Assembly (NCBI RefSeq): GCF_900129445.1
Contig: NZ_FQVT01000008.1
Location: forward strand, 1-64,000
Direction: 5' to 3'
From: Salegentibacter echinorum
GTDB lineage: Bacteria; Bacteroidota; Bacteroidia; Flavobacteriales; Flavobacteriaceae
Length of the DNA: 64,000 nt
Every line of letters starts with the position of its first letter. Positions within the stretch are counted from its first letter, which is position 1. A program made the translations under genes and the position numbers. Shown here piece by piece: positions 1 through 64,000 of this stretch. The notes under the pieces were generated by a model. The model made no database searches. It was not told the origin of the DNA and worked only from the letters and a program-made list of their open reading frames with translations.

Positions 1-224
1 TATTAACAAAGAAAAAAAGAAGCAAAAAAAGAAATTTTCATCATCATTACCATCCTTTCTTAAATAAGTGAAATTGTACTTTACAAACCTAAAGGGATAG
101 CTTGGGATAGTTACACCTATTTTTGAGTATTAAAAATTATTTCGAATGCCGGGGACAATTTGAGATTATCCCTCATTTAAAAGCACTTCTCAACATTAGT
201 CTAAATTACAAGGGTTAACCTAAA

Positions 225-767
225 TTAATCGTCTTTGGCGACAAACTTTTCATCTACCGGCATTACCTCACCACAGTTATCACAGGTTCGCAGTTTTCTA
301 TTTCCGTAGAAATATTTAAAATGCTTTAAAAAGTCCTTTTCAATATCATTTAAAGGAAAATAGACCTCGTATAATTTATGGTTACAATTATCACAATACC
401 ATAAAAGTCCATCTTCAATATCCAGCTGATTGCGTTTTCGCTCTACCACCAATCCCAGGGAATTTTCTTTTCTCACGGGGCAATGCGGCACCTTTGCAGG
501 GTGCAAATACATATCGCCGGGTCCCAGGACAAAAGTTTTCTTTTCTCCCTGCTCCTGGATATGCACTTCAATCTCCCCTTCCAATTGATAAAAAAGCTCT
601 TCGGTTTGATTATAATGGTAGTCCTTGCGAGCGTTGGGACCGGCTACCACCATTACAATATAATCTTCAGATTCTTTGTAAAGGTTGCGATTTCCAACCG
701 GCGGCTTAAGGCTTTCCCGGTTTTGTTCAATCCACTTATTTAAGTTAAAAGGTTTATTTACAGCCAT
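225..767 (-). CDS. nbaC: 3-hydroxyanthranilate 3,4-dioxygenase
   Basis: Opens the ring of 3-hydroxyanthranilate in the kynurenine route of tryptophan breakdown, giving the precursor of quinolinate. The 180-residue protein is a single cupin: H51, E57 and H95 fit the 2-His-1-Glu iron site, with basic residues in the strands between them. The C-terminus has two CxxC pairs (C125/C128 and C162/C165), the rubredoxin-like extra metal site found in bacterial and fungal enzymes but not in animal ones. The length is normal. It stands alone; no other kynurenine gene lies nearby. The start is the ATG at 767. Family assignment is firm; physiological use is inferred. Confidence 0.93.
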   Translation of the reverse strand: MAVNKPFNLNKWIEQNRESLKPPVGNRNLYKESEDYIVMVVAGPNARKDYHYNQTEELFYQLEGEIEVHIQEQGEKKTFVLGPGDMYLHPAKVPHCPVRKENSLGLVVERKRNQLDIEDGLLWYCDNCNHKLYEVYFPLNDIEKDFLKHFKYFYGNRKLRTCDNCGEVMPVDEKFVAKDD

Positions 768-968
768 ATTTTTTTTAATTTATTTGTTTAAAATTACAGT
801 TTAATCTGGGTTATTCATCAAAACTATTGAAAGATCTAAAGCGATTGAGTGCAACTAACATTTTTGATACTGAAACATAAGTTATCCTATCCCAATTGCT
901 ATCGGGAGGGAGTTACTCGCTCGAAACACTTTTCATGCATGTCCTGGATTATGCGGGTTAAAGCTAAC

Positions 969-997
969 AAAATATTATGTTGTGATAATATTTTTTT
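969..997 (+). repeat. AT-rich hairpin followed by T-run
   Basis: Perfect 10-bp arms (969-978 and 985-994) flank a 6-base loop, followed by more T. It resembles a weak terminator, but no gene ends just upstream on the plus strand, so it may be part of the repeat-like element that follows. Confidence 0.45.
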
Positions 998-1080
998 GGG
1001 CGCCTAAACCGGGCTATCCGCTACAAGTCCTCGTCGCCTTTGGCTCCTGTGGGCTTTTCGCTGCTATCCCTGGCGCAACA
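998..1080. repeat. Putative dispersed intergenic repeat element
   Basis: A block clearly richer in G+C than the flanks, with the partial direct repeat gctatccgct / gctgctatccct at its two ends and a central variable part. From memory, similar gctatccgct...ctatccct blocks are scattered in intergenic DNA of many Flavobacteriia. Only one copy is in this window, so the repeat status cannot be shown here. Confidence 0.4.
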
Positions 1081-1136
1081 TATAGTTATAAAAATGCTTA
1101 TCTTTTCCGCATCATTAGCATTGAAAGAATAATTTT

Positions 1137-2222
1137 ATGAAAAAATTACTACTACTCTGTTCTATTTCTATTTTAATGGCCTGTAATAATAGGCCAGAAC
1201 ATCGGGATAACACCATTGAATCTAAACAAGGTAAACAACAAGTCGATTCCGTAGAAAATTTTGGCATTGTAATTCACGGGGGCGCCGGTACTATTTTAAA
1301 AGAAAACCTGAGCGATTCTTTAGAAAAAGCTTACAAAACGAAACTGGAAGAAGCCATAAGAACAGGGCATGAAATTCTCGCTAATGGCGGTACAGCGATA
1401 GAAGCAGTACAACGCAGTATAAACATTATGGAAAACTCGCCACTTTTTAACGCGGGAAAAGGCGCGGTATTCACCAATGCCGAAACCAATGAGCTAGACG
1501 CTTCAATTATGGACGGAAAAACCTTAAACGCGGGAGCAGTCGCCGGTGTCACCACGGTAAAAAATCCTATAAACCTGGCCTGGGAAGTGATGGAAAATTC
1601 TGAACACGTGATGCTTTCTGGAAAAGGTGCCGAAGCTTTTGCCAAAGAACAGGATATAGAATTGGTGGCCCCAGCTTATTTTTATACCGATAAGCGTTTT
1701 AAATCTTTGCAGCGTTTAAAGAAAAGAAATTCAGAAAAAACTGAATTAGACCACGATGATAAAAAAACAGCTTTTACAGATCCTTTTATCAAAAATTCTA
1801 AGTTTGGTACTGTAGGCTGTGCGGCATTAGACAAAAACGGCAACCTGGCTGCAGGTACTTCTACCGGCGGAATGACCAATAAAAGATGGGGCCGCATTGG
1901 AGATGCTCCAATTATTGGGGCCGGGACTTATGCCAATAACAAAACCGCAGCGATCTCCAGCACCGGATGGGGTGAATTCTTTATTCGCGGAATGGCCGCA
2001 TACGATATTTCTGCGATGATGGAATATAAAGGCTTATCATTAGCCGAAGCTGCCCGGGAAGTTATTCAGCATAAAATACCCGAACTGGGAGGTAACGGTG
2101 GAATTATCGCCATAGACCATAAGGGAAATGTAAGCATGGAGTTCAACACTGCCGGCATGTATCGCGCAACAATGAACAAAAGCGGAGATTTAAAGATAGG
2201 GATTTATGAAAGCGAGGAATAA
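1137..2222 (+). CDS. Isoaspartyl peptidase/L-asparaginase, Ntn-hydrolase family, lipoprotein
   Basis: Plant-type asparaginase that removes isoaspartyl residues from peptides or hydrolyses asparagine. The N-terminus is a lipoprotein signal (hydrophobic stretch ending in LMAC, with Cys at about residue 16), so it should be exported and lipid-anchored. Family blocks are visible: IHGGAGT near residue 47, NAGKGAVFT, DASIMDG, and the autocleavage site GTVG with catalytic Thr at about residue 225, followed by STGGMTNKRWGRIGDAPIIGAG. The precursor would be cut before this Thr into alpha and beta chains. It is a single gene. Family is certain; peptidase versus asparaginase preference is not decidable. 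Confidence 0.93.
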   Translation: MKKLLLLCSISILMACNNRPEHRDNTIESKQGKQQVDSVENFGIVIHGGAGTILKENLSDSLEKAYKTKLEEAIRTGHEILANGGTAIEAVQRSINIMENSPLFNAGKGAVFTNAETNELDASIMDGKTLNAGAVAGVTTVKNPINLAWEVMENSEHVMLSGKGAEAFAKEQDIELVAPAYFYTDKRFKSLQRLKKRNSEKTELDHDDKKTAFTDPFIKNSKFGTVGCAALDKNGNLAAGTSTGGMTNKRWGRIGDAPIIGAGTYANNKTAAISSTGWGEFFIRGMAAYDISAMMEYKGLSLAEAAREVIQHKIPELGGNGGIIAIDHKGNVSMEFNTAGMYRATMNKSGDLKIGIYESEE

Positions 2223-2369
2223 TATAACAGTTATTCCAGCCTACTTATTTTTGAAATTCCTTTAATTTAGCAAACTTTTTCGAGGTATAATGTAAACGAT
2301 CTACGTATTTTACACATAGAAACTCCACAAACCATAAACCTCGCCCTTTGAAGCTAAAAATCGAAACCC

Positions 2370-3206
2370 ATGGCACAAATGAAAAAAAAATTACTTTATA
2401 CTTTTTCTGTTTTATTTCTTCTATCCGGTTATTTAAATGCACAAACCAGAAAAGAAATAAACGATACGATTGCCAAAATGCCGCTTTTTTCTATTCACAA
2501 AGACAATTATTTTATAAGCGGTATTCCCACCAATACAGAAGTTTCTAAGAAAACGGCCGATGCAAAATATCAAATTAGTTTTAAACAACTCCTTACCAGG
2601 AACACTTTACCTCTAGATTCTTATCTCTATCTCACTTATACTCAAAAAGCTTTTTGGAACATCTATGAGTTTTCAAGTCCGTTTCAGGAAATAAATTTTA
2701 ATCCTGGGATTGGACTTGGGAAAGCCATTTACAAGGAAGATGATCAATTAGCGGGACTTGCAGCAATCGAACTAGAACATGAATCTAACGGCAGGGATAG
2801 TATATATTCCAGGAGTTGGAACAGGGTTACTTTTAGTTATCACACCTCAATTAGTCCCAAAACAGTACTTAGTGTAAAGGCCTGGGTTCCCTTTAAGTAT
2901 AAAGACGGAAATCCCGAGCTGCTAGAGTATGTAGGGCCGGGAGAAGTCAATCTTTCCCACGAATTCAAACCAGATAAACTTGTTTTTAATTTAATGATTA
3001 GAAAAGGTTTAAACTGGGAATGGAAAGGCGCCATTAGAAGTCGCTTATATTACAGGCCTTTTGAAGCTTCCAGCTTATATTTAATGTTAGAATGGTATAG
3101 CGGGCATGCAGAAAGTCTTATTGACTATAGTGAATTTAAAAGTATTGTGCGCTTTGGTTTTGTGATAAGATCTAATGAACTCGGTATTTTAAGAGCCTTC
3201 GATTAA
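2370..3206 (+). CDS. pldA: Outer membrane phospholipase A (OMPLA)
   Basis: Calcium-dependent lipase of the outer membrane that hydrolyses phospholipids misplaced in the outer leaflet. An N-terminal signal peptide ends near NAQ. The signature HESNG at residues 137-141 supplies the catalytic His and Ser, and the following RSWNRV supplies the Asn of the OMPLA triad. The rest reads as alternating beta-strand sequence of a 12-stranded barrel ending in an aromatic-rich tail; 278 residues is usual. Translation may begin at the second Met (2379), which leaves a cleaner signal peptide. Single gene, not in an operon. Function is known from the family; role in this organism is inferred. Confidence 0.88.
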   Translation: MAQMKKKLLYTFSVLFLLSGYLNAQTRKEINDTIAKMPLFSIHKDNYFISGIPTNTEVSKKTADAKYQISFKQLLTRNTLPLDSYLYLTYTQKAFWNIYEFSSPFQEINFNPGIGLGKAIYKEDDQLAGLAAIELEHESNGRDSIYSRSWNRVTFSYHTSISPKTVLSVKAWVPFKYKDGNPELLEYVGPGEVNLSHEFKPDKLVFNLMIRKGLNWEWKGAIRSRLYYRPFEASSLYLMLEWYSGHAESLIDYSEFKSIVRFGFVIRSNELGILRAFD

Positions 3207-3327
3207 GCGCCATTATTATTGAAGTAGCGCAAATTATTCTTATTGGCGGCTAACCCACGCTAGAGAGTACTTTTCATGATTTTGAAGAATCATCTAGCTC
3301 AACTTTAACATTAATTTAAGTTTCGTT

Positions 3328-3360
3328 AGTTCGGTTAGTTCCGAACTGCGTGTATCTTTG
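3328..3360 (+). promoter_or_regulatory. Promoter of the efflux operon with palindromic operator-like site
   Basis: A perfect -7 box TATCTTTG lies at 3353-3360, 27 bases before the regulator start. Just upstream, AGTTCGG (3328-3334) and CCGAACT (3341-3347) form a perfect inverted repeat with a 6-base spacer, placed between the -33 and -7 positions. That is where a MarR/GbsR dimer would block RNA polymerase. Autoregulation by the next gene is inferred. Confidence 0.65.
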
Positions 3361-3386
3361 CAGCGGATTTTTTATAAAATATAATT

Positions 3387-3869
3387 ATGAATTGCTGCTC
3401 ACCAGAAAAACGCAAACTTATTGAAGAAGTTGGGGTTCACTTTGAAAAGGTTCACCAAATCGCTCCTTTAGCGGCACGCATTTATGCGATCATGATTCTC
3501 TCTCCCAATGATGGGAACACTTTTGAGGAAATAATGTCAATTACAGAAGCAAGTAAAAGCTCTGTATCTACACAACTCAACCTACTTATTCAGCTTAAAA
3601 AAGTAGAGTATTTCACCAAATCTGGGGATCGTAAACGCTATTTTAAAGCGAGTAGAATGTACTTAAAGAACACCCTTATGGAATATCAGGATGCTATTTC
3701 AGAAGAAATCAAACTTATTGAAAAGATCACACGGTTTAACTCCATTTACAATCAAGAGAAGTTTAAAAGAACCGGTGAGGTAACCATGCTTTTTAAAGAT
3801 TATTTGATTAAACAAGAAGAAAATCTTCAGGAAACAATTGGCAAAATGTCTAAAATCCAAAATAATTAA
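3387..3869 (+). CDS. GbsR/MarR family transcriptional regulator
   Basis: A winged-helix DNA-binding protein of 160 residues, first gene of the efflux operon. The N-terminal helices (residues 1-45) fit the GbsR/MarR dimer interface; residues 46-90 form the helix-turn-helix and wing, with the recognition region around EASKSSVSTQLNLL and a wing ending KSGDRKRYFKA. The C-terminal half is charged and helical and probably completes the dimer. The stop lies 17 bases before the adaptor gene region, so it is co-transcribed. It probably represses the operon through the palindrome at 3328-3347. The ligand is unknown. Confidence 0.85.
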   Translation: MNCCSPEKRKLIEEVGVHFEKVHQIAPLAARIYAIMILSPNDGNTFEEIMSITEASKSSVSTQLNLLIQLKKVEYFTKSGDRKRYFKASRMYLKNTLMEYQDAISEEIKLIEKITRFNSIYNQEKFKRTGEVTMLFKDYLIKQEENLQETIGKMSKIQNN

Positions 3870-3898
3870 ACAGTTAGAAACAATCAATGCTTATTAAA

Positions 3899-5032
3899 AT
3901 GAGAAATATAATTAAACACATAGCTGTTCTAACGGCTACCCTTACATTAATCTCCTGTGGGGACGATCAAAATGCGCAACAGGCAGGGCAACAACGCACT
4001 ATGCCATTTCCGGTATTTGAAGTACCTACACAAACCGTAACAGGTTACAGCAGTTACCCCACCAGTATTGAAGGAGTTATAAGCAGTGAAGTGAGGGCTA
4101 AAGTTTCCGGCTATATCACCGATGTTTTAGTTGACGAAGGAGAAAAAGTAAAAAAAGGACAAATCCTGTTTAAACTGGAGACCGAATCTTTAAATCAAGA
4201 AGCAGACGCTGCTAAAGCCAACGTAAATGCGGCCCAGGTTGAAGTAGATAAATTGAAGCCCTTAGTAGAAAAAGATATAATTAGCGAAGTACAATTAGAA
4301 ACTGCAAAAGCTAAATTACAACAGGCGAAAAGTAATTATAACAGTATTTCTGCAAATATTGGCTATGCTAATATTAAAAGCCCCGTAAATGGTTATGTAG
4401 GCTCGATTAGGTTTAGAAGAGGTGTGTTGATAAGCCCCTCAGACCCTCAACCACTTACCACCGTGGCAGATATTAGCGAGGTTTATGCTTATTTCTCTTT
4501 AAATGAAGATGAGTATCTCGATTTTATTAATACTGCTGAAGGAAAAACGCGGGAAGAAAAAATTAAAAACATGCCTCCTGTAAAATTAGTGATGGCCAAT
4601 GGAAAAACCTATGCTGAAGAAGGCAAAATAGAGGCGATAAATTCCCAGGTAAACAAGAGTACAGGTTCTGTTTCCTTTAGAGCCATATTCCCTAATCCGA
4701 ACAGAATTTTAACAAACGGTAACAGTGGGGAAATTAAAATTCCACAAACCTTTGAAGATGCAGTGGTCGTACCACAGCGTTCAACCTATGAGCAACAGGG
4801 ACAAACTTATGTGTATAAAGTAGTAGAAACCGACTCGAATACCGTAGCGAATTCTACCCAAATAAAAATCACGACTCCTGTTAAGAATCTCTATGTCATC
4901 GAATCTGGTATTGAGAAAGGTGACAAAGTAATCGCGAAAGGGATTGGGAAATTGAAAAACGGCACCCCTATTAAGCCACAGGAAGTTCCTTTTGATAGTA
5001 TTGCTAAACCGATGGAACAAGTATTTAGATAA
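3899..5032 (+). CDS. RND efflux periplasmic adaptor (MexA/AcrA type)
   Basis: Membrane fusion protein that joins the inner-membrane pump to the outer-membrane channel. It has a lipoprotein signal ending LISC near residue 20, a biotinyl-lipoyl half-motif (VSGYITDVLVDEGEKVKKGQ), a coiled-coil hairpin with KPLVEKDIISEVQLETAKAKL, the second lipoyl half (IKSPVNGYVGSIRFRRG), then beta-barrel and membrane-proximal domains. About 377 residues is normal. An ATG at 3887 would add four residues; the chosen start gives a more typical lipoprotein signal. It is followed directly by the pump and channel genes. Confidence 0.9.
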   Translation: MRNIIKHIAVLTATLTLISCGDDQNAQQAGQQRTMPFPVFEVPTQTVTGYSSYPTSIEGVISSEVRAKVSGYITDVLVDEGEKVKKGQILFKLETESLNQEADAAKANVNAAQVEVDKLKPLVEKDIISEVQLETAKAKLQQAKSNYNSISANIGYANIKSPVNGYVGSIRFRRGVLISPSDPQPLTTVADISEVYAYFSLNEDEYLDFINTAEGKTREEKIKNMPPVKLVMANGKTYAEEGKIEAINSQVNKSTGSVSFRAIFPNPNRILTNGNSGEIKIPQTFEDAVVVPQRSTYEQQGQTYVYKVVETDSNTVANSTQIKITTPVKNLYVIESGIEKGDKVIAKGIGKLKNGTPIKPQEVPFDSIAKPMEQVFR

Positions 5033-5054
5033 TAGTTGAAGAAAGAAAGAAGTT

Positions 5055-8000
5055 ATGTTAAAAACATTTATTGATAGGCCTGTACTCTCTACAGTAATTT
5101 CCATTATCATTGTGATATTGGGTGTGCTGGGACTTACAACGCTACCCGTTACGCAATACCCCGATATTGCCCCACCTACTATACAGGTTTCTGCTTCTTA
5201 TCCGGGAGCAAACGCACAAACGGTACTGGAAAGTGTTATTGTACCAATTGAAGAGCAAATTAACGGGGTAGAAGGTATGACCTACCTTACCTCTACTGCA
5301 ACCAACAACGGTACGGCATCAATCACTGTATTTTTTGATCAGGATATAGATCCAGATATTGCAGCTGTAAACGTACAAAACAGGGTGGCCCGGGCTAATC
5401 CCTTATTACCCCAGGAAGTAAAACAAACCGGGGTGCTTACACAAAAGCAGCAAACCAGTGCTTTAATGTTTATGTCGTTTTACAGTACCAATAAAGATTA
5501 TGACGACACCTATATTCAGAACTATTTAAATATTAATGTTGTTCCAGAATTTCAAAGGGTAAACGGGGTTGGTAAAGTGAATATATTTGGTAGTAAAAAA
5601 TACGCTATGCGTATTTGGTTACAACCAGAGAAACTCGCTGCATATGGCCTGGAACCTGCCGATGTAGGTGCTGCCCTACGGGAGCAAAGCCAGGAAGCAG
5701 CTGCCGGATCTTTAGGACAAAATGATGGGAATGCCTTTTCTTACGTAATCACCTATCCCGGGCGTTTGAGTAATGAAAGTCAATACGAAAATATAATTCT
5801 GAAAGCTCTAGGAAACGGTGAATTCCTTAGACTGAAAGATGTCGCTAAAATAGAATTGGGAGCAGAGTCTTATGCCTCAGGCTCAACTACTAAAGGTTAT
5901 CCATCGGTTTCTATGGCAGTTTATCAAACCAAGGGATCTGATGCACAGGAAATTATTAAGAATATTAAGTCGCGTCTTGATGAGATAAAGAGCGATCTAC
6001 CCGAGGGGGTTGAAGTATTTATTCCTTATGATACCAATGAATTTCTAAACGCTTCTATTAGTAAGGTAACCCATACACTTATTGAAGCCTTTATTCTGGT
6101 GTTTATTGTGGTATATATATTCCTTCAGGATTTTAGATCTACGTTAATCCCTGCGATAGCGGTACCGGTTTCAATTATTGGTACATTCTTTTTCCTTAAC
6201 CTCTTTGGTTATTCCATTAACCTGCTAACGCTATTTGCCATGATTCTGGCCATTGGTATTGTGGTAGATGATGCTATTGTAGTTGTGGAGGCAGTACACG
6301 CCAAATTGGATGAAGGTAGTAAAGATGCCAGGAAAGCTTCCCTAACAGCGATGCACGAAATAGCCGGTGCTATTATTTCTATTACCCTGGTTATGGCAGC
6401 GGTGTTTGTACCGGTTACTTTTATTACCGGGCCAACAGGAGTATTTTACGAGCAATTTGGAGTTACTTTAATTGTAGCTATTATTATTTCGGCCGTAAAT
6501 GCATTAACGCTTAGTCCTGCTTTATGTGCTTTATTCCTTAAACCTCACGAAGAAAGGGATGATAAAGGCAAGAAGAAAAATATAATGCAGCGTTTTCATG
6601 CCGGCTTTAACCGTGGGTTTAACGCCACTGTAGATCGCTACGGAAGATCTTTAGGTTTCTTACATAAACATTGGTGGATCACCGCCGTAGTCCTTGTTGG
6701 TGCAATTGGTGGTTTCTTATGGATATCTAACACCGTCCCTACTGGTTTTGTACCTAGTGAAGACCGTGGGTTGATCTTTGTTAACACCGAGTTACCAGCC
6801 GGTTCTTCTATAGACCGTACCAATGAGGTAAACCAGGAATTATACAATAAAGTAAAAGACCTCCCCGGTGTTAATGGTGTTTCTGTGATTAATGGATTTA
6901 GTTTACTTAATGGACAGGGAAGTAACTATGGTTTAGGGTTTATTAAACTTAATGATTGGGACGATCGTGATGAGGACCAGTCTGTAGAGGAAATTACCAA
7001 AAAATTATTTGGTATTGCCGCTACCATTCCAGATGCCAACATTATTTTCTTCTCCCCCCCTAGTATTCCCGGTTTTGGTTCTTCTTCAGGATTTGAAGTA
7101 AACCTTTTAGACCGTTCGGGAGGTGAGTTTACCGAATTAGATAAGGTAAACCAGGAATTTATTGGCAAGTTATCACAGCGTCCAGAAATTCAATATGCGC
7201 AATCCTCCTTCAACACGAGTTACCCGCAATATGAGATGGACATTAATGTGCCCCAGGCAAAAGAATCTGGTGTAAGCATTAATAGTATATTCGCAACTAT
7301 TCAGGGATATGTTGGTGGGATTTATGCCGCAGATTTTGCCCGCTTTGGTAAACAGTTTAGGGTTTATATACAAGCGCTACCCGAAGCAAGATCAGAAAAA
7401 TCTGATCTTAACGCCTTGCTGGTACGCACTAAAAGTGGCGAAATGGCGCCCATCACCCAGTTTGTGAAGTTAAAACGCGTTTATGGGCCACAGTCGGTAA
7501 CCAGGTTTAACCTCTTCAACTCTACCTCTTTAACCGGGGCAGTAAATCCAGGTTATAGTACCGGTGATGCCATTGCGGCAGTTGAGGAAGTTGCTAAGAC
7601 TCTGCCCCAGGATTTTACAACCGCTTACTCTGGTCTAACCCGGGAAGAGGTAAATGCAGGAAACCAAACTACAATGATCTTTATTTTGGTAATTGTGTTT
7701 GTTTACTTCCTATTGGCGGCACAATATGAAAGTTATTTACTACCATTATCAGTAATATTTTCTATTCCGCTTGGGGTTTTTGGTGCGTATCTAGTAACAA
7801 TGTTGGTAGGATTACAGAACAACATCTATTTCCAAATTGCCTTGATCATGCTTATTGGGTTATTGGCGAAGAACGCGATTCTTATTGTAGAATTTGCCAT
7901 ACAGCGAAGACGACAGGGGGAATCTATTGTAGAAGCTGCCATAGATGGTGCAAAAGTGAGATTACGCCCTATTTTGATGACCTCTTTTGCCTTTATCTTC

Positions 8001-8231
8001 GGTTTAATGCCCTTGGTTTTAGCAAGCGGTGTTGGTGCCGCAGGTAACAGGTCTATTGGTACAGGTGCCGTTGGCGGATTGTTAATAGGTACTGTACTTG
8101 GGGTATTTGTGATCCCTATCTTATTTATCCTTTTCCAATGGTTACAGGAAAAAATAAGTGGAGCACCAGAACCTATAACAACAGAAAATGAATCGATCTC
8201 TGAAAATACGAATAGCAATGAGAAAGAATAG
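5055..8231 (+). CDS. RND multidrug efflux permease (AcrB/MexB, HAE1 family)
   Basis: Proton-driven inner-membrane pump, 1058 residues, the usual size. Twelve membrane segments are seen: one at the N-terminus, a group from about residue 340 to 500 and a second group from about 870 to the end, separated by two large periplasmic domains. The TM4 proton-relay pair is present in GIVVDDAIVVVEAV, and the N-terminus shows the HAE1 pattern FIDRPVLSTVI with QYPDIAPPTI. The gene lies 22 bases after the adaptor and overlaps the channel gene. HAE1 members export drugs, detergents or lipids; the substrate here cannot be read from sequence. Confidence 0.94.
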   Translation: MLKTFIDRPVLSTVISIIIVILGVLGLTTLPVTQYPDIAPPTIQVSASYPGANAQTVLESVIVPIEEQINGVEGMTYLTSTATNNGTASITVFFDQDIDPDIAAVNVQNRVARANPLLPQEVKQTGVLTQKQQTSALMFMSFYSTNKDYDDTYIQNYLNINVVPEFQRVNGVGKVNIFGSKKYAMRIWLQPEKLAAYGLEPADVGAALREQSQEAAAGSLGQNDGNAFSYVITYPGRLSNESQYENIILKALGNGEFLRLKDVAKIELGAESYASGSTTKGYPSVSMAVYQTKGSDAQEIIKNIKSRLDEIKSDLPEGVEVFIPYDTNEFLNASISKVTHTLIEAFILVFIVVYIFLQDFRSTLIPAIAVPVSIIGTFFFLNLFGYSINLLTLFAMILAIGIVVDDAIVVVEAVHAKLDEGSKDARKASLTAMHEIAGAIISITLVMAAVFVPVTFITGPTGVFYEQFGVTLIVAIIISAVNALTLSPALCALFLKPHEERDDKGKKKNIMQRFHAGFNRGFNATVDRYGRSLGFLHKHWWITAVVLVGAIGGFLWISNTVPTGFVPSEDRGLIFVNTELPAGSSIDRTNEVNQELYNKVKDLPGVNGVSVINGFSLLNGQGSNYGLGFIKLNDWDDRDEDQSVEEITKKLFGIAATIPDANIIFFSPPSIPGFGSSSGFEVNLLDRSGGEFTELDKVNQEFIGKLSQRPEIQYAQSSFNTSYPQYEMDINVPQAKESGVSINSIFATIQGYVGGIYAADFARFGKQFRVYIQALPEARSEKSDLNALLVRTKSGEMAPITQFVKLKRVYGPQSVTRFNLFNSTSLTGAVNPGYSTGDAIAAVEEVAKTLPQDFTTAYSGLTREEVNAGNQTTMIFILVIVFVYFLLAAQYESYLLPLSVIFSIPLGVFGAYLVTMLVGLQNNIYFQIALIMLIGLLAKNAILIVEFAIQRRRQGESIVEAAIDGAKVRLRPILMTSFAFIFGLMPLVLASGVGAAGNRSIGTGAVGGLLIGTVLGVFVIPILFILFQWLQEKISGAPEPITTENESISENTNSNEKE

Positions 8232-9624
8232 AGTATATAAATTTGTGCTGGCAGGAGTTTTACCGCTTTTATTGGTTTCCTGTTTTGCTGCCAAAGAATA
8301 TGATAGGCCAGAAATAGAAGAACTTTCTGAAGATCTTTACAGAACAGACAAGCTTCCGCAAGATTCGCTAACTATAGCTACAATTTCATGGCGAGAGCTT
8401 TTTAGGGATCCTGTTTTGGCTCAACATATTGAAGAAGGTTTGCAAAATAACCTGGATATTAGAATTGCCATTCAGCAAATGCTTGCAGCAGAAGCTTACG
8501 TAAAGCAAGGGAAGGCTAGTTACTTCCCTACGCTTTCTGCCAATGCTTCGGCTACCCACCAGGAAATGTCAAACAATAGTCAGTTTGGAGATTTTCTAAG
8601 CGGTTCGCAAGATCAATTTGAACTCTCGGGAAATCTGTCCTGGGAAGCAGATATTTGGGGAAAAATAAGAAGTAATGACCGAGCTTTTACCGCGGCTTAC
8701 TTACAAAGTGAAGCAGCCCATAAAGCTGTTAAGACGCAGTTAATTGCAAGCATTGCAAAAAATTACTACCAGCTACTAAGTTTAGATGAGCAGTTGCGCA
8801 TCACCAAAGAAACCGTGGAAACCAGAAAACGCAGCCTGGAAACCACCGAAGCTTTAAAAGAGGCAGGAAATGTGAATGAAGTTGGGGTACAACAAACCAA
8901 AGCTCAGCTTCATACTGCAGAAGCTTTGTTGATTCAAATTAAGAATCAAATAAGGTTACTGGAAAATTCTTTCTCTATTTTATTAGGGCAAGGTCCGCAG
9001 CAAATTAGAAGGACAGATTTAGAGGATCAAAAGATCACTACTCCTTTAAACACAGGAGTACCCTCTCAATTGCTTAGAAACAGACCAGATGTGATTGCTG
9101 CAGAATTTAACCTAATCAATGCTTTTGAACTTACTAATGCGGCAAGGGCTAATTTTTATCCTTCTTTAAAATTGACCGCTACGGGTGGTTTTCAAAGTTT
9201 AGAATTAGATAAATTGCTTAATGCTAATTCTTTATTTGCTAATTTAGGAGCATCATTAATGGAACCTATTTTTAATAAAAGACAAATAAGGACCCAGTAT
9301 GAAGTTTCCCAGGCCCAGCAGGAACAAGCTTTATTAAATTTTAAAAAAGCGATTTTACAGGCGGGGAAAGAAGTTTCAGATGCATTGTATAATTATGATG
9401 CCAGCACCGATAGAATGGAGGTTTTAAAAGACGAGTATGAAGCCTATAGTAAAGCTTCTGAATATTCTGAAGAATTACTAAATAATGGTTTCGCCAATTA
9501 CCTGGAAGTTCTAAGAGCCAGAGAAAACGCACTAAACTCCCAGTTAAACCTCATCGACGCCGAGTATAATAAACTAAGTTCTATTGTGAATCTTTATAAA
9601 GCCCTTGGTGGCGGCTGGCAATAA
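8218..9624 (+). CDS. Outer-membrane efflux channel (TolC/OprM, NodT family)
   Basis: Third component of the tripartite pump. A lipoprotein signal ends LLVSC; two outer-membrane efflux domains follow, rich in long helices, with the family block LLRNRPDVIAAEFNLINA marking the second repeat near residue 290. About 468 residues fits NodT-type channels. The start at 8218 overlaps the pump by 14 bases and places the signal peptide at the N-terminus; the upstream in-frame ATG at 8188 would add ten polar residues ahead of it and is less likely. A rho-independent terminator follows at 9664. Confidence 0.9.
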   Translation: MRKNRVYKFVLAGVLPLLLVSCFAAKEYDRPEIEELSEDLYRTDKLPQDSLTIATISWRELFRDPVLAQHIEEGLQNNLDIRIAIQQMLAAEAYVKQGKASYFPTLSANASATHQEMSNNSQFGDFLSGSQDQFELSGNLSWEADIWGKIRSNDRAFTAAYLQSEAAHKAVKTQLIASIAKNYYQLLSLDEQLRITKETVETRKRSLETTEALKEAGNVNEVGVQQTKAQLHTAEALLIQIKNQIRLLENSFSILLGQGPQQIRRTDLEDQKITTPLNTGVPSQLLRNRPDVIAAEFNLINAFELTNAARANFYPSLKLTATGGFQSLELDKLLNANSLFANLGASLMEPIFNKRQIRTQYEVSQAQQEQALLNFKKAILQAGKEVSDALYNYDASTDRMEVLKDEYEAYSKASEYSEELLNNGFANYLEVLRARENALNSQLNLIDAEYNKLSSIVNLYKALGGGWQ

Positions 9625-9663
9625 ATGAATTGAGTTGAATTTGTTTTGTTAATTGTTGAAGAT

Positions 9664-9702
9664 AAGCAGTCCCAATAAATATATTTGAGACTGCTTATTT
9701 TA
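9664..9702 (+). terminator. Rho-independent terminator of the efflux operon
   Basis: Perfect 8-bp arms AAGCAGTC (9664-9671) and GACTGCTT (9689-9696) flank a 17-base AT-rich loop and are followed by ATTTTATTT. It lies 40 bases after the channel gene stop. Confidence 0.7.
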
Positions 9703-9820
9703 TTTAATATTCTTATCTTATTAGTGTTCTCATCGAATAGTCATTGGAATACTACAATTTTAAACCTTAAGCTCTTATACCTATTTTATCATCTAACTCT
9801 CAGCAATAAAAGAACTGCGA

Positions 9821-10933
9821 ATGAGAAACAACTACACTTTTAGAACCATAAGACTTGCTAACAAATACCCGCTTTTAACCAGCATTATAAAACAAGTGGT
9901 TTTCTGGATAATTGCATTCTCTTTACTGGTCATTATTATTCATTTAAATGCGCTATCCATCTTTAAAACAATAGACCGGGATTTTAATATAACTTTTAGC
10001 TCTTTAATTTCTTTTGTTTTATTTGCCGGTCTCTCTCTGGGCGTATCCCTGGGGATTATAGACGGGTTATTAGAAAAAAGATATTTCAAAAACAGGCCTT
10101 TGGGGATTAGTATCCTTATTGGGAGCTTATTATATTTTATAGTCCTTATTGGGATTGTCACGCTTACAAGAAAGGTATTTCTTGAACACGCCGGCTCGTT
10201 CTTCTTTGATGAAACCACCGCTCTTGTCTTAGATAAAAATTGGAAGTACTACTATTTTATCTTATTAATTTATACCTTTTTTATGACGCTGGTCATGAGC
10301 TTTATTAACCAGATGAGTAAAAAATTTGGTCCCGGTCTACTTCTTCCTTTCCTTTTTGGGAGGTTTAGGCAGCCCAGGGAAGAGGAACGTATTTTCATGT
10401 TTCTCGATTTAGAAGCTTCCACTAAACTTGCCGAGAATCTGGGACATATTAAATACAGTTCCCTTATTCAGGATTGTTTTTTGGACATCAATAAAAAGGT
10501 TAAAGATTATAATGCTGAAATTTATCAATATGTAGGCGATGAAATTGTTGTAAGCTGGCCACTAAATAGCTTTAGAAATCTCAATTGTATTGATTTCTTT
10601 TTTAGTGTACAAAAACAATTTCGGGAGCGCGAAGCGTTTTACCTGAGCAAATATAAAAGTTTGCCATTTTTTAAAGCGGGAGTCCATGCGGGCATGGTAA
10701 CCGCTGTAGAAGTAGGAGATGTAAAACGGGATATTGCCTATCACGGGGATACTCTTAATGTAGCTGCCAGGTTGGAAAAACTCTGCGGAATCTATAAAAA
10801 ACCCATTCTTATTTCTGAAGCAGTTAAAAATCTGCAAAAAGATAAATCTAAATATAACATTTCTTCCCTGGGCATTAAAACTCTTACCGGAAGAGAATCT
10901 AAAATCGAAATTTTTAGTATTCAAAAAGTATAA
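9821..10933 (+). CDS. Membrane-bound class III adenylate/guanylate cyclase
   Basis: A 370-residue protein with four hydrophobic segments in residues 20-170 and a C-terminal class III nucleotidyl cyclase domain from about residue 185. The two metal-binding aspartates appear in FMFLDLEAS and YVGDEIVVSW; the later HAGMVTAVEVG and GDTLNVAARLEKLC blocks complete the catalytic core and the transition-state Asn/Arg. The membrane part is the Bacteroidota type that lacks a known sensor domain. ATP versus GTP cannot be settled by eye. It ends 7 bases before the PAP2 gene, suggesting co-transcription. No cNMP-binding regulator was seen nearby. Confidence 0.85.
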   Translation: MRNNYTFRTIRLANKYPLLTSIIKQVVFWIIAFSLLVIIIHLNALSIFKTIDRDFNITFSSLISFVLFAGLSLGVSLGIIDGLLEKRYFKNRPLGISILIGSLLYFIVLIGIVTLTRKVFLEHAGSFFFDETTALVLDKNWKYYYFILLIYTFFMTLVMSFINQMSKKFGPGLLLPFLFGRFRQPREEERIFMFLDLEASTKLAENLGHIKYSSLIQDCFLDINKKVKDYNAEIYQYVGDEIVVSWPLNSFRNLNCIDFFFSVQKQFREREAFYLSKYKSLPFFKAGVHAGMVTAVEVGDVKRDIAYHGDTLNVAARLEKLCGIYKKPILISEAVKNLQKDKSKYNISSLGIKTLTGRESKIEIFSIQKV

Positions 10934-10940
10934 AATAACC

Positions 10941-11783
10941 ATGCGGAATTTCTTTTTATTTATTTGCTCTTTTTTTTTATTGATGAGCTCGACGTATAGC
11001 CAGGACAGTATTTTAATAAAAGAAAATACCCTTTCTACCTGGGAGTTATTAAAATATGATGGAGTTAGCGCATTTAATGGTCTCACCACCACTTACACTC
11101 GTCCATTACAATGGAAGAAGGACGATTTTATTACTGCTGGAGCCATTGTCCTGGGTACCGGTGCATTGTATTTAATAGATGATGATGCCAAAAAATGGTT
11201 TGGTACCCAGGAGAAGAATGTGCCAGACGTTATAAAAGAATTCGGATGGTACTTCGGAAATCCACAAAATGTCTATGCTGCTCATGGAGCGCTATATCTA
11301 TACGGTTTATTTACAAAAAATGAGAAAATAAGAAAAACAGGCGTGCTTTTACTGTCTGCGGTTTCTACCGCGGGACTTATACAAACCATCTCTAAAACTG
11401 CAACGGGACGTTCCAGACCGGGAAATAACGAAGGAAAAGGCAAGTTTAAACCCTTTAGCAAGGAAGGTGTTTACCATAGTTTCCCATCGGGACATACCAT
11501 TTTATCGGTTACCACGGCTTATGCCATTGCTAAACAATTCGATAATCCCTTCGTAAAAGCAGGAATTTATGGTGTGGGTATGATTACCCCACTTTCCAGA
11601 ATTTGGGCTGGTGCTCACTGGTTGTCAGACGTGGGTTTAAGTATCGCCATAAGCGTATTAGTGGTAGAAACAATAGACACCTATCTCAATGAAGAAAGGG
11701 ATTATGGAAAAAAGCCTCAAAATAAAATTAGCTGGAAATTGAATGTAGGTCTTGGTCAGGTAGGAATTACGGGGTCTTTTTAA
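10941..11783 (+). CDS. PAP2 family phosphatase
   Basis: Acid phosphatase/lipid phosphatase fold. The three catalytic blocks are complete: the Lys and Arg-Pro of KTATGRSRP (from residue 152), PSGH at 182-185, and SRIWAGAHWLSD from residue 219 with the second catalytic His and the final Asp. A cleavable signal peptide (residues 1-20, ending TYSQ) and weak hydrophobic helices suggest a periplasmic or membrane-associated enzyme acting on undecaprenyl- or phospholipid phosphates. 280 residues. It lies 7 bases after the cyclase gene. The substrate is not known. Confidence 0.87.
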   Translation: MRNFFLFICSFFLLMSSTYSQDSILIKENTLSTWELLKYDGVSAFNGLTTTYTRPLQWKKDDFITAGAIVLGTGALYLIDDDAKKWFGTQEKNVPDVIKEFGWYFGNPQNVYAAHGALYLYGLFTKNEKIRKTGVLLLSAVSTAGLIQTISKTATGRSRPGNNEGKGKFKPFSKEGVYHSFPSGHTILSVTTAYAIAKQFDNPFVKAGIYGVGMITPLSRIWAGAHWLSDVGLSIAISVLVVETIDTYLNEERDYGKKPQNKISWKLNVGLGQVGITGSF

Positions 11784-11973
11784 AATTCAGTTAGTAAACT
11801 ATCTGAGTATGAACCCACAAAATATTCTAATAAAAATAATTTGGATTTCAAGACAAGCCCAGGAGCATTTAAATCTCAATTATTGAGTAAATTACAAGTA
11901 CAATTGCTATTTTTAGGGTTGAAATAAAAATTTGAGGAAGTCAAATTCCTGGAAAGTATTCAAACTAACAGTA

Positions 11974-12270
11974 ATGAAAAGTAACTTCAGCGAAATTATA
12001 AAAGATGAAAAACCGGTATTGATAGATTTCTATGCCGATTGGTGTGGTCCCTGCAAAAGCCTGGCTCCAATTTTAAAAGAAGTAAAAGCCACCCTGGGAG
12101 ATGAGATTAAGATCGTAAAAATTGATGTAGATAAAAATCAAGAGCTGGCCGGTAAATACCAGGTGCGAGGCGTACCTACTATGATACTGTTTAGAAACGG
12201 CCAACAGCTTTGGCGCCAATCTGGTGTTTTACAAAAAGACCAAATCCTGGAAGTGATTAAGTCTCATTAA
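11974..12270 (+). CDS. trxA: Thioredoxin
   Basis: Small cytoplasmic dithiol reductant of 98 residues with the canonical WCGPC site (C24 and C27), preceded by DFYADW, and the cis-Pro loop RGVPTMILF. The reading frame is open to a TTG at 11932, but the ATG at 11974 gives the normal thioredoxin length and N-terminus and is chosen. No neighbour shares its function. The family is certain; whether it is the main cellular thioredoxin or a dedicated one cannot be told. Confidence 0.92.
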   Translation: MKSNFSEIIKDEKPVLIDFYADWCGPCKSLAPILKEVKATLGDEIKIVKIDVDKNQELAGKYQVRGVPTMILFRNGQQLWRQSGVLQKDQILEVIKSH

Positions 12271-12327
12271 AACTATGGAAAATATCTTTCTGCAAATCCC
12301 GTGGTCTTTTACAAACCAAAGTCACAC

Positions 12328-12609
12328 CTAGGCCATAACCTTTTGAAATTCGGGTGTTTTCTCCATAAGATTCTTAGCAAAAGAACAAAGCGGGATCACC
12401 TTTAATTTGTTTTCTTTTGCAAAATCTATGGTAGCTGCTAAAAGCTTTTTAGCTATACCACGCGCTCTAAAATTGGGGGCTACTTCAGTGTGATCTATAA
12501 TAATCGTGTTTTGTCCTGCCCAGGTATAAATAATTTCACCAGCTTTTTCATTATTTCTAATTGCTTTAAAGCGACCTCTATTTTCTTCTTGTATTTGCTT
12601 AATTTCCAT
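12328..12609 (-). CDS. Short GNAT-type N-acetyltransferase
   Basis: A 93-residue protein of the short GNAT class (YjdJ-like, Acetyltransf_CG). The acetyl-CoA site is visible as VAPNFRARGIAKKLL, preceded by IIDHTEV. This family lacks the N-terminal helices of full GNAT enzymes and its substrate is unknown. It is a single gene on the minus strand, convergent with thioredoxin across 57 bases. The start at 12609 is an ATG and gives the usual length. Confidence 0.83.
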   Translation of the reverse strand: MEIKQIQEENRGRFKAIRNNEKAGEIIYTWAGQNTIIIDHTEVAPNFRARGIAKKLLAATIDFAKENKLKVIPLCSFAKNLMEKTPEFQKVMA

Positions 12610-12819
12610 AACTAATTCTTTAAAAATGGTTATAGTTTAGCGCTACGTTTTAAATATTTTGGCTCCTCATTTAAAAACTTTCGTGTTAAACCTGTTTTGA
12701 GCCAGGAATTTTAATTCTAAGGGAGAGATTCATTCTACGTTGGAATGAGAGTTCATTCCCACTGTACCCGCTATATTAGATTACAGTCTTAAAATTCATT
12801 TATACTCAACTTATTTTAA

Positions 12820-13293
12820 CTATTTCTTCCAGTACTTATATGGATTTTTGCTTAATTGAGAATTATAAAACCTGGTATCCCCGGTAACCTCTTCTCCCAA
12901 CCAATTTGGTTTTTCAAAACTATCAGTTTTATTGTTAAGCTCAATTTCAGCAACAATTAAACCTTCATTTTCCCCGTAGAATTCGTCAATTTCAAAAGTG
13001 AAATTTCCCTTTTTCACCAGGTAACGATCTTTTACAATCATTCCCGGTTCACATAGCGCTAATAATTGTGTGGCTTCATTCGCGTCTATTTCTTTTTCCC
13101 ATTCAAACCGACTTAAACCATCTGCGGTAGATTTTCCCTTTATAGTCAAAAAAGCTGTAGACCCGGTAATTCTCACCCTTACAGTACGTTCGGGATGTGT
13201 GTTTAAAAAGCCTTGTTTAATCGTATATTTTTGGTGGGAATCATCTTTAAATTCTGTTGAAACCACTCTATATTTTCGTTCAATTTCCTCCAT
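12820..13293 (-). CDS. CYTH domain protein (probable inorganic triphosphatase)
   Basis: A 157-residue single-domain CYTH protein. The N-terminal EIERKYRV carries the ExExK signature, followed by alternating charged strands (VRVRI, TIKGK, EWEKEI, DRYLVKK, EIDEF, AEIEL) that line the triphosphate tunnel. Members hydrolyse tripolyphosphate or thiamine triphosphate; a few are class IV adenylate cyclases, and the sequence does not decide. Its start overlaps the end of the upstream oxidoreductase gene by 14 bases, so the two form an operon. Confidence 0.85.
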   Translation of the reverse strand: MEEIERKYRVVSTEFKDDSHQKYTIKQGFLNTHPERTVRVRITGSTAFLTIKGKSTADGLSRFEWEKEIDANEATQLLALCEPGMIVKDRYLVKKGNFTFEIDEFYGENEGLIVAEIELNNKTDSFEKPNWLGEEVTGDTRFYNSQLSKNPYKYWKK

Positions 13294-13957
13294 AATTCGA
13301 ATTGGCTATATTTTTTATTTCATCGGAAGGAATCCGTTTTAAACTCAATTCTGATGAATTAGTAATTTTCACCATAGCTTCGGCAATACTTTCGGCAGAA
13401 ATCGATTTGTATTTCCGCAAAGTTCCCAGAAAAAAGGGATTGAGAAAATTAAGCATGATTTTACCTACTTTTTCACTAGACCGGTTTTCTTTTCTTTCCC
13501 CGGTTATAAGCGAAGGCTGCAAGATATAGGTGTTTTTAATTTCCTGCGCCAGCACTTCATCTTCCATCTTACCTTTGGTTCGATTGTAGAACATACGGCT
13601 TTTGGGATTAGCTCCTAGCGCAGATACCACTGAAAAAGTGTCTATGTTATTTTCTTTGCATAACTTAGCTGCCGCGATTGGAATCCCCCTGTCTATACTA
13701 CTGTATTTCTTTTCGTCTGGCGTTTTACTTTTGGTCGTTCCTATACAGCAAAAGACTTCATCTGCCGTAAACTTATCTTTTTCTTCTTTCAATTTTAAAA
13801 GATCAACCAGGTGCTCTTCAATTTTAGGATGATTTATTTCTACAGATTTCCTGGAAAATAACTTAATCTTTTCATAACGATCGTCTTCCAGTAAATTATG
13901 AAGTAACAAGCCACCGGTGAGTCCGGTAGCTCCTAATATTATTGCTGTTTTTGGCAT
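13280..13957 (-). CDS. NAD(P)-binding Rossmann-fold oxidoreductase (HTATIP2/atypical SDR-like)
   Basis: A 225-residue atypical short-chain dehydrogenase. The N-terminal dinucleotide motif GATGLTGG (residues 9-16) is intact, followed by a basic FSRK that favours NADP. VFCCIGTTKSKTP matches the HTATIP2/NAD(P)H-binding subgroup, and YNRTKGKMEDEV holds the YxxxK-like position with Arg-Thr between. The substrate is unknown. It is the first gene of a two-gene operon with the CYTH protein. Confidence 0.82.
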   Translation of the reverse strand: MPKTAIILGATGLTGGLLLHNLLEDDRYEKIKLFSRKSVEINHPKIEEHLVDLLKLKEEKDKFTADEVFCCIGTTKSKTPDEKKYSSIDRGIPIAAAKLCKENNIDTFSVVSALGANPKSRMFYNRTKGKMEDEVLAQEIKNTYILQPSLITGERKENRSSEKVGKIMLNFLNPFFLGTLRKYKSISAESIAEAMVKITNSSELSLKRIPSDEIKNIANSNYGGN

Positions 13958-14183
13958 AATTGGTCTTTTGTTTTTTCTCTATTTAAGGTCTAATTCTGCA
14001 ATCTTCTTACTTGTGCAAAGAACCTATTTAATAATTTTCTTTCTATTAAATTAAGTTAGTTAAATTATATGTTTTTATCTATAGCCCTAACGAAACTTTA
14101 AGAAAGGAAATGTCATATGCAAGTTTCGTTTGGAAAAAGATACTCCTCTGCCTACCGAATAAGTAAATCAATTCGTTTTTCTC

Positions 14184-14216
14184 TTTAGTTCGGTAAATGG
14201 AAGTTTACTAAATTTG
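14184..14216 (+). promoter_or_regulatory. dinB promoter with inverted repeat
   Basis: The -7 box TAAATTTG (14209-14216) is perfect and ends only 4 bases before the GTG start, so the transcript is likely nearly leaderless. Overlapping it on the upstream side is GTAAA-TGGAAG-TTTAC (14193-14208), a short inverted repeat that could bind a damage-responsive repressor. The repressor is not known. Confidence 0.55.
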
Positions 14217-14220
14217 CATT

Positions 14221-15324
14221 GTGAGCACCGAACTTCCCATTCGCAAAATCATCCATATTGATATGGATGCCTTTTATGCCTCGGTAGCGCAATTAGACGA
14301 CCCTAGCTTACGCGATAAAGCGATTGCCGTTGGCGGGAATGAGCAGCGGGGCGTGGTAACTGCAGCAAGTTATGAAGCGCGTAAGTTTGGCGTAAAAAGC
14401 GCCATGAGTAGTGTTTTGGCAAAGCGCAACTGTCCGCATCTTATTTTTGTAAAACCAAATTTTGAGCGATATCGCGAAATTTCCAAACGTATAAGGGAAA
14501 TTTTCTTAGAATATACCGAGCTTGTAGAACCGCTCTCTTTAGATGAAGCATATCTTGATGTAACCGAGAATAAAAAGGGAAATCCCAGTGCAAGTTTGCT
14601 TGCGCGCGAGATTAGGAAAGAGATCAAAGAAAAAACAGGCCTAAATGCTTCTGCCGGGATATCTATCAACAAATTTATTGCAAAGGTAGCCAGCGATATT
14701 AATAAACCCAACGGACAAAAAACGGTTGGTCCTGAGGAGGTTGAGGAGTTTCTAGAAGTTTTGGATATTAGGAAGTTTCACGGTGTAGGCAAAGTTACAG
14801 CCGAAAAGATGTATAAACTTGGAATTTTCACCGGAAAAGACCTAAAACAAAAATCCCGGGAATATTTAATCGAAAAATTTGGAAAAAACGGTACGCATTA
14901 TTTTAACGTGGTTCGAGGTGTGCACCTAAGTGCCGTAAAACCCAACCGAATTAGAAAATCTGTTGGAGCTGAACGCACCTTTAATGAAAATATTTCTTCA
15001 GAAATATTTATGTTGGAACGTCTGGAAAACATTGCAGGAGAAATAGAAAAAAGGCTTGGCAAAAATAATATAGCCGGAAAAACAATTACCTTAAAAATAA
15101 AATACAGCGATTTTACGCAACAAACCCGCAGTAAAACCATTAACCATTATATCGCCAACAAAGATTTAATCCTTGAAATCGCCAAAGAACTGCTCTACCA
15201 GGAAAAAATGCGCAACTCTGTGCGACTTTTGGGAATTTCACTTTCTAATTTAAATACCGATAAGGCAAACAAAAAACCAATTGAAGAAAAAGAAATTGAA
15301 GTTCAGTTAAAATTTGAATTTTAG
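14221..15324 (+). CDS. dinB: DNA polymerase IV
   Basis: Y-family translesion polymerase, 367 residues. The catalytic blocks HIDMDAFYASV (residues 12-22) and EPLSLDEAYLDVT (near 100-112) supply the metal-binding acidic residues; GISINKFIAKVASD and the helix-hairpin-helix FHGVGKVTAEKMYKLGI follow, then the little-finger domain. The C-terminal beta-clamp peptide is presumably the final QLKFEF. Translation starts at GTG 14221, matching the family N-terminus and the promoter position. Single gene. Confidence 0.95.
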   Translation: MSTELPIRKIIHIDMDAFYASVAQLDDPSLRDKAIAVGGNEQRGVVTAASYEARKFGVKSAMSSVLAKRNCPHLIFVKPNFERYREISKRIREIFLEYTELVEPLSLDEAYLDVTENKKGNPSASLLAREIRKEIKEKTGLNASAGISINKFIAKVASDINKPNGQKTVGPEEVEEFLEVLDIRKFHGVGKVTAEKMYKLGIFTGKDLKQKSREYLIEKFGKNGTHYFNVVRGVHLSAVKPNRIRKSVGAERTFNENISSEIFMLERLENIAGEIEKRLGKNNIAGKTITLKIKYSDFTQQTRSKTINHYIANKDLILEIAKELLYQEKMRNSVRLLGISLSNLNTDKANKKPIEEKEIEVQLKFEF

Positions 15325-15684
15325 AATGTCGGTTATGTGTTTGGTGTTTGAATCAACAAAATAGCGTATCACCACATTAACCCATTATCTTATAATCGAA
15401 ATTATCACAAAAATAGGTCAACATTTTAATTGGTGTTTATAATTCTATGTTCTATAAATAATACTAAGTTTCTTTAGTTTTATTTATCATATTTAAGATT
15501 ATGATTTAAAGACACATTATACTAAAACCTAAAAAATAAAATATGTTAATTTTTTAACATCTATATTTTTGCAATATTCAAAAAAAAAATAGGTTTGCAC
15601 TTAACAAATCTTTAACACCTACTGTAATGAGAAAAAATACTTCAGTATTACGAACTAAAAATTTCACAAATAAAGAATGGTAGC
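15325..15684 (+). other. 360-base spacer with promoter-like box and possible leader ORF
   Basis: A long AT-rich gap before an outer-membrane protein gene. It has a perfect -7 box TATTTTTG at 15564-15571, a possible 18-codon ORF (15627-15683), and near 15371-15390 a fragment of the accacattaacccattatc type that resembles the degenerate repeat at 16465-16507. Nothing else was recognised. Confidence 0.5.
15627..15683 (+). CDS. Possible 18-residue leader ORF
   Basis: ATG at 15627 opens an 18-codon frame ending in TAG one base before the ATG of the following outer-membrane protein gene. It lies downstream of the -7 box at 15564, so it would be in the transcript. The peptide is basic and polar and matches no family I know. 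It may be chance; the tight 1-base spacing is the only argument for translation. Confidence 0.25.
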   Translation: MRKNTSVLRTKNFTNKEW

Positions 15685-16275
15685 ATGAAAAGTTTTTATT
15701 TTTGCAGCGTTTTTCTATTCTTATTTATTTCCTTTAATGGCTTAAATGCACAACAAAGTGTTGGCGATCAAAAAAAGTGGTATTCCACAGCTGAAATTGA
15801 AGGAATCATACCTTATGAAGCGAGATATGATTATGGAATAGAAAATCGAGGTAGATCTGTTGACCTTAACAAAGATCTAAGTTTAGGATTATTATATACT
15901 TTTAATTATATGGTATTCAATAAACTTAGCCTTGGTGTTGTGGGAGGCTTCCAGGCACATTTTAACCCTAATTTTAATATGCCTAAAATTGGTGGAACTA
16001 TACGGTATTTTTTTGTTGACCAGAACAATGTATATGTTTATTTACACGATGCGGTAGATATTTCCCTCGATAAGTCTCAATTTGATTATGGTAATAATTT
16101 TAGGTTCGGCTTAGGTTTTCCTGTTCTAAAAAGAGAAGGTTTTAATATTAACACAAATCTTTTCTTTGAACAGAATTATTTAAGTTTAAATGGAAGTGAT
16201 CCAATAATTATTGATGAAGATCCCGGTAATATTTTTTATAAATCCCTGGGACTAAGTTTGGGAATCAAATTTTAG
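15685..16275 (+). CDS. Outer-membrane beta-barrel protein of unknown function
   Basis: 196 residues with a clear signal peptide (residues 1-22, ending LNAQ) and a body of alternating hydrophobic/polar strands typical of a small 8-stranded barrel; it ends GLSLGIKF with a terminal aromatic, the usual barrel insertion signal. No family was recognised. It is followed by a strong terminator at 16292. Function unknown; surface location inferred. Confidence 0.7.
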   Translation: MKSFYFCSVFLFLFISFNGLNAQQSVGDQKKWYSTAEIEGIIPYEARYDYGIENRGRSVDLNKDLSLGLLYTFNYMVFNKLSLGVVGGFQAHFNPNFNMPKIGGTIRYFFVDQNNVYVYLHDAVDISLDKSQFDYGNNFRFGLGFPVLKREGFNINTNLFFEQNYLSLNGSDPIIIDEDPGNIFYKSLGLSLGIKF

Positions 16276-16291
16276 ATAGAATTATAGAAAC

Positions 16292-16341
16292 AAAAAAAGC
16301 CACAAACTTGCTACTATTAGCGCGTTTATGGCTTTTTTTAT
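16292..16341 (+). terminator. Rho-independent terminator
   Basis: An A-run followed by AGCCA pairs with TGGCT and a T-run; the arms are extended by AAAC/GTTT after one mismatch, with a 14-base loop. It ends the transcript of the beta-barrel gene, and the symmetry could allow it to act on both strands. Confidence 0.65.
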
Positions 16342-16464
16342 TTAATTCTTGGGTTTTAAATTCCTTGCGGTCAATTCAAAGCATAAGGTTCAAAATTAAG
16401 ATTTCACTAAAATAGATCACTGCAAACCGAGACTGCCAACTTCATTTGGTTTTTCCAATTACAT

Positions 16465-16507
16465 TGACATATCAACCCATCAGCATATCAGCACATTACC
16501 ATATTAA
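16465..16507. repeat. Degenerate short tandem repeat (catatcaac/catcagcat type)
   Basis: Roughly 9-10-base units of the form cat-at-caac, cat-cag, cat-at-cag, cac-att-ac run just downstream of the pyk stop codon. A similar fragment lies at about 15371-15390. It looks like a decayed microsatellite of a type common in Bacteroidota intergenic DNA. Confidence 0.4.
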
Positions 16508-16509
16508 CA

Positions 16510-17949
16510 TCACTCTATCTCAGAAACCCTAAGTGTGTTTACCATCCCTTTATCACCAATGGGCATTGCGGCCAGGTTAATGGTGAAATCGCCTATTTCA
16601 ACATAGCTTTTTTCTTTTGCAATCCGGTTAATATCGTCTATGGTTTCATCTGTACTTACAAATTTATCATAGTAGAAGGCTTTCACTCCCCAAAGTAAAT
16701 TTAGCTGGGAAAGGATTCTCGTATTGGAGGTAAATACCAGAATATGTGCTTCTGGCCTCCAGGCCGAAATCTGGAAAGCGGTATATCCACTATTGGTTAA
16801 AGTACAAATTGCTTTGGCTTTAATTTCATTTGCCATATGCGCAGCGTGATAACATACAGATTTTGTAATATATCGTTTGGTACGCACGTGCGGTGGGTCG
16901 TGTGGTACGTTAATTAAGGGGGAGCTTTCTACAGTTTCCAAAATTTGAGTCATTTTTTCAATAACCTGTACGGGATATTGTCCTACCGATGTTTCTCCAC
17001 TAAGCATTACCGCATCTGCTCCATCCATTACCGAGTTGGCGACATCGTTAACCTCTGCCCTGGTTGGCGTAAGACTGCTAATCATCGTCTCCATCATTTG
17101 GGTAGCAATAATCACAGGAATACGGGCTTTTTTAGCGGTAAGCACTAATTTCTTCTGAATCAACGGAACCTCCTGGGCAGGAATTTCCACTCCCAAGTCA
17201 CCTCGGGCAACCATTAAACCATCACAGTAAGCAACAATTTTATCAATATTACTAACACCTTCCGGTTTCTCAATTTTAGCAATAATCGGGATCTTAAATT
17301 CACTATGTTCGCTAATAAGGTCCTGCAATTCTTTTAGATCTTCGGCGTGTCGCACAAAAGAGAGTGCCATCCAATCCACCTGCTGTTCACAAGCAAAAAT
17401 GGCATCTTTCACGTCCTTTTTTGTTAAAGCAGGAAGAGAAATATTAGTATTGGGAAGGTTTACTCCTTTTTTAGATTTTAAAGGACCACCCTGAATTACT
17501 TTGGTTTTTACCTCATCCTTCTTATTGGAGCTTATTACTTCAAAGATTAATTTTCCGTCATCCAATAAGATTCGTTCACCGGCAGAAACATCTTCTGGAA
17601 AAGTCTCATAATTCATATATACACGCTCTGCGGTGCCCTTAAATTCTTTTCCGGTTGCAAAGATGATCTCATCTCCTTCTTCAACTAAGACTTCATCTTT
17701 CATAACGCCTACCCGTAATTTTGGGCCTTGTAAATCCCCAAGAATAGCGGCATTATAACCTTTTTCCTTATTTAGGTCCCTAATCATTTTGATGCGTTCT
17801 TTAACATCGTCATAATTAGCGTGTGAAAAATTAATTCTAAACACATTTACTCCTGCCTGGAGCATTTTATCTAAAGTTTGTTTAGAACTTGTTGCCGGCC
17901 CCAGGGTGGCAACAATCTTTGTTTTCTTATCTGTTGGTGTTTTTGGCAT
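16510..17949 (-). CDS. pyk: Pyruvate kinase
   Basis: Last step of glycolysis, phosphoenolpyruvate plus ADP to pyruvate plus ATP. 479 residues. The TIM barrel opens TKIVATLGPAT, carries the active-site lysine in IIAKIEKPEG, the Mg-binding Glu and Asp around GLMVARGDLGVEIP, and the signature block MISSLTPTRAEVNDVANSVMDGADAVMLSGET. The B domain is inserted near residues 75-170, and the C-terminal allosteric domain is present. The start codon shares one base with the stop of the upstream IPExxxVDY gene, so translation is probably coupled. Confidence 0.97.
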   Translation of the reverse strand: MPKTPTDKKTKIVATLGPATSSKQTLDKMLQAGVNVFRINFSHANYDDVKERIKMIRDLNKEKGYNAAILGDLQGPKLRVGVMKDEVLVEEGDEIIFATGKEFKGTAERVYMNYETFPEDVSAGERILLDDGKLIFEVISSNKKDEVKTKVIQGGPLKSKKGVNLPNTNISLPALTKKDVKDAIFACEQQVDWMALSFVRHAEDLKELQDLISEHSEFKIPIIAKIEKPEGVSNIDKIVAYCDGLMVARGDLGVEIPAQEVPLIQKKLVLTAKKARIPVIIATQMMETMISSLTPTRAEVNDVANSVMDGADAVMLSGETSVGQYPVQVIEKMTQILETVESSPLINVPHDPPHVRTKRYITKSVCYHAAHMANEIKAKAICTLTNSGYTAFQISAWRPEAHILVFTSNTRILSQLNLLWGVKAFYYDKFVSTDETIDDINRIAKEKSYVEIGDFTINLAAMPIGDKGMVNTLRVSEIE

Positions 17950-18437
17950 TATTCAAAAATTAAATTTTGTTTAGATTTTAAAAAATCTGTATCAATTTTA
18001 TATACGGTTAAGACTTGTGGTATCTGGCCAATAGCGTGTACCAATTTATTTAGGTCTTTCCCATTTAACTCTTCCTCTATCTTAAGGAAAAAATCTACTT
18101 TTTTATACTCGGGTATTAAATTAACCTGCAGGGGGCGTACTTCTTCTTCTTCAAATAAAGAACCGGAACTCAACACCTTTTTTGGTTCACCTTTAAACTT
18201 GTTGGCCACCAAATGGTAAGACCGGTGATTTGCGAAATCTTTAAACGAAAAATGGGCATAGAATGCCTCTAAGGATTTATGGTTAAAATCTACGTCCTTT
18301 CGTTCCCTTTTTAATTGAAGGCCCAGAAACTCATTTATTAAATAAGCCATCCTGTAAGCCTCAATATTGCAGTATATAGCTATTAATCTAAAATCTTCCT
18401 CTTCAACTTCCTCCAGCAGGACTTTATGCGATTGCAT
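17949..18437 (-). CDS. IPExxxVDY family protein
   Basis: A 162-residue protein of a Bacteroidota-specific family named after its IPExxxVDY block, here IPEYKKVDFF near residue 108. The function is unknown. The sequence is soluble, acidic in the first third, with no signal peptide. It sits directly upstream of pyk (one-base overlap) and downstream of rnc, a gene order I know from other Flavobacteriia, which suggests a link to glycolysis or merely conserved synteny. Confidence 0.85.
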   Translation of the reverse strand: MQSHKVLLEEVEEEDFRLIAIYCNIEAYRMAYLINEFLGLQLKRERKDVDFNHKSLEAFYAHFSFKDFANHRSYHLVANKFKGEPKKVLSSGSLFEEEEVRPLQVNLIPEYKKVDFFLKIEEELNGKDLNKLVHAIGQIPQVLTVYKIDTDFLKSKQNLIFE

Positions 18438-18553
18438 AACTTTTAATTTAAGGCTAAAGATAACACATCATTGAGAATATGCCGAGTTAACTGCCTTAAA
18501 ATTTGGCTATTATCTACGAAAACGTTGTAGTTGAGTGCTAATCTTTCAAATAA

Positions 18554-19285
18554 TTAGCTTATTTTGTTTTGTAGCGCATAATAAGCCCGTTTGGCAGTTT
18601 TTTCTTCTGCTTTCTTTTTTGAAGTGGCCCTGGCTTTGGCTACCACTTTATCATCTAACCATAATTTTACCGCAAAATGCTTCATTTCATCATTCCCGGT
18701 ATCCTCATAAACTTCAAACTCAAAGTCTTTCTTTTCTTTTTGGCACCATTCGATAAGCAAGCTTTTATAACTTATCACCTGTCCTTCTAACTGCTCAATA
18801 TCTACATAAGGATCTATTACCCTATCGTAAATAAAGCGCTTACAATATTTATATCCTCTATCCAGGTAAATCGCACCAATTAGGGATTCAAATAAATTAC
18901 CGTGAATATTAGCGCCAAATTGATCTTTAGGAATATTTGTTTCTACGTGATCTATAAGCTTTAGATCTTTTCCCAGTTCATTTAGATGTTTTCTACTCAC
19001 CACCTTAGAACGCATTTTGGTAAGATAACCTTCATCACCGCCGGGCGCTACTTTGTAAAGGTGAGAGGCAATTACAGCTCCTAAAATAGCATCGCCCAAA
19101 AATTCCATGCGCTCAAAACTAATCGCGTTGCCCTTTTCATCTTTTATATTGAGGGAGCGATGGGTAAATGCTTTTCGGTAATGCAAAACATTTTTGGGTT
19201 TAAATCCCAGGGTTTTATTCAGCACCGAAAAAAAATTCCCGCTTTTATTAGAGCGGGAACTTAATATATTTCGAATAACGCCCAT
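18554..19285 (-). CDS. rnc: Ribonuclease III
   Basis: Double-strand-specific endoribonuclease for rRNA and mRNA processing. 243 residues. The catalytic signature ERMEFLGDAILG lies near residue 59, with the second acidic pair in NLFESLIGAIYLDRGY. A double-stranded RNA-binding domain occupies the last 70 residues and ends ATSKKKAEEKTAKRAYYAL. It follows fabF by 11 bases in the acpP-fabF-rnc operon. Residues 1-25 ahead of the RNase III domain are basic and not conserved. Confidence 0.95.
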   Translation of the reverse strand: MGVIRNILSSRSNKSGNFFSVLNKTLGFKPKNVLHYRKAFTHRSLNIKDEKGNAISFERMEFLGDAILGAVIASHLYKVAPGGDEGYLTKMRSKVVSRKHLNELGKDLKLIDHVETNIPKDQFGANIHGNLFESLIGAIYLDRGYKYCKRFIYDRVIDPYVDIEQLEGQVISYKSLLIEWCQKEKKDFEFEVYEDTGNDEMKHFAVKLWLDDKVVAKARATSKKKAEEKTAKRAYYALQNKIS

Positions 19286-19296
19286 AATACATTAGG

Positions 19297-20550
19297 TTAT
19301 TCTTCAAATTTTTTAAATAATAAACAAGCGTTGTGACCTCCAAAACCAAAAGTATTACTCATCACTACTTTAACATCGCGCTTTTGCGCTTTATTTAAAG
19401 TAAGATTCAATTCTGGATCAATATTTTCATCTTTATGTTGATGGTTTATGGTAGGTGGTACCATCCCGTGTTTCATAGATAAAATTGCCGAAATAGCTTC
19501 TACTGCTCCTGCAGCACCAAGCAAATGACCGGTCATTGATTTTGTTGAATTGATGTTAATATCTTTAGCATGTTCGCCAAACACTTTACTAATAGCTTTC
19601 AATTCGGCTACATCACCCAGTGGTGTTGAAGTTCCGTGGGTATTAATGGCATCCACATCATCGGGGTTCATTCCCGCATTTCTAAGACAATTTTCCATTA
19701 CTGCCACAACTCCATCCCCTTCAGGATGCGGTGCTGTCATATGGTAAGCATCAGAAGACAAACCGCCACCTAATACTTCTGCATAAATTTTGGCTCCCCT
19801 GGCTTTAGCATGTTCATATTCCTCAAGAATTAAGGCACCTCCACCTTCTCCTAACACAAAACCATCACGAGTAGCATCAAAAGGTCTTGATGCTGTCTCT
19901 GGATTTTCGTTTTGTGTAGAAAGCGCATGCATGGCATTAAATCCACCCATTCCCGCTATGGTAACTGCCGCTTCAGATCCTCCTGAAACAATAACATCGC
20001 TATGTCCCAGCCTAATATTATTTAAGGCATCTATCATAGCATTTGCCGCAGAGGCACAAGCTGAAACCGTGGTGTAATTCGCTCCCATAAACCCGTGACG
20101 AATAGAGATATTACCCGGGGCAATATCTGCGATCATCTTCGGAATAAAAAAGGGATTAAACCTTGGGGTACCGTCACCGGCAGCGAAGTTCATCACTTCG
20201 TCCTGAAAAGTTTCCAATCCACCAATTCCGGCCCCCCATATTACACCAACCCGATATTTATCTACGGTATCGAGGTTGATGCCGGAATCTTGAATAGCTT
20301 CATCTGAAGCTACAATGGCATATTGGGCAAACCTATCCAGCCTTCTTACTTCCTTGCGGTCAAAAAAGTCTAGCGGGTTATAGTTTTTGAGTTCACAAGC
20401 GAATTTGGTCTTGAATTTTTCGGTATCGAAATAGGTAATAGGTGCACCACCACTTTTTCCGGTCACCAAAGCCTCCCAATATTCATCAATATTGTTACCA
20501 ATGGGGGTTAGGGCTCCCAGCCCCGTTACTACAACTCGCTTTAACTCCAT
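19297..20550 (-). CDS. fabF: 3-oxoacyl-[acyl-carrier-protein] synthase II
   Basis: Condensing enzyme that elongates fatty acids with malonyl-ACP. About 417 residues. The catalytic Cys lies in VSACASAANAM, and the two His are in NTHGTSTPLGD and MTGHLLGAAGA; GFGGHNACLLFKK is the usual C-terminus. The frame is open to 20586, but that start overlaps acpP and adds a basic tail; MELKRVVVTG at 20550 is the normal N-terminus. It is the second gene of acpP-fabF-rnc. Confidence 0.96.
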   Translation of the reverse strand: MELKRVVVTGLGALTPIGNNIDEYWEALVTGKSGGAPITYFDTEKFKTKFACELKNYNPLDFFDRKEVRRLDRFAQYAIVASDEAIQDSGINLDTVDKYRVGVIWGAGIGGLETFQDEVMNFAAGDGTPRFNPFFIPKMIADIAPGNISIRHGFMGANYTTVSACASAANAMIDALNNIRLGHSDVIVSGGSEAAVTIAGMGGFNAMHALSTQNENPETASRPFDATRDGFVLGEGGGALILEEYEHAKARGAKIYAEVLGGGLSSDAYHMTAPHPEGDGVVAVMENCLRNAGMNPDDVDAINTHGTSTPLGDVAELKAISKVFGEHAKDININSTKSMTGHLLGAAGAVEAISAILSMKHGMVPPTINHQHKDENIDPELNLTLNKAQKRDVKVVMSNTFGFGGHNACLLFKKFEE

Positions 20551-20566
20551 ATGGCCTATACTCTTT

Positions 20567-20803
20567 TTATTTCTTTGCGTCTTCAATATAAGAAATTGCC
20601 TGACCTACTGTGGCAATATTCTCAGCCTGATCATCTGGAATCTGGATATCGAATTCTTTCTCAAATTCCATAATTAGTTCCACTGTGTCCAATGAATCAG
20701 CACCCAAGTCGTTGGTGAAGCTTGCTTCGTTAACCACTTCGTTCTCGTCAACTCCTAACTTGTCAACGATAATCGCTTTTACTCTTGATGCAATGTCTGA
20801 CAT
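20567..20803 (-). CDS. acpP: Acyl carrier protein
   Basis: 78-residue acidic carrier of fatty-acyl chains. The phosphopantetheine site is Ser37 in [15 protein letters not shown]. The N-terminal helix ([17 protein letters not shown]) and the C-terminal helix are normal. It is first in the operon with fabF 16 bases downstream. A -7 box TATTTTTG reads on the minus strand at 20840-20833, about 30 bases upstream. Confidence 0.97.
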
Positions 20804-20832
20804 AATATTCTATTTTAATTTTGATTAGGTGG

Positions 20833-20840
20833 CAAAAATA
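20833..20840 (-). promoter_or_regulatory. acpP promoter -7 box
   Basis: TATTTTTG on the minus strand fits TAnnTTTG. No clear -33 TTTG was seen at the expected distance. Confidence 0.45.
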
Positions 20841-20949
20841 AAAAACTTTATTTTAAAACCGATTTTTACTTTAAAAATGTGATTGTAATTTACATAATTT
20901 CCTCGAAAGGACTTAATTTTATGCACTAATAATACTTAACTCGCTTATT

Positions 20950-21543
20950 TTGAACCACCTAAAAAATACCGACCAGAAAAAAATTGTGATTTTCGCATCG
21001 GGCACAGGCACCAATGCCGAAAATATAATTAAATTCTTTCAAAAATCTTCTCAAGCCGCAGTAGTGGCGGTCTTTTCCAATAAACGATCGGCAAAGGTAC
21101 TAAGAAAAGCTCATAATCATAATATAAAAGCCTTGCATTTTGATAGAGATGCCCTATATAATAGTAATGAAGTGCTGCATATCTTGCAGGATATCAATCC
21201 AGATTTGATTGTTTTGGCGGGCTTTATGTGGATTTTTCCTGCAAATATTATTAAAAAATTTCCTGATAAAATTATAAATATTCATCCCGCCCTGTTACCC
21301 AGGTATGGGGGCAAAGGGATGTATGGTATGAAAGTACACCAAAAGATTATTGAGAATAAAGAAAAAGAAAGTGGTATTAGCATTCACTATGTGAACGAAA
21401 AATATGATGAAGGCGAAATAATCCTGCAGGCGAGAACCCAAGTTTTAGAAGGTGACACACCAGAAAGCCTGGCAGAGAAAATACACCAATTAGAATACAA
21501 ACACTTTCCTGAAGTTATTCAGCAATTATTGGAGGAAAAATAA
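20950..21543 (+). CDS. purN: Phosphoribosylglycinamide formyltransferase
   Basis: Formylates GAR with 10-formyl-tetrahydrofolate in purine synthesis. 197 residues. IVIFASGTGTNAENI binds the phosphate; the folate/catalytic block is INIHPALLPRYGGKGMYG, with the catalytic Asn-His present (N-I-H), and the Asp lies in NEKYDEGEII. Translation appears to start at TTG 20950, as no ATG or GTG lies in frame ahead of the conserved domain. The stop overlaps the rnhA start (TAATG). Confidence 0.94.
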   Translation: MNHLKNTDQKKIVIFASGTGTNAENIIKFFQKSSQAAVVAVFSNKRSAKVLRKAHNHNIKALHFDRDALYNSNEVLHILQDINPDLIVLAGFMWIFPANIIKKFPDKIINIHPALLPRYGGKGMYGMKVHQKIIENKEKESGISIHYVNEKYDEGEIILQARTQVLEGDTPESLAEKIHQLEYKHFPEVIQQLLEEK

Positions 21544-22016
21544 TGACAAATCAAACAGCGCAGGTTCATATTTATACCGATGGAGCAGCCAGGGGAAATC
21601 CAGGCCCCGGCGGCTATGGAATCGTGATGGAGTGGGTAGGCAAAGGCTATCGTAAAGAATTCGCTAAAGGCTACAAACACACCACCAATAACAGAATGGA
21701 ACTACTTGCAGTTATAGAAGCGCTCAAAAAACTTAAAAAACCGGGAATTAGCGCCATAGTTTTCACAGATTCTAAGTACGTGGCAGATGCCGTAAACAAA
21801 AAATGGGTTTTTAACTGGGAGAAAAAAAACTTTAAAGATCGCAAAAATGCCGATCTGTGGATTGATTTTCTTAAAGAATTCCGTAAACACGACGTAAGGT
21901 TTAGATGGATTAAAGGACATAATAACCATAAACAAAACGAACGTTGCGATGCACTTGCGGTAGCCGCTTCTAAAGAGAAAAAATTACTAATAGACGAAGG
22001 CTTTTTAGAATCTTAA
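21543..22016 (+). CDS. rnhA: Ribonuclease HI
   Basis: Cleaves the RNA of RNA-DNA hybrids. 157 residues. All four catalytic acids are visible: D13 in IYTDGAARGNPGPGGYG, E53 in NNRMELLAV, D76 in VFTDSKYV and D136 in NERCDALA, with H126 in KGHNNH as the product-release residue. Start and stop overlap with purN by one base, so translation is coupled. The purpose of joining it with purN is not evident. Confidence 0.96.
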   Translation: MTNQTAQVHIYTDGAARGNPGPGGYGIVMEWVGKGYRKEFAKGYKHTTNNRMELLAVIEALKKLKKPGISAIVFTDSKYVADAVNKKWVFNWEKKNFKDRKNADLWIDFLKEFRKHDVRFRWIKGHNNHKQNERCDALAVAASKEKKLLIDEGFLES

Positions 22017-22068
22017 TAAACCAGGTTATTTAAGCTTTTATGCTTAGAGTGCTTTTAAAAACAAACTG

Positions 22069-22076
22069 TATATTTG
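22069..22076 (+). promoter_or_regulatory. Promoter -7 box for the PfkB kinase gene
   Basis: TATATTTG is a perfect TAnnTTTG box 24 bases before the ATG at 22100. It rules out the upstream in-frame start at 22040, which would lie ahead of the transcript start. Confidence 0.6.
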
Positions 22077-22099
22077 CAGCATCTTTTTTAAAACTAATT

Positions 22100-23023
22100 A
22101 TGAGTAAATTATTGATTGTAGGCACAGTAGCCTTCGACGCTATAGAAACACCTTTTGGAAAAACCGATAAAATTTTAGGAGGAGCAGGAACTTACATAGG
22201 CCTTTCGGCTTCTCAATTTAATGTTGATAGCGCAGTAGTGTCTATTGTAGGAGACGATTTTCCGCAGGATTATTTAGACCTACTCACTAAAAATAATATT
22301 AATATTGATGGAATCGAAGTAGTTCCCGGCGGAAAAACCTTCTTCTGGAGTGGCCGTTACCACAACGATTTAAATGCCAGGGACACCTTAGACACCCAAT
22401 TAAACGTGCTGGCCGATTTTAATCCAGTGGTGCCAAACAATTATAAAGATGCTGAAATTGTGATGCTGGGAAATTTACATCCCTTGGTTCAACTAAGCGT
22501 TTTAGAACAAGTGGAAAATCCTAAATTAGTGATTTTAGACACTATGAATTTTTGGATGGATAATGCTTTAGATGATCTACTAAACGTGATAAGCAAAGTA
22601 GATGTGATCACAATTAACGATGAAGAAGCAAGACAACTTTCTGGCGAATATTCTTTGGCCAAAGCGGCAAAAAAGATAGCCACTATGGGACCAAAATATG
22701 TGGTGATAAAAAAAGGAGAACACGGCGCTTTATTATTCCACGAAGAGGAAGTATTCTTCGCCCCCGCCCTACCATTGGATGAAGTTTTTGACCCAACCGG
22801 TGCCGGCGATACTTTTGCTGGTGGCTTTGCAGGTTATTTAGCGGCTTCTAGCGACATTAGTTTTGAAAACATGAAAAACGCCATTATTTACGGGTCCAAC
22901 CTGGCTTCTTTTTGTGTTGAGAAATTTGGTACCGAAAGAATGGAAAAGCTTTCTAAAGACGAAGTTCGCTCCCGTCTTGCAGCCTTTAAAAAATTAACTC
23001 AATTTGAAATAGAATTAACTTAA
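22100..23023 (+). CDS. PfkB family sugar/nucleoside kinase
   Basis: Ribokinase-fold kinase of about 307 residues. The N-terminal pattern LIVGTVAFDAIETPFG and GGAGTYIGLSA forms the substrate lid; DPTGAGDTFAGGFAGYL near residue 235 is the PfkB signature 2 with the catalytic Asp. The substrate is not recognisable; adenosine kinase-like or sugar kinase are both possible. It lies upstream of purF with a terminator between, a pairing that hints at purine or PRPP-related metabolism (inference). Confidence 0.85.
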   Translation: MSKLLIVGTVAFDAIETPFGKTDKILGGAGTYIGLSASQFNVDSAVVSIVGDDFPQDYLDLLTKNNINIDGIEVVPGGKTFFWSGRYHNDLNARDTLDTQLNVLADFNPVVPNNYKDAEIVMLGNLHPLVQLSVLEQVENPKLVILDTMNFWMDNALDDLLNVISKVDVITINDEEARQLSGEYSLAKAAKKIATMGPKYVVIKKGEHGALLFHEEEVFFAPALPLDEVFDPTGAGDTFAGGFAGYLAASSDISFENMKNAIIYGSNLASFCVEKFGTERMEKLSKDEVRSRLAAFKKLTQFEIELT

Positions 23024-23030
23024 AAACACA

Positions 23031-23058
23031 GGCCCTGATTTTTCAGGGCATTTTTTTT
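23031..23058 (+). terminator. Rho-independent terminator
   Basis: GCCCTGA (23032-23038) pairs with TCAGGGC (23043-23049) around a 4-base T loop and is followed by a run of eight T after one A. It separates the PfkB kinase gene from purF. Confidence 0.85.
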
Positions 23059-23094
23059 ACATAAAAGCATTAAAAACACCTGGAAGTATTTATT

Positions 23095-24993
23095 ATGAGT
23101 GACGCCCTAAAACACGAATGCGGAATTGCCCAAGTACGCTTACTGAAACCCCTGGAATATTACAAAGAGAAGTATGGCACCGCTTTCTACGGAATTAACA
23201 AAATGTATTTAATGATGGAAAAACAGCATAACCGTGGCCAGGACGGGGCTGGTTTTGCCAATATTAAATTGAATACTGCGCCGGGAGATCGCTACATTAG
23301 TCGTATTCGTTCTAATGAAGCGCAACCTATTCAGGATATTTTTGAACAGATTAACAGCAGGATCAATTCAGAAATAAAAGAAAATCCCGAGTATGCCAAT
23401 GATGTTAGCTTACAAAAAAAGCACCTGCCTTATGTGGGCGAAGTGTATCTTGGGCATGTAAGATATGGCACTTTTGGAAAAAACAGCATTGAAAGTGTTC
23501 ATCCGTTTCTTAGACAGAACAATTGGATGCACAGAAATTTAATCGTCGCCGGTAACTTTAATATGACCAATGTAAATCAGCTTTTTAACAGCCTGGTGGA
23601 ATTGGGGCAACATCCCAAGGAAAAAGCCGATACTGTGACCGTGATGGAAAAGATTGGTCATTTTCTAGATTCTGAAGTAGAAAAACTTTACAATAAGCTT
23701 AAAAAACAAGGCTTTAGTAAAGTTGAAGCTTCTCCTGTGATTGCAAAGAAACTAAATGTTGCTAAAATTCTGAAGAAGTCTGCGAAGACCTGGGACGGCG
23801 GTTATGCGATGGCCGGCTTACTAGGGCACGGTGATTCTTTTGTACTTCGGGATCCCGCGGGAATTAGACCTGCTTATTATTACAAAGACGATGAAGTGGT
23901 AGTTGTCGCTTCGGAAAGACCGGTAATTCAAACTGCTTTCAATGTAGATTTTAACGATGTACATGAGCTTCCCCCGGGGAATGCCATCATCACCAAAAAA
24001 AGCGGAAAGGTTTCCATAAAAGAAATTCTAAAACCTTTAGAACGAAAAGCCTGTTCCTTTGAACGTATTTATTTCTCCCGCGGAAGCGATGCCGAAATTT
24101 ATAAGGAACGAAAAATGTTGGGTCGTTTATTAATGCCCGAAGTTTTAAAATCTATAGACCACGATACCATTAATACGGTATTTTCTTTTATTCCGAATAC
24201 CGCTGAAACAAGTTTCTATGGGATGGTAGAAGCTGCACAAGATGAGCTTAACAAACAGAAGAACGATGCGATTTTGGAGGAAAAGGAAACACTCACAGAT
24301 GCGCGTCTCAAAGAAATCCTGGCGCATAGGTTACGCACCGAAAAAATAGCCATTAAAGATGTAAAACTAAGAACTTTTATTACCGAAGACAGTAGTCGGG
24401 ATGATCTGGTAGCGCATGTTTATGATGTTACTTATGGTGTGGTGCGACCAAAGGACAACCTGGTAATTATAGACGATAGTATTGTGCGAGGCACCACTTT
24501 AAAGAAAAGTATTATTAAAATGCTCGATAGACTTAATCCTGAACAAATTGTCATCGTCTCTTCAGCGCCACAAATTCGCTATCCAGATTGTTATGGGATA
24601 GATATGGCACGCTTAGAAGACCTGGTAGCTTTTAGGGCGACCCTCGAGCTTCTAAAGGACCACAATAAATACGAATTGGTTAAGGAAGTTTATGAAAAAT
24701 GTAAGCTGCAAGTAGATCTCGCCGATGAAGAGGTAAAAAACTTTGTAAAAGAAATTTACGAACCCTTTAGCGACCAGCAGATTTCAGATAAAATTTCAGA
24801 ATTAATTTGCGATAAAGATGTCAATGCAAAAGTAAAAGTAATCTATCAAACGGTGGACAATCTTCACAAGGCCTGCCCTAAGAACCTGGGAGACTGGTAC
24901 TTTACAGGAAACTACCCCACCTTTGGCGGGAATCGCGTAGTGAACAGAGCTTTTATAAATTTCTTTGAAGGAAATACCGATAGAGCTTATTAA
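23095..24993 (+). CDS. purF: Amidophosphoribosyltransferase (PurF family, long form)
   Basis: Transfers the glutamine amide to PRPP, first step of purine synthesis. 632 residues, over 100 more than the E. coli enzyme. The Ntn glutaminase nucleophile is Cys9 in KHECGIAQVRL, so an 8-residue propeptide must be removed. HNRGQDGAG and HVRYGTFG are glutaminase blocks, and the PRPP loop VIIDDSIVRGTTLKKS is intact. Extra length lies between residues about 95 and 215 and at the C-terminus (from about 530). The long form is usual in Flavobacteriia; whether another purF exists elsewhere cannot be seen. Confidence 0.9.
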   Translation: MSDALKHECGIAQVRLLKPLEYYKEKYGTAFYGINKMYLMMEKQHNRGQDGAGFANIKLNTAPGDRYISRIRSNEAQPIQDIFEQINSRINSEIKENPEYANDVSLQKKHLPYVGEVYLGHVRYGTFGKNSIESVHPFLRQNNWMHRNLIVAGNFNMTNVNQLFNSLVELGQHPKEKADTVTVMEKIGHFLDSEVEKLYNKLKKQGFSKVEASPVIAKKLNVAKILKKSAKTWDGGYAMAGLLGHGDSFVLRDPAGIRPAYYYKDDEVVVVASERPVIQTAFNVDFNDVHELPPGNAIITKKSGKVSIKEILKPLERKACSFERIYFSRGSDAEIYKERKMLGRLLMPEVLKSIDHDTINTVFSFIPNTAETSFYGMVEAAQDELNKQKNDAILEEKETLTDARLKEILAHRLRTEKIAIKDVKLRTFITEDSSRDDLVAHVYDVTYGVVRPKDNLVIIDDSIVRGTTLKKSIIKMLDRLNPEQIVIVSSAPQIRYPDCYGIDMARLEDLVAFRATLELLKDHNKYELVKEVYEKCKLQVDLADEEVKNFVKEIYEPFSDQQISDKISELICDKDVNAKVKVIYQTVDNLHKACPKNLGDWYFTGNYPTFGGNRVVNRAFINFFEGNTDRAY

Positions 24994-25034
24994 TGCCGTT
25001 AATCAATTTTTTGTGCCGTTCGTCTAAAATCATT

Positions 25035-25063
25035 TTGGAGACTGAAAAGTTTCTATACATTAG
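25035..25063 (+). promoter_or_regulatory. Promoter of sRNA-like element copy 1
   Basis: TTG at 25035-25037 and TACATTAG at 25056-25063 are 18 bases apart and lie 5 bases ahead of the conserved core. The -7 box has one mismatch to TAnnTTTG. Confidence 0.5.
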
Positions 25064-25067
25064 CATC

Positions 25068-25142
25068 ACCATAACATAAGTAGGTTAAGTTTATGGTAGA
25101 TTTGGGGCAAAAAAAGGTGAATCTCTCGATTCGCCTTTTTTT
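25068..25142 (+). ncRNA. Putative small RNA, copy 1 of 3
   Basis: A 75-base element. The first 43 bases (ACCATAAC...GGGGC) are nearly identical to copies 2 and 3. ACCATAAC can pair with GTT-T-ATGGT (one bulged base) around a 13-base loop; a purine-rich linker follows, then a terminator with arms GGTGAATC/GATTCGCC, a TCTC loop and a T-run (25111-25142). It is preceded by a promoter-like sequence and has no ORF. The RNA could be a trans-acting regulator; a match to the Rfam Flavo-1 family should be tested, as I cannot confirm it. Confidence 0.65.
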
Positions 25143-25330
25143 ATGCTTTTTTATGTTCTAAAATAATTCCAAAGTCTGGCATGGGGTATGAAAGCCTCCT
25201 TCTTTAAAAGAAAGATGGCTTGAACATGATCACAAACTGAAGTTATTTAATCAGAAACATCCTCATTTTCCTACATTTATATTTAAAAAAGTTAGTTTAT
25301 CTAATATTTTAACTCTTAGACTAAAATATT

Positions 25331-25359
25331 TTGTAATAAGCAATATTCATTCTACTTTG
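25331..25359 (+). promoter_or_regulatory. Promoter of sRNA-like element copy 2
   Basis: TTG at 25331-25333 and TACTTTG at 25353-25359, 19 bases apart, 5 bases before the core. The same arrangement is kept in copy 3 although the flanking bases differ. Confidence 0.55.
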
Positions 25360-25364
25360 GTGCT

Positions 25365-25441
25365 ACCATAACGTAAGTAGGTTAAGTTCATGGTAGATTT
25401 GGGGCAAAGAAAGGCAGATTTTTTCAAATCTGCCTTTTTTT
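25365..25441 (+). ncRNA. Putative small RNA, copy 2 of 3
   Basis: Same architecture as copy 1: 5' hairpin ACCATAAC/GTT-C-ATGGT, linker AGATTTGGGGC, then a terminator with 12-bp perfect arms (25410-25421 and 25426-25437), loop TTTC and a T-tract. The core differs from copy 1 at only two positions. Homology with copy 3 extends about 100 bases upstream, from 25266, covering the promoter. Terminator arms read GGCAGATTT/AAATCTGCC, different from the other copies but fully paired. Confidence 0.68.
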
Positions 25442-25803
25442 ATTTTGAACAATCTGCGCTACAATGGCTCTAAAACTTAAGGAAAAATTAGGCGAAACTA
25501 TTTTTGTGATTTTCTTTAATCTTCGTGACAAATTTTGTGTTTGTAAAAACCGGTTATTTGAGATAAAACCACAATCACTGTAATAATTAAAAATATTCGT
25601 GCATTCGTGGCAACTTTTCATATTTTAAATCTCAATTCATTTCTTTTATTCCTTCAATTTTCAATTAGGTTCAAATTTAAAATTGCAAAGATCTTTTCAT
25701 TTACATAAAACACAAATCCTACTCTATAAAACATTTATTTTCCTACAATTATGCTTCAAAAGTTATAGTTCAACTAATATTTTAACCTTTAAACTAAAAA
25801 AGT

Positions 25804-25832
25804 TTGTAGTAAGCAATATTCATTATACTTTG
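25804..25832 (+). promoter_or_regulatory. Promoter of sRNA-like element copy 3
   Basis: TTG at 25804-25806 and TACTTTG at 25826-25832 with a 19-base spacer, 5 bases before the core, as in copy 2. Confidence 0.55.
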
Positions 25833-25837
25833 GTACC

Positions 25838-25914
25838 ACCATAACGTAAGTAGGTTAAGTTCATGGTAGATTTGGGGCAAAGAAAGGTAGATTTGAAAAA
25901 ATCTACCTTTTTTT
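25838..25914 (+). ncRNA. Putative small RNA, copy 3 of 3
   Basis: The core from ACCATAACG to the GGGGCAAAGAAAGG linker is identical to copy 2. The terminator has 12-bp arms (25883-25894 and 25899-25910), loop GAAA and a T-tract, with GGTAGATTT/AAATCTACC pairs. The homologous upstream block begins at 25738, giving a duplicated unit of about 175 bases. Because arms change together between copies while the core is kept, selection for RNA structure is likely. Confidence 0.68.
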
Positions 25915-25933
25915 ATTTTAAAAATTCAGCATA

Positions 25934-25961
25934 AAAAAAGACCGCTAAAAGCGGCCTTTTT
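25934..25961. terminator. Two-way rho-independent terminator after sodA
   Basis: CCGCT and AGCGG pair around AAA, flanked by an A-run on one side and a T-run on the other, with a single A-C mismatch. It ends sodA on the minus strand and also backs up the terminator of sRNA copy 3 on the plus strand. Confidence 0.7.
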
Positions 25962-25988
25962 ATTCATAGTATTTAATAAGGAAGTTTC

Positions 25989-26597
25989 TTATTTATGCTT
26001 TGCATATCTACTACCTACTTCTTTCCAGTCAATTACATTGAAAAAAGCATCAATATACTCTGGACGTTTATTCTGGTAGTTTAAATAATAAGCGTGCTCC
26101 CAAACATCGATTCCCAGAATTGGAGTTCCTTCACATCCAATTCCCGGCATTAGTGGGTTATCCTGATTTGCTGTAGAGCAAATTTCTACTTTTCCACCTT
26201 CGTGCACACAAAGCCATGCCCAACCAGAACCAAATTGTCCTGCAGCCGCTTTAGAAAACTCTTCTTTAAAAGCATCAAAAGAACCAAAAGCATTGTCGAT
26301 AGCCTTTTCCAGCTCGCCGCTTGGCTTTCCGCCACCATCGGGAGACATTATTTCCCAGAATAAACGGTGGTTGTAAAATCCGCCACCATTATTTCTTACT
26401 GCTTTATTGGATTTATCAAGATTTTCAAGAATGTTTTCAATATTCTTTCCTTCTAAATCTGTTCCTTCTATCGCAGCATTTAATTTTTTAGTATAACCTG
26501 CGTGATGCTTTCCGTGGTGAATTTCCATGGTTTTAGCATCTATATGTGGTTCTAATGCATCAAATGCATATTTTAACTTCGGTAACTCAAAAGCCAT
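25989..26597 (-). CDS. sodA: Superoxide dismutase (Mn/Fe family, Mn-type residues)
   Basis: Converts superoxide to oxygen and peroxide; 202 residues, no signal peptide, so cytoplasmic. Metal ligands: His27 in [12 protein letters not shown], His in FYNHRLFW, and Asp/His in [25 protein letters not shown] and the later ANQDNP carry the Gly and Gln positions typical of Mn enzymes rather than the Gln/Ala pair of Fe enzymes; true metal use may be cambialistic. Transcribed alone from a box at 26641-26634. Confidence 0.94.
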
Positions 26598-26633
26598 ATT
26601 AATATTTTTTTAGTGATTAGTATTAAATTCACT

Positions 26634-26641
26634 CAAATTTA
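26634..26641 (-). promoter_or_regulatory. sodA promoter -7 box
   Basis: TAAATTTG on the minus strand is a perfect TAnnTTTG match, 37 bases upstream of the sodA ATG. Confidence 0.55.
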
Positions 26642-26881
26642 GGTATTAAGGTGTTTAATGAAAACATTTTAATGTTATAAATTACTTAAAAGCCGTTCCA
26701 AACAGGGAAAACATTTTTATTTTACCTTTAACCCGCATATTTCACGTATTTACCAAAAAATACTTTTTGTTGTGAATTAATTCCGAAAAAATCGAAATGG
26801 TTGAACTTCATAGCTCTAGACCAGTCAGTATTTTTTAAGATTAATCTCAATTAAAACCAATTTTCAAAAAACAATGCAGCA

Positions 26882-29800
26882 TTGAAAAATAAGTTTACCA
26901 TATATAATGCTTCCGCCGGCTCTGGAAAAACCTTCACCCTGGTGAAAGAATACCTACTTCTACTTTTTGAAAGCAAGCGCCCCGATGCTTTTAAAAATAT
27001 TCTCGCTATTACCTTTACCAATAAGGCTGTAGCCGAAATGAAAACCAGGATTATTGAAAGTCTTAAAGCTTTTACTGCTGAAGAAACCAATAAAGGTAAC
27101 AATCCGCTTTTTCAGGCTATTTTAGAAGAAACCAATTTATCTGAAGCAGAGCTTAAAACAAAAGCCGCAAAGATCTTAAAAAGCATTATTCACAATTACG
27201 CCGGTTTTGAAGTCTCTACTATAGACGGCTTTACCCACCGGGTGTTGCGCACTTTTGCCAAAGATCTTGGTTTACCGGTTAATTTTGAAATTGCCCTAAA
27301 CACGCATCAAATTTTGCTGGAAGCTGTAGAACGTTTGGTAAGTAAAGCGGGGACAGAAAAAGAACTCACTAAAATTCTTGTCGCTTTTGCTCTAAGTAAG
27401 ACCGATGAAGACAAAAGTTGGGATATTACCAAAGACCTTTTTGAAATTTCCAGACTACTTGTTGGTGAAAACAATCAGGAGGCTCTCAAGAAATTAGAAA
27501 ACAAAACCACGGCTGATTTCCAAAAATTCAAGAAACAGGTAAATGAGGAAATAGACAAAACCCAGGACCTTATTGAAGAGATGGTAACACAGTTTTTCGA
27601 TTTACTGCAAAACCATAATTTAGATGAAAAAGACTTTACCCGTGGCTCGGTTCCCAAACATTTTAAAAAACTACAAGAAGGCCAGAAGATAGCCGACTTC
27701 AATTTAAAATGGATGCAAAATCTGGAAACAGATCCACTTTATGCTAAGTCCAATAAAAATGGAGCGATAAGAAATGCCTTAGACGATATTCAACCCATAG
27801 TGGTGAGCTCTTTTGAAATTTCTAAACGAGCATACTTAGAATTAGAGTTTCTCAAGGAAATAAGAAAAAACATCACTCAGCTTTCTTTATTGAACGCCAT
27901 TAATCAGGAAGTTGAAGCCATAAAAAGCGAGCGGAATTTTATCTTAATTTCAGAATTTAACCCAAAAATAAGCGAGCAGGTGAAAAATCAACCTGCACCC
28001 TTTATTTATGAACGGCTGGGAGAACGTTACCAAAACTATTTTATAGACGAATTTCAGGACACCTCGCAAATGCAATGGGAAAACCTTATCCCGCTTATTG
28101 AAAACAGGCTTTCTTCAGAAAACACCGAAGAACCGGCCAGCGCGATGTTGGTTGGAGATGCTAAACAATCTATTTATCGTTGGCGGGGCGGGAAAGCCGA
28201 ACAATTTATAGACCTTAGCCTAAATATTAATCCGTTTAGTATTGAAAAAGAGGTAAAGAACCTGCCAGATAATTACCGAAGCGGCAGTGAGCTGGTAAAC
28301 TTCAACAATAGCTTTTTTAATTTTGCTTCAGCTTATTTACAAAATAAATCGTACTCCAAATTATTTGAAGATAGTTCGCAAAACCCCAAAAAGGGCGATT
28401 TTGGCTATGTGAATTTAAGTTTTATAGACGCTAAAAATGCCGATGAAGAACACGAATTATATCCCGAAAAAATCTTAGAGATTATCCAAAATCTGGAAAA
28501 TAAAGATTTTAAGAAAGGGGACATTTGTATTCTAACGCGCCGACGAAGTGAAGGAATTAATATTGCAAATTATTTAAGTGAGCAAAATATCCCGGTAGTT
28601 TCTTCGGAAACCCTTCTGGTAGCCAATGCACCGGAAGTCAACTTTATCGTTGCACTACTGGAATTTTCCTTAACGCCAAATGACAATAATTTAAAATTGG
28701 AAATTTTCGATTTTCTGGCAGATTTCCTGCAAATTGAAGACCGGTTTTCAAATATCTCTTCCAATTTACAAAAAAACGGATCACATTTTTTCGACTGGCT
28801 AAAGGACTATGAACTACATTTTGAGCTGCAAAAAATAAAGCAACTTTCCATATATGAGGCGGCCGAATATATCATAAGAAGTTTTAACCTGGTGCCGGGT
28901 TCCAATGCCTATATTCAATTTTTCCTGGATTTCATCTTTGAAAGCACACAAAAAGCCACCTCTGGTATCACAGATTTCCTGGAACTATGGGAGCAGGAAA
29001 AAGAAAGTTTAAGCATAGTAGTACCTAAAGCTGAAGATGCTGTACAAATCATGACCATCCATAAATCTAAAGGTTTAGAGTTTCCCGTGGTAATTTACCC
29101 TTACGCGAATTCAGATTTTAAAGATACCCGTATGGATTCGGTTTGGTTAACTATGGAGCCTCCCTTAAATGAAATTCCTGTGAATTATCTAAGCGCATCA
29201 GAAAAAATGCTGAATTGGGGTGCCCACGCATCGGCAGTTTTTTCAGAATTAATTGAGCAGAAAGAACTAGACACACTTAACGTATTATATGTAGCCTGTA
29301 CCCGGGCTTCGCAACAACTCTATCTTCTAAGTAAAAAGGAGATCGATAAAAAAGGCAACGAAAAACCTTATAAAACTTCTGGCTTATTGATTGGATTTTT
29401 AAAACAAGTTGGCATGTGGAATGACAATGAGTCAACTTATGAATTTGGTGAAATTGGGACACCAACGCCTTCTAAAACGGAAACAGCTACTTCAATTTCC
29501 CAAAAATTCTATTCTTCGGCTACTCAAAATAAAGCAGTAAATATTGTAACAAAATCTGGGATGTTATGGGACAGCAAACAAGAAGAAGCCATTGAAAAAG
29601 GGGAAATTCTTCACGATTTGCTCGCACAAATAGATTATAAGCAGCAGGTGGGACCGGTAGTAGAGAAAGCGGTAAGCAATGGGGTAATCACTAAAAATTC
29701 CGCAGAAAAAATTGAAAAATTATTACTGGAGATCACCAATCACGAACAACTTTCGTCCTTCTACGATGAAGATGCATTAAATTATAATGAACGAGATATT

Positions 29801-30010
29801 TTAAGCCCGGAAGGAAAACGCCTGCGCCCAGATAGATTAAATATTTTGGGAAATACGATAAATATAATAGATTATAAAACGGGGAGTTACCATACTTCCC
29901 ATGAAAACCAAATTAATAACTACGCCAGTGTCCTGGAAGAGATGGGTTACAGCGTAGCCAGTAAAAACCTGGTTTATACAAATAAGTCGCTAAAAGTTCG
30001 CCTTGTATAA
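26882..30010 (+). CDS. AddA/RecB-like UvrD-type helicase-nuclease
   Basis: Helicase subunit of a double-strand-break resection enzyme, 1042 residues. Walker A is ASAGSGKTFTLV (residues 9-20), Walker B IDEFQDTSQMQW near 388, motif III VGDAKQSIYRWRGG near 424, and a late motif TIHKSKGLEFPVVIYP near 725. A RecB-type nuclease domain closes the protein: GEILHDLL near 908, RPDRL and IIDYKTGS near 997. Translation seems to start at TTG 26882. The likely partner is the AddB-like gene at 32891, separated by kbl and ompA. Confidence 0.88.
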   Translation: MKNKFTIYNASAGSGKTFTLVKEYLLLLFESKRPDAFKNILAITFTNKAVAEMKTRIIESLKAFTAEETNKGNNPLFQAILEETNLSEAELKTKAAKILKSIIHNYAGFEVSTIDGFTHRVLRTFAKDLGLPVNFEIALNTHQILLEAVERLVSKAGTEKELTKILVAFALSKTDEDKSWDITKDLFEISRLLVGENNQEALKKLENKTTADFQKFKKQVNEEIDKTQDLIEEMVTQFFDLLQNHNLDEKDFTRGSVPKHFKKLQEGQKIADFNLKWMQNLETDPLYAKSNKNGAIRNALDDIQPIVVSSFEISKRAYLELEFLKEIRKNITQLSLLNAINQEVEAIKSERNFILISEFNPKISEQVKNQPAPFIYERLGERYQNYFIDEFQDTSQMQWENLIPLIENRLSSENTEEPASAMLVGDAKQSIYRWRGGKAEQFIDLSLNINPFSIEKEVKNLPDNYRSGSELVNFNNSFFNFASAYLQNKSYSKLFEDSSQNPKKGDFGYVNLSFIDAKNADEEHELYPEKILEIIQNLENKDFKKGDICILTRRRSEGINIANYLSEQNIPVVSSETLLVANAPEVNFIVALLEFSLTPNDNNLKLEIFDFLADFLQIEDRFSNISSNLQKNGSHFFDWLKDYELHFELQKIKQLSIYEAAEYIIRSFNLVPGSNAYIQFFLDFIFESTQKATSGITDFLELWEQEKESLSIVVPKAEDAVQIMTIHKSKGLEFPVVIYPYANSDFKDTRMDSVWLTMEPPLNEIPVNYLSASEKMLNWGAHASAVFSELIEQKELDTLNVLYVACTRASQQLYLLSKKEIDKKGNEKPYKTSGLLIGFLKQVGMWNDNESTYEFGEIGTPTPSKTETATSISQKFYSSATQNKAVNIVTKSGMLWDSKQEEAIEKGEILHDLLAQIDYKQQVGPVVEKAVSNGVITKNSAEKIEKLLLEITNHEQLSSFYDEDALNYNERDILSPEGKRLRPDRLNILGNTINIIDYKTGSYHTSHENQINNYASVLEEMGYSVASKNLVYTNKSLKVRLV

Positions 30011-30018
30011 AAGAAATG

Positions 30019-30026
30019 TAATTTTG
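30019..30026 (+). promoter_or_regulatory. kbl promoter -7 box
   Basis: TAATTTTG fits TAnnTTTG exactly and lies 15 bases before the kbl ATG, just after the stop of the AddA-like gene, so kbl can be transcribed on its own. Confidence 0.5.
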
Positions 30027-30041
30027 TAAAAAACAGTAACT

Positions 30042-31235
30042 ATGTACGGAGCAATTAAAGAACATTTGCAAAAAGAATTGGAACAAATTAAAGAAGATGG
30101 TTTGTTCAAAAAAGAGCGAATTATTACCGGACCACAAGATGCGGTGATAAAAATATCTACGGGACAGGAAGTAATAAACTTTTGTGCCAATAATTATTTA
30201 GGGCTCTCTTCTCATCCTGAAGTTATAAAAGCTGCGAAAGACACTTTAGATTCGCACGGTTTTGGAATGTCTAGTGTGCGTTTTATTTGCGGCACCCAGG
30301 ATATTCACAAAGAACTGGAAGAAAAAATTGCCGATTTCTACGGAACCGAGGACACCATATTATATGCGGCCTGCTTCGATGCGAACGGCGGAATCTTTGA
30401 ACCGCTATTAACCAAGGAAGATGCGATTATTTCAGATTCGCTTAACCACGCCTCAATTATAGACGGGGTACGTTTATGTAAAGCGGCGCGTTACCGATAT
30501 CAAAATGGGGATATGGCAGATCTTGAGGAACAATTAAAAGCTGCAAATGAAAAAGGCGCCCGCTTTAAACTTATCGTGACCGATGGGGTTTTCTCTATGG
30601 ATGGGCTGGTTGCGCCATTAGACGAGATTTGTGACCTTGCCGATAAATATGATGCCTTAGTGATGATAGATGAATGTCACGCTACCGGTTTTATTGGAGA
30701 AAAAGGAATTGGAACCTTAGAAGAAAAAGGAGTTATGGACCGGGTAGATATCATTACCGGAACTCTAGGGAAAGCCCTGGGCGGAGCTATGGGAGGCTAC
30801 ACTACCGCCAAGAAAGAAATTATAGAATTACTTAGACAACGTTCTCGCCCCTATTTATTCTCTAACTCTTTAGCTCCAAACATTGTGGGAGCATCTCTTA
30901 AGGTTTTTGAAATGTTGGAGACCGATGACAGCCTGCGTAAAAAACTTAAAGAAAATACCAGTTACTTTAAAAAAGGTATTATAGATGCAGGTTTCGAAAT
31001 TATTGACGGTGACGCTGCGATTGTACCGGTAATGCTCCATGATGCTAAATTATCCCAGGAAATGGCAGATAAACTTTTGGAAGAAGGAATCTATGTAATT
31101 GGTTTCTTTTACCCGGTAGTACCAAAAGGGAAAGCAAGAATTAGGGTACAGCTCTCTGCCGCACACGATAAAGAACATCTAGACAAAGCTATAGCAGCAT
31201 TTACTAAAGTTGGTAAAGAAATGAAAATAATTTAG
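30042..31235 (+). CDS. kbl: Glycine C-acetyltransferase (2-amino-3-ketobutyrate CoA ligase)
   Basis: PLP enzyme that splits 2-amino-3-ketobutyrate with CoA into glycine and acetyl-CoA during threonine breakdown. 397 residues, standard length. Visible family blocks: [16 protein letters not shown], the substrate loop [20 protein letters not shown], the PLP-ring aspartate in [10 protein letters not shown], and the Schiff-base lysine in [10 protein letters not shown]. The partner threonine dehydrogenase gene is not in this window. KBL is chosen over the related serine palmitoyltransferase and KAPA synthase by overall similarity. Confidence 0.93.
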
Positions 31236-31358
31236 CATATAGTTTTACAGTGATATTGGTACTAAATTTATGCTAAAATAGGTGCTTAATTATCCTTAAA
31301 AAACGCTCAAATACGGCATTATTCAAGGGATTATTAAGAAAACTTTATTATTTTTCAC

Positions 31359-31389
31359 TTTGCCAATAGGCATTAAGAATATACTTTTG
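31359..31389 (+). promoter_or_regulatory. Strong Bacteroidota promoter of the OmpA gene
   Basis: TTTG at 31359-31362 and TACTTTTG at 31382-31389 are separated by 19 bases, an exact match to the -33/-7 consensus. The distance to the ATG at 31424 is 34 bases. The best promoter seen in the window, fitting an abundant outer-membrane protein. Confidence 0.75.
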
Positions 31390-31423
31390 TTAACAATTAA
31401 CACTTAAAACTAAACTATTGAAT

Positions 31424-32827
31424 ATGAAACATCTTAGCAAAATTTTATTCGCTACAATGTTGGTTCTTGGCGTTACTTCGGCAACGGCACAAGATTCCGA
31501 CAATCCCTGGGCAATAGGGATTCAAACTAATGCGGTAGATTTTTATCCTACCGAAGATCTTGGTGGAACTTTTAGTGACTACTTTAATGTTGGTGATCAC
31601 TGGAACATTTTACCTTCTGTATCTAGACTAACTGTTGGTCGTTATATAGGAAATGGTTTTGTATTTGAACTTGCGGGTTCTGTAAACCGAATTGAAGATT
31701 ATGGCGACACCAGTGTACCACAAATGTCTTACTACTCTGTAGATGGATCTTTCAACTACAGCCTTAGAGCCCTGCTTAATGATGGCTGGTTTGATCCTTA
31801 CGTAGGTGTTGGTGGTGGTTACACTAGTATTGGAGATAGTGGTGATCAACCAATTTCCGATCTTGATGTAGCAACTTTAAACGGTAAGTTAGGTTTTAAC
31901 TTCTGGTTTTCAGACAACATCGCACTTACTTTAGAGTCTAACTACAAGCACGTATTTAACGAAGATGGTGCAACTCACTTTCAACACGCTGCCGGTGTGA
32001 AGTTTATGTTTGGCGGAACAGATTCTGACGGCGACGGTGTTTACGACAAAGATGACGAATGTCCTGAAACTCCTGGATTACCAGAATTTAACGGATGCCC
32101 AGATTCTGACGGTGATGGGATTGAAGACCGTATGGATAATTGCCCAGACCAGGCTGGTTTAGCTGAGTTTGACGGATGTCCTGATACTGATGGTGACGGA
32201 GTTCCAGATAACGAAGATGACTGTCCTGAAGTAGCCGGATTAAAAGAAATGAACGGATGTCCAGATTCTGACGGTGACGGAGTTGCCGATAACGAAGATG
32301 ACTGTCCTAACGAAGCTGGTCCTGCATCTAACAATGGTTGTCCTGAAGAAGACCGTGATGGTGACGGTGTATTAGATAAAGATGATGATTGTCCAGATGT
32401 TGCAGGTACTGTAGCCAATAATGGATGTCCAGAACCAGACGTTGAAGTTATTAAAGAACTTAACGAATATTCTAAGACAGTAACTTTTGAATTTGATAGC
32501 GCTAAAATTACCAGTGGATCTGAAGATGCATTGAATTCAATTATCGAGATTATGAAAGAGTATCCACAAACTATCTTCCACGTAGGTGGTCATACTGATA
32601 GTGTTGGAGCTGATGCTTATAACATGAAACTTTCTAAAGAACGTGCTGCTTCTGTAGAGAAATTCCTTGAAGAGAATGGGATTCCTGCAAAAAGAATCAC
32701 TTCTAATGGTTATGGTGAAGAAAGACCTATTTCTTCTAACAGCACCGCAGCTGGAAGAAAAGAGAACAGACGTGTTGAGATTTCTTTAGATAAAGATAAA
32801 GAGATGAGAGACTCTGATAATATGTAA
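31424..32827 (+). CDS. OmpA family protein with thrombospondin type 3 repeats
   Basis: Outer-membrane protein that anchors the envelope to peptidoglycan. Order: signal peptide (residues 1-22, ending ATAQ), N-terminal beta-barrel to about residue 200, six calcium-binding type 3 repeats of the pattern DSDGDGVxDxxDxCP with NGCP between them (about 203-340), then a C-terminal OmpA domain with FEFDSAKITSGSEDAL and the peptidoglycan-binding GHTDSVGADAYNMKLSKERA. The TTG at 31418 is an alternative start; ATG 31424 is preferred. It has its own promoter and terminator and lies between two AddAB-like genes. Confidence 0.93.
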   Translation: MKHLSKILFATMLVLGVTSATAQDSDNPWAIGIQTNAVDFYPTEDLGGTFSDYFNVGDHWNILPSVSRLTVGRYIGNGFVFELAGSVNRIEDYGDTSVPQMSYYSVDGSFNYSLRALLNDGWFDPYVGVGGGYTSIGDSGDQPISDLDVATLNGKLGFNFWFSDNIALTLESNYKHVFNEDGATHFQHAAGVKFMFGGTDSDGDGVYDKDDECPETPGLPEFNGCPDSDGDGIEDRMDNCPDQAGLAEFDGCPDTDGDGVPDNEDDCPEVAGLKEMNGCPDSDGDGVADNEDDCPNEAGPASNNGCPEEDRDGDGVLDKDDDCPDVAGTVANNGCPEPDVEVIKELNEYSKTVTFEFDSAKITSGSEDALNSIIEIMKEYPQTIFHVGGHTDSVGADAYNMKLSKERAASVEKFLEENGIPAKRITSNGYGEERPISSNSTAAGRKENRRVEISLDKDKEMRDSDNM

Positions 32828-32848
32828 TTATTTAATTAATTATTGATT

Positions 32849-32879
32849 AAAAACGCTCCGGTTTTCCGGGGCGTTTTTT
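32849..32879 (+). terminator. Rho-independent terminator of the OmpA gene
   Basis: AACGCtCCGG and CCGGgGCGTT pair (one T-G pair) around TTTT, flanked by A- and T-runs. It ends 12 bases before the ATG of the AddB-like gene and shows that the upstream in-frame start at 32843 is not used. Confidence 0.85.
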
Positions 32880-32890
32880 ATTTTTATACC

Positions 32891-35626
32891 ATGGCATCTT
32901 ATATTCAGGAAGTTCTTAAAGAACTCATATCTTCAAATCAAAATATTTCAGAAACTATCTTTATACTCCCCAGTAAAAGAGCCGGTAGTTTTCTGCTTAA
33001 AGAACTCTCTACTTTAAGCGATAAAAGTATTTTTGCTCCAAAAATTTACAGTATTGAAGAATTTACCGAAACAGTTTCGGGACTTCATGGAATAGATAAT
33101 ACTACCAGCCTGTTTGAATTTTATACTGTTTATAAAAAACTTACTCCAAATGAAGAACAGGAAGATTTTGAAACCTTTATTACCTGGGCACAAAGTCTAA
33201 TTCACGATTTTAATGAAATAGACCGCTATTTAATAGACTATAAGAATTTCTTTGATTACCTGGCAGATATTCAGGACATTAATCACTGGTATGTAAAAAA
33301 GGAGAAGACCAAACTTATTAAGAACTACCTGGCGTTTTGGCATAAGCTCCCTGAATATTATAAAGCTCTTGCTAATGCATTGTTAGCAAATAATTCCGGT
33401 TACCAGGGCTTAATTTATCGTGCTGCATCAGAGAAAATTGAAGCTTATAGCAAAACTCAAACCAGGCAACACGTCTTTATTGGTTTTAATGCTTTAAATG
33501 CTTCTGAACAAAAAATTGTGCAATACCTAATGGAGCAGAATCTTGCCGAAATCTATTGGGACCTGGACGAAGTTTTTCTTAAAGACCGTCACCACGATGC
33601 TTCACTTTTTATTAACCAATATTTAAAAAACTGGCCAATTTACCAGCAAAAAACACCTAAAACAGGTGTAAAAGAATATGCTAAACCCAAAGAAATAGCG
33701 CTTACCGGTATTCCCAAGAATATTGGCCAAGCGAAATATCTTGGGGAGCTATTGGCAAGTCTCGATGAAGAGACACTACAGGAAACCGCCGTAGTGCTTG
33801 GCGAAGAAGACCTTCTCTTACCCATTTTAAACAGCTTACCGCCTAATGTAAAAGACCTCAACATCACAATGGGTTTTCCGTTAAAGAATGCACCCATAGC
33901 CTCCTTATTTGACAAGTTGTTTCAAATTCATCAAAATTCTGCCGAAAAATTTTATTACAAAGATGTAATTTCCATAATTAATCATCCCAGCCTTCAGGAG
34001 TTTTTGGGAGTTTCATCTAGCAAGTTTATCGATAAAATTCAAACAGAAAATATTGTTAACCTATCTGAAACCGAAATAACAGCTGAATTTTCTTCTGATG
34101 AAAAAGAATTGATCGCTGCCTGTTTTAAAGACTGGTCCAATAATTCTGAAATTGCTTTACAGTCATTTCAACAAATAATAAATTTCATCAAGACCCATTT
34201 AAAAGAAGAAAAGGATGTCCTGGGCCTTGAGTTTTTATATCATTTCCACGTGCTTTTTAATAAGCTTAGGAATCTTTATGAATCTTATCCTTACTTGCAA
34301 ACCATTAAATCGCTCTATCAATTTTACAAGGAAATTATGAGCACCGAAAGTTTGGATTTTCAGGGACGTCCATTTAAAGGATTGCAGCTCATGGGAATGC
34401 TGGAATCCAGAGCTTTAGATTTTAAAAATATTATTATTTGCTCGGTTAACGAAGGGGTTTTGCCTTCGGGGAAATCTGGGAACTCCTTTATTCCTTACGA
34501 TCTTAAACAAACCTATAAATTACCAACCTATAAGGAAAAAGACGCGGTTTACACCTACCACTTCTACCGGCTTTTACAGCGTGCAGAAAATGTTCACTTG
34601 TTGTACAATACAGAAAGTAGCGGATTAAACTCTGGCGAAAAAAGTCGCTTTCTAACGCAGCTTGAAATAGAAAAGCAACCCGCCCATAAACTCACGCATA
34701 CTATGGTAAGTCCGCTGGTGCCGGCGATCAAAACTCAGTTAAGAGAGGTTAAAAAAACGCCGGAAATTATGGCACAAATAAAAGCCCTTGCCGGTTATGG
34801 GTTTTCACCATCTGCACTCACCTCTTATATTAGAAACCCCTTAGATTTTTATCGACAATATATCCTGGGAGTTCGGGATAAAGAAGAAGTGGAAGAAACT
34901 GTGGCCTATAACACCCTGGGTACCGTGATTCACGATAGTCTGGAAAATTTCTATAAGCCTTTGGAAAATAAATTTATTTCTGAAGAAGATATCAAAAATT
35001 TTAAAAGTAGAATTAATAAAGAAGTTGAAGCACAATTTCAAAAAACTTATGGCAGCGGACCGGTAAACAGGGGAAAAAACTTACTTATTTATGAAGTTGC
35101 CAAACGCTATCTAACCAACTTTTTAAATTTAGAACTAGACCGTTTAAAAACCGATGAAATTAAAATTCTAAGTATTGAAGAAAAGTTGAAACAGGAAATT
35201 GAAATAAGGGAATTAGATTTTCCTGTTGCTATACGCGGGAAAGTAGATAGGGTAGAAAATACTAACGGAATCACCAGAATTATTGATTATAAAACAGGAA
35301 AGGTTCTACAAAGCGAAGTAGAAATTGTAGCTTGGGAAGAGCTTACGAGTGATTATAAAAAATACGGGAAAAGTTTCCAAATTCTAGCTTACACCAGTAT
35401 GATGGAAGGCCAAAAAAATCTAGAGTTACCGGTAGAAGCAGGAATTATTTCCTTTAAAAATTTAAAAAACGGTTTTCTTAAATTCGGAAAAAAAGACAAA
35501 CCGAGAGCAAGTTCTAAGGAAACGGCAATAAATAAAGAAACTCTTAACGCATTTCATTTAGAATTAAAGAAATTAATTATCGAGATTTGCAACCCTGAAA
35601 TTCCTTTCAGAGAAAAAGAAATATAA
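32891..35626 (+). CDS. AddB-like PD-(D/E)XK nuclease subunit
   Basis: Second subunit of the AddAB-type resection complex, 911 residues. The N-terminus is an inactivated helicase fold (ILPSKRAGSFLLKEL lacks a functional Walker A). The C-terminal nuclease has LGTVIHDSLENF, AIRGKVDRVEN and IIDYKTGKV (His, Asp and the Asp-x-Lys pair). SALTSYIRNPLDFYRQYILG has Asn where iron-sulfur AddB proteins have the first cluster Cys, and no trio of Cys follows, so the Fe-S staple appears absent. It ends 8 bases before the hydrolase gene. Confidence 0.85.
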   Translation: MASYIQEVLKELISSNQNISETIFILPSKRAGSFLLKELSTLSDKSIFAPKIYSIEEFTETVSGLHGIDNTTSLFEFYTVYKKLTPNEEQEDFETFITWAQSLIHDFNEIDRYLIDYKNFFDYLADIQDINHWYVKKEKTKLIKNYLAFWHKLPEYYKALANALLANNSGYQGLIYRAASEKIEAYSKTQTRQHVFIGFNALNASEQKIVQYLMEQNLAEIYWDLDEVFLKDRHHDASLFINQYLKNWPIYQQKTPKTGVKEYAKPKEIALTGIPKNIGQAKYLGELLASLDEETLQETAVVLGEEDLLLPILNSLPPNVKDLNITMGFPLKNAPIASLFDKLFQIHQNSAEKFYYKDVISIINHPSLQEFLGVSSSKFIDKIQTENIVNLSETEITAEFSSDEKELIAACFKDWSNNSEIALQSFQQIINFIKTHLKEEKDVLGLEFLYHFHVLFNKLRNLYESYPYLQTIKSLYQFYKEIMSTESLDFQGRPFKGLQLMGMLESRALDFKNIIICSVNEGVLPSGKSGNSFIPYDLKQTYKLPTYKEKDAVYTYHFYRLLQRAENVHLLYNTESSGLNSGEKSRFLTQLEIEKQPAHKLTHTMVSPLVPAIKTQLREVKKTPEIMAQIKALAGYGFSPSALTSYIRNPLDFYRQYILGVRDKEEVEETVAYNTLGTVIHDSLENFYKPLENKFISEEDIKNFKSRINKEVEAQFQKTYGSGPVNRGKNLLIYEVAKRYLTNFLNLELDRLKTDEIKILSIEEKLKQEIEIRELDFPVAIRGKVDRVENTNGITRIIDYKTGKVLQSEVEIVAWEELTSDYKKYGKSFQILAYTSMMEGQKNLELPVEAGIISFKNLKNGFLKFGKKDKPRASSKETAINKETLNAFHLELKKLIIEICNPEIPFREKEI

Positions 35627-35634
35627 AAACTACT

Positions 35635-36537
35635 ATGGAAATTACGAAAAGAACCAATCTTCAAATTGAGGGCAAGCATAATAAACCCATTTTAATAGAT
35701 TTAATTTTTAAGGAAGACAAAAAACCAAAACCTATCGTAATCTTCTGTCACGGCTATAAAGGTTTTAAAGATTGGGGCGCCTGGGAAAACATGGGCAAAT
35801 TTTATGCTGAAAAAGGCTATTTCTTTATAAAGTTTAATTTTTCTCATAACGGAACAACTCCAGATAATCCTACCGAATTTCTTAATATTGAAGGTTTTGG
35901 GGACAACAATTACATTAAAGAATTAGACGACCTGCAATCTGTAATAGACTGGGTTTCTACACCAGATTTTCAAGAAGCACAACAAATAGATGTAAAAAAC
36001 ATCACGCTTATTGGTCACTCCCGGGGCGGCGGAATCGCAATCTTAAAAGCTGCGGAAGAAAAACGGGTTGATAAACTAATTACTCTTGCTTCCGTTAGTG
36101 ATTTTGGCTCCCGTTTTCCGAAGGAAAAAGAATTAGAAGCCTGGGAAAAGAAAGGTGTTAGCTATATTACCAATACCCGCACGGGGCAACAGCTACCCCA
36201 TCACTACCAATTTTATAAAAATTTTAAAGAAAATAAAGAACGCTTAAATATTCAAAAAGCGACTAAAAAACTGGATATCCCCCATTTTATCGCTCACGGA
36301 AGTAACGACACCAGCGTTTCTATAGCAGATGCAGGGAATTTATTCGAATGGAGCGAAATCTCAAAATTGCTTTTGGTAGAAAATGCCGATCACGTTTTTG
36401 GCATCTCACACCCCTGGAACAAAGAGGAGGTTACCAAAGAATTTCAGCATGTATTAAATAGAACAGCAGAGTTTCTGGACGCTAGTGTGCAGGAACTTAA
36501 AGACGAATATATAGACAACGAGGAAGCAGATTCCTAA
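35635..36537 (+). CDS. Alpha/beta hydrolase (dienelactone hydrolase-like)
   Basis: 300 residues with the nucleophile elbow LIGHSRGGG (Ser near residue 130), the acid in AHGSNDTSV and the His in ENADHVFGISHPW, so the triad is complete. The N-terminal block IVIFCHGYKGFKDWGAW supplies the oxyanion hole. There is no signal peptide; it is probably a cytoplasmic esterase or peptidase-like hydrolase. It follows the AddB-like gene by 8 bases and shares the terminator at 36553. Substrate unknown. Confidence 0.87.
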   Translation: MEITKRTNLQIEGKHNKPILIDLIFKEDKKPKPIVIFCHGYKGFKDWGAWENMGKFYAEKGYFFIKFNFSHNGTTPDNPTEFLNIEGFGDNNYIKELDDLQSVIDWVSTPDFQEAQQIDVKNITLIGHSRGGGIAILKAAEEKRVDKLITLASVSDFGSRFPKEKELEAWEKKGVSYITNTRTGQQLPHHYQFYKNFKENKERLNIQKATKKLDIPHFIAHGSNDTSVSIADAGNLFEWSEISKLLLVENADHVFGISHPWNKEEVTKEFQHVLNRTAEFLDASVQELKDEYIDNEEADS

Positions 36538-36552
36538 TTTCAAATTTTCAAT

Positions 36553-36586
36553 AAAACCTGCCAAAATTAATTCTGGCAGGTTTTAT
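36553..36586. terminator. Rho-independent terminator, usable from both sides
   Basis: Perfect 11-bp arms AAAACCTGCCA (36553-36563) and TGGCAGGTTTT (36574-36584) around a 10-base loop. It ends the hydrolase operon and also lies 31 bases past the hicB stop on the minus strand, so it serves convergent genes. Confidence 0.85.
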
Positions 36587-36617
36587 TATGAAAAACATCA
36601 TAGTAAAAAATTGATAA

Positions 36618-37022
36618 TTAAAGTTTAACAGCCAGAAGTTCCTTTCCTAATTTATGTAAAGAATCCTCAATTTTACTTTTTGTTGCTTCTCTTGGCTTTT
36701 TAAGTCCGCTAGAGTAATGCTGTAATTGTTTTTGGTTTATTCCCGTTAATCTTTCAAAAGCAGCATTAGTAAATATTCCCTTATAATAGTTCAATAAACT
36801 TTCTGTATCAAATTTATAAGTTATATTATAATCGCCTTTAAGTATATCTGGAATTTCATTATCATCTAAGGTTTTAATAGTTTCAATAGCATCTAATATA
36901 GATTCCTTACATTCTTCTGGAGTGTTTCCCGCTCCATATAATCCAGGAACGTTTTCTGAATAAGCTCCGTATGAATCTGAACTTTTTTCGATAATTACTT
37001 TTATTTCATCCATAGCTATCAA
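36618..37022 (-). CDS. hicB: HicB family antitoxin with C-terminal helix-turn-helix
   Basis: Antitoxin partner of HicA, 134 residues. The N-terminal half has the HicB fold (VIIEKSSDSYGAYSENVPG, GAGNTPEECKESILDAIET), a degenerate RNase H-like domain that covers the toxin. The C-terminal half (about 80-130) is an XRE-like helix-turn-helix with RLTGINQKQLQHYSSGLKKP as the recognition region, which would bind the palindrome upstream. It follows hicA by 18 bases. The start may instead be the ATG at 37013. Confidence 0.88.
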   Translation of the reverse strand: MIAMDEIKVIIEKSSDSYGAYSENVPGLYGAGNTPEECKESILDAIETIKTLDDNEIPDILKGDYNITYKFDTESLLNYYKGIFTNAAFERLTGINQKQLQHYSSGLKKPREATKSKIEDSLHKLGKELLAVKL

Positions 37023-37040
37023 TATTGTTTCTACCAGTTT

Positions 37041-37220
37041 TTATAATCCCATTTCCTTTCTTAAACTTTTTTCCAGGCCTTTCGACATTTCTTTAGCGCC
37101 GTGATTTGGAATTACGACTTTTCTATTATTTTTAAACCAAATTTCGTGGCTTCCTTTTCCCTGTCTAAGCAATTGCCAACCATTCTTCTTAGCAAGTTTT
37201 AGAAATTTACTATATTTCAT
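37041..37220 (-). CDS. hicA: HicA family mRNA interferase toxin
   Basis: Double-stranded-RNA-binding-fold toxin that cleaves mRNA, 59 residues. The short family pattern is present: LAKKNGWQLLRQGKGSHEIWFKN with the catalytic His in GSHEIW, then VVIPNHGAKEMSKGLEKSLRKEMG. A TTG at 37238 would extend it upstream by six residues, but that start falls at the transcript start predicted from the promoter; ATG 37220 is chosen. First gene of the hicA-hicB operon, the usual order. Confidence 0.9.
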   Translation of the reverse strand: MKYSKFLKLAKKNGWQLLRQGKGSHEIWFKNNRKVVIPNHGAKEMSKGLEKSLRKEMGL

Positions 37221-37239
37221 AAATGGTTTATTAAGCAAC

Positions 37240-37275
37240 TTTCACAAAGATAGTAAAATCACTATCTTTGTGAAA
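37240..37275 (-). promoter_or_regulatory. hicAB promoter-operator palindrome
   Basis: Perfect 15-bp inverted arms (37240-37254 and 37261-37275) around 6 bases. Each arm contains TATCTTTG, a perfect -7 box, on the outward strand, so polymerase could read from both sides. The minus-strand box (37251-37244) is 24 bases upstream of the hicA ATG. Binding of a HicB dimer here would cover both boxes. It is a textbook layout for toxin-antitoxin autoregulation; binding itself is inferred. Confidence 0.8.
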
Positions 37276-37415
37276 ATTTTAAAGAAGCAATGAAAAACCA
37301 ATCATTGCGTGAAGAATGTTCCACTTAAAACTTAGGAAATAAACCAAAGATTATTTCACTTCTCCCTATAATCATCGCGACGTGATAACGTTGAACCTTA
37401 CTTTTCAGACAGCTT

Positions 37416-37432
37416 TTTTGTGTGGAGAATAT
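37416..37432. repeat. Duplicated 3' end of tRNA-Ala (possible att remnant)
   Basis: These 17 bases are identical to 37565-37581, which overlap the 3' end of the tRNA-Ala gene. The copy is 149 bases downstream of the tRNA and is not part of a second tRNA. Such duplications are left where integrases insert elements at tRNA 3' ends. Confidence 0.5.
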
Positions 37433-37536
37433 TGCCCGGATGTTTCGGGGAAACCGGTAGCCTGTTACGAATTAACTTCCGAAACCTTCTCGAGCTGGCA
37501 TCGGGACCCTCCAACCAGCGGCAAAATTGGTGGAAA

Positions 37537-37566
37537 CAAAAAAACCACTGTAGAAGAACAGTGGTT
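37537..37566 (-). terminator. Terminator of tRNA-Ala
   Basis: ACCACTGT and ACAGTGGT pair around a 6-base loop; on the minus strand the hairpin is followed by a run of seven T. It starts directly after the tRNA 3' end. Confidence 0.75.
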
Positions 37567-37571
37567 TTGTG

Positions 37572-37645
37572 TGGAGAATATCGGAGTCGAACCGATGACC
37601 TTTTGGCTGCCAGCCAAACGCTCTAGCCAGCTGAGCTAATCCCCC
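37572..37645 (-). tRNA. tRNA-Ala (anticodon GGC)
   Basis: 74 bases on the minus strand. The acceptor stem GGGGGAT/ATTCTCC pairs with two G-U pairs; the D-arm contains AGCTCAGCTGGCTAGAGC, the anticodon stem TTTGG/CCAAA encloses CTGGCAG (anticodon GGC), and the T-arm has the GGTTCGACTCC loop. The 3' CCA is not encoded, as is common in Bacteroidota. Frames crossing it are not genes. Confidence 0.95.
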
Positions 37646-37708
37646 GTTTGGAAGGCAAATGTAATAATTTTCTGTAAATTACGAACAAACTTTTGTTTTA
37701 TTTTAGAA

Positions 37709-38209
37709 ATGATAAGAAAAGCTATCAGGGAAGACCTTCCCGCAATTAAATCACTTACCGAAGCCTGTGCTAAAGCGCTACAGGCGAAAAATATCTTTCA
37801 ATGGAACGAGAATTACCCATCCCGCGAAAAATTAGCCGCAGATATTCGAAAAAATGAACTTTACCTTTGGGAAGAAGATAAAAGGATAGTTTCAATTATG
37901 GTACTCACAAGCACAATGGCCTCGGTTTACAACGATGTTCATTGGTTTACACCAAATAAAAATAATTTGTATGTTCATCGGTTGGCGACACATCCCGAAT
38001 ATTGGGGAGAAGGCTATGCTCGAAAAATGATGGATTTCGCCGAAGAAACCGCAAAACAAAATAATTGTGCCTCCATTAGGTTAGACACTTTTAGCAAAAA
38101 CAAACGAAATCTTAAATTTTATGAAGCTCGAGGTTATGATCGTTCAGGCTTTGTTTATTTTCCAGATAAAAGCAGCGCTCCTTTTTATTGTTACGAAAAG
38201 ATTATGTGA
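37709..38209 (+). CDS. GNAT family N-acetyltransferase
   Basis: 166 residues with a full GNAT fold. The acetyl-CoA loop is THPEYWGEGYARKMMDFAEE near residue 95, preceded by the beta strand NLYVHRLA, and the C-terminal FYEARGYDRSGFVYF is the usual substrate/CoA strand. The N-terminus MIRKAIREDLPAIKSL is typical. The substrate is unknown. Single gene between tRNA-Ala and the MATE gene. Confidence 0.87.
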   Translation: MIRKAIREDLPAIKSLTEACAKALQAKNIFQWNENYPSREKLAADIRKNELYLWEEDKRIVSIMVLTSTMASVYNDVHWFTPNKNNLYVHRLATHPEYWGEGYARKMMDFAEETAKQNNCASIRLDTFSKNKRNLKFYEARGYDRSGFVYFPDKSSAPFYCYEKIM

Positions 38210-38370
38210 TTCTTCTTTAATGCATATAGCGGAAAAAAACAACTTAAACTAGCTCGGGACAACTTCGGAGAATTTAAATCTAGATTATCGAATGAACATT
38301 TCAAACTACAAGCCAATTCTTTAGGGATTAAAAAAATAAGCGTCCTATATTTGCCCATTAAATTTCGTTT

Positions 38371-39699
38371 TTGGAAACAGCAGTTAGCTTTAAAAATATC
38401 AACCGAATAGCAATTCCTGCGATCATTGCGGGAATTGCCGAGCCGCTTATTTCCCTCACCGATATCGCGGTAATTGGTAATGTAGAAAACAACTCGGTAG
38501 AGGCACTTGCCGCGGCTGGAATTGTAGGTTCATTTCTCTCGGCCATTATCTGGATCGTAGCTCAAACCAAAACTGCAATTTCAGCGATTATCTCACAACA
38601 TTTAGGTGCAAATAGGTTACACGCGGTAAAAACATTAATTCCGCAGGCAATTTATTTTAATTTAGTTTTTAGCCTAATTATTTATTTCACTACTGCTTTT
38701 TTCGCAAATTCCATTTTTAGCGCTTACAATGCTGAAGGTTTGATCTTACAATATTCCTCAGAATATTATCAAATTAGGGCCCTGGGATACCCGCTTACCC
38801 TGGTCACCTTTGCAATTTTCGGGGTTTTTAGAGGTTTGCAAAATACGCTATGGGCCATGAAGTGTAGTTTAACGGGCGCATTTGTAAACGTAGCCTTAGA
38901 TTATCTCTTGGTTTATGGAGTAGATGGATTAATTCCCGCAATGCATTTAAAAGGCGCCGCCTATGCAAGCCTTGCTGCTCAAGCTACAATGTTGGTGATG
39001 GCGCTATGGTTTTTCTTTAAGAAAACACCATTTCATTTAAAATTGAGTTTTAATATTAATCCGCGGTTAAAAGGATTGCTGCTTATGGCTGCCAATCTTT
39101 TTGTGCGTACCGCAGCACTTAATTTTGCAATTTACCTGGCCAACGCTTATGCTACAGATTATGGTAAAAACTTTATTGCAGCACAAAGTATCTTAATGAA
39201 TATTTGGTTGTTTTTTAGTTTCTTTATTGATGGTTATGCCAATGCCGGTAATGCGATTGGCGGCAAACTTTTAGGAGCCAAGGATTACCGAAATCTTTGG
39301 GAATTAAGTAAAAAAATAAGCAAATATGCGGTCTTAATAGCCTTTATTTTAATGGCAATGTGCGGCGTGTTTTATAATGAAATAGGATTAATCTTTAATA
39401 AAGACGAGGCGGTACTGGCCATATTTGCCTCTGTCTTCTGGATCGTTTTACTTATGCAGCCCGTAAATGCCATCGCTTTTATGTATGATGGCATTTTTAA
39501 AGGCCTGGGGGAGGCAAAATACTTAAGAAATTTATTACTGATAGCCACATTTTTAGGTTTTACCCCCACCCTACTTATTTCCGATTATTTCGGACTTAAA
39601 TTATACGGAATTTGGATCGCTTTTTTTGTGTGGATGCTGATAAGGGGCGGCGGACTTATTATAAAATTCCGAAGAAAATATTTGAACAAGGAAGTGTGA
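38371..39699 (+). CDS. MATE family efflux transporter (DinF-like)
   Basis: Sodium- or proton-coupled exporter of about 442 residues with twelve membrane segments in two six-helix halves. The first half opens NRIAIPAIIAGIAEPLISLTDIAVIGN, the second FVRTAALNFAIYLANAYATDYG. The DinF subgroup is favoured by FGVFRGLQNTLWAM and YDGIFKGLGEAKYLRN. The start is TTG 38371. The stop codon is followed after eight bases by a 13-bp tandem repeat. Substrate unknown. Confidence 0.88.
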   Translation: METAVSFKNINRIAIPAIIAGIAEPLISLTDIAVIGNVENNSVEALAAAGIVGSFLSAIIWIVAQTKTAISAIISQHLGANRLHAVKTLIPQAIYFNLVFSLIIYFTTAFFANSIFSAYNAEGLILQYSSEYYQIRALGYPLTLVTFAIFGVFRGLQNTLWAMKCSLTGAFVNVALDYLLVYGVDGLIPAMHLKGAAYASLAAQATMLVMALWFFFKKTPFHLKLSFNINPRLKGLLLMAANLFVRTAALNFAIYLANAYATDYGKNFIAAQSILMNIWLFFSFFIDGYANAGNAIGGKLLGAKDYRNLWELSKKISKYAVLIAFILMAMCGVFYNEIGLIFNKDEAVLAIFASVFWIVLLMQPVNAIAFMYDGIFKGLGEAKYLRNLLLIATFLGFTPTLLISDYFGLKLYGIWIAFFVWMLIRGGGLIIKFRRKYLNKEV

Positions 39700-39707
39700 G
39701 TTCAGCG

Positions 39708-39820
39708 GGCAGTCTCAGTGGGCAGTCTCAGTCGGCAGTCTCAGTCGGCAGTCTCAGTCGGCAGTCTCAGTCGGCAGTCTCAGTCGGCAGTCTCAGTCGG
39801 CAGTCTCAGTCGGCAGTCTC
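39708..39820. repeat. 13-bp minisatellite, 8 full units plus a partial one
   Basis: GGCAGTCTCAGTC is repeated head to tail: unit 1 (39708-39720) ends in G instead of C, units 2 to 8 are identical, and the ninth is cut after 9 bases. It begins eight bases after the MATE stop. 13 is not a multiple of three, so the array is open in one frame by chance and is not a gene. Its perfection implies recent expansion or homogenisation. Confidence 0.95.
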
Positions 39821-39929
39821 TATAATAAAAATTGACAATTTTCTTAGAATTAAACAATAATTTCAGGCTATTTTTTAAATTACTGATAGAAAAAACAAAT
39901 AAATCTAACATTTTTATGATTAAACTTTC

Positions 39930-39937
39930 TAAATTTG
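39930..39937 (+). promoter_or_regulatory. Promoter -7 box for the enoyl-CoA hydratase-like gene
   Basis: TAAATTTG fits TAnnTTTG exactly, 28 bases before the ATG at 39965. Confidence 0.5.
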
Positions 39938-39964
39938 GTAGTTCAGCAAATTTGAGGATCATTT

Positions 39965-40732
39965 ATGAATACCACACGAGAAAACGGAAGCTTATATACT
40001 AATATCGAGAACGGGATAGCGCATTTAGAATTTGGTCATCCCGCCAGCAATTCCTTTCCATCAGAACTTTTAGACCGTTTGGCCGGGGAGCTTCAAAAAT
40101 TATCTGAAAATAAAAGTGTAAAAGTGATCCTGTTGAAATCTGAAGGGGAGAAAGCTTTTTGTGCCGGGGCATCTTTTGATGAATTGGTCGCTATTGAAAC
40201 TTTAGAGGAAGGAAAATTATTTTTTTCGGGCTTCGCAAAAGTATTAAATGTGATGCGAGAATGCCAGAAGCTTATTGTGGGACGCATTCACGGAAAAACA
40301 GTGGGTGGTGGCGTTGGTTTAATTGCCGCCTGTGATTATGCGCTGGCTACAGATGCTGCCGCGATCAAACTATCTGAAATCAGCATTGGAATTGGCCCTT
40401 TTGTAATTGCACCAGCAATAGAGCGCAAAATTGGAGTTGGTGCCCTGGGCGAACTTTCTTTGGCAGCACACGAATGGAAAAATGCTTATTGGGCAAAGGA
40501 GAAAGGCCTGTATGCCCGGGTATTCGACAACCTAAAAGACCTGGATAAAGAAGTAGCAATTTTTACTGAAAAATTAGCTTCCTATAACCCTAAAGCACTT
40601 CAGGAAATGAAAAAAATGCTTTGGAAAGATACTGATAATTGGGAGCAGTTACTAGAGGAAAGAGCTGCAATCTCGGGGGAATTAGTCCTTTCAGATTTTA
40701 CTAAAAACGCATTATCCAAATATAAAAAATAA
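39965..40732 (+). CDS. Enoyl-CoA hydratase/isomerase family protein
   Basis: Crotonase-fold protein of 255 residues. The oxyanion-hole blocks are EKAFCAGASFDEL (near residue 66) and GKTVGGGVGLIAACDYALA (near 110). In true hydratases the second block has Glu (GGGCE); here it is GGGVG, while the later Glu is kept in IKLSEISIG. It may therefore be an isomerase or another crotonase activity. The stop is 4 bases before a small membrane protein gene. Confidence 0.85.
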   Translation: MNTTRENGSLYTNIENGIAHLEFGHPASNSFPSELLDRLAGELQKLSENKSVKVILLKSEGEKAFCAGASFDELVAIETLEEGKLFFSGFAKVLNVMRECQKLIVGRIHGKTVGGGVGLIAACDYALATDAAAIKLSEISIGIGPFVIAPAIERKIGVGALGELSLAAHEWKNAYWAKEKGLYARVFDNLKDLDKEVAIFTEKLASYNPKALQEMKKMLWKDTDNWEQLLEERAAISGELVLSDFTKNALSKYKK

Positions 40733-40736
40733 CATT

Positions 40737-40925
40737 ATGCAGGTACCACTACTTTATCTTATTCAAAAGGCTAGTGAAAATAGCGAAAACCTGGCATATC
40801 AATTAGGTTTCTTTGTAGGAAGTAACTTGTACGCGATCCTAGGAGGACTACTCATATTTGCCATCATTGTCGTGTTTATTCTCATCAGGATAATTAGACA
40901 AAACAGAAAATCGCTTAGAGACTAA
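40737..40925 (+). CDS. Small single-pass membrane protein
   Basis: 62 residues with one strong transmembrane segment (about 28-52, LYAILGGLLIFAIIVVFILI), a polar N-terminus and a basic tail IRQNRKSLRD, so the C-terminus should face the cytoplasm. The start lies 4 bases after the enoyl-CoA hydratase-like stop, which argues for translation. I do not recognise the family. Confidence 0.55.
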   Translation: MQVPLLYLIQKASENSENLAYQLGFFVGSNLYAILGGLLIFAIIVVFILIRIIRQNRKSLRD

Positions 40926-41038
40926 TTCTCGATTAGACCGCTAAACAAATCTATACTTAACTTTTAAGAAAGTGAATTAGCATCCCTATAACAAATACTC
41001 TGGCCTTAAAGGCGTATCTTGCTTATTATATAAAAGCT

Positions 41039-41227
41039 ATGAACATTCAACAAGAGCATTTACCAAAAGACAGGCCCGCTACCCGCGATGAAGAGTGGGG
41101 TTTTACCATTTGGGAATTTATCATAAACAACTGGCTTTACTTACTTGCAATTCTATTTCTGCTTGCTGTTTTTTTTTACGCACGGTATAGCTGGCGTAAA
41201 AGACATGAAAAAAATCGCATGAATTAA
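41039..41227 (+). CDS. Small single-pass membrane protein
   Basis: 62 residues: a charged N-terminus (to about residue 25), one hydrophobic segment about 31-48, then a basic tail SWRKRHEKNRMN. The stop codon shares one base with the start of the next tiny gene (TAATG), typical of translational coupling. No family recognised. Confidence 0.55.
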   Translation: MNIQQEHLPKDRPATRDEEWGFTIWEFIINNWLYLLAILFLLAVFFYARYSWRKRHEKNRMN

Positions 41228-41337
41228 TGGATAAAGATATTTGGGAATTCTTAAGCTTTCTAAGCGGAATGGGATTTTGGTTAATTCTAGCGCTTGTTTT
41301 AATTATTGTAGTACTTTATAAAAAATTCAATAATTAA
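41227..41337 (+). CDS. 36-residue membrane microprotein
   Basis: ATG at 41227 overlaps the preceding stop and opens a 36-codon frame ending TAA at 41337. The peptide has an acidic start (MDKDIWEFL), one hydrophobic helix of about 20 residues and a KKFNN tail. It is one of three consecutive tiny membrane proteins. Nothing is known of its role; overlap and composition support it, length does not. Confidence 0.5.
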   Translation: MDKDIWEFLSFLSGMGFWLILALVLIIVVLYKKFNN

Positions 41338-41388
41338 AAAGAACAAGCTGGAATGCGTCATTATGGGTTAAATTGACATTAATCTCCA

Positions 41389-42045
41389 TTATCGAGTTTT
41401 TAACCAACCGGTTATACTCAATCTGGCGGTTTTTACCGGTTTTACTTCGTGTTCCATTAACTGACTTTCAAAAATCACCACCCTACCGGGCATTGGATAA
41501 ATAGCCCTGGAAACTTCTATCCCGTTTTCTTCTGAATAAATCACCAATTCCCCACCGTTTTCAGGTTTCCAATCTTCTTCGTTTAAGTAGCATACCAAAG
41601 AAAGTTTTCTCCTTCCATCATTCTGAAAGGTATCTAAATGCCGCTGGTAGAAAGTGCCTTCGGGATAAAGAGCATAGTGAAATTCTGTGCTTAGAATTCC
41701 CAAAAAGCAGGTTTTATTTAAATAAGAAATTAAGGAATTAATTTTGTTGAAAAACAAGCTTTCAGCTTCCCCTGCCTCGGTCTCATTGAGCCATAGAATA
41801 AAATCGCCACGAATAGATTTGGACACAATTTCATTGGTTCTGTTCCCAATTGCCGCCTTTTTAAATTGAGCTTCGTCAAATTTCGATTTTAATGCCTTTC
41901 GAAGCACCGCAACTTCTTCAGCATTAAAAAAATTATCTACAATGCTATAGTGATTTTCAACTAAATTGGTAATAATGTTTTCGTAGAAAGGATTTTCTTT
42001 AAAATCCAATTGTTCAAATAGTTCTGAAGCAGTTTCGGTTTTCAT
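41389..42045 (-). CDS. 2OG-Fe(II) oxygenase (prolyl 4-hydroxylase-like)
   Basis: 218 residues with a double-stranded beta-helix iron site: first His and Asp in YQRHLDTFQNDGRRKLS, distal His in LMEHEVKPV and the 2-oxoglutarate Arg in TARLSITGW. VIFESQLMEHEV and CYLNEEDWKPENGGELVIY match the P4Hc/EGLN-type bacterial hydroxylases. The substrate is not known; EF-Tu or other proteins are hydroxylated by relatives. Single gene, convergent with the tiny membrane proteins. Confidence 0.85.
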   Translation of the reverse strand: MKTETASELFEQLDFKENPFYENIITNLVENHYSIVDNFFNAEEVAVLRKALKSKFDEAQFKKAAIGNRTNEIVSKSIRGDFILWLNETEAGEAESLFFNKINSLISYLNKTCFLGILSTEFHYALYPEGTFYQRHLDTFQNDGRRKLSLVCYLNEEDWKPENGGELVIYSEENGIEVSRAIYPMPGRVVIFESQLMEHEVKPVKTARLSITGWLKTR

Positions 42046-42120
42046 TTTTCATAAAAAAGGCAGACAAATATACAACAGAAACTTAATTTTTTGAGAAAAA
42101 ATATAACGCTAAAAAACCCT

Positions 42121-42128
42121 TACCTTTG
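42121..42128 (+). promoter_or_regulatory. queD promoter -7 box
   Basis: TACCTTTG fits TAnnTTTG exactly, 16 bases before the ATG at 42145. Confidence 0.5.
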
Positions 42129-42144
42129 CAAAAAATAACCTGTG

Positions 42145-42621
42145 ATGAGCAAGATTAGAATTACCAAGAAATTTTCTTTTGAAACCGGGCATGCGCTATA
42201 CGGCTACGATGGAAAATGCCGAAATGTTCATGGCCATAGTTATAAACTTAGTGTTTGCGTGATTGGCGAGCCTATTAACGATATGGATCACGTAAAAAAC
42301 GGAATGGTAATAGACTTTGGGGATTTAAAAAAAATCGTGAAGTCTGAAATTGTAGATCAATTTGATCATGCAACGGTTTTTAATCAAAACACGCCACATA
42401 TTGAACTTGCCCGGGAGTTAAAAGAACGGGAGCACCACGTGATTTTGGTAGATTATCAACCAACCAGTGAGAACATGGTGGTCGATTTTGCCAAAAAAAT
42501 TCAAAAGCATTTACCAGATCATATAAAGCTGCATTCCCTGAAATTACAGGAAACAGAATCCAGTTTTGCTGAATGGTATGCCAGTGATCAAAGTGCCCCC
42601 CAAACCCCGAAGGGGGAGTAA
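42145..42621 (+). CDS. queD: 6-carboxytetrahydropterin synthase/PTPS family (QueD-like)
   Basis: T-fold enzyme that makes 6-carboxytetrahydropterin from dihydroneopterin triphosphate for queuosine, 158 residues. Zinc His residues are seen in FETGHALYG and NVHGHSYKL, with the catalytic Cys in DGKCRNVHGHSY; the C-terminal ETESSFAEWY holds the pterin-binding Glu. GTG 42142 precedes the chosen ATG by one codon. Some members make tetrahydrobiopterin precursors instead; QueD is preferred in bacteria. No other queuosine gene is nearby. Confidence 0.86.
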   Translation: MSKIRITKKFSFETGHALYGYDGKCRNVHGHSYKLSVCVIGEPINDMDHVKNGMVIDFGDLKKIVKSEIVDQFDHATVFNQNTPHIELARELKEREHHVILVDYQPTSENMVVDFAKKIQKHLPDHIKLHSLKLQETESSFAEWYASDQSAPQTPKGE

Positions 42622-42633
42622 ACTGCTTACTTA

Positions 42634-42663
42634 AGACCTCACAGATTCTAAAATCTATGAGGT
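42634..42663. repeat. Imperfect palindrome, agacctcacag family
   Basis: Arms of 12 bp (42636-42647 and 42652-42663) with one mismatch around 4 bases. It begins with the same AGACCTCACAG as the perfect hairpin at 63346-63378, so the two are members of one repeat family. It lies between queD and lpxH. Confidence 0.55.
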
Positions 42664-42705
42664 GTACACTTAATTAATTATATTCACAGCTCATAATAAT
42701 TATTA

Positions 42706-43464
42706 ATGAATATTCCCAAAGGCAAAAAAGTATATTTTTCTAGTGACAATCACCTGGGGGCGCCTACCCAGCAAGAAAGTAAACCGCGGGAAGCTACATT
42801 TGTAAAATGGCTGAATGAAATTAAAGAAGATGCTGCCGCTATTTTCTTACTCGGAGACCTTTTTGATTTTTGGTTTGAGTACAAACACGCTGTTCCTAAA
42901 GGCTTTGTAAGAACTTTAGGAAAATTGGCTGAAATAAAAGACAGCGGAATTCCCGTTTATTTCTTCGTAGGAAACCACGATTTATGGATGCAGGATTATT
43001 TTGAAAAAGAGTTGGGCATTCCCACATTTCACAAACCAAAAGAATTTGAATTTAATAATAAAACATTTTTAATTGGCCATGGCGATGGGCTGGGCCCGGG
43101 AGATCACGGGTACAAACGCATGAAAAAAGTTTTTACCAATCCGGTATCCAAATGGCTCTATCGCTGGCTACACCCTGATATTGGTATTCCTCTGGCTCAA
43201 TATTTTTCAGTAAAAAACAAAGCAATTTCCGGCGAAGAAGAACAGGAGTTTTTAGGTGAAGAAAAGGAATGGCTTATTCAATATTGCAAAAGAAAATTAG
43301 AAACTAAGGATTATGATTATTTCCTCTTTGGCCACAGGCACTTACCACTTGAGATCGACTTAAATGGAAAAGCAACTTACGTGAACACCGGTGATTGGAT
43401 TACGCATTATACTTATGCAGTTTTTGACGGGAAAAAATTGCAGCTTAAAAAATTAGAAAAGTAA
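42706..43464 (+). CDS. lpxH: UDP-2,3-diacylglucosamine diphosphatase
   Basis: Lipid A pathway hydrolase that yields lipid X, at the inner membrane surface. 252 residues with the complete calcineurin-like metallophosphatase set: SSDNHLG (D14, H16), LLGDLFDFW, VGNHDLWM, GHGDGLGPGD and FGHRHLPLEI. The LpxH class is favoured over other phosphoesterases by length and by FDFWFEY. Single gene. Confidence 0.9.
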   Translation: MNIPKGKKVYFSSDNHLGAPTQQESKPREATFVKWLNEIKEDAAAIFLLGDLFDFWFEYKHAVPKGFVRTLGKLAEIKDSGIPVYFFVGNHDLWMQDYFEKELGIPTFHKPKEFEFNNKTFLIGHGDGLGPGDHGYKRMKKVFTNPVSKWLYRWLHPDIGIPLAQYFSVKNKAISGEEEQEFLGEEKEWLIQYCKRKLETKDYDYFLFGHRHLPLEIDLNGKATYVNTGDWITHYTYAVFDGKKLQLKKLEK

Positions 43465-43497
43465 AGAGGAACAAACAATATTTAAAATAAAAAGGCA

Positions 43498-44064
43498 TCA
43501 GATATCATTAAGGGATTTTCGCTCCCAATATTGAAGTTTATACTGGGAGGGGCTTAAGCCGGTTTCTTTTTTAAAGAAAGTGGAAAGATAAGCTGCACTG
43601 CCAAAGTCCATTTTATCGGCTATTTCTGAAATATTCAGTTCGTCATATTCCAACAATTCCTTTATGCGTTGGGCTTTTATTTTGTTATGATAACTTTGTA
43701 TGCTTCTGCCTTCAGCTTTCGTAAAAATACCGGTAAGATAACTGTAATCATAATGCAGTGCGTCACTTAAGATTTCTGATAGCTTTTTATCGCCAAAATC
43801 CTTCTTTTCATACACCAACTCGATAATCCTGGCCTTAATGGTCGTGACAATACGTGAATTGCGTTCTGCAACAATCTCAAAGCCTACTTTTTGAAGTTCC
43901 TTATCTAATTTATCAAAATTTGCGGCAGACAAAGGTTTACTCAATTCAAGCCGGCCTAAACTCAAATTATTATATTCAAGATTTAAGCTATCCATAATAT
44001 TGCGAACGCTCATAAGACAACGGTCACAAACCATATTTTTTATATGTAGGATATTTTTTTCCAA
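43498..44064 (-). CDS. AraC-type regulator with HMA-like N-terminal domain (second copy)
   Basis: 188 residues. Residues 1-68 fit a beta-alpha-beta-beta-alpha-beta HMA fold with a metal-site CxxC (C13, C16) in NMVCDRCLMSV. The C-terminal 100 residues are an AraC helix-turn-helix pair (LNISEIADKMDFGSAAYLSTFFKKETGLSPSQY). The same arrangement occurs in the gene at 46022; the two are paralogues. It closes the metal-efflux island. It may sense Cu(I) or Ag(I) directly through the CxxC and activate the island (inference). Confidence 0.8.
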   Translation of the reverse strand: MEKNILHIKNMVCDRCLMSVRNIMDSLNLEYNNLSLGRLELSKPLSAANFDKLDKELQKVGFEIVAERNSRIVTTIKARIIELVYEKKDFGDKKLSEILSDALHYDYSYLTGIFTKAEGRSIQSYHNKIKAQRIKELLEYDELNISEIADKMDFGSAAYLSTFFKKETGLSPSQYKLQYWERKSLNDI

Positions 44065-44204
44065 ACTTTATCAAATAATCAACACCTCAGGGTCAAGCCC
44101 ACGAAGTATGAATCAGCAAAAATTTTCAAAATTTCGAGACAGGTCCCCAGGGAATTAAACTCCTTGGCTATCGCCCCACGATTAAATCCTTTTGAGGGAT
44201 TAAT

Positions 44205-44236
44205 AAAACTTGCAGCCCGAAAAATCAGGCTGCAAG
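44205..44236 (-). terminator. Terminator of the DUF3347 gene
   Basis: CTTGCAGCC (44209-44217) and GGCTGCAAG (44228-44236) pair perfectly around 10 bases. On the minus strand the hairpin is followed by TTTTATTAA. It lies 12 bases after the stop at 44248 and splits the distal AraC-type gene into a separate or read-through transcript. Confidence 0.7.
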
Positions 44237-44247
44237 CATAAATCTTG

Positions 44248-44820
44248 TTACTGAATTGTGGCTTCTACCCTACCACATTTTAGCATTTTATCCCCATAGT
44301 ATGGGTTAAAAATATCTTTGGAATTCGAAAACCAAAAATCTCCTTTTCCTTCAAAAGCCATAGGGCAGTATTGTTTATAGATTTCTCCGGAAGCTAATGC
44401 GTTGGTCAATACAGGCTCCATTGCCGCCGTTAATTTAGAAAACTCTTCCCGCTGTTTGTTCACATCTTCGCTTTCTGAAATCGACCTGGCAATAGAAGCA
44501 ATGTCTTCATTTTCTTTTGCCTTTTCAGCGAGTTCGCCGGCTTTGTCACTTGCTTTTTCAGCATCAGTATTTACAAAAGCATCTTTAACTTCTACATATA
44601 AGTTATAGATTTTTGCTGTCTTTTCATCCTTGAATTCGGCTTCTAACTCTTCACCTTCATAAGTTTCCATTTTAGCCTGTTTATCTGTGTCTGGCTGGTG
44701 CATTTCATTTTGCATAGGTTGCGCTTCTACTTCTTTTTTCTCGTTGTTCTTACACGAGAATAGCACTAAACTACCTGCAAGCAGACTTAACATACTAATG
44801 CTTCTAAATTTTCTTTTCAT
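44248..44820 (-). CDS. DUF3347 lipoprotein (copy B)
   Basis: 190 residues with a lipoprotein signal (VLFSC, Cys near residue 23) and an acidic linker, then DUF3347. The C-terminus carries the Cys/Met-rich signature YKQYCPMAFEGKGDFWF and NPYYGDKMLKCG, shared with the gene at 45400 and with the tail of the adaptor at 46623. Function unknown; soft-metal-binding residues and island context suggest a periplasmic or outer-leaflet copper-binding protein. Confidence 0.82.
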   Translation of the reverse strand: MKRKFRSISMLSLLAGSLVLFSCKNNEKKEVEAQPMQNEMHQPDTDKQAKMETYEGEELEAEFKDEKTAKIYNLYVEVKDAFVNTDAEKASDKAGELAEKAKENEDIASIARSISESEDVNKQREEFSKLTAAMEPVLTNALASGEIYKQYCPMAFEGKGDFWFSNSKDIFNPYYGDKMLKCGRVEATIQ

Positions 44821-44880
44821 TGTTTTGGTTTTTGATAATGTAAAATTAGATAAAATTTATTTGGAGTTTTTTAGGCAAAC

Positions 44881-45369
44881 TCAATCCTTATTTTCCAATC
44901 TATAAATAATCTTTTTCATCTGGGCGATTTCCCGTTCCTGGGCTTCAATAATCTCCTTAGCCAGTTTTTTAGTCTCAGGATCTTCAAGATCTGCCCTTTT
45001 ACTGGTTAGTATCGCAATAGAGTGATGAGGAATCATCGCTTTCATATATAAAAGATCTCCAACTATGGGACGTTGCGCCCTAACTAAGCCTAATGCAGAA
45101 ACAAACAGGATAAGGCTCCCGGCATAAATAGCGATGTTTTTTTTCTTGTTTTTATACATTTTAAGCATTAATGATAACATAATTACTGCCATGGCAGAAA
45201 TTCCCAGGCAGGTCATATAAAATCTTGTAAGGCTAAAATATACGTGATCAAACTCATAAGTATTAAAATACATGGTGATGTACATCGCTATAAACGACAA
45301 ACCTAGCATTAGAAAAAATCTAAGGTAATTACTACTCTTTTTATTCTGTATATTATCTTCTGAATTCAT
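44881..45369 (-). CDS. DUF305 domain membrane protein
   Basis: 162 residues with three transmembrane segments in the first 105 residues and a short C-terminal DUF305 tail, with MIPHHSIAILTSKRADLEDPETKKLAKEI as the recognisable block (His pair). DUF305 proteins accompany copper-resistance genes and some bind copper through these His/Met residues. It lies between two DUF3347 genes. Metal binding is inferred from the family. Confidence 0.83.
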   Translation of the reverse strand: MNSEDNIQNKKSSNYLRFFLMLGLSFIAMYITMYFNTYEFDHVYFSLTRFYMTCLGISAMAVIMLSLMLKMYKNKKKNIAIYAGSLILFVSALGLVRAQRPIVGDLLYMKAMIPHHSIAILTSKRADLEDPETKKLAKEIIEAQEREIAQMKKIIYRLENKD

Positions 45370-45399
45370 TTTATATGATTTTTGGTTGGTTAATGTATC

Positions 45400-45948
45400 C
45401 TACTTCTTAATGGTCTTTTTCACAGAACCACATTTGAGCATCTTATCGCCAAAATATGGGTTGTTTATTTCCTCAATATCGGCATACCAGTATGCGCCAT
45501 TGTTATTAAACGCCATGGGACAGAATTTTTTATAAATAGTACCACCGGAAAGCGCATCTTCAAACATAGGGCCCGCCAATTCTGTGAATTCCGCAAACAA
45601 TCTGCGTTGTTTTTCAATATTCCCGGTTTTGCTTAGTTTTTTAGCAATTTCTTTCATATCGGCTCGTTCTTCTGCAAAAGAATCTGCCATACTTTTAGCT
45701 ACATCCTGCACCTGGCCAGCATCAGCTTTGGTTAAGGCAATTTTAATTTCCAGGTAATTATGCCATATTTTACCGGTCATCCCATCAATAAAATCCTGGT
45801 CAGCAATATCAGCTGTCTTTTCTTCGGCTTTTTTAACCTCTTCCGGAGTATCTATTTCTACAGATTGTTTTGCCTTATTATCAAAACAGGAAGTAAGGCT
45901 AATGGCCATAAAAAGAAATATTCCAAGGTTTAAAATTTTACTTTTCAT
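45400..45948 (-). CDS. DUF3347 lipoprotein (copy A)
   Basis: About 182 residues starting at ATG 45948; an upstream TTG-type extension to 45990 would put 14 polar residues ahead of the signal and is less likely. A lipoprotein signal ends SLTSC. DUF3347 follows, with the signature YKKFCPMAFNNNGAYWY and NPYFGDKMLKCG near the end. It is paralogous to the product at 44248. It may bind Cu or Ag at the cell envelope (inference). Confidence 0.82.
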   Translation of the reverse strand: MKSKILNLGIFLFMAISLTSCFDNKAKQSVEIDTPEEVKKAEEKTADIADQDFIDGMTGKIWHNYLEIKIALTKADAGQVQDVAKSMADSFAEERADMKEIAKKLSKTGNIEKQRRLFAEFTELAGPMFEDALSGGTIYKKFCPMAFNNNGAYWYADIEEINNPYFGDKMLKCGSVKKTIKK

Positions 45949-46021
45949 TTTTCTATTTTTTAAAATTGAAACTAAGTTACAGGTTGTCAAAGTTTTAACC
46001 TGTCAAATTTATGTAAAACAT

Positions 46022-46600
46022 CTATACAATTTTGTCCAAAGAATTTCTAAAATTTTTATCAAGACCTTTATATTCAGATAAATTCATTCCTGTTTCAGCT
46101 TTAAATTGTCTAGAAAGATAATTAACATTACTGTAGTCCAGCAGTTGGCTTATCTCGGTAAAATTATAGGCCCTGGACTGGATAAGTTCCTTAACCTTTT
46201 CTATTTTAAGTTTTATAAAATACTTTTCTAGGGTTATATTTTCGGTATAGGAAAAAATCCGGCTTAACCGCGAATAATCAGTTTCGGTCTCTTTGGATAA
46301 ATAGCTGGATAAAGTACCAGATTTTTGAACGGGAAGCTTTTCCAATAGTTTAATCAAGCTTAATTTTACCTGCTCTACCAGGATTTTATCGGCATTCTGC
46401 AATAATTCAAAGTCATTTTCGCGTAAAACATTATGCAATTTCCTGGTATCGTTTTCTATATTTTCGCTTGCATAAACTACCCGGCCCAACTCTACTTCTC
46501 TAACATCCAGGCCTGCTTCAAGAAGTTCGTTTCTTAATACCTTTATGCAGCGGTTGCAAACCATATTTTTAACAAAAGCTTCTACAATCATTGGGTCCAT
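46022..46600 (-). CDS. AraC-type regulator with HMA-like N-terminal domain (first copy)
   Basis: 192 residues built like the gene at 43498: HMA-like N-terminus with CxxC (C15, C18) in NMVCNRCIKVLRNEL, then an AraC helix-turn-helix pair (NFTEISQLLDYSNVNYLSRQFKAETGMNLSEY). It starts 22 bases after the adaptor gene, on the same strand, so it belongs to the pump operon and probably controls it. A second possible ATG lies at 46591. Metal sensing by the CxxC is inferred. Confidence 0.8.
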   Translation of the reverse strand: MDPMIVEAFVKNMVCNRCIKVLRNELLEAGLDVREVELGRVVYASENIENDTRKLHNVLRENDFELLQNADKILVEQVKLSLIKLLEKLPVQKSGTLSSYLSKETETDYSRLSRIFSYTENITLEKYFIKLKIEKVKELIQSRAYNFTEISQLLDYSNVNYLSRQFKAETGMNLSEYKGLDKNFRNSLDKIV

Positions 46601-46622
46601 CTTTTTAGATTTTTTTCAGCTT

Positions 46623-48416
46623 TTATAATTTTCGTTGCGTCTCCCCACAGCTCAACATCGCCTCCCCATAATACGGATTTTCAATTTCGGGATTAAGGCT
46701 TAGCCAATATCCCCCTTTATTATCATCGGCCATAGGACAAAATTGTTCATATACGGTCTGTCTTACTCCAAAAAGTTGCACCGCCGTACTAAAATTCACA
46801 GATAAAGCTTTAAAATGTTCGCGTTGATTCCCGATATCTATGGTTTCAGCCACTTTTTTCGCCATATTTTGTATTTTTTCGGAAGTCGACATCCAGCGAT
46901 TGTGTGCTTTAGAATCTTTCAACAAGCCCATATCTACTTTGTTCAATGCCTGAAGCATTTTATTGGAAGCTGCCTGGGCTGTTTCGGCATCTTCCTTTAC
47001 CAACGCATTTTTTAAGGCTATATATTCATTAAAAACCCTGCTAAACTGACCAACCAATTTTTGGGATACTTCAAATTGTTCCTCAACTTCTACAGGTGCC
47101 GTATTGTTAGAATTCGCTCCAGATTCCATCCCGGAATGACCTTCGTGCCCGGTAGAAGTCTTGTTACCGTCTTTATTCATCATAGATTTTTTACCCTGCA
47201 GTTGCGCAGCGGCATCTACGGTAAAAGCACCATTTACCACAATGCGCTCACCACTATGCAAGCCCTCGGTAACCGCGTAGCTATCACCCGCAGCGGCGCC
47301 AAGTGCCACTTCCCGCATTTCAAAAACCGGGCGGTCCGGGTTAGGTTGCACATAAACCAGCGAACGTTCCCCCGTCCACATCACCGCCGATTTCGGCACG
47401 GTAATCATCCGATTTTCCTTATTCACACCCGAATCTCCTTCAGCCGATCCTACTTTCCCGCGTACAAACATCCCGGGTTTTAATCGGCCCTCTTTATTGG
47501 AAAGTTCCACGCGCACATTAATGGTTCGCGTGGCGGTGCTTAACAGGGGCTCGATAAAAGTGATGGGTACTTCATATTCTTTGCCCGGCAAAGCATTGGC
47601 GGTAACGTTTATTTGCTGTCCTTCTTCAAGTTGGGCAATCTGGTTTTCATAAGCATCAAATTGCGCCCAAACAGTACTAAGGTTGGCGATCTCATAAAGG
47701 GGTTGGCCTTGCTTCACGTAATCACCTTCTTCCACCAGTTTTTCGGTCACGGTGCCTGAAACTGTGGCGTAAATAGGGAAATACTCTTTTACCTCTCCCG
47801 AAGCTTCGATTTCCTGAATTTGCTTATCGCTAAGTTTCCATAATTTCAATTTTCTGCGCACCGACTCATATAACCTGGATTGTGAATCCTTCATCCTGGC
47901 GGCGGTGAGCAATTCCTGCTGGGCAGAAACCAGCTCGGGCGAATATATCGTGGCCAGCACCTGTCCGCGGCGTACTTCCTCCCCGGTATAATTTATATAT
48001 AGTTTCTCTATCCTGCCATCAAAATAGGAAGACTGAACGCTTTTTGCTTCTTCATTCTTCACGATTTTTCCTGAAAGCACCAATTCCTGTTCCCCGGAAA
48101 GGTTCTCGCCTATTTTCATCGTATGGATGTTGGCCAGGGCCAGGGCGGTTTCAGACATTTCTATTTGTTGCGGACCAACCTCGCCACCACCATTTTCGGC
48201 AGGGATAAGTTCCATCCCGCAAATGGGGCAGTCGCCCGGCTCGGGTTGCATAATCTGCGGGTGCATAGAACAGGTCCACAGCTGGTTTTCCGCATCGTGA
48301 TCGTGTTCTTCAGTAGCCGTTTCGGTGTTTCTTTCAGCATTATTTCCGCCAAAGATCAGGTAGCCCAGAAGCAGCCCGCCCAGCAATATTCCGATATAAA
48401 TGATATATTTTTTCAT
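46623..48416 (-). CDS. CusB-type heavy-metal RND adaptor fused to DUF3347
   Basis: 597 residues in three parts. After an N-terminal membrane anchor comes a heavy-metal-binding domain with WTCSMHPQIMQPEPGDCPICGMELIP (residues about 48-73, CxMHP and CPxCGM). Then the HlyD/CusB adaptor: lipoyl, hairpin and barrel from about 120 to 400. A Met/His-rich linker (MNKDGN, HEGHSGMESG) leads to a C-terminal DUF3347 (about 450-597) ending CPMADDNKGGYW and AMLSCGE. The fusion of a pump adaptor with DUF3347 is typical of Bacteroidota. The adaptor passes Cu or Ag to the pump. Confidence 0.88.
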   Translation of the reverse strand: MKKYIIYIGILLGGLLLGYLIFGGNNAERNTETATEEHDHDAENQLWTCSMHPQIMQPEPGDCPICGMELIPAENGGGEVGPQQIEMSETALALANIHTMKIGENLSGEQELVLSGKIVKNEEAKSVQSSYFDGRIEKLYINYTGEEVRRGQVLATIYSPELVSAQQELLTAARMKDSQSRLYESVRRKLKLWKLSDKQIQEIEASGEVKEYFPIYATVSGTVTEKLVEEGDYVKQGQPLYEIANLSTVWAQFDAYENQIAQLEEGQQINVTANALPGKEYEVPITFIEPLLSTATRTINVRVELSNKEGRLKPGMFVRGKVGSAEGDSGVNKENRMITVPKSAVMWTGERSLVYVQPNPDRPVFEMREVALGAAAGDSYAVTEGLHSGERIVVNGAFTVDAAAQLQGKKSMMNKDGNKTSTGHEGHSGMESGANSNNTAPVEVEEQFEVSQKLVGQFSRVFNEYIALKNALVKEDAETAQAASNKMLQALNKVDMGLLKDSKAHNRWMSTSEKIQNMAKKVAETIDIGNQREHFKALSVNFSTAVQLFGVRQTVYEQFCPMADDNKGGYWLSLNPEIENPYYGEAMLSCGETQRKL

Positions 48417-48432
48417 CGTTTTTGTTTTAAAT

Positions 48433-49698
48433 TTATTCTGAATTATCGCTTAAATAATTGATGTTCGCACTGGCCTGGTAATAATTTTTTACCGCTTCTA
48501 TCAAATTCAGCTGAAAACTGAGCTGCAACTCCTGCACGTCCAGCACATCATTAAAATCTATGGTACCGGTTTCGTAATTTCGCATCAGGATTTCTTCAGC
48601 ATCTTTTGCTTGCTGTAAGTTCAGCATTTGCGTCTGGTAGCTTATGCGTGCCTTTGTCCGGTTGCTCACCGCGGCTTCCAGGCGCGACACCAACTCGTTA
48701 TGCCGGTTTTCCCGTTGTGCATTGAGCTCGCGTTGCTTCAGTTCGTTCTGCCGGGTAACCGATTTATATTTATTGCCGAAAATTGGGATTGTTATCGAAA
48801 CCATGGGCATTAGTATATCTTTCCCGCTATCTGGGGCTTCCATCGCCGTTGCTTCCCCAACCGAAACGTAATCCACGCCAAAACCCATATCGGGCAATGC
48901 TTCTTTTCGGTTAAGTGTTTCAGCCTCCTCTACCGATTCATACAACTTATCAAAACGCAACAGTTCAGGGTGTATTTGTGGCACCTCTGGCAATTGTACC
49001 GGGTCTTCCTGTGGCACCGCCAGGGAGTCGAACACTTCTATCGTAGCACCACGTTCGGTATTGAGCAGGGTATTGAAAGCAGCTTGTTCAGCTTTAAATT
49101 CCTCATCAAAGTTTTCAAAACGTTCCTGCAACTGATTTTTCCGCATTTGAAGTCTAAGCACATCTACCGCTGAAGCCTGGTTCACCTCCAACGAAGTAAG
49201 CGCAAGCTGCTCATAAGCTTCTAGCAGGTCTATATTTTCTTCCAGGACGCGTTGTTTTGCCCTAATGGCATAAAGCCTGTAATAATTCTCGGCCACATTT
49301 AACAATAGTTGCCGTTGGACCGTGGCGATTTCCACATATTGTGCATCGGCAAGGCTGGAAGCATAATTTTTCCTTGCAGTAATGGTCCCAAACCACGGAA
49401 TCATTTGTTGCACCGATAGTTTGTACTGCTGTGGTCCCGTACGGGTCTCCGGTTCGCTCAAAAAATAACCCGCACCAAATTGGGTTTCCGGCAGCATCCC
49501 CACTTCTTGCACCTTTTCCCTGGCCGTTTCATACCGCAGTTCAAATGCTTTTATCTCCGGGTTGTTCTCTAAAGCCTGGGTAAGGTAAGGCTGGAGCTGC
49601 TGGGCTGTTCCTATAAGAAAAAAGAATAGGGAAAAAAGAATAGAGAGCATTCCGTTTTTATTACTCAATTTAATTATTAAAAGATCTATCAGTTTCAT
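48433..49698 (-). CDS. TolC-type outer-membrane channel of the metal efflux system (CusC-like)
   Basis: 421 residues of outer-membrane efflux protein. A signal peptide ends near GTAQ; the most natural start for it is the second Met at 49650, although the longer frame from 49698 follows the pump stop by 15 bases. Two helical repeats are seen, with NPEIKAFELRYETAREKVQEVG and ETGTIDFNDVLDVQELQLS. It is not lipidated, unlike E. coli CusC. Middle gene of the cusA-cusC-cusB order here. Confidence 0.87.
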   Translation of the reverse strand: MKLIDLLIIKLSNKNGMLSILFSLFFFLIGTAQQLQPYLTQALENNPEIKAFELRYETAREKVQEVGMLPETQFGAGYFLSEPETRTGPQQYKLSVQQMIPWFGTITARKNYASSLADAQYVEIATVQRQLLLNVAENYYRLYAIRAKQRVLEENIDLLEAYEQLALTSLEVNQASAVDVLRLQMRKNQLQERFENFDEEFKAEQAAFNTLLNTERGATIEVFDSLAVPQEDPVQLPEVPQIHPELLRFDKLYESVEEAETLNRKEALPDMGFGVDYVSVGEATAMEAPDSGKDILMPMVSITIPIFGNKYKSVTRQNELKQRELNAQRENRHNELVSRLEAAVSNRTKARISYQTQMLNLQQAKDAEEILMRNYETGTIDFNDVLDVQELQLSFQLNLIEAVKNYYQASANINYLSDNSE

Positions 49699-49713
49699 GT
49701 TAAAAGTCTTTTT

Positions 49714-52700
49714 CTATTCTCTATTTTCAATTCTCCTATCATCATCCCCTCTCTTCAAGGTTTTTAAACCGGCCTCTTTTCTCCAACTAAACAACACCGG
49801 CACCACAAACAGGGTGATTAGCGCGATAGACATACCGCCAAAAGCAGGGATGGCCATCGGGATCATAATATCGCTACCACGCCCCGAGGAGGTAAGCACG
49901 GGCAGGAGTGCCAGGATGGTGGTCGCCGTAGTCATTAAGGCAGGACGAACACGTTTGGAGCCTGCTTCTATCACCGATTTACGGATATCTTCCCGTGTTT
50001 CGGGCTCGTTCCTATCGAAGGTTTGGGTTAGGTAGGTGCCCATTACCACACCGTCATCGGTGGCGATACCAAAGAGGGCGATAAAGCCTACCCATACGGC
50101 CACACTCAGGTTTATGGTTTTTATCTGAAACATATCCCGAAGGTTTTCACCAAAAAAGTCGAAATTCAGGAACCACCCTTGTCCGTAGAGCCAAATGAGG
50201 ATAAACCCACCGGAAAATGCTACCAGGATTCCGCTGAAGATCATCAGCGATGTGGAAACCTTTTTAAACTGGAAATACAAAATCAAAAAGATGATCATTA
50301 ATGCCAGTGGCACCACGACGCTCAGTGTCTTTTCGGCACGTATCTGGTTTTCGTAAGTTCCGGTAAATTTATAGCTAATGCCCTTTGGCACGCTAAGCTC
50401 CCCATTATCGATTTTATCCTGAATAAGGGCCTGGGCATTTTCCACGACTTCTACCTCAGCAAAACCATCCTGTTTATCAAAAAGCACATAGCCAATAAGG
50501 AAGGTATCTTCACTTTTTATCACCTGTGGCCCCTGCTCATAACGTATTTCTACCAATTCATCCAACGGCACCGGTGAGCCATCCTCTACCGGAACATAGA
50601 TATTGCCCAGGTCTTCGGGGCTGTCCCGTAGTTCCCGCGGATAGCGTACACGCACCCCGTACCGCTCGCGTCCTTCAACCGTTTGACTTAGGCGTTTTCC
50701 GCCCACGGCAACCTCCAGAAGTTGCTGCACTTCTTCTATACTAATACCATAACGGGCAAGTCGGTCGCGTTGAATATCCAGCAGCAGATAGGGTTTTCCT
50801 ACAATTCGGTCGGCAAAAACGGCTTCGTCTTTTACACCTTCCACTTCTTTTAGCAGTTCTTCCAGTTGAAGGCCAAAGTCTTCTATTTGTTGTAGGTTTT
50901 GTCCCTGTACTTTAATTCCCATAGGTGCGCGCATTCCGGTTTGAAGCATCACCAACCGCGTTTCGATAGGTTGCAGCTTTGGCGCCGAAGTTATCCCCGG
51001 CAGCCTGGTGGCCGCGGTAATCTCGTTCCAGATATCGTCTGGCGAGCTTATTTCAGGACGCCAGTTTCGGTAATATTCGCCGTCTTCATCTGGGATGAGT
51101 TGTTCGTTTTTTACACGGTGAAATTCTACTATTTTATCTTCGCCATAAGTACCGGCGGCATCTTCGTCCACCTCTAAACTTGGATTTATCGCCAGTTTTC
51201 CGTTTTTCAGCAAAAACAAACCATCTTCATTTACCCGGTAGCGCTGTCGCTCACCGTCTTCATTCAGCATATATTCAGATTTATACTGAATGACGTTTTC
51301 ATACATGGAAAGCGGCGCGGGATCGAGAGCTGACTCTGTGCGGCCGGCTTTCCCTACCACGGTCTCGATTTCTGGAATCGCGGCCACGGCCATATCCAAT
51401 TGCTGCAAGACCCGCTTGTTTTCTTCCACTCCGGCGTGGGGAAGTGAAGTGGGCATTAGTAGGAAGGAGCCTTCATCCAGCGAAGGCATAAATTCTTCGC
51501 CGGTATTCCGCATAATCATAAATCCGAGGATCACAAGGATTGTAGGTACCGATAAAAACAGTAGCTTATTGCCCAGGGCCCAGTTGAGGATACGGGTATA
51601 AAACCTTTGGAACAAGGCGAACACGCCCAGCAAGCCAAAAGCGATAATCCCTACCAAAATAAAGTTCCAAAAAATGCTATTCTCTGGCCCCAGCGGTCGC
51701 CAATATTCAGCTAAAAGCAGCACGATGGCGAAAGCCGAAATAGCAATATTGATAATATTTGATGTTTTGGGGGTAATTTTCTTTTTCAAGAGTAGCATTC
51801 CGGTTGCGCCAAAAGCGACCAAAACAATCCCGATGAAATAACCAAAAACAATAGCAGTAAGTCCTGCTATTACAAGAATAGCCTGTATCGTCCAACTCGC
51901 AGATGTACGCCGGGTACGTTTTTTAAAGAACGAAGCAGCAAATGGCGGAATAAGGAACAGTGCCACGATAAGCGAGGCTACCAGGGCCATGGTTTTGGTA
52001 AAAGCCAGCGGACGGAAAAGTTTTCCTTCTGCCCCCACCATGGTAAAGACGGGAAGGAAACTAATAATCGTGGTAAGCACTGCTGTCATAATTGCCCCAG
52101 ACACCTCGGAGGTTGCATTGTAAACTATCTCGTTTGTGGTGAGCAGTTTCCGTTCTTTGTCCTGATCGAGATGGCGGATGATATTTTCAGATAAAATCAC
52201 GCCTACGTCCACCATGGTCCCAATGGCAATAGCAATCCCGGAAAGCGCCACGATATTGGCATCGACGTTAAATATTTTCATCGAGACAAAAACCATCAAA
52301 ACCGCAACCGGCAGCAAGCCGGAAATAAGAATAGAGGCCCGCAGGTTAAATACCATCACGATAATTACCAGCACGGTAATTAAAATTTCCAGGGTTAGGG
52401 CTTCGTTAAGCGTGCCCAGGGTTTCATGGATAAGTTGGGTACGGTCGTAAAAAGGTACAATGGTTACCTGCGATTCGCGGCCGTCTTCAAGGGTTTTGGT
52501 GGGCAGGCCGGGGCTAAGTTCATTTATTTTATCCTTTACATTATTAATCACGTTCAAAGGATTGGCACCATAACGGGCCACAACCACGCCGCCAACCACC
52601 TCGGCACCTTCTTTGTCCAAAATACCACGGCGAGTTTCCGGCCCCAGGTTTACTTTGGCGATGTCACCTATTTTAATGCTGGTAAAATCTTCTGAAGTTA

Positions 52701-53496
52701 CCACGGCATTTTCAATATCTTCTATTTCCTGGACGTAGCCCAACCCACGTACCAGATATTCGGCCTGATTTATTTCCAGGGTTTGCGCGCCAATATCACG
52801 GTTGGTCTCTTTTACCGCCTTCACCACCTGTGCCAGGGAAATATTGTATTGGCGCATCAGTTCAGGATTGACGTCTATTTGATATTCCTGAACATAGCCA
52901 CCTATGGAAGCCACCTCGGAAACCCCGCTGGCACCGGAAAGCCCATATTTCACATAATAATCCTGAATGCTGCGCAGTTCGTGCAAATCCCAGCCACCGG
53001 TAACATTACCATCTTTATCACGCCCTTCGAGAGTGTACCAGAAAATCTGTCCCAAACCGGTGGCATCGGGACCCAAGGCGGGGTTCACGCCTTCGGGCAG
53101 CAGGTTTGCCGGCAGGGAATTCAGTTTTTCCAAAATCCGGCTTCGGCTCCAGTAAAACTCGATATCTTCTTCAAAAATGATATAAATACTGGAAAAACCA
53201 AACATAGAGGAACTCCGGATAGTCTTCACGCCGGGAATACCCAATAACGAAGTAGTGAGCGGATAGGTAATTTGGTCTTCAATGTCCTGGGGAGATTTCC
53301 CTTCCCATTTAGTAAAAACAATTTGCTGGTTCTCACCAATATCGGGGATTGCATCTACCGCCACGGGATCGCGCGGAATTAATCCGGTTTCCCAATTAAA
53401 AGGTGCATTTACCACGCCCCAACCCACAAAAAGGACAAGGAGAATCACCGCCACGAGTTTATTCTCTATTAAGAATTTAATGCTTTTATTCAGCAT
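49714..53496 (-). CDS. CusA/CzcA-type heavy-metal RND pump, enlarged
   Basis: 1260 residues from ATG 53496 (a start at 53526 is poorly supported). Two RND halves with large periplasmic domains. TM4 has GTMVDVGVILSENIIRHLD, the HME-type proton-relay region. It is about 200 residues longer than E. coli CusA because of an insert of four extra hydrophobic segments at about residues 525-630 and an insert in the second periplasmic loop at about 735-820 (NEDGERQRYRVNEDG). The long form is common in Bacteroidota. Neighbours and the CusB-like adaptor suggest Cu(I)/Ag(I); Zn/Co cannot be excluded. Confidence 0.9.
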   Translation of the reverse strand: MLNKSIKFLIENKLVAVILLVLFVGWGVVNAPFNWETGLIPRDPVAVDAIPDIGENQQIVFTKWEGKSPQDIEDQITYPLTTSLLGIPGVKTIRSSSMFGFSSIYIIFEEDIEFYWSRSRILEKLNSLPANLLPEGVNPALGPDATGLGQIFWYTLEGRDKDGNVTGGWDLHELRSIQDYYVKYGLSGASGVSEVASIGGYVQEYQIDVNPELMRQYNISLAQVVKAVKETNRDIGAQTLEINQAEYLVRGLGYVQEIEDIENAVVTSEDFTSIKIGDIAKVNLGPETRRGILDKEGAEVVGGVVVARYGANPLNVINNVKDKINELSPGLPTKTLEDGRESQVTIVPFYDRTQLIHETLGTLNEALTLEILITVLVIIVMVFNLRASILISGLLPVAVLMVFVSMKIFNVDANIVALSGIAIAIGTMVDVGVILSENIIRHLDQDKERKLLTTNEIVYNATSEVSGAIMTAVLTTIISFLPVFTMVGAEGKLFRPLAFTKTMALVASLIVALFLIPPFAASFFKKRTRRTSASWTIQAILVIAGLTAIVFGYFIGIVLVAFGATGMLLLKKKITPKTSNIINIAISAFAIVLLLAEYWRPLGPENSIFWNFILVGIIAFGLLGVFALFQRFYTRILNWALGNKLLFLSVPTILVILGFMIMRNTGEEFMPSLDEGSFLLMPTSLPHAGVEENKRVLQQLDMAVAAIPEIETVVGKAGRTESALDPAPLSMYENVIQYKSEYMLNEDGERQRYRVNEDGLFLLKNGKLAINPSLEVDEDAAGTYGEDKIVEFHRVKNEQLIPDEDGEYYRNWRPEISSPDDIWNEITAATRLPGITSAPKLQPIETRLVMLQTGMRAPMGIKVQGQNLQQIEDFGLQLEELLKEVEGVKDEAVFADRIVGKPYLLLDIQRDRLARYGISIEEVQQLLEVAVGGKRLSQTVEGRERYGVRVRYPRELRDSPEDLGNIYVPVEDGSPVPLDELVEIRYEQGPQVIKSEDTFLIGYVLFDKQDGFAEVEVVENAQALIQDKIDNGELSVPKGISYKFTGTYENQIRAEKTLSVVVPLALMIIFLILYFQFKKVSTSLMIFSGILVAFSGGFILIWLYGQGWFLNFDFFGENLRDMFQIKTINLSVAVWVGFIALFGIATDDGVVMGTYLTQTFDRNEPETREDIRKSVIEAGSKRVRPALMTTATTILALLPVLTSSGRGSDIMIPMAIPAFGGMSIALITLFVVPVLFSWRKEAGLKTLKRGDDDRRIENRE

Positions 53497-53600
53497 GATT
53501 TTATGAATATCAAATTTTAGAATCAATTAAAAGCCCGGTTATGGAAACAGGGGCATTGCCAGATTTACGAGAAATCCGGTAAGTGTCTAACATTCGATAA

Positions 53601-53987
53601 TCAAATAAGGAATACCTGGTCTACAAGCTGTATATCTTTGACCAGATGTGGAGGAGTATATTGTTTAAAAGGAATAATTTCCTTAGAAAAATCTTCAAAA
53701 ATAAAAATATAAGAATAAGTAAAGCCGATGAGAAACTGCTGTTGGCTAAGGTCTAACGAATCAAATTGATGTTTTAATTCATCTTGCCCATCTACCACTA
53801 CTTTTTCGTTGGTGCAACATTCACCATCGGTAGAAATTTCCATGCCGCAGGTATCTGCTGCAGAAAAAATGGCTTTATCTACTAAAAAACTTCCGCAAAA
53901 ATGCTTATCAACCGCAAAAGAAAAGGTTGAAAACAGCACCAGGAGTGCTATTAAAACAGAGCCGCTATTTTGGAAAGCTTTTTTCAT
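53601..53987 (-). CDS. HYC_CC_PP family protein
   Basis: 128 residues: signal peptide to about residue 26, then the patterns the family is named after, KHFCG (its H-x-C part), DTCGMEISTDGECC (adjacent Cys pair) and YTPPHLV. It is a small exported Cys-rich protein found next to metal pumps in Bacteroidota. The function is unknown; metal binding by the Cys residues is plausible. It is first in the island, and its start is 7 bases from a -7 box, implying a very short leader. Confidence 0.82.
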   Translation of the reverse strand: MKKAFQNSGSVLIALLVLFSTFSFAVDKHFCGSFLVDKAIFSAADTCGMEISTDGECCTNEKVVVDGQDELKHQFDSLDLSQQQFLIGFTYSYIFIFEDFSKEIIPFKQYTPPHLVKDIQLVDQVFLI

Positions 53988-53993
53988 CGGTTA

Positions 53994-54001
53994 CAAAAAT
54001 A
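53994..54001 (-). promoter_or_regulatory. Promoter -7 box at the head of the metal island
   Basis: TATTTTTG on the minus strand fits TAnnTTTG, ending 6 bases before the ATG at 53987. Transcription from here would make an almost leaderless message for the whole island. Confidence 0.5.
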
Positions 54002-54061
54002 GCACTTTTTTATTTAGCGTCTTTTTTAGATTTTATGAAAAGCTTTCAAAATTATGGTTTT

Positions 54062-54493
54062 TTATTTCTGAAGCCGATAGTAATAAAATGAAGGCAGTAG
54101 AATTAAGATGAAAAGAGGATGAATCAAAAAGCGCCTTATATAAAATAAGGTCATCACGTTTTGCTGGCTTAAATTTATATAGAAAAAACAAAATGCAGCA
54201 AAACCCATAATGAAAAAAATACTAAATAATATTGCGGAAAATTTTATCATTGGATTACTTCGGAAAGCTATAAAAAGAATTCCTAAGGAGATTAGCGTAT
54301 TCAACCAAAACCGAAGGCTCAGGAAAATGAGCAATTTTGATAAATTAATTTGCGGTAATTGCATTGATAAATGACCACCATAACGATAAAAATTTATCAA
54401 AGGATCGTAAAAAAGCTCATTTTCAAACAACCTCACCAAAATTAGCAGGATAACGAGACAAGCTATTCCAAGAAGTTTAGGAAGCTTTTTCAA
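54062..54493 (-). CDS. Exosortase F system-associated membrane protein
   Basis: 143 residues with four hydrophobic segments; the N-terminus (VILLILVRLFENELFYDPLINFYR) matches the small protein that accompanies XrtF in Flavobacteriia. It overlaps the xrtF stop by 4 bases (ATGA-type), so the two are co-translated. The role is unknown; it may help anchor or process XrtF substrates. Confidence 0.82.
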   Translation of the reverse strand: MKKLPKLLGIACLVILLILVRLFENELFYDPLINFYRYGGHLSMQLPQINLSKLLIFLSLRFWLNTLISLGILFIAFRSNPMIKFSAILFSIFFIMGFAAFCFFYINLSQQNVMTLFYIRRFLIHPLFILILLPSFYYYRLQK

Positions 54494-55035
54494 GAGTTTT
54501 GTTTTTTAGCATAAATGCGAACCCAGGCGACCCAAAGTAAAAATACCGTCCCATAAATTATTAGGGGAAAGATAATACTGTGTAAAAAAACGGTGTGCTG
54601 TGGGAATTTATAAATTCCAATAGCGAGGACGGCGATCCTAATAATATTCATAGCATAAATTAAGACCAGTCCAGCTAAGATATACAATAAACTAAGTTTT
54701 AACCTTCCGAAGAAAGAGAGCACAAAAGAAGCAAAAAGTATCATGATACTTATAGCATTGCAACCTTCTATAATCCTGGCAAGATAAACCTGATTCACTA
54801 TAAGTTTCATAGAAAGTTCTGCATGGTGTGGTAGAATTTGGGCATTGTAGCCAAAACCATCTACCAGGGCTTCACTTTGTTTTGCTACCAAATGAGTGAT
54901 AGGATCTGGGTAATATTTTGAGTTTCTAAAAAATGATAAGTACAGGTTATAGCAAATACTAAGCACGAAATAGCTTCCCAGAAACATAAAGATGAAGCGT
55001 AGCACCGATTTATATTTAACAAAAAGCTTTAGCAA
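54490..55035 (-). CDS. xrtF: Exosortase family protein XrtF
   Basis: Membrane transpeptidase-like protein of 181 residues and several transmembrane helices. The exosortase catalytic triad is present: C92 in RIIEGCNAIS, R133 in MNIIRIAVL and H152 in FLHSIIFP. Exosortases cleave a C-terminal sorting signal and may attach the protein to a surface molecule. The recognition signal of the XrtF group is not well defined. No protein with a PEP-CTERM-like tail was seen nearby. Confidence 0.88.
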   Translation of the reverse strand: MLKLFVKYKSVLRFIFMFLGSYFVLSICYNLYLSFFRNSKYYPDPITHLVAKQSEALVDGFGYNAQILPHHAELSMKLIVNQVYLARIIEGCNAISIMILFASFVLSFFGRLKLSLLYILAGLVLIYAMNIIRIAVLAIGIYKFPQHTVFLHSIIFPLIIYGTVFLLWVAWVRIYAKKQNS

Positions 55036-55100
55036 GTTTTAGAAAATGGTTTTTAACAAACTTATAGAAATAAGAATCGGCGGTTGCTATAAATTTTAAA

Positions 55101-55108
55101 TACTTTTG
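55101..55108 (+). promoter_or_regulatory. Promoter -7 box of the GAF protein gene
   Basis: TACTTTTG fits TAnnTTTG exactly, 16 bases before the ATG at 55124. Confidence 0.5.
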
Positions 55109-55123
55109 TTTAAAATTTAAGTT

Positions 55124-55585
55124 ATGCCACTTCAGAAATTAAAACCGGAAATTAAAAAAATCCTAACTAGCGAGGAATTATCTGTAGATCATAGATTATC
55201 GCAAGTATGTGAAATTCTAAAAGAAAATGTTCCATATTACGATTGGGTAGGTTTCTATTTTAAGAATGGTGATAAAGAGGAATTAAAACTGCGCTCATTT
55301 GCGGGAGAACCAACCGACCATACAATTATTCCCTTCGGAAAAGGGATTTGTGGCCAGGTAGCTGTTTCCAATGAAAATTTTGTAGTACCCGATGTAAAAG
55401 CCCAAACAAATTACATAGCCTGCAGCATTAATGTAAAAGCTGAAATTGTAGTACCGCTTTTTCTAAACGGCGAGAACATTGGCCAAATTGATATAGACTC
55501 TCACACCCCAGATCCTTTTTCTAAGGAAGATGAAGAATTTTTGGAATGGGTAAATGAGGAAGTAGCCGAGGGTTTAGAGGCCTAA
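55124..55585 (+). CDS. GAF-domain protein related to free methionine-R-sulfoxide reductase
   Basis: 153 residues, one GAF domain. GKGICGQVA (C76) and NYIACSINVKAEIVVPL (C100) match two of the three active Cys of MsrC. The third, upstream position has His66 instead of Cys, so the disulfide relay may be altered or a different reductant used. IDIDSHTPDPFSKEDEEFLEWV is the usual C-terminus. Role: reduction of free methionine sulfoxide, or a non-catalytic relative. Confidence 0.78.
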   Translation: MPLQKLKPEIKKILTSEELSVDHRLSQVCEILKENVPYYDWVGFYFKNGDKEELKLRSFAGEPTDHTIIPFGKGICGQVAVSNENFVVPDVKAQTNYIACSINVKAEIVVPLFLNGENIGQIDIDSHTPDPFSKEDEEFLEWVNEEVAEGLEA

Positions 55586-55687
55586 AAAAGAGAAAAGAAC
55601 AGAGAAGAAAGAACAAAGAGAAAAGAACAGTGATATAGCAGTTAGATAAAAGTCTCTATTCTAAAATCTATTTTCTATTTTCTAGAA

Positions 55688-56941
55688 TTACATCCCAGTC
55701 CTAATCGCTTCAACGGGATCTAATTTTGAAGCTGAAATCGCGGGGATTATTCCTGAAATAAGTCCTATAATTCCCGAAACAGCGGTACCAATAAACATAT
55801 TCCACGGTGAGAGTACAAAATCAAAATCGCCTGTAAATTGAGATGCAGCCTGGGCTACTAACCAAACAAGAGCCAAGCCCACGAGTCCGCCGATTATGGC
55901 CAGGATTATTGCTTCAAATAAAAATTGAAAGAGAATAAATTTATTTTTTGCGCCCAAAGATTTTTGAATCCCGATAAGGTTGGTACGTTCTTTTACACTC
56001 ACAAACATGATATTGGCAATTCCAAAGCCACCAACCAACAGCGAAAAACCACTTATTATTAATCCAATAAGGTTAAGTTGACCTGTAATATTATCTATAA
56101 AATCGGCAAAGCCCTGCAATTGGTTCACAAAAAAATTGTTGATATCACCCGGTTTTATTCCGCGGTAATTTCGCAGGTATTGTTCCAGGACAGCGATATA
56201 CTCTGCATTATCCACATCTTCTTCCGGTTTCAAAACCAATTGCGGAAAAACCCCCTGGTTGTTATCACCGTAAACCCTACGGGCCAGATTAGCAGGTAGA
56301 AACACCTGCCCGTCTTTAGAGTTTCCAAACAGACTGGAGCCTTGTTTTTCCAATACGCCAATCACCGTTAATTTTCTGCCGTAAATACGCACTTGTTTCC
56401 CCATAGCATCAAAACCATCAAACAAATTTTGAGCTATTTCATGACCCAGCACTATTACCGGGGAACCGCTCACCGATTCGGCCTCGTTAAAAAAGCGTCC
56501 TTCGGCCAGGTCTAAAGATTCAATGTCATAATATTCACTGGTCACTGCACCAACGCCAACCCCAGTGCTGGTAACATCCTGATATTTTATAGACTCATTG
56601 GGCACGCCAATACTATAACTAACAGCCTGTGTATTGGGGAGGTTTCTACTTAAATATTGATATTCGTCGTAACTAACATCGGGGAATTGTTGGCGTTTCC
56701 ATTGCGGAACTTCGGTAGGACCAAAAGAAAACCGCATCACGATAATAGTGCTATTATCCAGGGCGCTCAAGCTGCCTTTAATTTCTTTCTCGAGCGAATC
56801 TACTGCAGCTAAAACGCCTATAATAGAAAAGATACCAATAGTTACCCCAAGTAAGGATAAAAATGTCCTTAACTTATTATTTTTTAACGCATTAATCGCG
56901 AAATTAAAACTCTCCTTAAGTACGCGTAAATATATTAGCAT
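55688..56941 (-). CDS. ABC transporter permease (MacB/FtsX family), without adjacent ATPase
   Basis: 417 residues: a first membrane helix in LRTFLSLLGVTIGIFSIIGVLAAVDSL (about 25-50), a MacB-like periplasmic core domain (about 60-280), then three C-terminal membrane helices of an FtsX domain (LIGLIISGFSLLVGGFGIANIMFVSV to the end). No ATP-binding subunit gene lies beside it. MacB-type permeases do mechanotransmission for export of lipids, toxins or peptides; the partner must be encoded elsewhere. Confidence 0.87.
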   Translation of the reverse strand: MLIYLRVLKESFNFAINALKNNKLRTFLSLLGVTIGIFSIIGVLAAVDSLEKEIKGSLSALDNSTIIVMRFSFGPTEVPQWKRQQFPDVSYDEYQYLSRNLPNTQAVSYSIGVPNESIKYQDVTSTGVGVGAVTSEYYDIESLDLAEGRFFNEAESVSGSPVIVLGHEIAQNLFDGFDAMGKQVRIYGRKLTVIGVLEKQGSSLFGNSKDGQVFLPANLARRVYGDNNQGVFPQLVLKPEEDVDNAEYIAVLEQYLRNYRGIKPGDINNFFVNQLQGFADFIDNITGQLNLIGLIISGFSLLVGGFGIANIMFVSVKERTNLIGIQKSLGAKNKFILFQFLFEAIILAIIGGLVGLALVWLVAQAASQFTGDFDFVLSPWNMFIGTAVSGIIGLISGIIPAISASKLDPVEAIRTGM

Positions 56942-57058
56942 GGGCTAAACGGTCTAATTCCCTATTGTTTACCCATTAGACGCCGGTGTTTAATAAACGT
57001 TACACTTTAAATTCCTAAGTCTTGATTATATATTTACAAGGAAGAAAAGCTGCGCTTC

Positions 57059-57079
57059 AAGAGACAAGAGACAAGAGAC
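57059..57079. repeat. Three AAGAGAC heptamers
   Basis: The heptamer AAGAGAC occurs three times head to tail in the spacer between the ABC permease and recJ. It is a short, perfect array with no gene. Confidence 0.6.
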
Positions 57080-57220
57080 ATAACTTAACTTTTCTTCTAA
57101 AATAAGATTTCTCAATTAACATCTTTCCTGAATATTTTAAATATTGAGGAGAGTAATTTTGAAGTCGCTAAATCACCCCTAACAACGTAGGTTTGCATTT
57201 TTCAAATGTTAGGAATAAAT

Positions 57221-58915
57221 TTATTCGCTGATATCCTTTAGCTTTAGTTGAATGGAAACATTACCATTCCACTCGTTTTCATCTAAAGAATAAACCGCCT
57301 TAAAAGTTTTCTTTTCTGAAATAGTTTCAAATTTAGGTCCCAATCCAAAGCCTATCATATCAAAAATTGGTTTTTTCCCTCTTTGTTTTACCTGGCATTT
57401 AAGGTGGGCATCTTCGGCGCCAACACATTTTCCAAAACCGGTATCGGTGAGTTTTTGTGTCATAAAAACCGGAGTCATATTACCCGGTCCAAAAGGTGCG
57501 AATTGCTTCAGGATCCTAAAAAATTTGGGTGTGATTTCATCTAAGTTAATTTCAGCATCAACAGAAATTTCTGGTGTTAGCAAGCGTCTATCTATAGTTT
57601 CAGCAACCACCGATTCAAATTTCGATTTAAAATTTTCATATTCTGAAGCCGCTAAAGTGAGGCCCGCCGCATATTTATGTCCGCCAAACTGCTCAATATG
57701 ATCTTTGCAAGCTTCCAAAGCATTATAAACATCAAAACCTTTTACCGAACGCGCCGAAGCTGCAAGTTTATCTCCACTCTTGGTAAAAACCAAGGTAGGC
57801 CGGTAGTAAGTTTCGGTTAAACGAGAAGCGACAATTCCAATTACCCCCTTATGCCAATCTTCCTGATATACCACCGTGCTAAGCCGTTCCTGCTCTTTTA
57901 AAGTTTCAATTTGCGACAAAGCTTCTTTCGTAATCGCTTTATCGGTATCTTTCCTTTCAGCATTAAAATTTTCAATTTCTGCAGCAAATTTCATGGCGGT
58001 GGCCTCATCTTCTTCGGTCAATAAATTCACGGCATGCAAACCATGTTTCATCCTTCCGGCGGCATTAATGCGGGGCGCAATAATAAAAACCACATCGGTA
58101 ATAGTGAGTTTTTCCTTTTTAATATGGGTTAGAATAGCTTTAAAACCCATTCTTGGTGCCACATTAATTACGTTCAATCCATGGTAGGCCAGAATCCTGT
58201 TTTCGCCGGTAATTGGCACGATATCGGCGCCAATGGCGGTAGCTACCAAGTCTAAATACGGCAATAACACCTCAAAAGTACCGCCCCTTTTTTTATTAAA
58301 AGCTTCAATTAATTTAAAACCAACCCCGCAACCACAGAGTTCTTTAAAAGGATATTCACAATCTTCACGTTTAGGATCTAATACGGCGACTGCTTTGGGA
58401 ATTTCTGCACCGGGGCGATGGTGGTCGCAAATAATAAAATCTACGCCCTTCTTCTTCGCGTATGCCACTTTATCAACCGCTTTAATTCCGCAGTCTAACG
58501 CGATGATAAGTGAAATATCATTATCGGCAGCAAAATCGATCCCGCGATAAGACACTCCATAGCCTTCTGCATACCTATCTGGGATATAACTGGCGATATT
58601 TGGAGTAAGCGTTTTTAAATAAGAAGACATTAAAGCCACGCTGGTGGTGCCATCTACATCATAATCGCCATAGACCATAATATTTTCTCCTGTTGCGAGG
58701 GCGGTTTCAATTCGGGCGACTGCTTTATCCATATCTTTCATTAAAAATGGATCGTGCAGCTCGTTTAAATCTGGCCTAAAAAAGCTCTTGGCTTGTTCAA
58801 AAGTTTCAATTCCGCGTTGGGCAAGCAAGGTAGCAATAGAAGCTGAAACGCCAAGATCACTGCTTAATCTTGCTACGGTTTCAGGATTTGGTTTAGGTTT
58901 AAGTGTCCAGCGCAT
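57221..58915 (-). CDS. recJ: Single-stranded-DNA-specific exonuclease RecJ
   Basis: 5'-3' exonuclease for recombination and mismatch repair, 564 residues. The DHH phosphoesterase motifs are clear: VYGDYDVDGTTSVAL (about 80), ALDCGIKA, ICDHHRPGAEIP, and a DHHA1 domain with FGGHKYAAGLTLAASEYENF. The C-terminal OB domain is present but short. Normal for Bacteroidota RecJ. Single gene. Confidence 0.93.
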   Translation of the reverse strand: MRWTLKPKPNPETVARLSSDLGVSASIATLLAQRGIETFEQAKSFFRPDLNELHDPFLMKDMDKAVARIETALATGENIMVYGDYDVDGTTSVALMSSYLKTLTPNIASYIPDRYAEGYGVSYRGIDFAADNDISLIIALDCGIKAVDKVAYAKKKGVDFIICDHHRPGAEIPKAVAVLDPKREDCEYPFKELCGCGVGFKLIEAFNKKRGGTFEVLLPYLDLVATAIGADIVPITGENRILAYHGLNVINVAPRMGFKAILTHIKKEKLTITDVVFIIAPRINAAGRMKHGLHAVNLLTEEDEATAMKFAAEIENFNAERKDTDKAITKEALSQIETLKEQERLSTVVYQEDWHKGVIGIVASRLTETYYRPTLVFTKSGDKLAASARSVKGFDVYNALEACKDHIEQFGGHKYAAGLTLAASEYENFKSKFESVVAETIDRRLLTPEISVDAEINLDEITPKFFRILKQFAPFGPGNMTPVFMTQKLTDTGFGKCVGAEDAHLKCQVKQRGKKPIFDMIGFGLGPKFETISEKKTFKAVYSLDENEWNGNVSIQLKLKDISE

Positions 58916-59000
58916 AGTGGTAACTTTAAAATGATAAATGTAAAAAGGGAAATGCTAATAAAATTAGAAATTATCGATTTAGGGAATATTCCGTAGATAT

Positions 59001-59570
59001 TTATTTTTCTAATATTTCTGAAATATGCTTTTGCAGCCTGAGCACGGTAATTTCTTCAAACCAGGGATTCTTTTTTCGCCAAAATTGATTTACGGGCGAG
59101 GGATGCGGTAAACACCAAAACTCTGGCAAATGCTGCTCGTAATTTTCAACTTTTTGGGTTAAATTACTTTTTCCAGGCAGATAATAGGAAGCGGCATAAG
59201 CACCAATAAGAATCTTTAATTGTACATTTTTTAGTTCAGAAAAAACGGTTTTATGCCATAAAGGAGCACACTCCTTACGCGGCGGCGCATCGCCACTCTT
59301 CGCCTTGCCGGGATAACAAAACGCCATTGGCACTACCGCAAAATTATTGGGGTTATAAAAAGTTTCGTGATCTACTCCCAGCCATTCCCGCAATTTCATA
59401 CCGCTTTGGTCGCTCCAGGGAATATGACTTTGGTGCACCACCCTACCCGGCGCCTGACTTATCAAAACTATTTTAGAATTTTTGTTGAAATCTACAATAG
59501 GGTTCGCACCCAAAGGCAGATGTTTTTCACAAAAAGTACAACTTCTTATTTCCTTAAGTAACCGTTGCAT
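59001..59570 (-). CDS. Uracil-DNA glycosylase family protein
   Basis: 189 residues of the UDG fold (family 4/5-like or UdgX-type). LISQAPGRVVHQSHIPWSDQSG gives the substrate-binding block near residue 35, and HPSPVNQFWRKKNPWF is the late motif. CTFC near the N-terminus and two further Cys may be part of an Fe-S site, but the usual four-Cys pattern is not complete. Its start shares one base with the rsmI stop (TAATG), so they are co-translated. Excision of uracil is inferred. Confidence 0.8.
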   Translation of the reverse strand: MQRLLKEIRSCTFCEKHLPLGANPIVDFNKNSKIVLISQAPGRVVHQSHIPWSDQSGMKLREWLGVDHETFYNPNNFAVVPMAFCYPGKAKSGDAPPRKECAPLWHKTVFSELKNVQLKILIGAYAASYYLPGKSNLTQKVENYEQHLPEFWCLPHPSPVNQFWRKKNPWFEEITVLRLQKHISEILEK

Positions 59571-60241
59571 TAAGACTTACCTTTTACCACGATTACCAAC
59601 TCCCCTTTAGGCGGTTTGTTGCTATAGTGCTGTAAAACTTCGGTTACAGTTCCGCGAATTGTTTCTTCGTGCAGTTTTGTAATTTCACGGGAAACCGAAA
59701 CCTGCCTATCTTCTCCAAAATATTCTGAAAAATGTTGCAGCGTTTTCAATAATTTATGCGGGGACTCATAGAACACCATGGTTCTGGTTTCTTCGGCCAG
59801 TATTTTAAGACGGGTTTGCCTGCCTTTTTTTACCGGGAGAAAACCTTCAAAAACAAATTTATCATTAGGCAGCCCACTGTTTACTAAAGCCGGAACAAAT
59901 GCGGTAGCCCCGGGGAGGCAATCTACTTCTATCCCCGCCTCTACACACGCCCTGGTCAATAAAAACCCTGGGTCTGAAATTGCGGGTGTCCCGGCATCGC
60001 TAATAAGCGCGATAGTTTCTCCGTTTTTAATACGCGACACCACTGCATCTACGGTTTTATGTTCGTTATGCATATGGTGACTTTGCATAGGCGTTGAAAT
60101 CTCGAAGTGTTTTAGAAGCTTGCCACTATTCCTGGTATCTTCTGCCAGGATGTAATCTACTTCTTTAAGGACTTTCACCGCCCTAAAAGTCATATCGTCC
60201 AGATTTCCTATAGGCGTAGGCACCAGGAATAATTTTCCCAT
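59570..60241 (-). CDS. rsmI: 16S rRNA (cytidine(1402)-2'-O)-methyltransferase
   Basis: Methylates the 2'-O of C1402 in the ribosomal P site. 223 residues of the tetrapyrrole-methylase fold: PTPIGNLDDMTFRAVKVLKEVDYILAEDTRNS at the N-terminus, ALISDAGTPAISDPG for SAM, and LPGATAFVPALVNSGLP. It is shorter than the E. coli protein (286 residues), because the C-terminal extension is lacking, as in other Bacteroidota. It follows the 60258 gene by 16 bases. Confidence 0.93.
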   Translation of the reverse strand: MGKLFLVPTPIGNLDDMTFRAVKVLKEVDYILAEDTRNSGKLLKHFEISTPMQSHHMHNEHKTVDAVVSRIKNGETIALISDAGTPAISDPGFLLTRACVEAGIEVDCLPGATAFVPALVNSGLPNDKFVFEGFLPVKKGRQTRLKILAEETRTMVFYESPHKLLKTLQHFSEYFGEDRQVSVSREITKLHEETIRGTVTEVLQHYSNKPPKGELVIVVKGKS

Positions 60242-60257
60242 TTCTTCGGAAGCTTTT

Positions 60258-61130
60258 CTAACTAAATTTATTCTCTATTTTCTGCATAAATCGGGCTTCC
60301 TGCTCCTCTTTGCCTTCCCATTTATTATAATCTGGTTTTACGACCAATTGAATAAATTTCTCGGCTTCTTCCTGGGAACTAAAAGTGTTTAATTGCGATA
60401 ACACCCTGTTATAGTCTGAAGCATCCCCACCAAATAAGTGTTTAATAAAAGAAAGTCGTTCATTTAATCCAATATTAATTCCCTTATTTAAGCGATCGTT
60501 TAAAGATCTGGGTTTTTGTCCCTTTTGCTTATTGTTAAGAGGTTCAAAATCTGGCAGGTTATCATAATCTACCCCAATACTTCTAAAATCATCCTTGGGT
60601 TTCTCGGGTTGTTTTGGCTGTTTGGGTTCTGCAGGTGGCATACTTTCAGGTTCTGGGGAAGGAGTTGGTTGCGGCGGTGACATTTGATTAAAAAGATCGT
60701 TCGCATACTCATTCTCAGCGGGCATATGGGCAACAATATCTTTAATTTTTTCGGTATTGGGTTCGGTTATTGCTTCTCCATCTTCTCTAAATTCAGTACC
60801 ATCTGGCGCGTGTTCATCACTTTCTGGTTCAAGTGCAGGTTCCTTATGAGCTAATTCAGTTTTTTCTGATTCCGCAGGAGTTTCTGATAATTCCTCTACA
60901 GTTTCTGCGCGTTTCTCAATGGTTTCTTCTGCCGGTTTTTCAATTTTAGGACTTTCTATCGCTTGTGGAGCCATAAATGCCTGAAGGTTCTGCTCGGTAA
61001 AATTCAATATAGCCAGTTGCTCATATAAAGAAGCAGCTTTTACTTTTAAGGCGCGGGCATCTAAATTTTCCTGTTCAGAAATAATTTCTTCGGCAAGTTT
61101 TATCAATTCCTTCTTTAATTCAGTTTTCAT
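60258..61130 (-). CDS. Hypothetical protein with acidic/proline-rich middle
   Basis: About 290 residues from ATG 61130 (the reading frame is open to 61163). Residues 1-55 form a charged helix (LKKELIKLAEEIISEQENLDAR), the middle (60-190) is Glu/Pro-rich and probably unstructured, and the last 100 residues are conserved-looking with SLNDRLNKGINIGLNERLSFIKHLFGGDASDYNRVL. No family name is certain. It lies upstream of rsmI in the same operon. A cytoplasmic role is likely because there is no signal peptide. Confidence 0.72.
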   Translation of the reverse strand: MKTELKKELIKLAEEIISEQENLDARALKVKAASLYEQLAILNFTEQNLQAFMAPQAIESPKIEKPAEETIEKRAETVEELSETPAESEKTELAHKEPALEPESDEHAPDGTEFREDGEAITEPNTEKIKDIVAHMPAENEYANDLFNQMSPPQPTPSPEPESMPPAEPKQPKQPEKPKDDFRSIGVDYDNLPDFEPLNNKQKGQKPRSLNDRLNKGINIGLNERLSFIKHLFGGDASDYNRVLSQLNTFSSQEEAEKFIQLVVKPDYNKWEGKEEQEARFMQKIENKFS

Positions 61131-61292
61131 TTTTACAATATTTTCAAAAGCAATTATTTGCAACCCAAAGGTTATTCATATTATTAATTTGGAAAGAAAT
61201 AACTTATTAAAAGATAAACTACCACAAAAAATATGCCCGGGACGGTTTAATAACTTTAGCATTTCCCGGCCGGCAATGGTTTGTATTTTTAA

Positions 61293-61300
61293 TAAATTTG
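61293..61300 (+). promoter_or_regulatory. tdk promoter -7 box
   Basis: TAAATTTG fits TAnnTTTG exactly, 53 bases before the tdk ATG at 61353. Confidence 0.5.
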
Positions 61301-61352
61301 TTCCACCTTTAACCAAAAGGGCTAATTCCCATTTCGACTTGAAAATTACAAA

Positions 61353-62003
61353 ATGTTTCTCGAAAATACAGTAAATCACGAAGAGCAATTTGGCTGGATT
61401 GAGGTTATTTGTGGTAGTATGTTCTCTGGCAAGACAGAAGAACTTATTCGCAGGTTAAAACGCGCGCAATTCGCCAGGCAAAATGTAGAGATTTTTAAAC
61501 CAGCCATAGACATACGCTATGATGAAGAGTTGGTGGTTTCTCATGATTATAATGAAATAAGATCTACCCCGGTGCCCTCGGCCTCCAATATTAGACTTCT
61601 CGCCGATTCTTGCGATGTAATTGGCATAGATGAAGCCCAGTTTTTTGATGATGAAATTGTTACGGTATGCAACGACCTGGCCAATCGCGGTATAAGGGTA
61701 ATTGTTGCGGGGCTGGACATGGATTTTAAAGGTAATCCTTTTGGGCCCATGCCTTATCTTATGGCGACGGCCGAATATGTAACCAAAGTACACGCCGTTT
61801 GTACAAGAACCGGAAACCTGGCACAGTACAGTTTTAGAAAAGCGGTAAATGATGAACTTGTTTTGCTTGGTGAAACCGAGGAATATGAGCCTCTTAGCAG
61901 GGCAGCATATTATAAAGCTATGCAGGAACAAAAAACAAGGAAAATTGACATTGAAGAAGGTATGCAGGAAGTGAAGAACCCATTAAATAAGAAAGATGCC
62001 TAA
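61353..62003 (+). CDS. tdk: Thymidine kinase
   Basis: Type II thymidine kinase, 216 residues, for nucleoside salvage. P-loop GSMFSGKT (21-28), metal-binding DEAQ (93-96) and lasso region [15 protein letters not shown]. The zinc-binding residues of the family are mostly absent: the first pair is C150 and T153, and the second pair near 181-186 has no Cys. The fold may rely on other contacts. The stop overlaps the alr start by 8 bases. Confidence 0.93.
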
Positions 62004-63102
62004 AGCAGAGGAAAGCGTTTTGGAAATAGACCTAAACGCCTTAGCCCATAATTTTAAAACTATTAAATCCCAACTTACACCGGGCGTTAAGTTTATGTCG
62101 GTGATTAAAGCTTATGCCTACGGAAATGATTCTGTAGCGATTGCCCAAAAGTTGGAGGAGCTGGGCACAGATTATTTTGCGGTTGCTTATACCGAAGAAG
62201 GCATTAGGCTACGAAAAGCCGGAATAACCAGCCCTATTTTAATTTTACATTCTCAGCCAGTTAATTTTCCTAAAATTATTGAGCACTGTCTGGAACCCAA
62301 TTTATACAGTGCCAGGACGCTTGAGCTGTTTATAAGAATTGCTGAAAAACAAAAGCAGAAAGATTATCCAGTGCATATAAAATTTAATACCGGGATGAAC
62401 CGACTGGGTTTTACCGAAGTTAATTACTATAATATTCCCGAAAAAATAAAAAAAACAAGTGCGATAAAGATTGTTTCGGCATTTTCTCATTTAGCGGCGA
62501 GCGAAAACTGGAGGGAAAGAGAGTTCACACTTTCTCAAATTCATAATTTTAGTAATCTCGCCACCCAGTTAGTTAAAGATATCGATTATGAACCCTTATT
62601 GCATATTTGCAATACCTCGGCAATTTTTAATTATCCCAAAGCGGGATTTTCCATGGTGCGCAGCGGACTCGGCCTTTATGGATTTGCCAATGACCCCAAG
62701 CTCAACGCCAGGCTAAAACCGGTAGGCACACTAAAAACTGTAATTTCTCAAATTCAGGAATTAGAAAAAGGAGATACCGTAGGTTATGGCAGGGCATTTA
62801 AAGTGAAAGGCCCCACCCGCACCGCTACTGTTCCCCTGGGTCATGCCGATGGTATTAAACGTATTTACGGTCACGGAAAAGCCGGTTTTTTTGTAAACGG
62901 CAAATATGCGCCAATTGTTGGTAAGGTTTGTATGGATATAATAATGATAGATGTCACCCAAATTGATTGTAAAGAAGGAGATGAAGTGATTGTTTTTGGC
63001 GGCCCGCAACACGCGACCAGGTTTGCAGCAGCCGGCGGCACCATTCCTTACGAGCTCATTACCGGAATTTCCCAGCGGGTAACCCGAAAAATTATCAATT
63101 AA
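61996..63102 (+). CDS. alr: Alanine racemase
   Basis: PLP enzyme making D-alanine for peptidoglycan, 368 residues. Lys in [12 protein letters not shown] near residue 40 binds PLP; the second-base Tyr is in [11 protein letters not shown] (DTVGYGRAF), and [14 protein letters not shown] and GMNRLGFTE are family blocks. It overlaps tdk by 8 bases, so translation is coupled. Normal length. Confidence 0.95.
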
Positions 63103-63211
63103 CTTTTGAAAGATTACAGGATTTTGGTAATTTCAATTTTTCGACTCAAATAGAAACATAATACGAGCACCGCTATACTGCTCATTTTTATACAAATCGT
63201 AATTTAACCAA

Positions 63212-63241
63212 ACCCCACGGGAAACTGTGGGGTCTTTTTTT
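63212..63241 (+). terminator. Rho-independent terminator of tdk-alr
   Basis: ACCCCAC and GTGGGGT pair perfectly around GGGAAACT and are followed by C and seven T. It lies 110 bases after the alr stop. Confidence 0.85.
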
Positions 63242-63323
63242 AACTAATAATACGATTTCGTTTAAAATTGATAATTCTTCCCAATTTGAGCTACTGATTA
63301 TAGGGAAGTTAACCGAAGTATGA

Positions 63324-63331
63324 TAAATTTG
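63324..63331 (+). promoter_or_regulatory. asd promoter -7 box
   Basis: TAAATTTG fits TAnnTTTG exactly and would start the transcript near 63337, leaving a leader of about 80 bases that includes the hairpin at 63346. Confidence 0.55.
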
Positions 63332-63345
63332 TGCTCAATACTCTT

Positions 63346-63378
63346 AGACCTCACAGGTTTCAAAAACCTGTGAGGTCT
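63346..63378 (+). repeat. Perfect 15-bp-arm palindrome in the asd leader
   Basis: AGACCTCACAGGTTT (63346-63360) pairs with AAACCTGTGAGGTCT (63364-63378) around CAA. It shares its outer sequence with the element at 42634-42663. As RNA it would be a very stable hairpin within the asd 5' leader, 37 bases before the start codon. Confidence 0.75.
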
Positions 63379-63415
63379 TTGTGAGATTTAATTACAAAAA
63401 GACAAGACCAAAATT

Positions 63416-64000
63416 ATGAAAATAGCAGTAGTGGGCGCAACCGGCATGGTTGGCCAAATAATGTTAAAAGTATTAGCTGAAAGAGATTTCCCAATAACAG
63501 ACTTATACCCGGTGGCTTCAGAACGATCTGTTGGGAAGAAAATGGAATTTAAAGGAAAGGAATATGAAGTGATAGGCCTGCAAACTGCAGTAGCGCTTAA
63601 ACCAGATATCGCCTTGTTTTCTGCCGGCGGGGAAACTTCCCTGGAATGGGCACCAAAGTTTGCTGAAAACGGCACCACCGTAATCGATAATTCTTCAGCC
63701 TGGAGAATGGACGAGACTAAAAAACTGGTAATCCCCGAGATTAATGCTTCAAATTTAACCAAAGAGGATAAAATTATTGCCAACCCAAACTGCTCTACTA
63801 TTCAGTTATTGATGGCGCTAAAACCTCTGCATGATAAATTCAAAATTAAAAGAGTGGTGGTTTCTACCTACCAATCAATCACCGGAACGGGAGTAAAAGC
63901 GGTAGAACAATTGGAAAATGAATTTAATGGTGAAAAAGGCGAAATGGCCTATCCCTATCCCATTCATAAAAACGCCCTACCCCACTGCGACGTGTTTCAG
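63416..64000 (+). CDS. asd: Aspartate-semialdehyde dehydrogenase (5' part)
   Basis: Reduces aspartyl phosphate in the lysine/threonine/methionine/DAP pathway. 195 codons are in the window and the frame is open at the end. VVGATGMVGQIMLKVLAE binds NADP, ALFSAGGETSLEWAP and DNSSAWRMD follow, and NPNCSTIQLLMALKPL contains the catalytic Cys near residue 126. A full protein would be about 330 residues, so the C-terminal 40 percent is beyond the window. Confidence 0.94.
   Translation, partial: MKIAVVGATGMVGQIMLKVLAERDFPITDLYPVASERSVGKKMEFKGKEYEVIGLQTAVALKPDIALFSAGGETSLEWAPKFAENGTTVIDNSSAWRMDETKKLVIPEINASNLTKEDKIIANPNCSTIQLLMALKPLHDKFKIKRVVVSTYQSITGTGVKAVEQLENEFNGEKGEMAYPYPIHKNALPHCDVFQ

Follow-up and report, generated by a model that had tools for sequence, protein, structure and literature searches.

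Sibling small RNAs (sRNAs) such as OmrA/OmrB, Qrr and the csRNAs are near-identical copies under one regulator, each with its own promoter and terminator; OmrA and OmrB adjoin each other. PMC11697453 names OmrA/OmrB, Qrr and the Cia-dependent csRNAs, and presents FopS and GibS, in connection with RbpB, as multicopy paralogous short sRNAs of Bacteroides thetaiotaomicron that end in a 3′ terminator. Among the Flavobacteriaceae, which the available portion of PMC9723704 terms understudied, 85 new RNAs are listed for Flavobacterium psychrophilum. Of these Rfp18 was tested; this sRNA is conserved, and F. columnare expresses its homologue (PMC9723704, same portion). Few other sRNA studies of this family were found among the literature matches listed.

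The window examined here is the whole analysed stretch of 64,000 nucleotides from Salegentibacter echinorum. It carries three units of about 75 nt (approximately 70–80 nt), which start at positions 25068, 25365 and 25838, where the initial annotation had placed them. They lie between purF (amidophosphoribosyltransferase; 23095–24993, plus strand) and the convergent sodA (Fe/Mn superoxide dismutase; 25989–26597, minus strand), both named from that annotation and from their translations. Every unit comprises a pair of direct repeats, a −7 box, 5 nt, the core ACCATAACRTAAGTAGGTTAAGTTYATGGTAGATTTGGGGCAAAR and its own intrinsic terminator, all on the plus strand. For copy 1, the repeats GCCGTTAATC (24995–25004) and GCCGTTCGTC (25015–25024) stand 20 bp apart within a promoter region at 24995–25024, the −7 box TACATTA occupies 25056–25062, and the predicted transcript extends over 25068–25142 (core 25068–25112, terminator 25109–25142). 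The two half-sites of copy 2 (25293–25324, conserved C at 25301 and 25321) precede the box TACTTTG at 25353–25359 and the sRNA at 25365–25441 (terminator 25406–25441). Those of copy 3 (25766–25797, conserved C at 25774 and 25794) precede the same box at 25826–25832 and the sRNA at 25838–25914 (terminator 25879–25914).

The near-identical core recognised initially measures 45 nt; it is the same in copies 2 and 3, and copy 1 differs at 3 positions. Likewise, 5 nt separate the −7 box from the core in every copy, and the terminator stems have changed between copies with pairing kept, both as first described. Identity is 85% between copies 2 and 3 (176 bp) and 71% between copy 1 and each of them (120 bp). 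A 33-base core pattern allowing up to 3 mismatches hits exactly three places in the 3.96-Mb genome, all in the window, and neither this search nor the covariance model revealed a fourth copy in the own genome. A further terminator-like hairpin, CCGCT/AGCGG with A- and T-runs, is located between copy 3 and the end of sodA at about 25932–25962; it is probably sodA's own terminator.

A covariance model was built from the three window copies. The search of relatives proposed in the initial annotation gave matches in 121 of 149 Flavobacteriaceae genomes, own genome included, with at least two matches in 100 of these 121. Of the two refuting outcomes named there, the lack of any homologue with conserved pairing was thus put to the test and did not occur. 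Chance is excluded because the window units are conserved in other genomes. Draws at order and phylum level, run with stricter filters at the loss of some weak matches, gave 12 of 119 and 26 of 296 matching genomes, respectively. All 26 of the latter are Flavobacteriaceae; by listing order, the unmatched genomes of the phylum draw are 4 Flavobacteriaceae and 266 from outside the family. The order-level matches are 11 Flavobacteriaceae and one weak match (G185, locus L148, E 7.5e-4), which was judged spurious as a unit from outside the family because no core is present there. No match came from plasmids or phages, and two core patterns found none in viral contigs either. All of 14 unmatched family genomes (12 of the 28 in the family draw and two from the order draw) keep purF. 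Within about 1.5 kb of it no diverged unit was found, the best core match being at most 2 bases above that of one shuffled copy, and the absence of the array from this place is therefore real in these 14 genomes.

Both purF and sodA flank the array in 77 of 100 loci, purF alone in 14, sodA alone in 6 and neither in 3, a count in which one place figures twice and in which locus ends account for part of the missing flanks. Wherever the arrangement could be scored, purF precedes the units and is read in their direction (91/91), and sodA is convergent (83/83). The relatives hold 1–6 copies per locus, with six in F. davisii (L055; the sixth is diverged) and in G001. Neighbouring units are a median of 225 bp apart, 89 of 105 spacings falling between 160 and 300 bp. 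Where the interval is split, in G007, G134 and G014, a unit is kept on both the purF and the sodA side (L096/L097, L106/L105 and L119/L118). Three genomes of the own genus (G149, G154, G160) have extra units elsewhere with similar promoter repeats upstream, as judged by eye.

The copies also differ by position. In 38 of the 76 loci with at least two units, subtype GTTCATGG is found on the purF side and GTTTATGG on the sodA side; the remainder comprises both C (29), both T (3), the reversed order (2, window included) and other orders (4). Since the subtypes are ordered and position-specific, the copies have been kept apart and not homogenised. Several single loci deserve mention. Extra or lone units occur near cystathionine/methionine lyase-like genes at L257:3051 and L079:4418, L257 also having a BshB1-like deacetylase near its unit (names by eye). 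The F. covae array contains a transposase-like gene, again named by eye (L067:2200-3327). In G155 the promoter and core start are partly duplicated in tandem inside the array (L266:1782-1852), which may show how copies arise.

The anatomy of the family was analysed on 205 units, taken from the window and from the 99 loci that were left after one duplicate had been removed. A hairpin with a T-run is found in 202 of these units, and its left arm takes 56 different forms; full pairing inside a unit follows from the way the hairpins were called, and arms swapped between units pair at 75%. Among 148 distinct aligned sequences, 13 of the 16 terminator pairs changed on both sides, in an alignment that was fitted to the covariance model and that took the place of a MAFFT alignment, which misaligned the terminators and gave no covariation. 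The first proposal, a family of short RNA genes with an invariant core and covarying terminators, is thus borne out by these comparative data at the level of sequence.

The transcripts of copies 1–3 are predicted to fold better than 200 of 200 dinucleotide shuffles (z −3.96, −3.99 and −4.39). Within them, the proposed core hairpin ACCATAAC/GTTYATGGT is plausible but unproven, as the core alone folds no better than shuffles: four core versions gave z values of −0.60, −0.64, −0.48 and −0.02, and the F. davisii version folds into a different shape. The pairs of this hairpin are nearly invariant in the 148 distinct sequences; in helix 3, 99.6% of cells are paired, changes are to G-U, and one cell has changed on both sides. 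The two candidate contact regions, TAAGTAGGTTAAGTT and GATTTGGGG, are intact in 192 and 198 of the 205 units and rank among the most conserved stretches of the unit. The transcript start was placed where conservation begins; the core opens with A in 190 units and with G in the other 15, which fits transcription starting at that base. A protein-coding small ORF was considered and ruled out: there is no conserved reading frame, because some units carry a frame-shifting one-base insertion (TAAGATTT) and the stop codons vary.

For the promoters, 198 sequences were aligned on the −7 box, which is of the Bacteroidota type (TAnnTT) family-wide. The motif TTG-N18/19-TAC(T)TTG originally read from the window survives in part. 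The box of copies 2 and 3 conforms to it and that of copy 1 does not; the upstream TTG falls away, since the 198 promoters have no conserved TTG at −33 and show a T-rich stretch instead. Further upstream lies a feature absent from the initial annotation, direct repeats with a 20-bp period. A motif near [GC]C.TTYANCTAAAA occurs twice, with peaks at −65/−64/−59 and at −45/−44/−39, and some promoters have a third copy at −85. Base identity at lag 20 reaches 0.452 versus 0.306 in shuffles, and is at most 0.352 at the other lags from 8 to 31. When 4 of 5 key positions are required, 184 of the 198 promoters have both half-sites at a distance of 20 bp; because these promoters also supplied the half-site, the count is in part built in, unlike the contrast between spacings. 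All five positions match in 109 of the 198. Shuffled promoters with such repeats numbered 8.1 on average and 17 at most; half-site pairs at lags of 15, 17 and 24 occur in 1, 2 and 2 promoters. Together, the repeats and the T-rich −33 region without TTG have the look of activator-dependent promoters. As a search motif the repeat is unspecific: the three copies rank 1st, 3rd and 5th in the window, where 36 places score 8 or more versus 14 in one shuffle, and therefore no regulon can be read from it. In the first of two units at nine loci (L115, L122, L131, L135, L136, L137, L138, L142 and L143), AGTAGGAAAA directly follows the proximal half-site with the repeats kept; this candidate extra regulator site may provide a second input on one array member.

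The 20-bp repeats suggest an activator, by their spacing one of LytTR or AraC type. The LytTR half-site consensus is [TA][AC][CA]GTTN[AG][TG], and direct repeats spaced by two turns are bound by AraC-type and other protein families as well. Compared by eye, both half-sites of window copy 1 match 8 of 9 LytTR positions; in the family half-site consensus of the 198 promoters, TTT is found more often than GTT. As far as the accessible sections of the two sources go, LytTR sites are direct repeats separated by 11–13 bp just upstream of −35 (PMC6193735), and AgrA acts on two direct repeats (PMC4227749). With half-sites of 9 bp, a period of 20 corresponds to an 11-bp spacer and falls within this LytTR definition (PMC6193735, as accessible). 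Eleven LytTR matches were counted in the own genome. The number of LytTR genes fails to distinguish 14 genomes without the array (0–36 LytTR matches) from 14 with it (4–37), and second loci examined as a clue to the regulator gave nothing useful.

It is a serious possibility, if somewhat short of an even chance, that the activator is of AraC type or another kind and not LytTR, or that the repeats are a UP-like element read by RNA polymerase alone. The partial match of the half-sites, the other families with the same geometry and the LytTR counts that do not track the array all speak for it. With regard to the UP-like element, the strict 20-bp spacing and the TT and C conserved in both half-sites argue for a dimeric protein over an A/T-rich element. 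This question touches the activator alone, and sibling sRNAs would fit with any answer to it.

Taken together, the units are rather probably a Flavobacteriaceae family of sibling sRNAs that would be co-activated by one activator and would most likely act by base pairing. One transcription factor, a LytTR response regulator or an AraC-type protein, would bind the direct repeats two helical turns apart and activate all copies, so that a signal would be answered by a quick burst of RNA, larger with copy number. The sRNA would then act in trans, most likely by pairing with several mRNAs through its loop (AUAAGUAGGUUAA) and/or its linker (AGAUUUGGGGC), perhaps near start codons as for FopS. A start-codon complement, UUYAUGGU, would lie in the 3′ arm of the hairpin. 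Where Y is C, as in 132 of the 205 units, it would face the 5′ arm with an A-C mismatch, which would let a real AUG displace that arm.

Searches for partners gave no convincing mRNA target, whether by loop complement in 15 same-genus genomes, by linker complement or by pairing at the starts of sodA and purF. With units included, the loop complement (2 mismatches) matched 214 times versus 447 for the reversed pattern, and the linker complement (3 mismatches) 152 times versus 65. Inspection of 20 non-unit linker places led us to reject them as targets, 17 being the end of one dispersed repeat and the other three (L241, L242, L243) other sequence. Compared with plain shuffles, the sodA start pairs slightly better (mean z −0.83; 23% of 82 loci below −1.5) and the purF start does not (mean z −0.06; 7% of 28 loci below −1.5), and neither result is convincing. 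Since no target was found, the mechanism is proposed from the layout of the units: short genes that each stand alone, strong terminators, invariant stretches that would lie exposed, and multiple copies under a single presumed activator, as in OmrA/B, Qrr, the csRNAs and FopS.

The dispersed repeat merits a description of its own. Its end, CCCCA[AT]ATCTACCATAAC, was seen in same-genus genomes at L235-L240 and L244-L254 and in the own genome at G000:C19:376080. In 16 of the 17 a long hairpin comes next (CCTATGCTGTTTTTA/TAAAAACAGCATAGG, by eye); some lie near contig ends, and the surroundings vary. By eye, about 24 nt of this end are, with two gaps allowed, complementary to the linker and hairpin arm of the sRNA, which may be chance or may connect the sRNA with a mobile element.

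The chief rival of base pairing is protein titration. The units could be decoy or scaffold RNAs, like CsrB/RsmZ or 6S, whose invariant 45 nt bind a protein or the ribosome and whose copies raise the titrating dose. Near-total conservation of the whole core exceeds the needs of a pairing seed, which we count against the base-pairing reading, and the multiple copies and the failure to find target sites in the 15 same-genus genomes point the same way. However, the decoy has no known partner, and nothing in the own genome matches RRM_1, the protein class by which FopS is bound. Overall we regard titration as possible but not likely. Doubtful is a broader proposal in which the family would be a core global sRNA of the Flavobacteriaceae, a signal-controlled hub without an RRM partner. 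Its 45-nt core would be fixed by pairing with many start-codon regions and, in addition, by the hold of some protein or of the ribosome, and the purF-side and sodA-side copies would have taken on separate roles through a single base, C or U facing the AUG, and through their promoters.

It is highly improbable that the Bacteroides FopS family includes these units as distant members. The FopS model of Rfam aligns to the 3′ part of the unit (22.9 bits, E 0.062), UUCAUGGU and AGAUUU before the terminator are shared, and both RNAs are multicopy and similar in length. Yet the RF04319 scores (22.4 and 18.8 bits in the window, besides the 22.9 bits above) are far under the 56-bit gathering score, and unrelated families score similarly on the terminator. 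At E ≤ 0.001 the model finds nothing in 31 relatives and matches a single one of 198 phylum genomes, where the hit (L160) is the complement of an ORF start. RRM_1 (PF00076) has 0 matches in the own genome with a positive Bacteroides control, and the 5′ part of the unit is predicted to be paired in contrast to the single-stranded 5′ seed of FopS. Membership was rejected on the score, the relatives, the L160 artefact and the missing RRM_1. The L160 match itself (L160:1501-1569, from another flavobacterial family) reaches 43.9 bits and is a caution on seeds that mimic start codons.

Finally, a selfish or mobile palindromic element in place of an RNA gene is barely credible: the copies are in tandem and the dispersed same-genus repeat ends in linker-complementary sequence, but orientation and purF-sodA position are constant wherever scored, the own genome has 3 copies only, plasmids, phages and (for two core patterns) viral contigs have none, and promoter and terminator are both conserved.

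To return to sibling sRNAs, the known families help to place the array. No family of Rfam 15 reaches its gathering score there, and the Rfam check first suggested found Flavo-1 and Bacteroidales-1 neither at gathering score nor among 62 weak matches. Among the literature matches listed, with few subscription papers within reach, no description of the array was found; of four core strings one alone occurs in print, in one unrelated virus paper. The high conservation of the array, its presence in 121 of 149 genomes and the missing Rfam match at gathering score make it an obvious entry point to regulation in the Flavobacteriaceae: one short interval holds a putative regulator that may serve the whole family.

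Like the window family, Flavo-1 and Bacteroidales-1 are candidate Bacteroidota RNAs. Rfp18 comes from the same bacterial family as the window units, but is described, in the available portion of PMC9723704, as pairing via a third stem-loop, whereas the window unit has two predicted stem-loops; the window family may be among the 89 Rfp RNAs of that source under another name. FopS, the nearest in kind and in shared sequence words, belongs to the same phylum and is multicopy, paralogous and closed by a 3′ terminator like the window units. In contrast, the accessible part of PMC11697453 gives it 14 copies at many loci, not a purF-sodA array, and an RRM-1 protein, RbpB, as partner, a class without a match in the own genome of the window units. 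OmrA/OmrB, Qrr and the csRNAs have no sequence relation to the array at Rfam gathering score. The likeness to OmrA/B and Qrr lies in sequence features, near-identical units that each have their own promoter and terminator, and in a putative site for a common regulator, the 20-bp repeats of 184 of the 198 promoters. In design the window family resembles the FopS, OmrA/B and Qrr RNAs.
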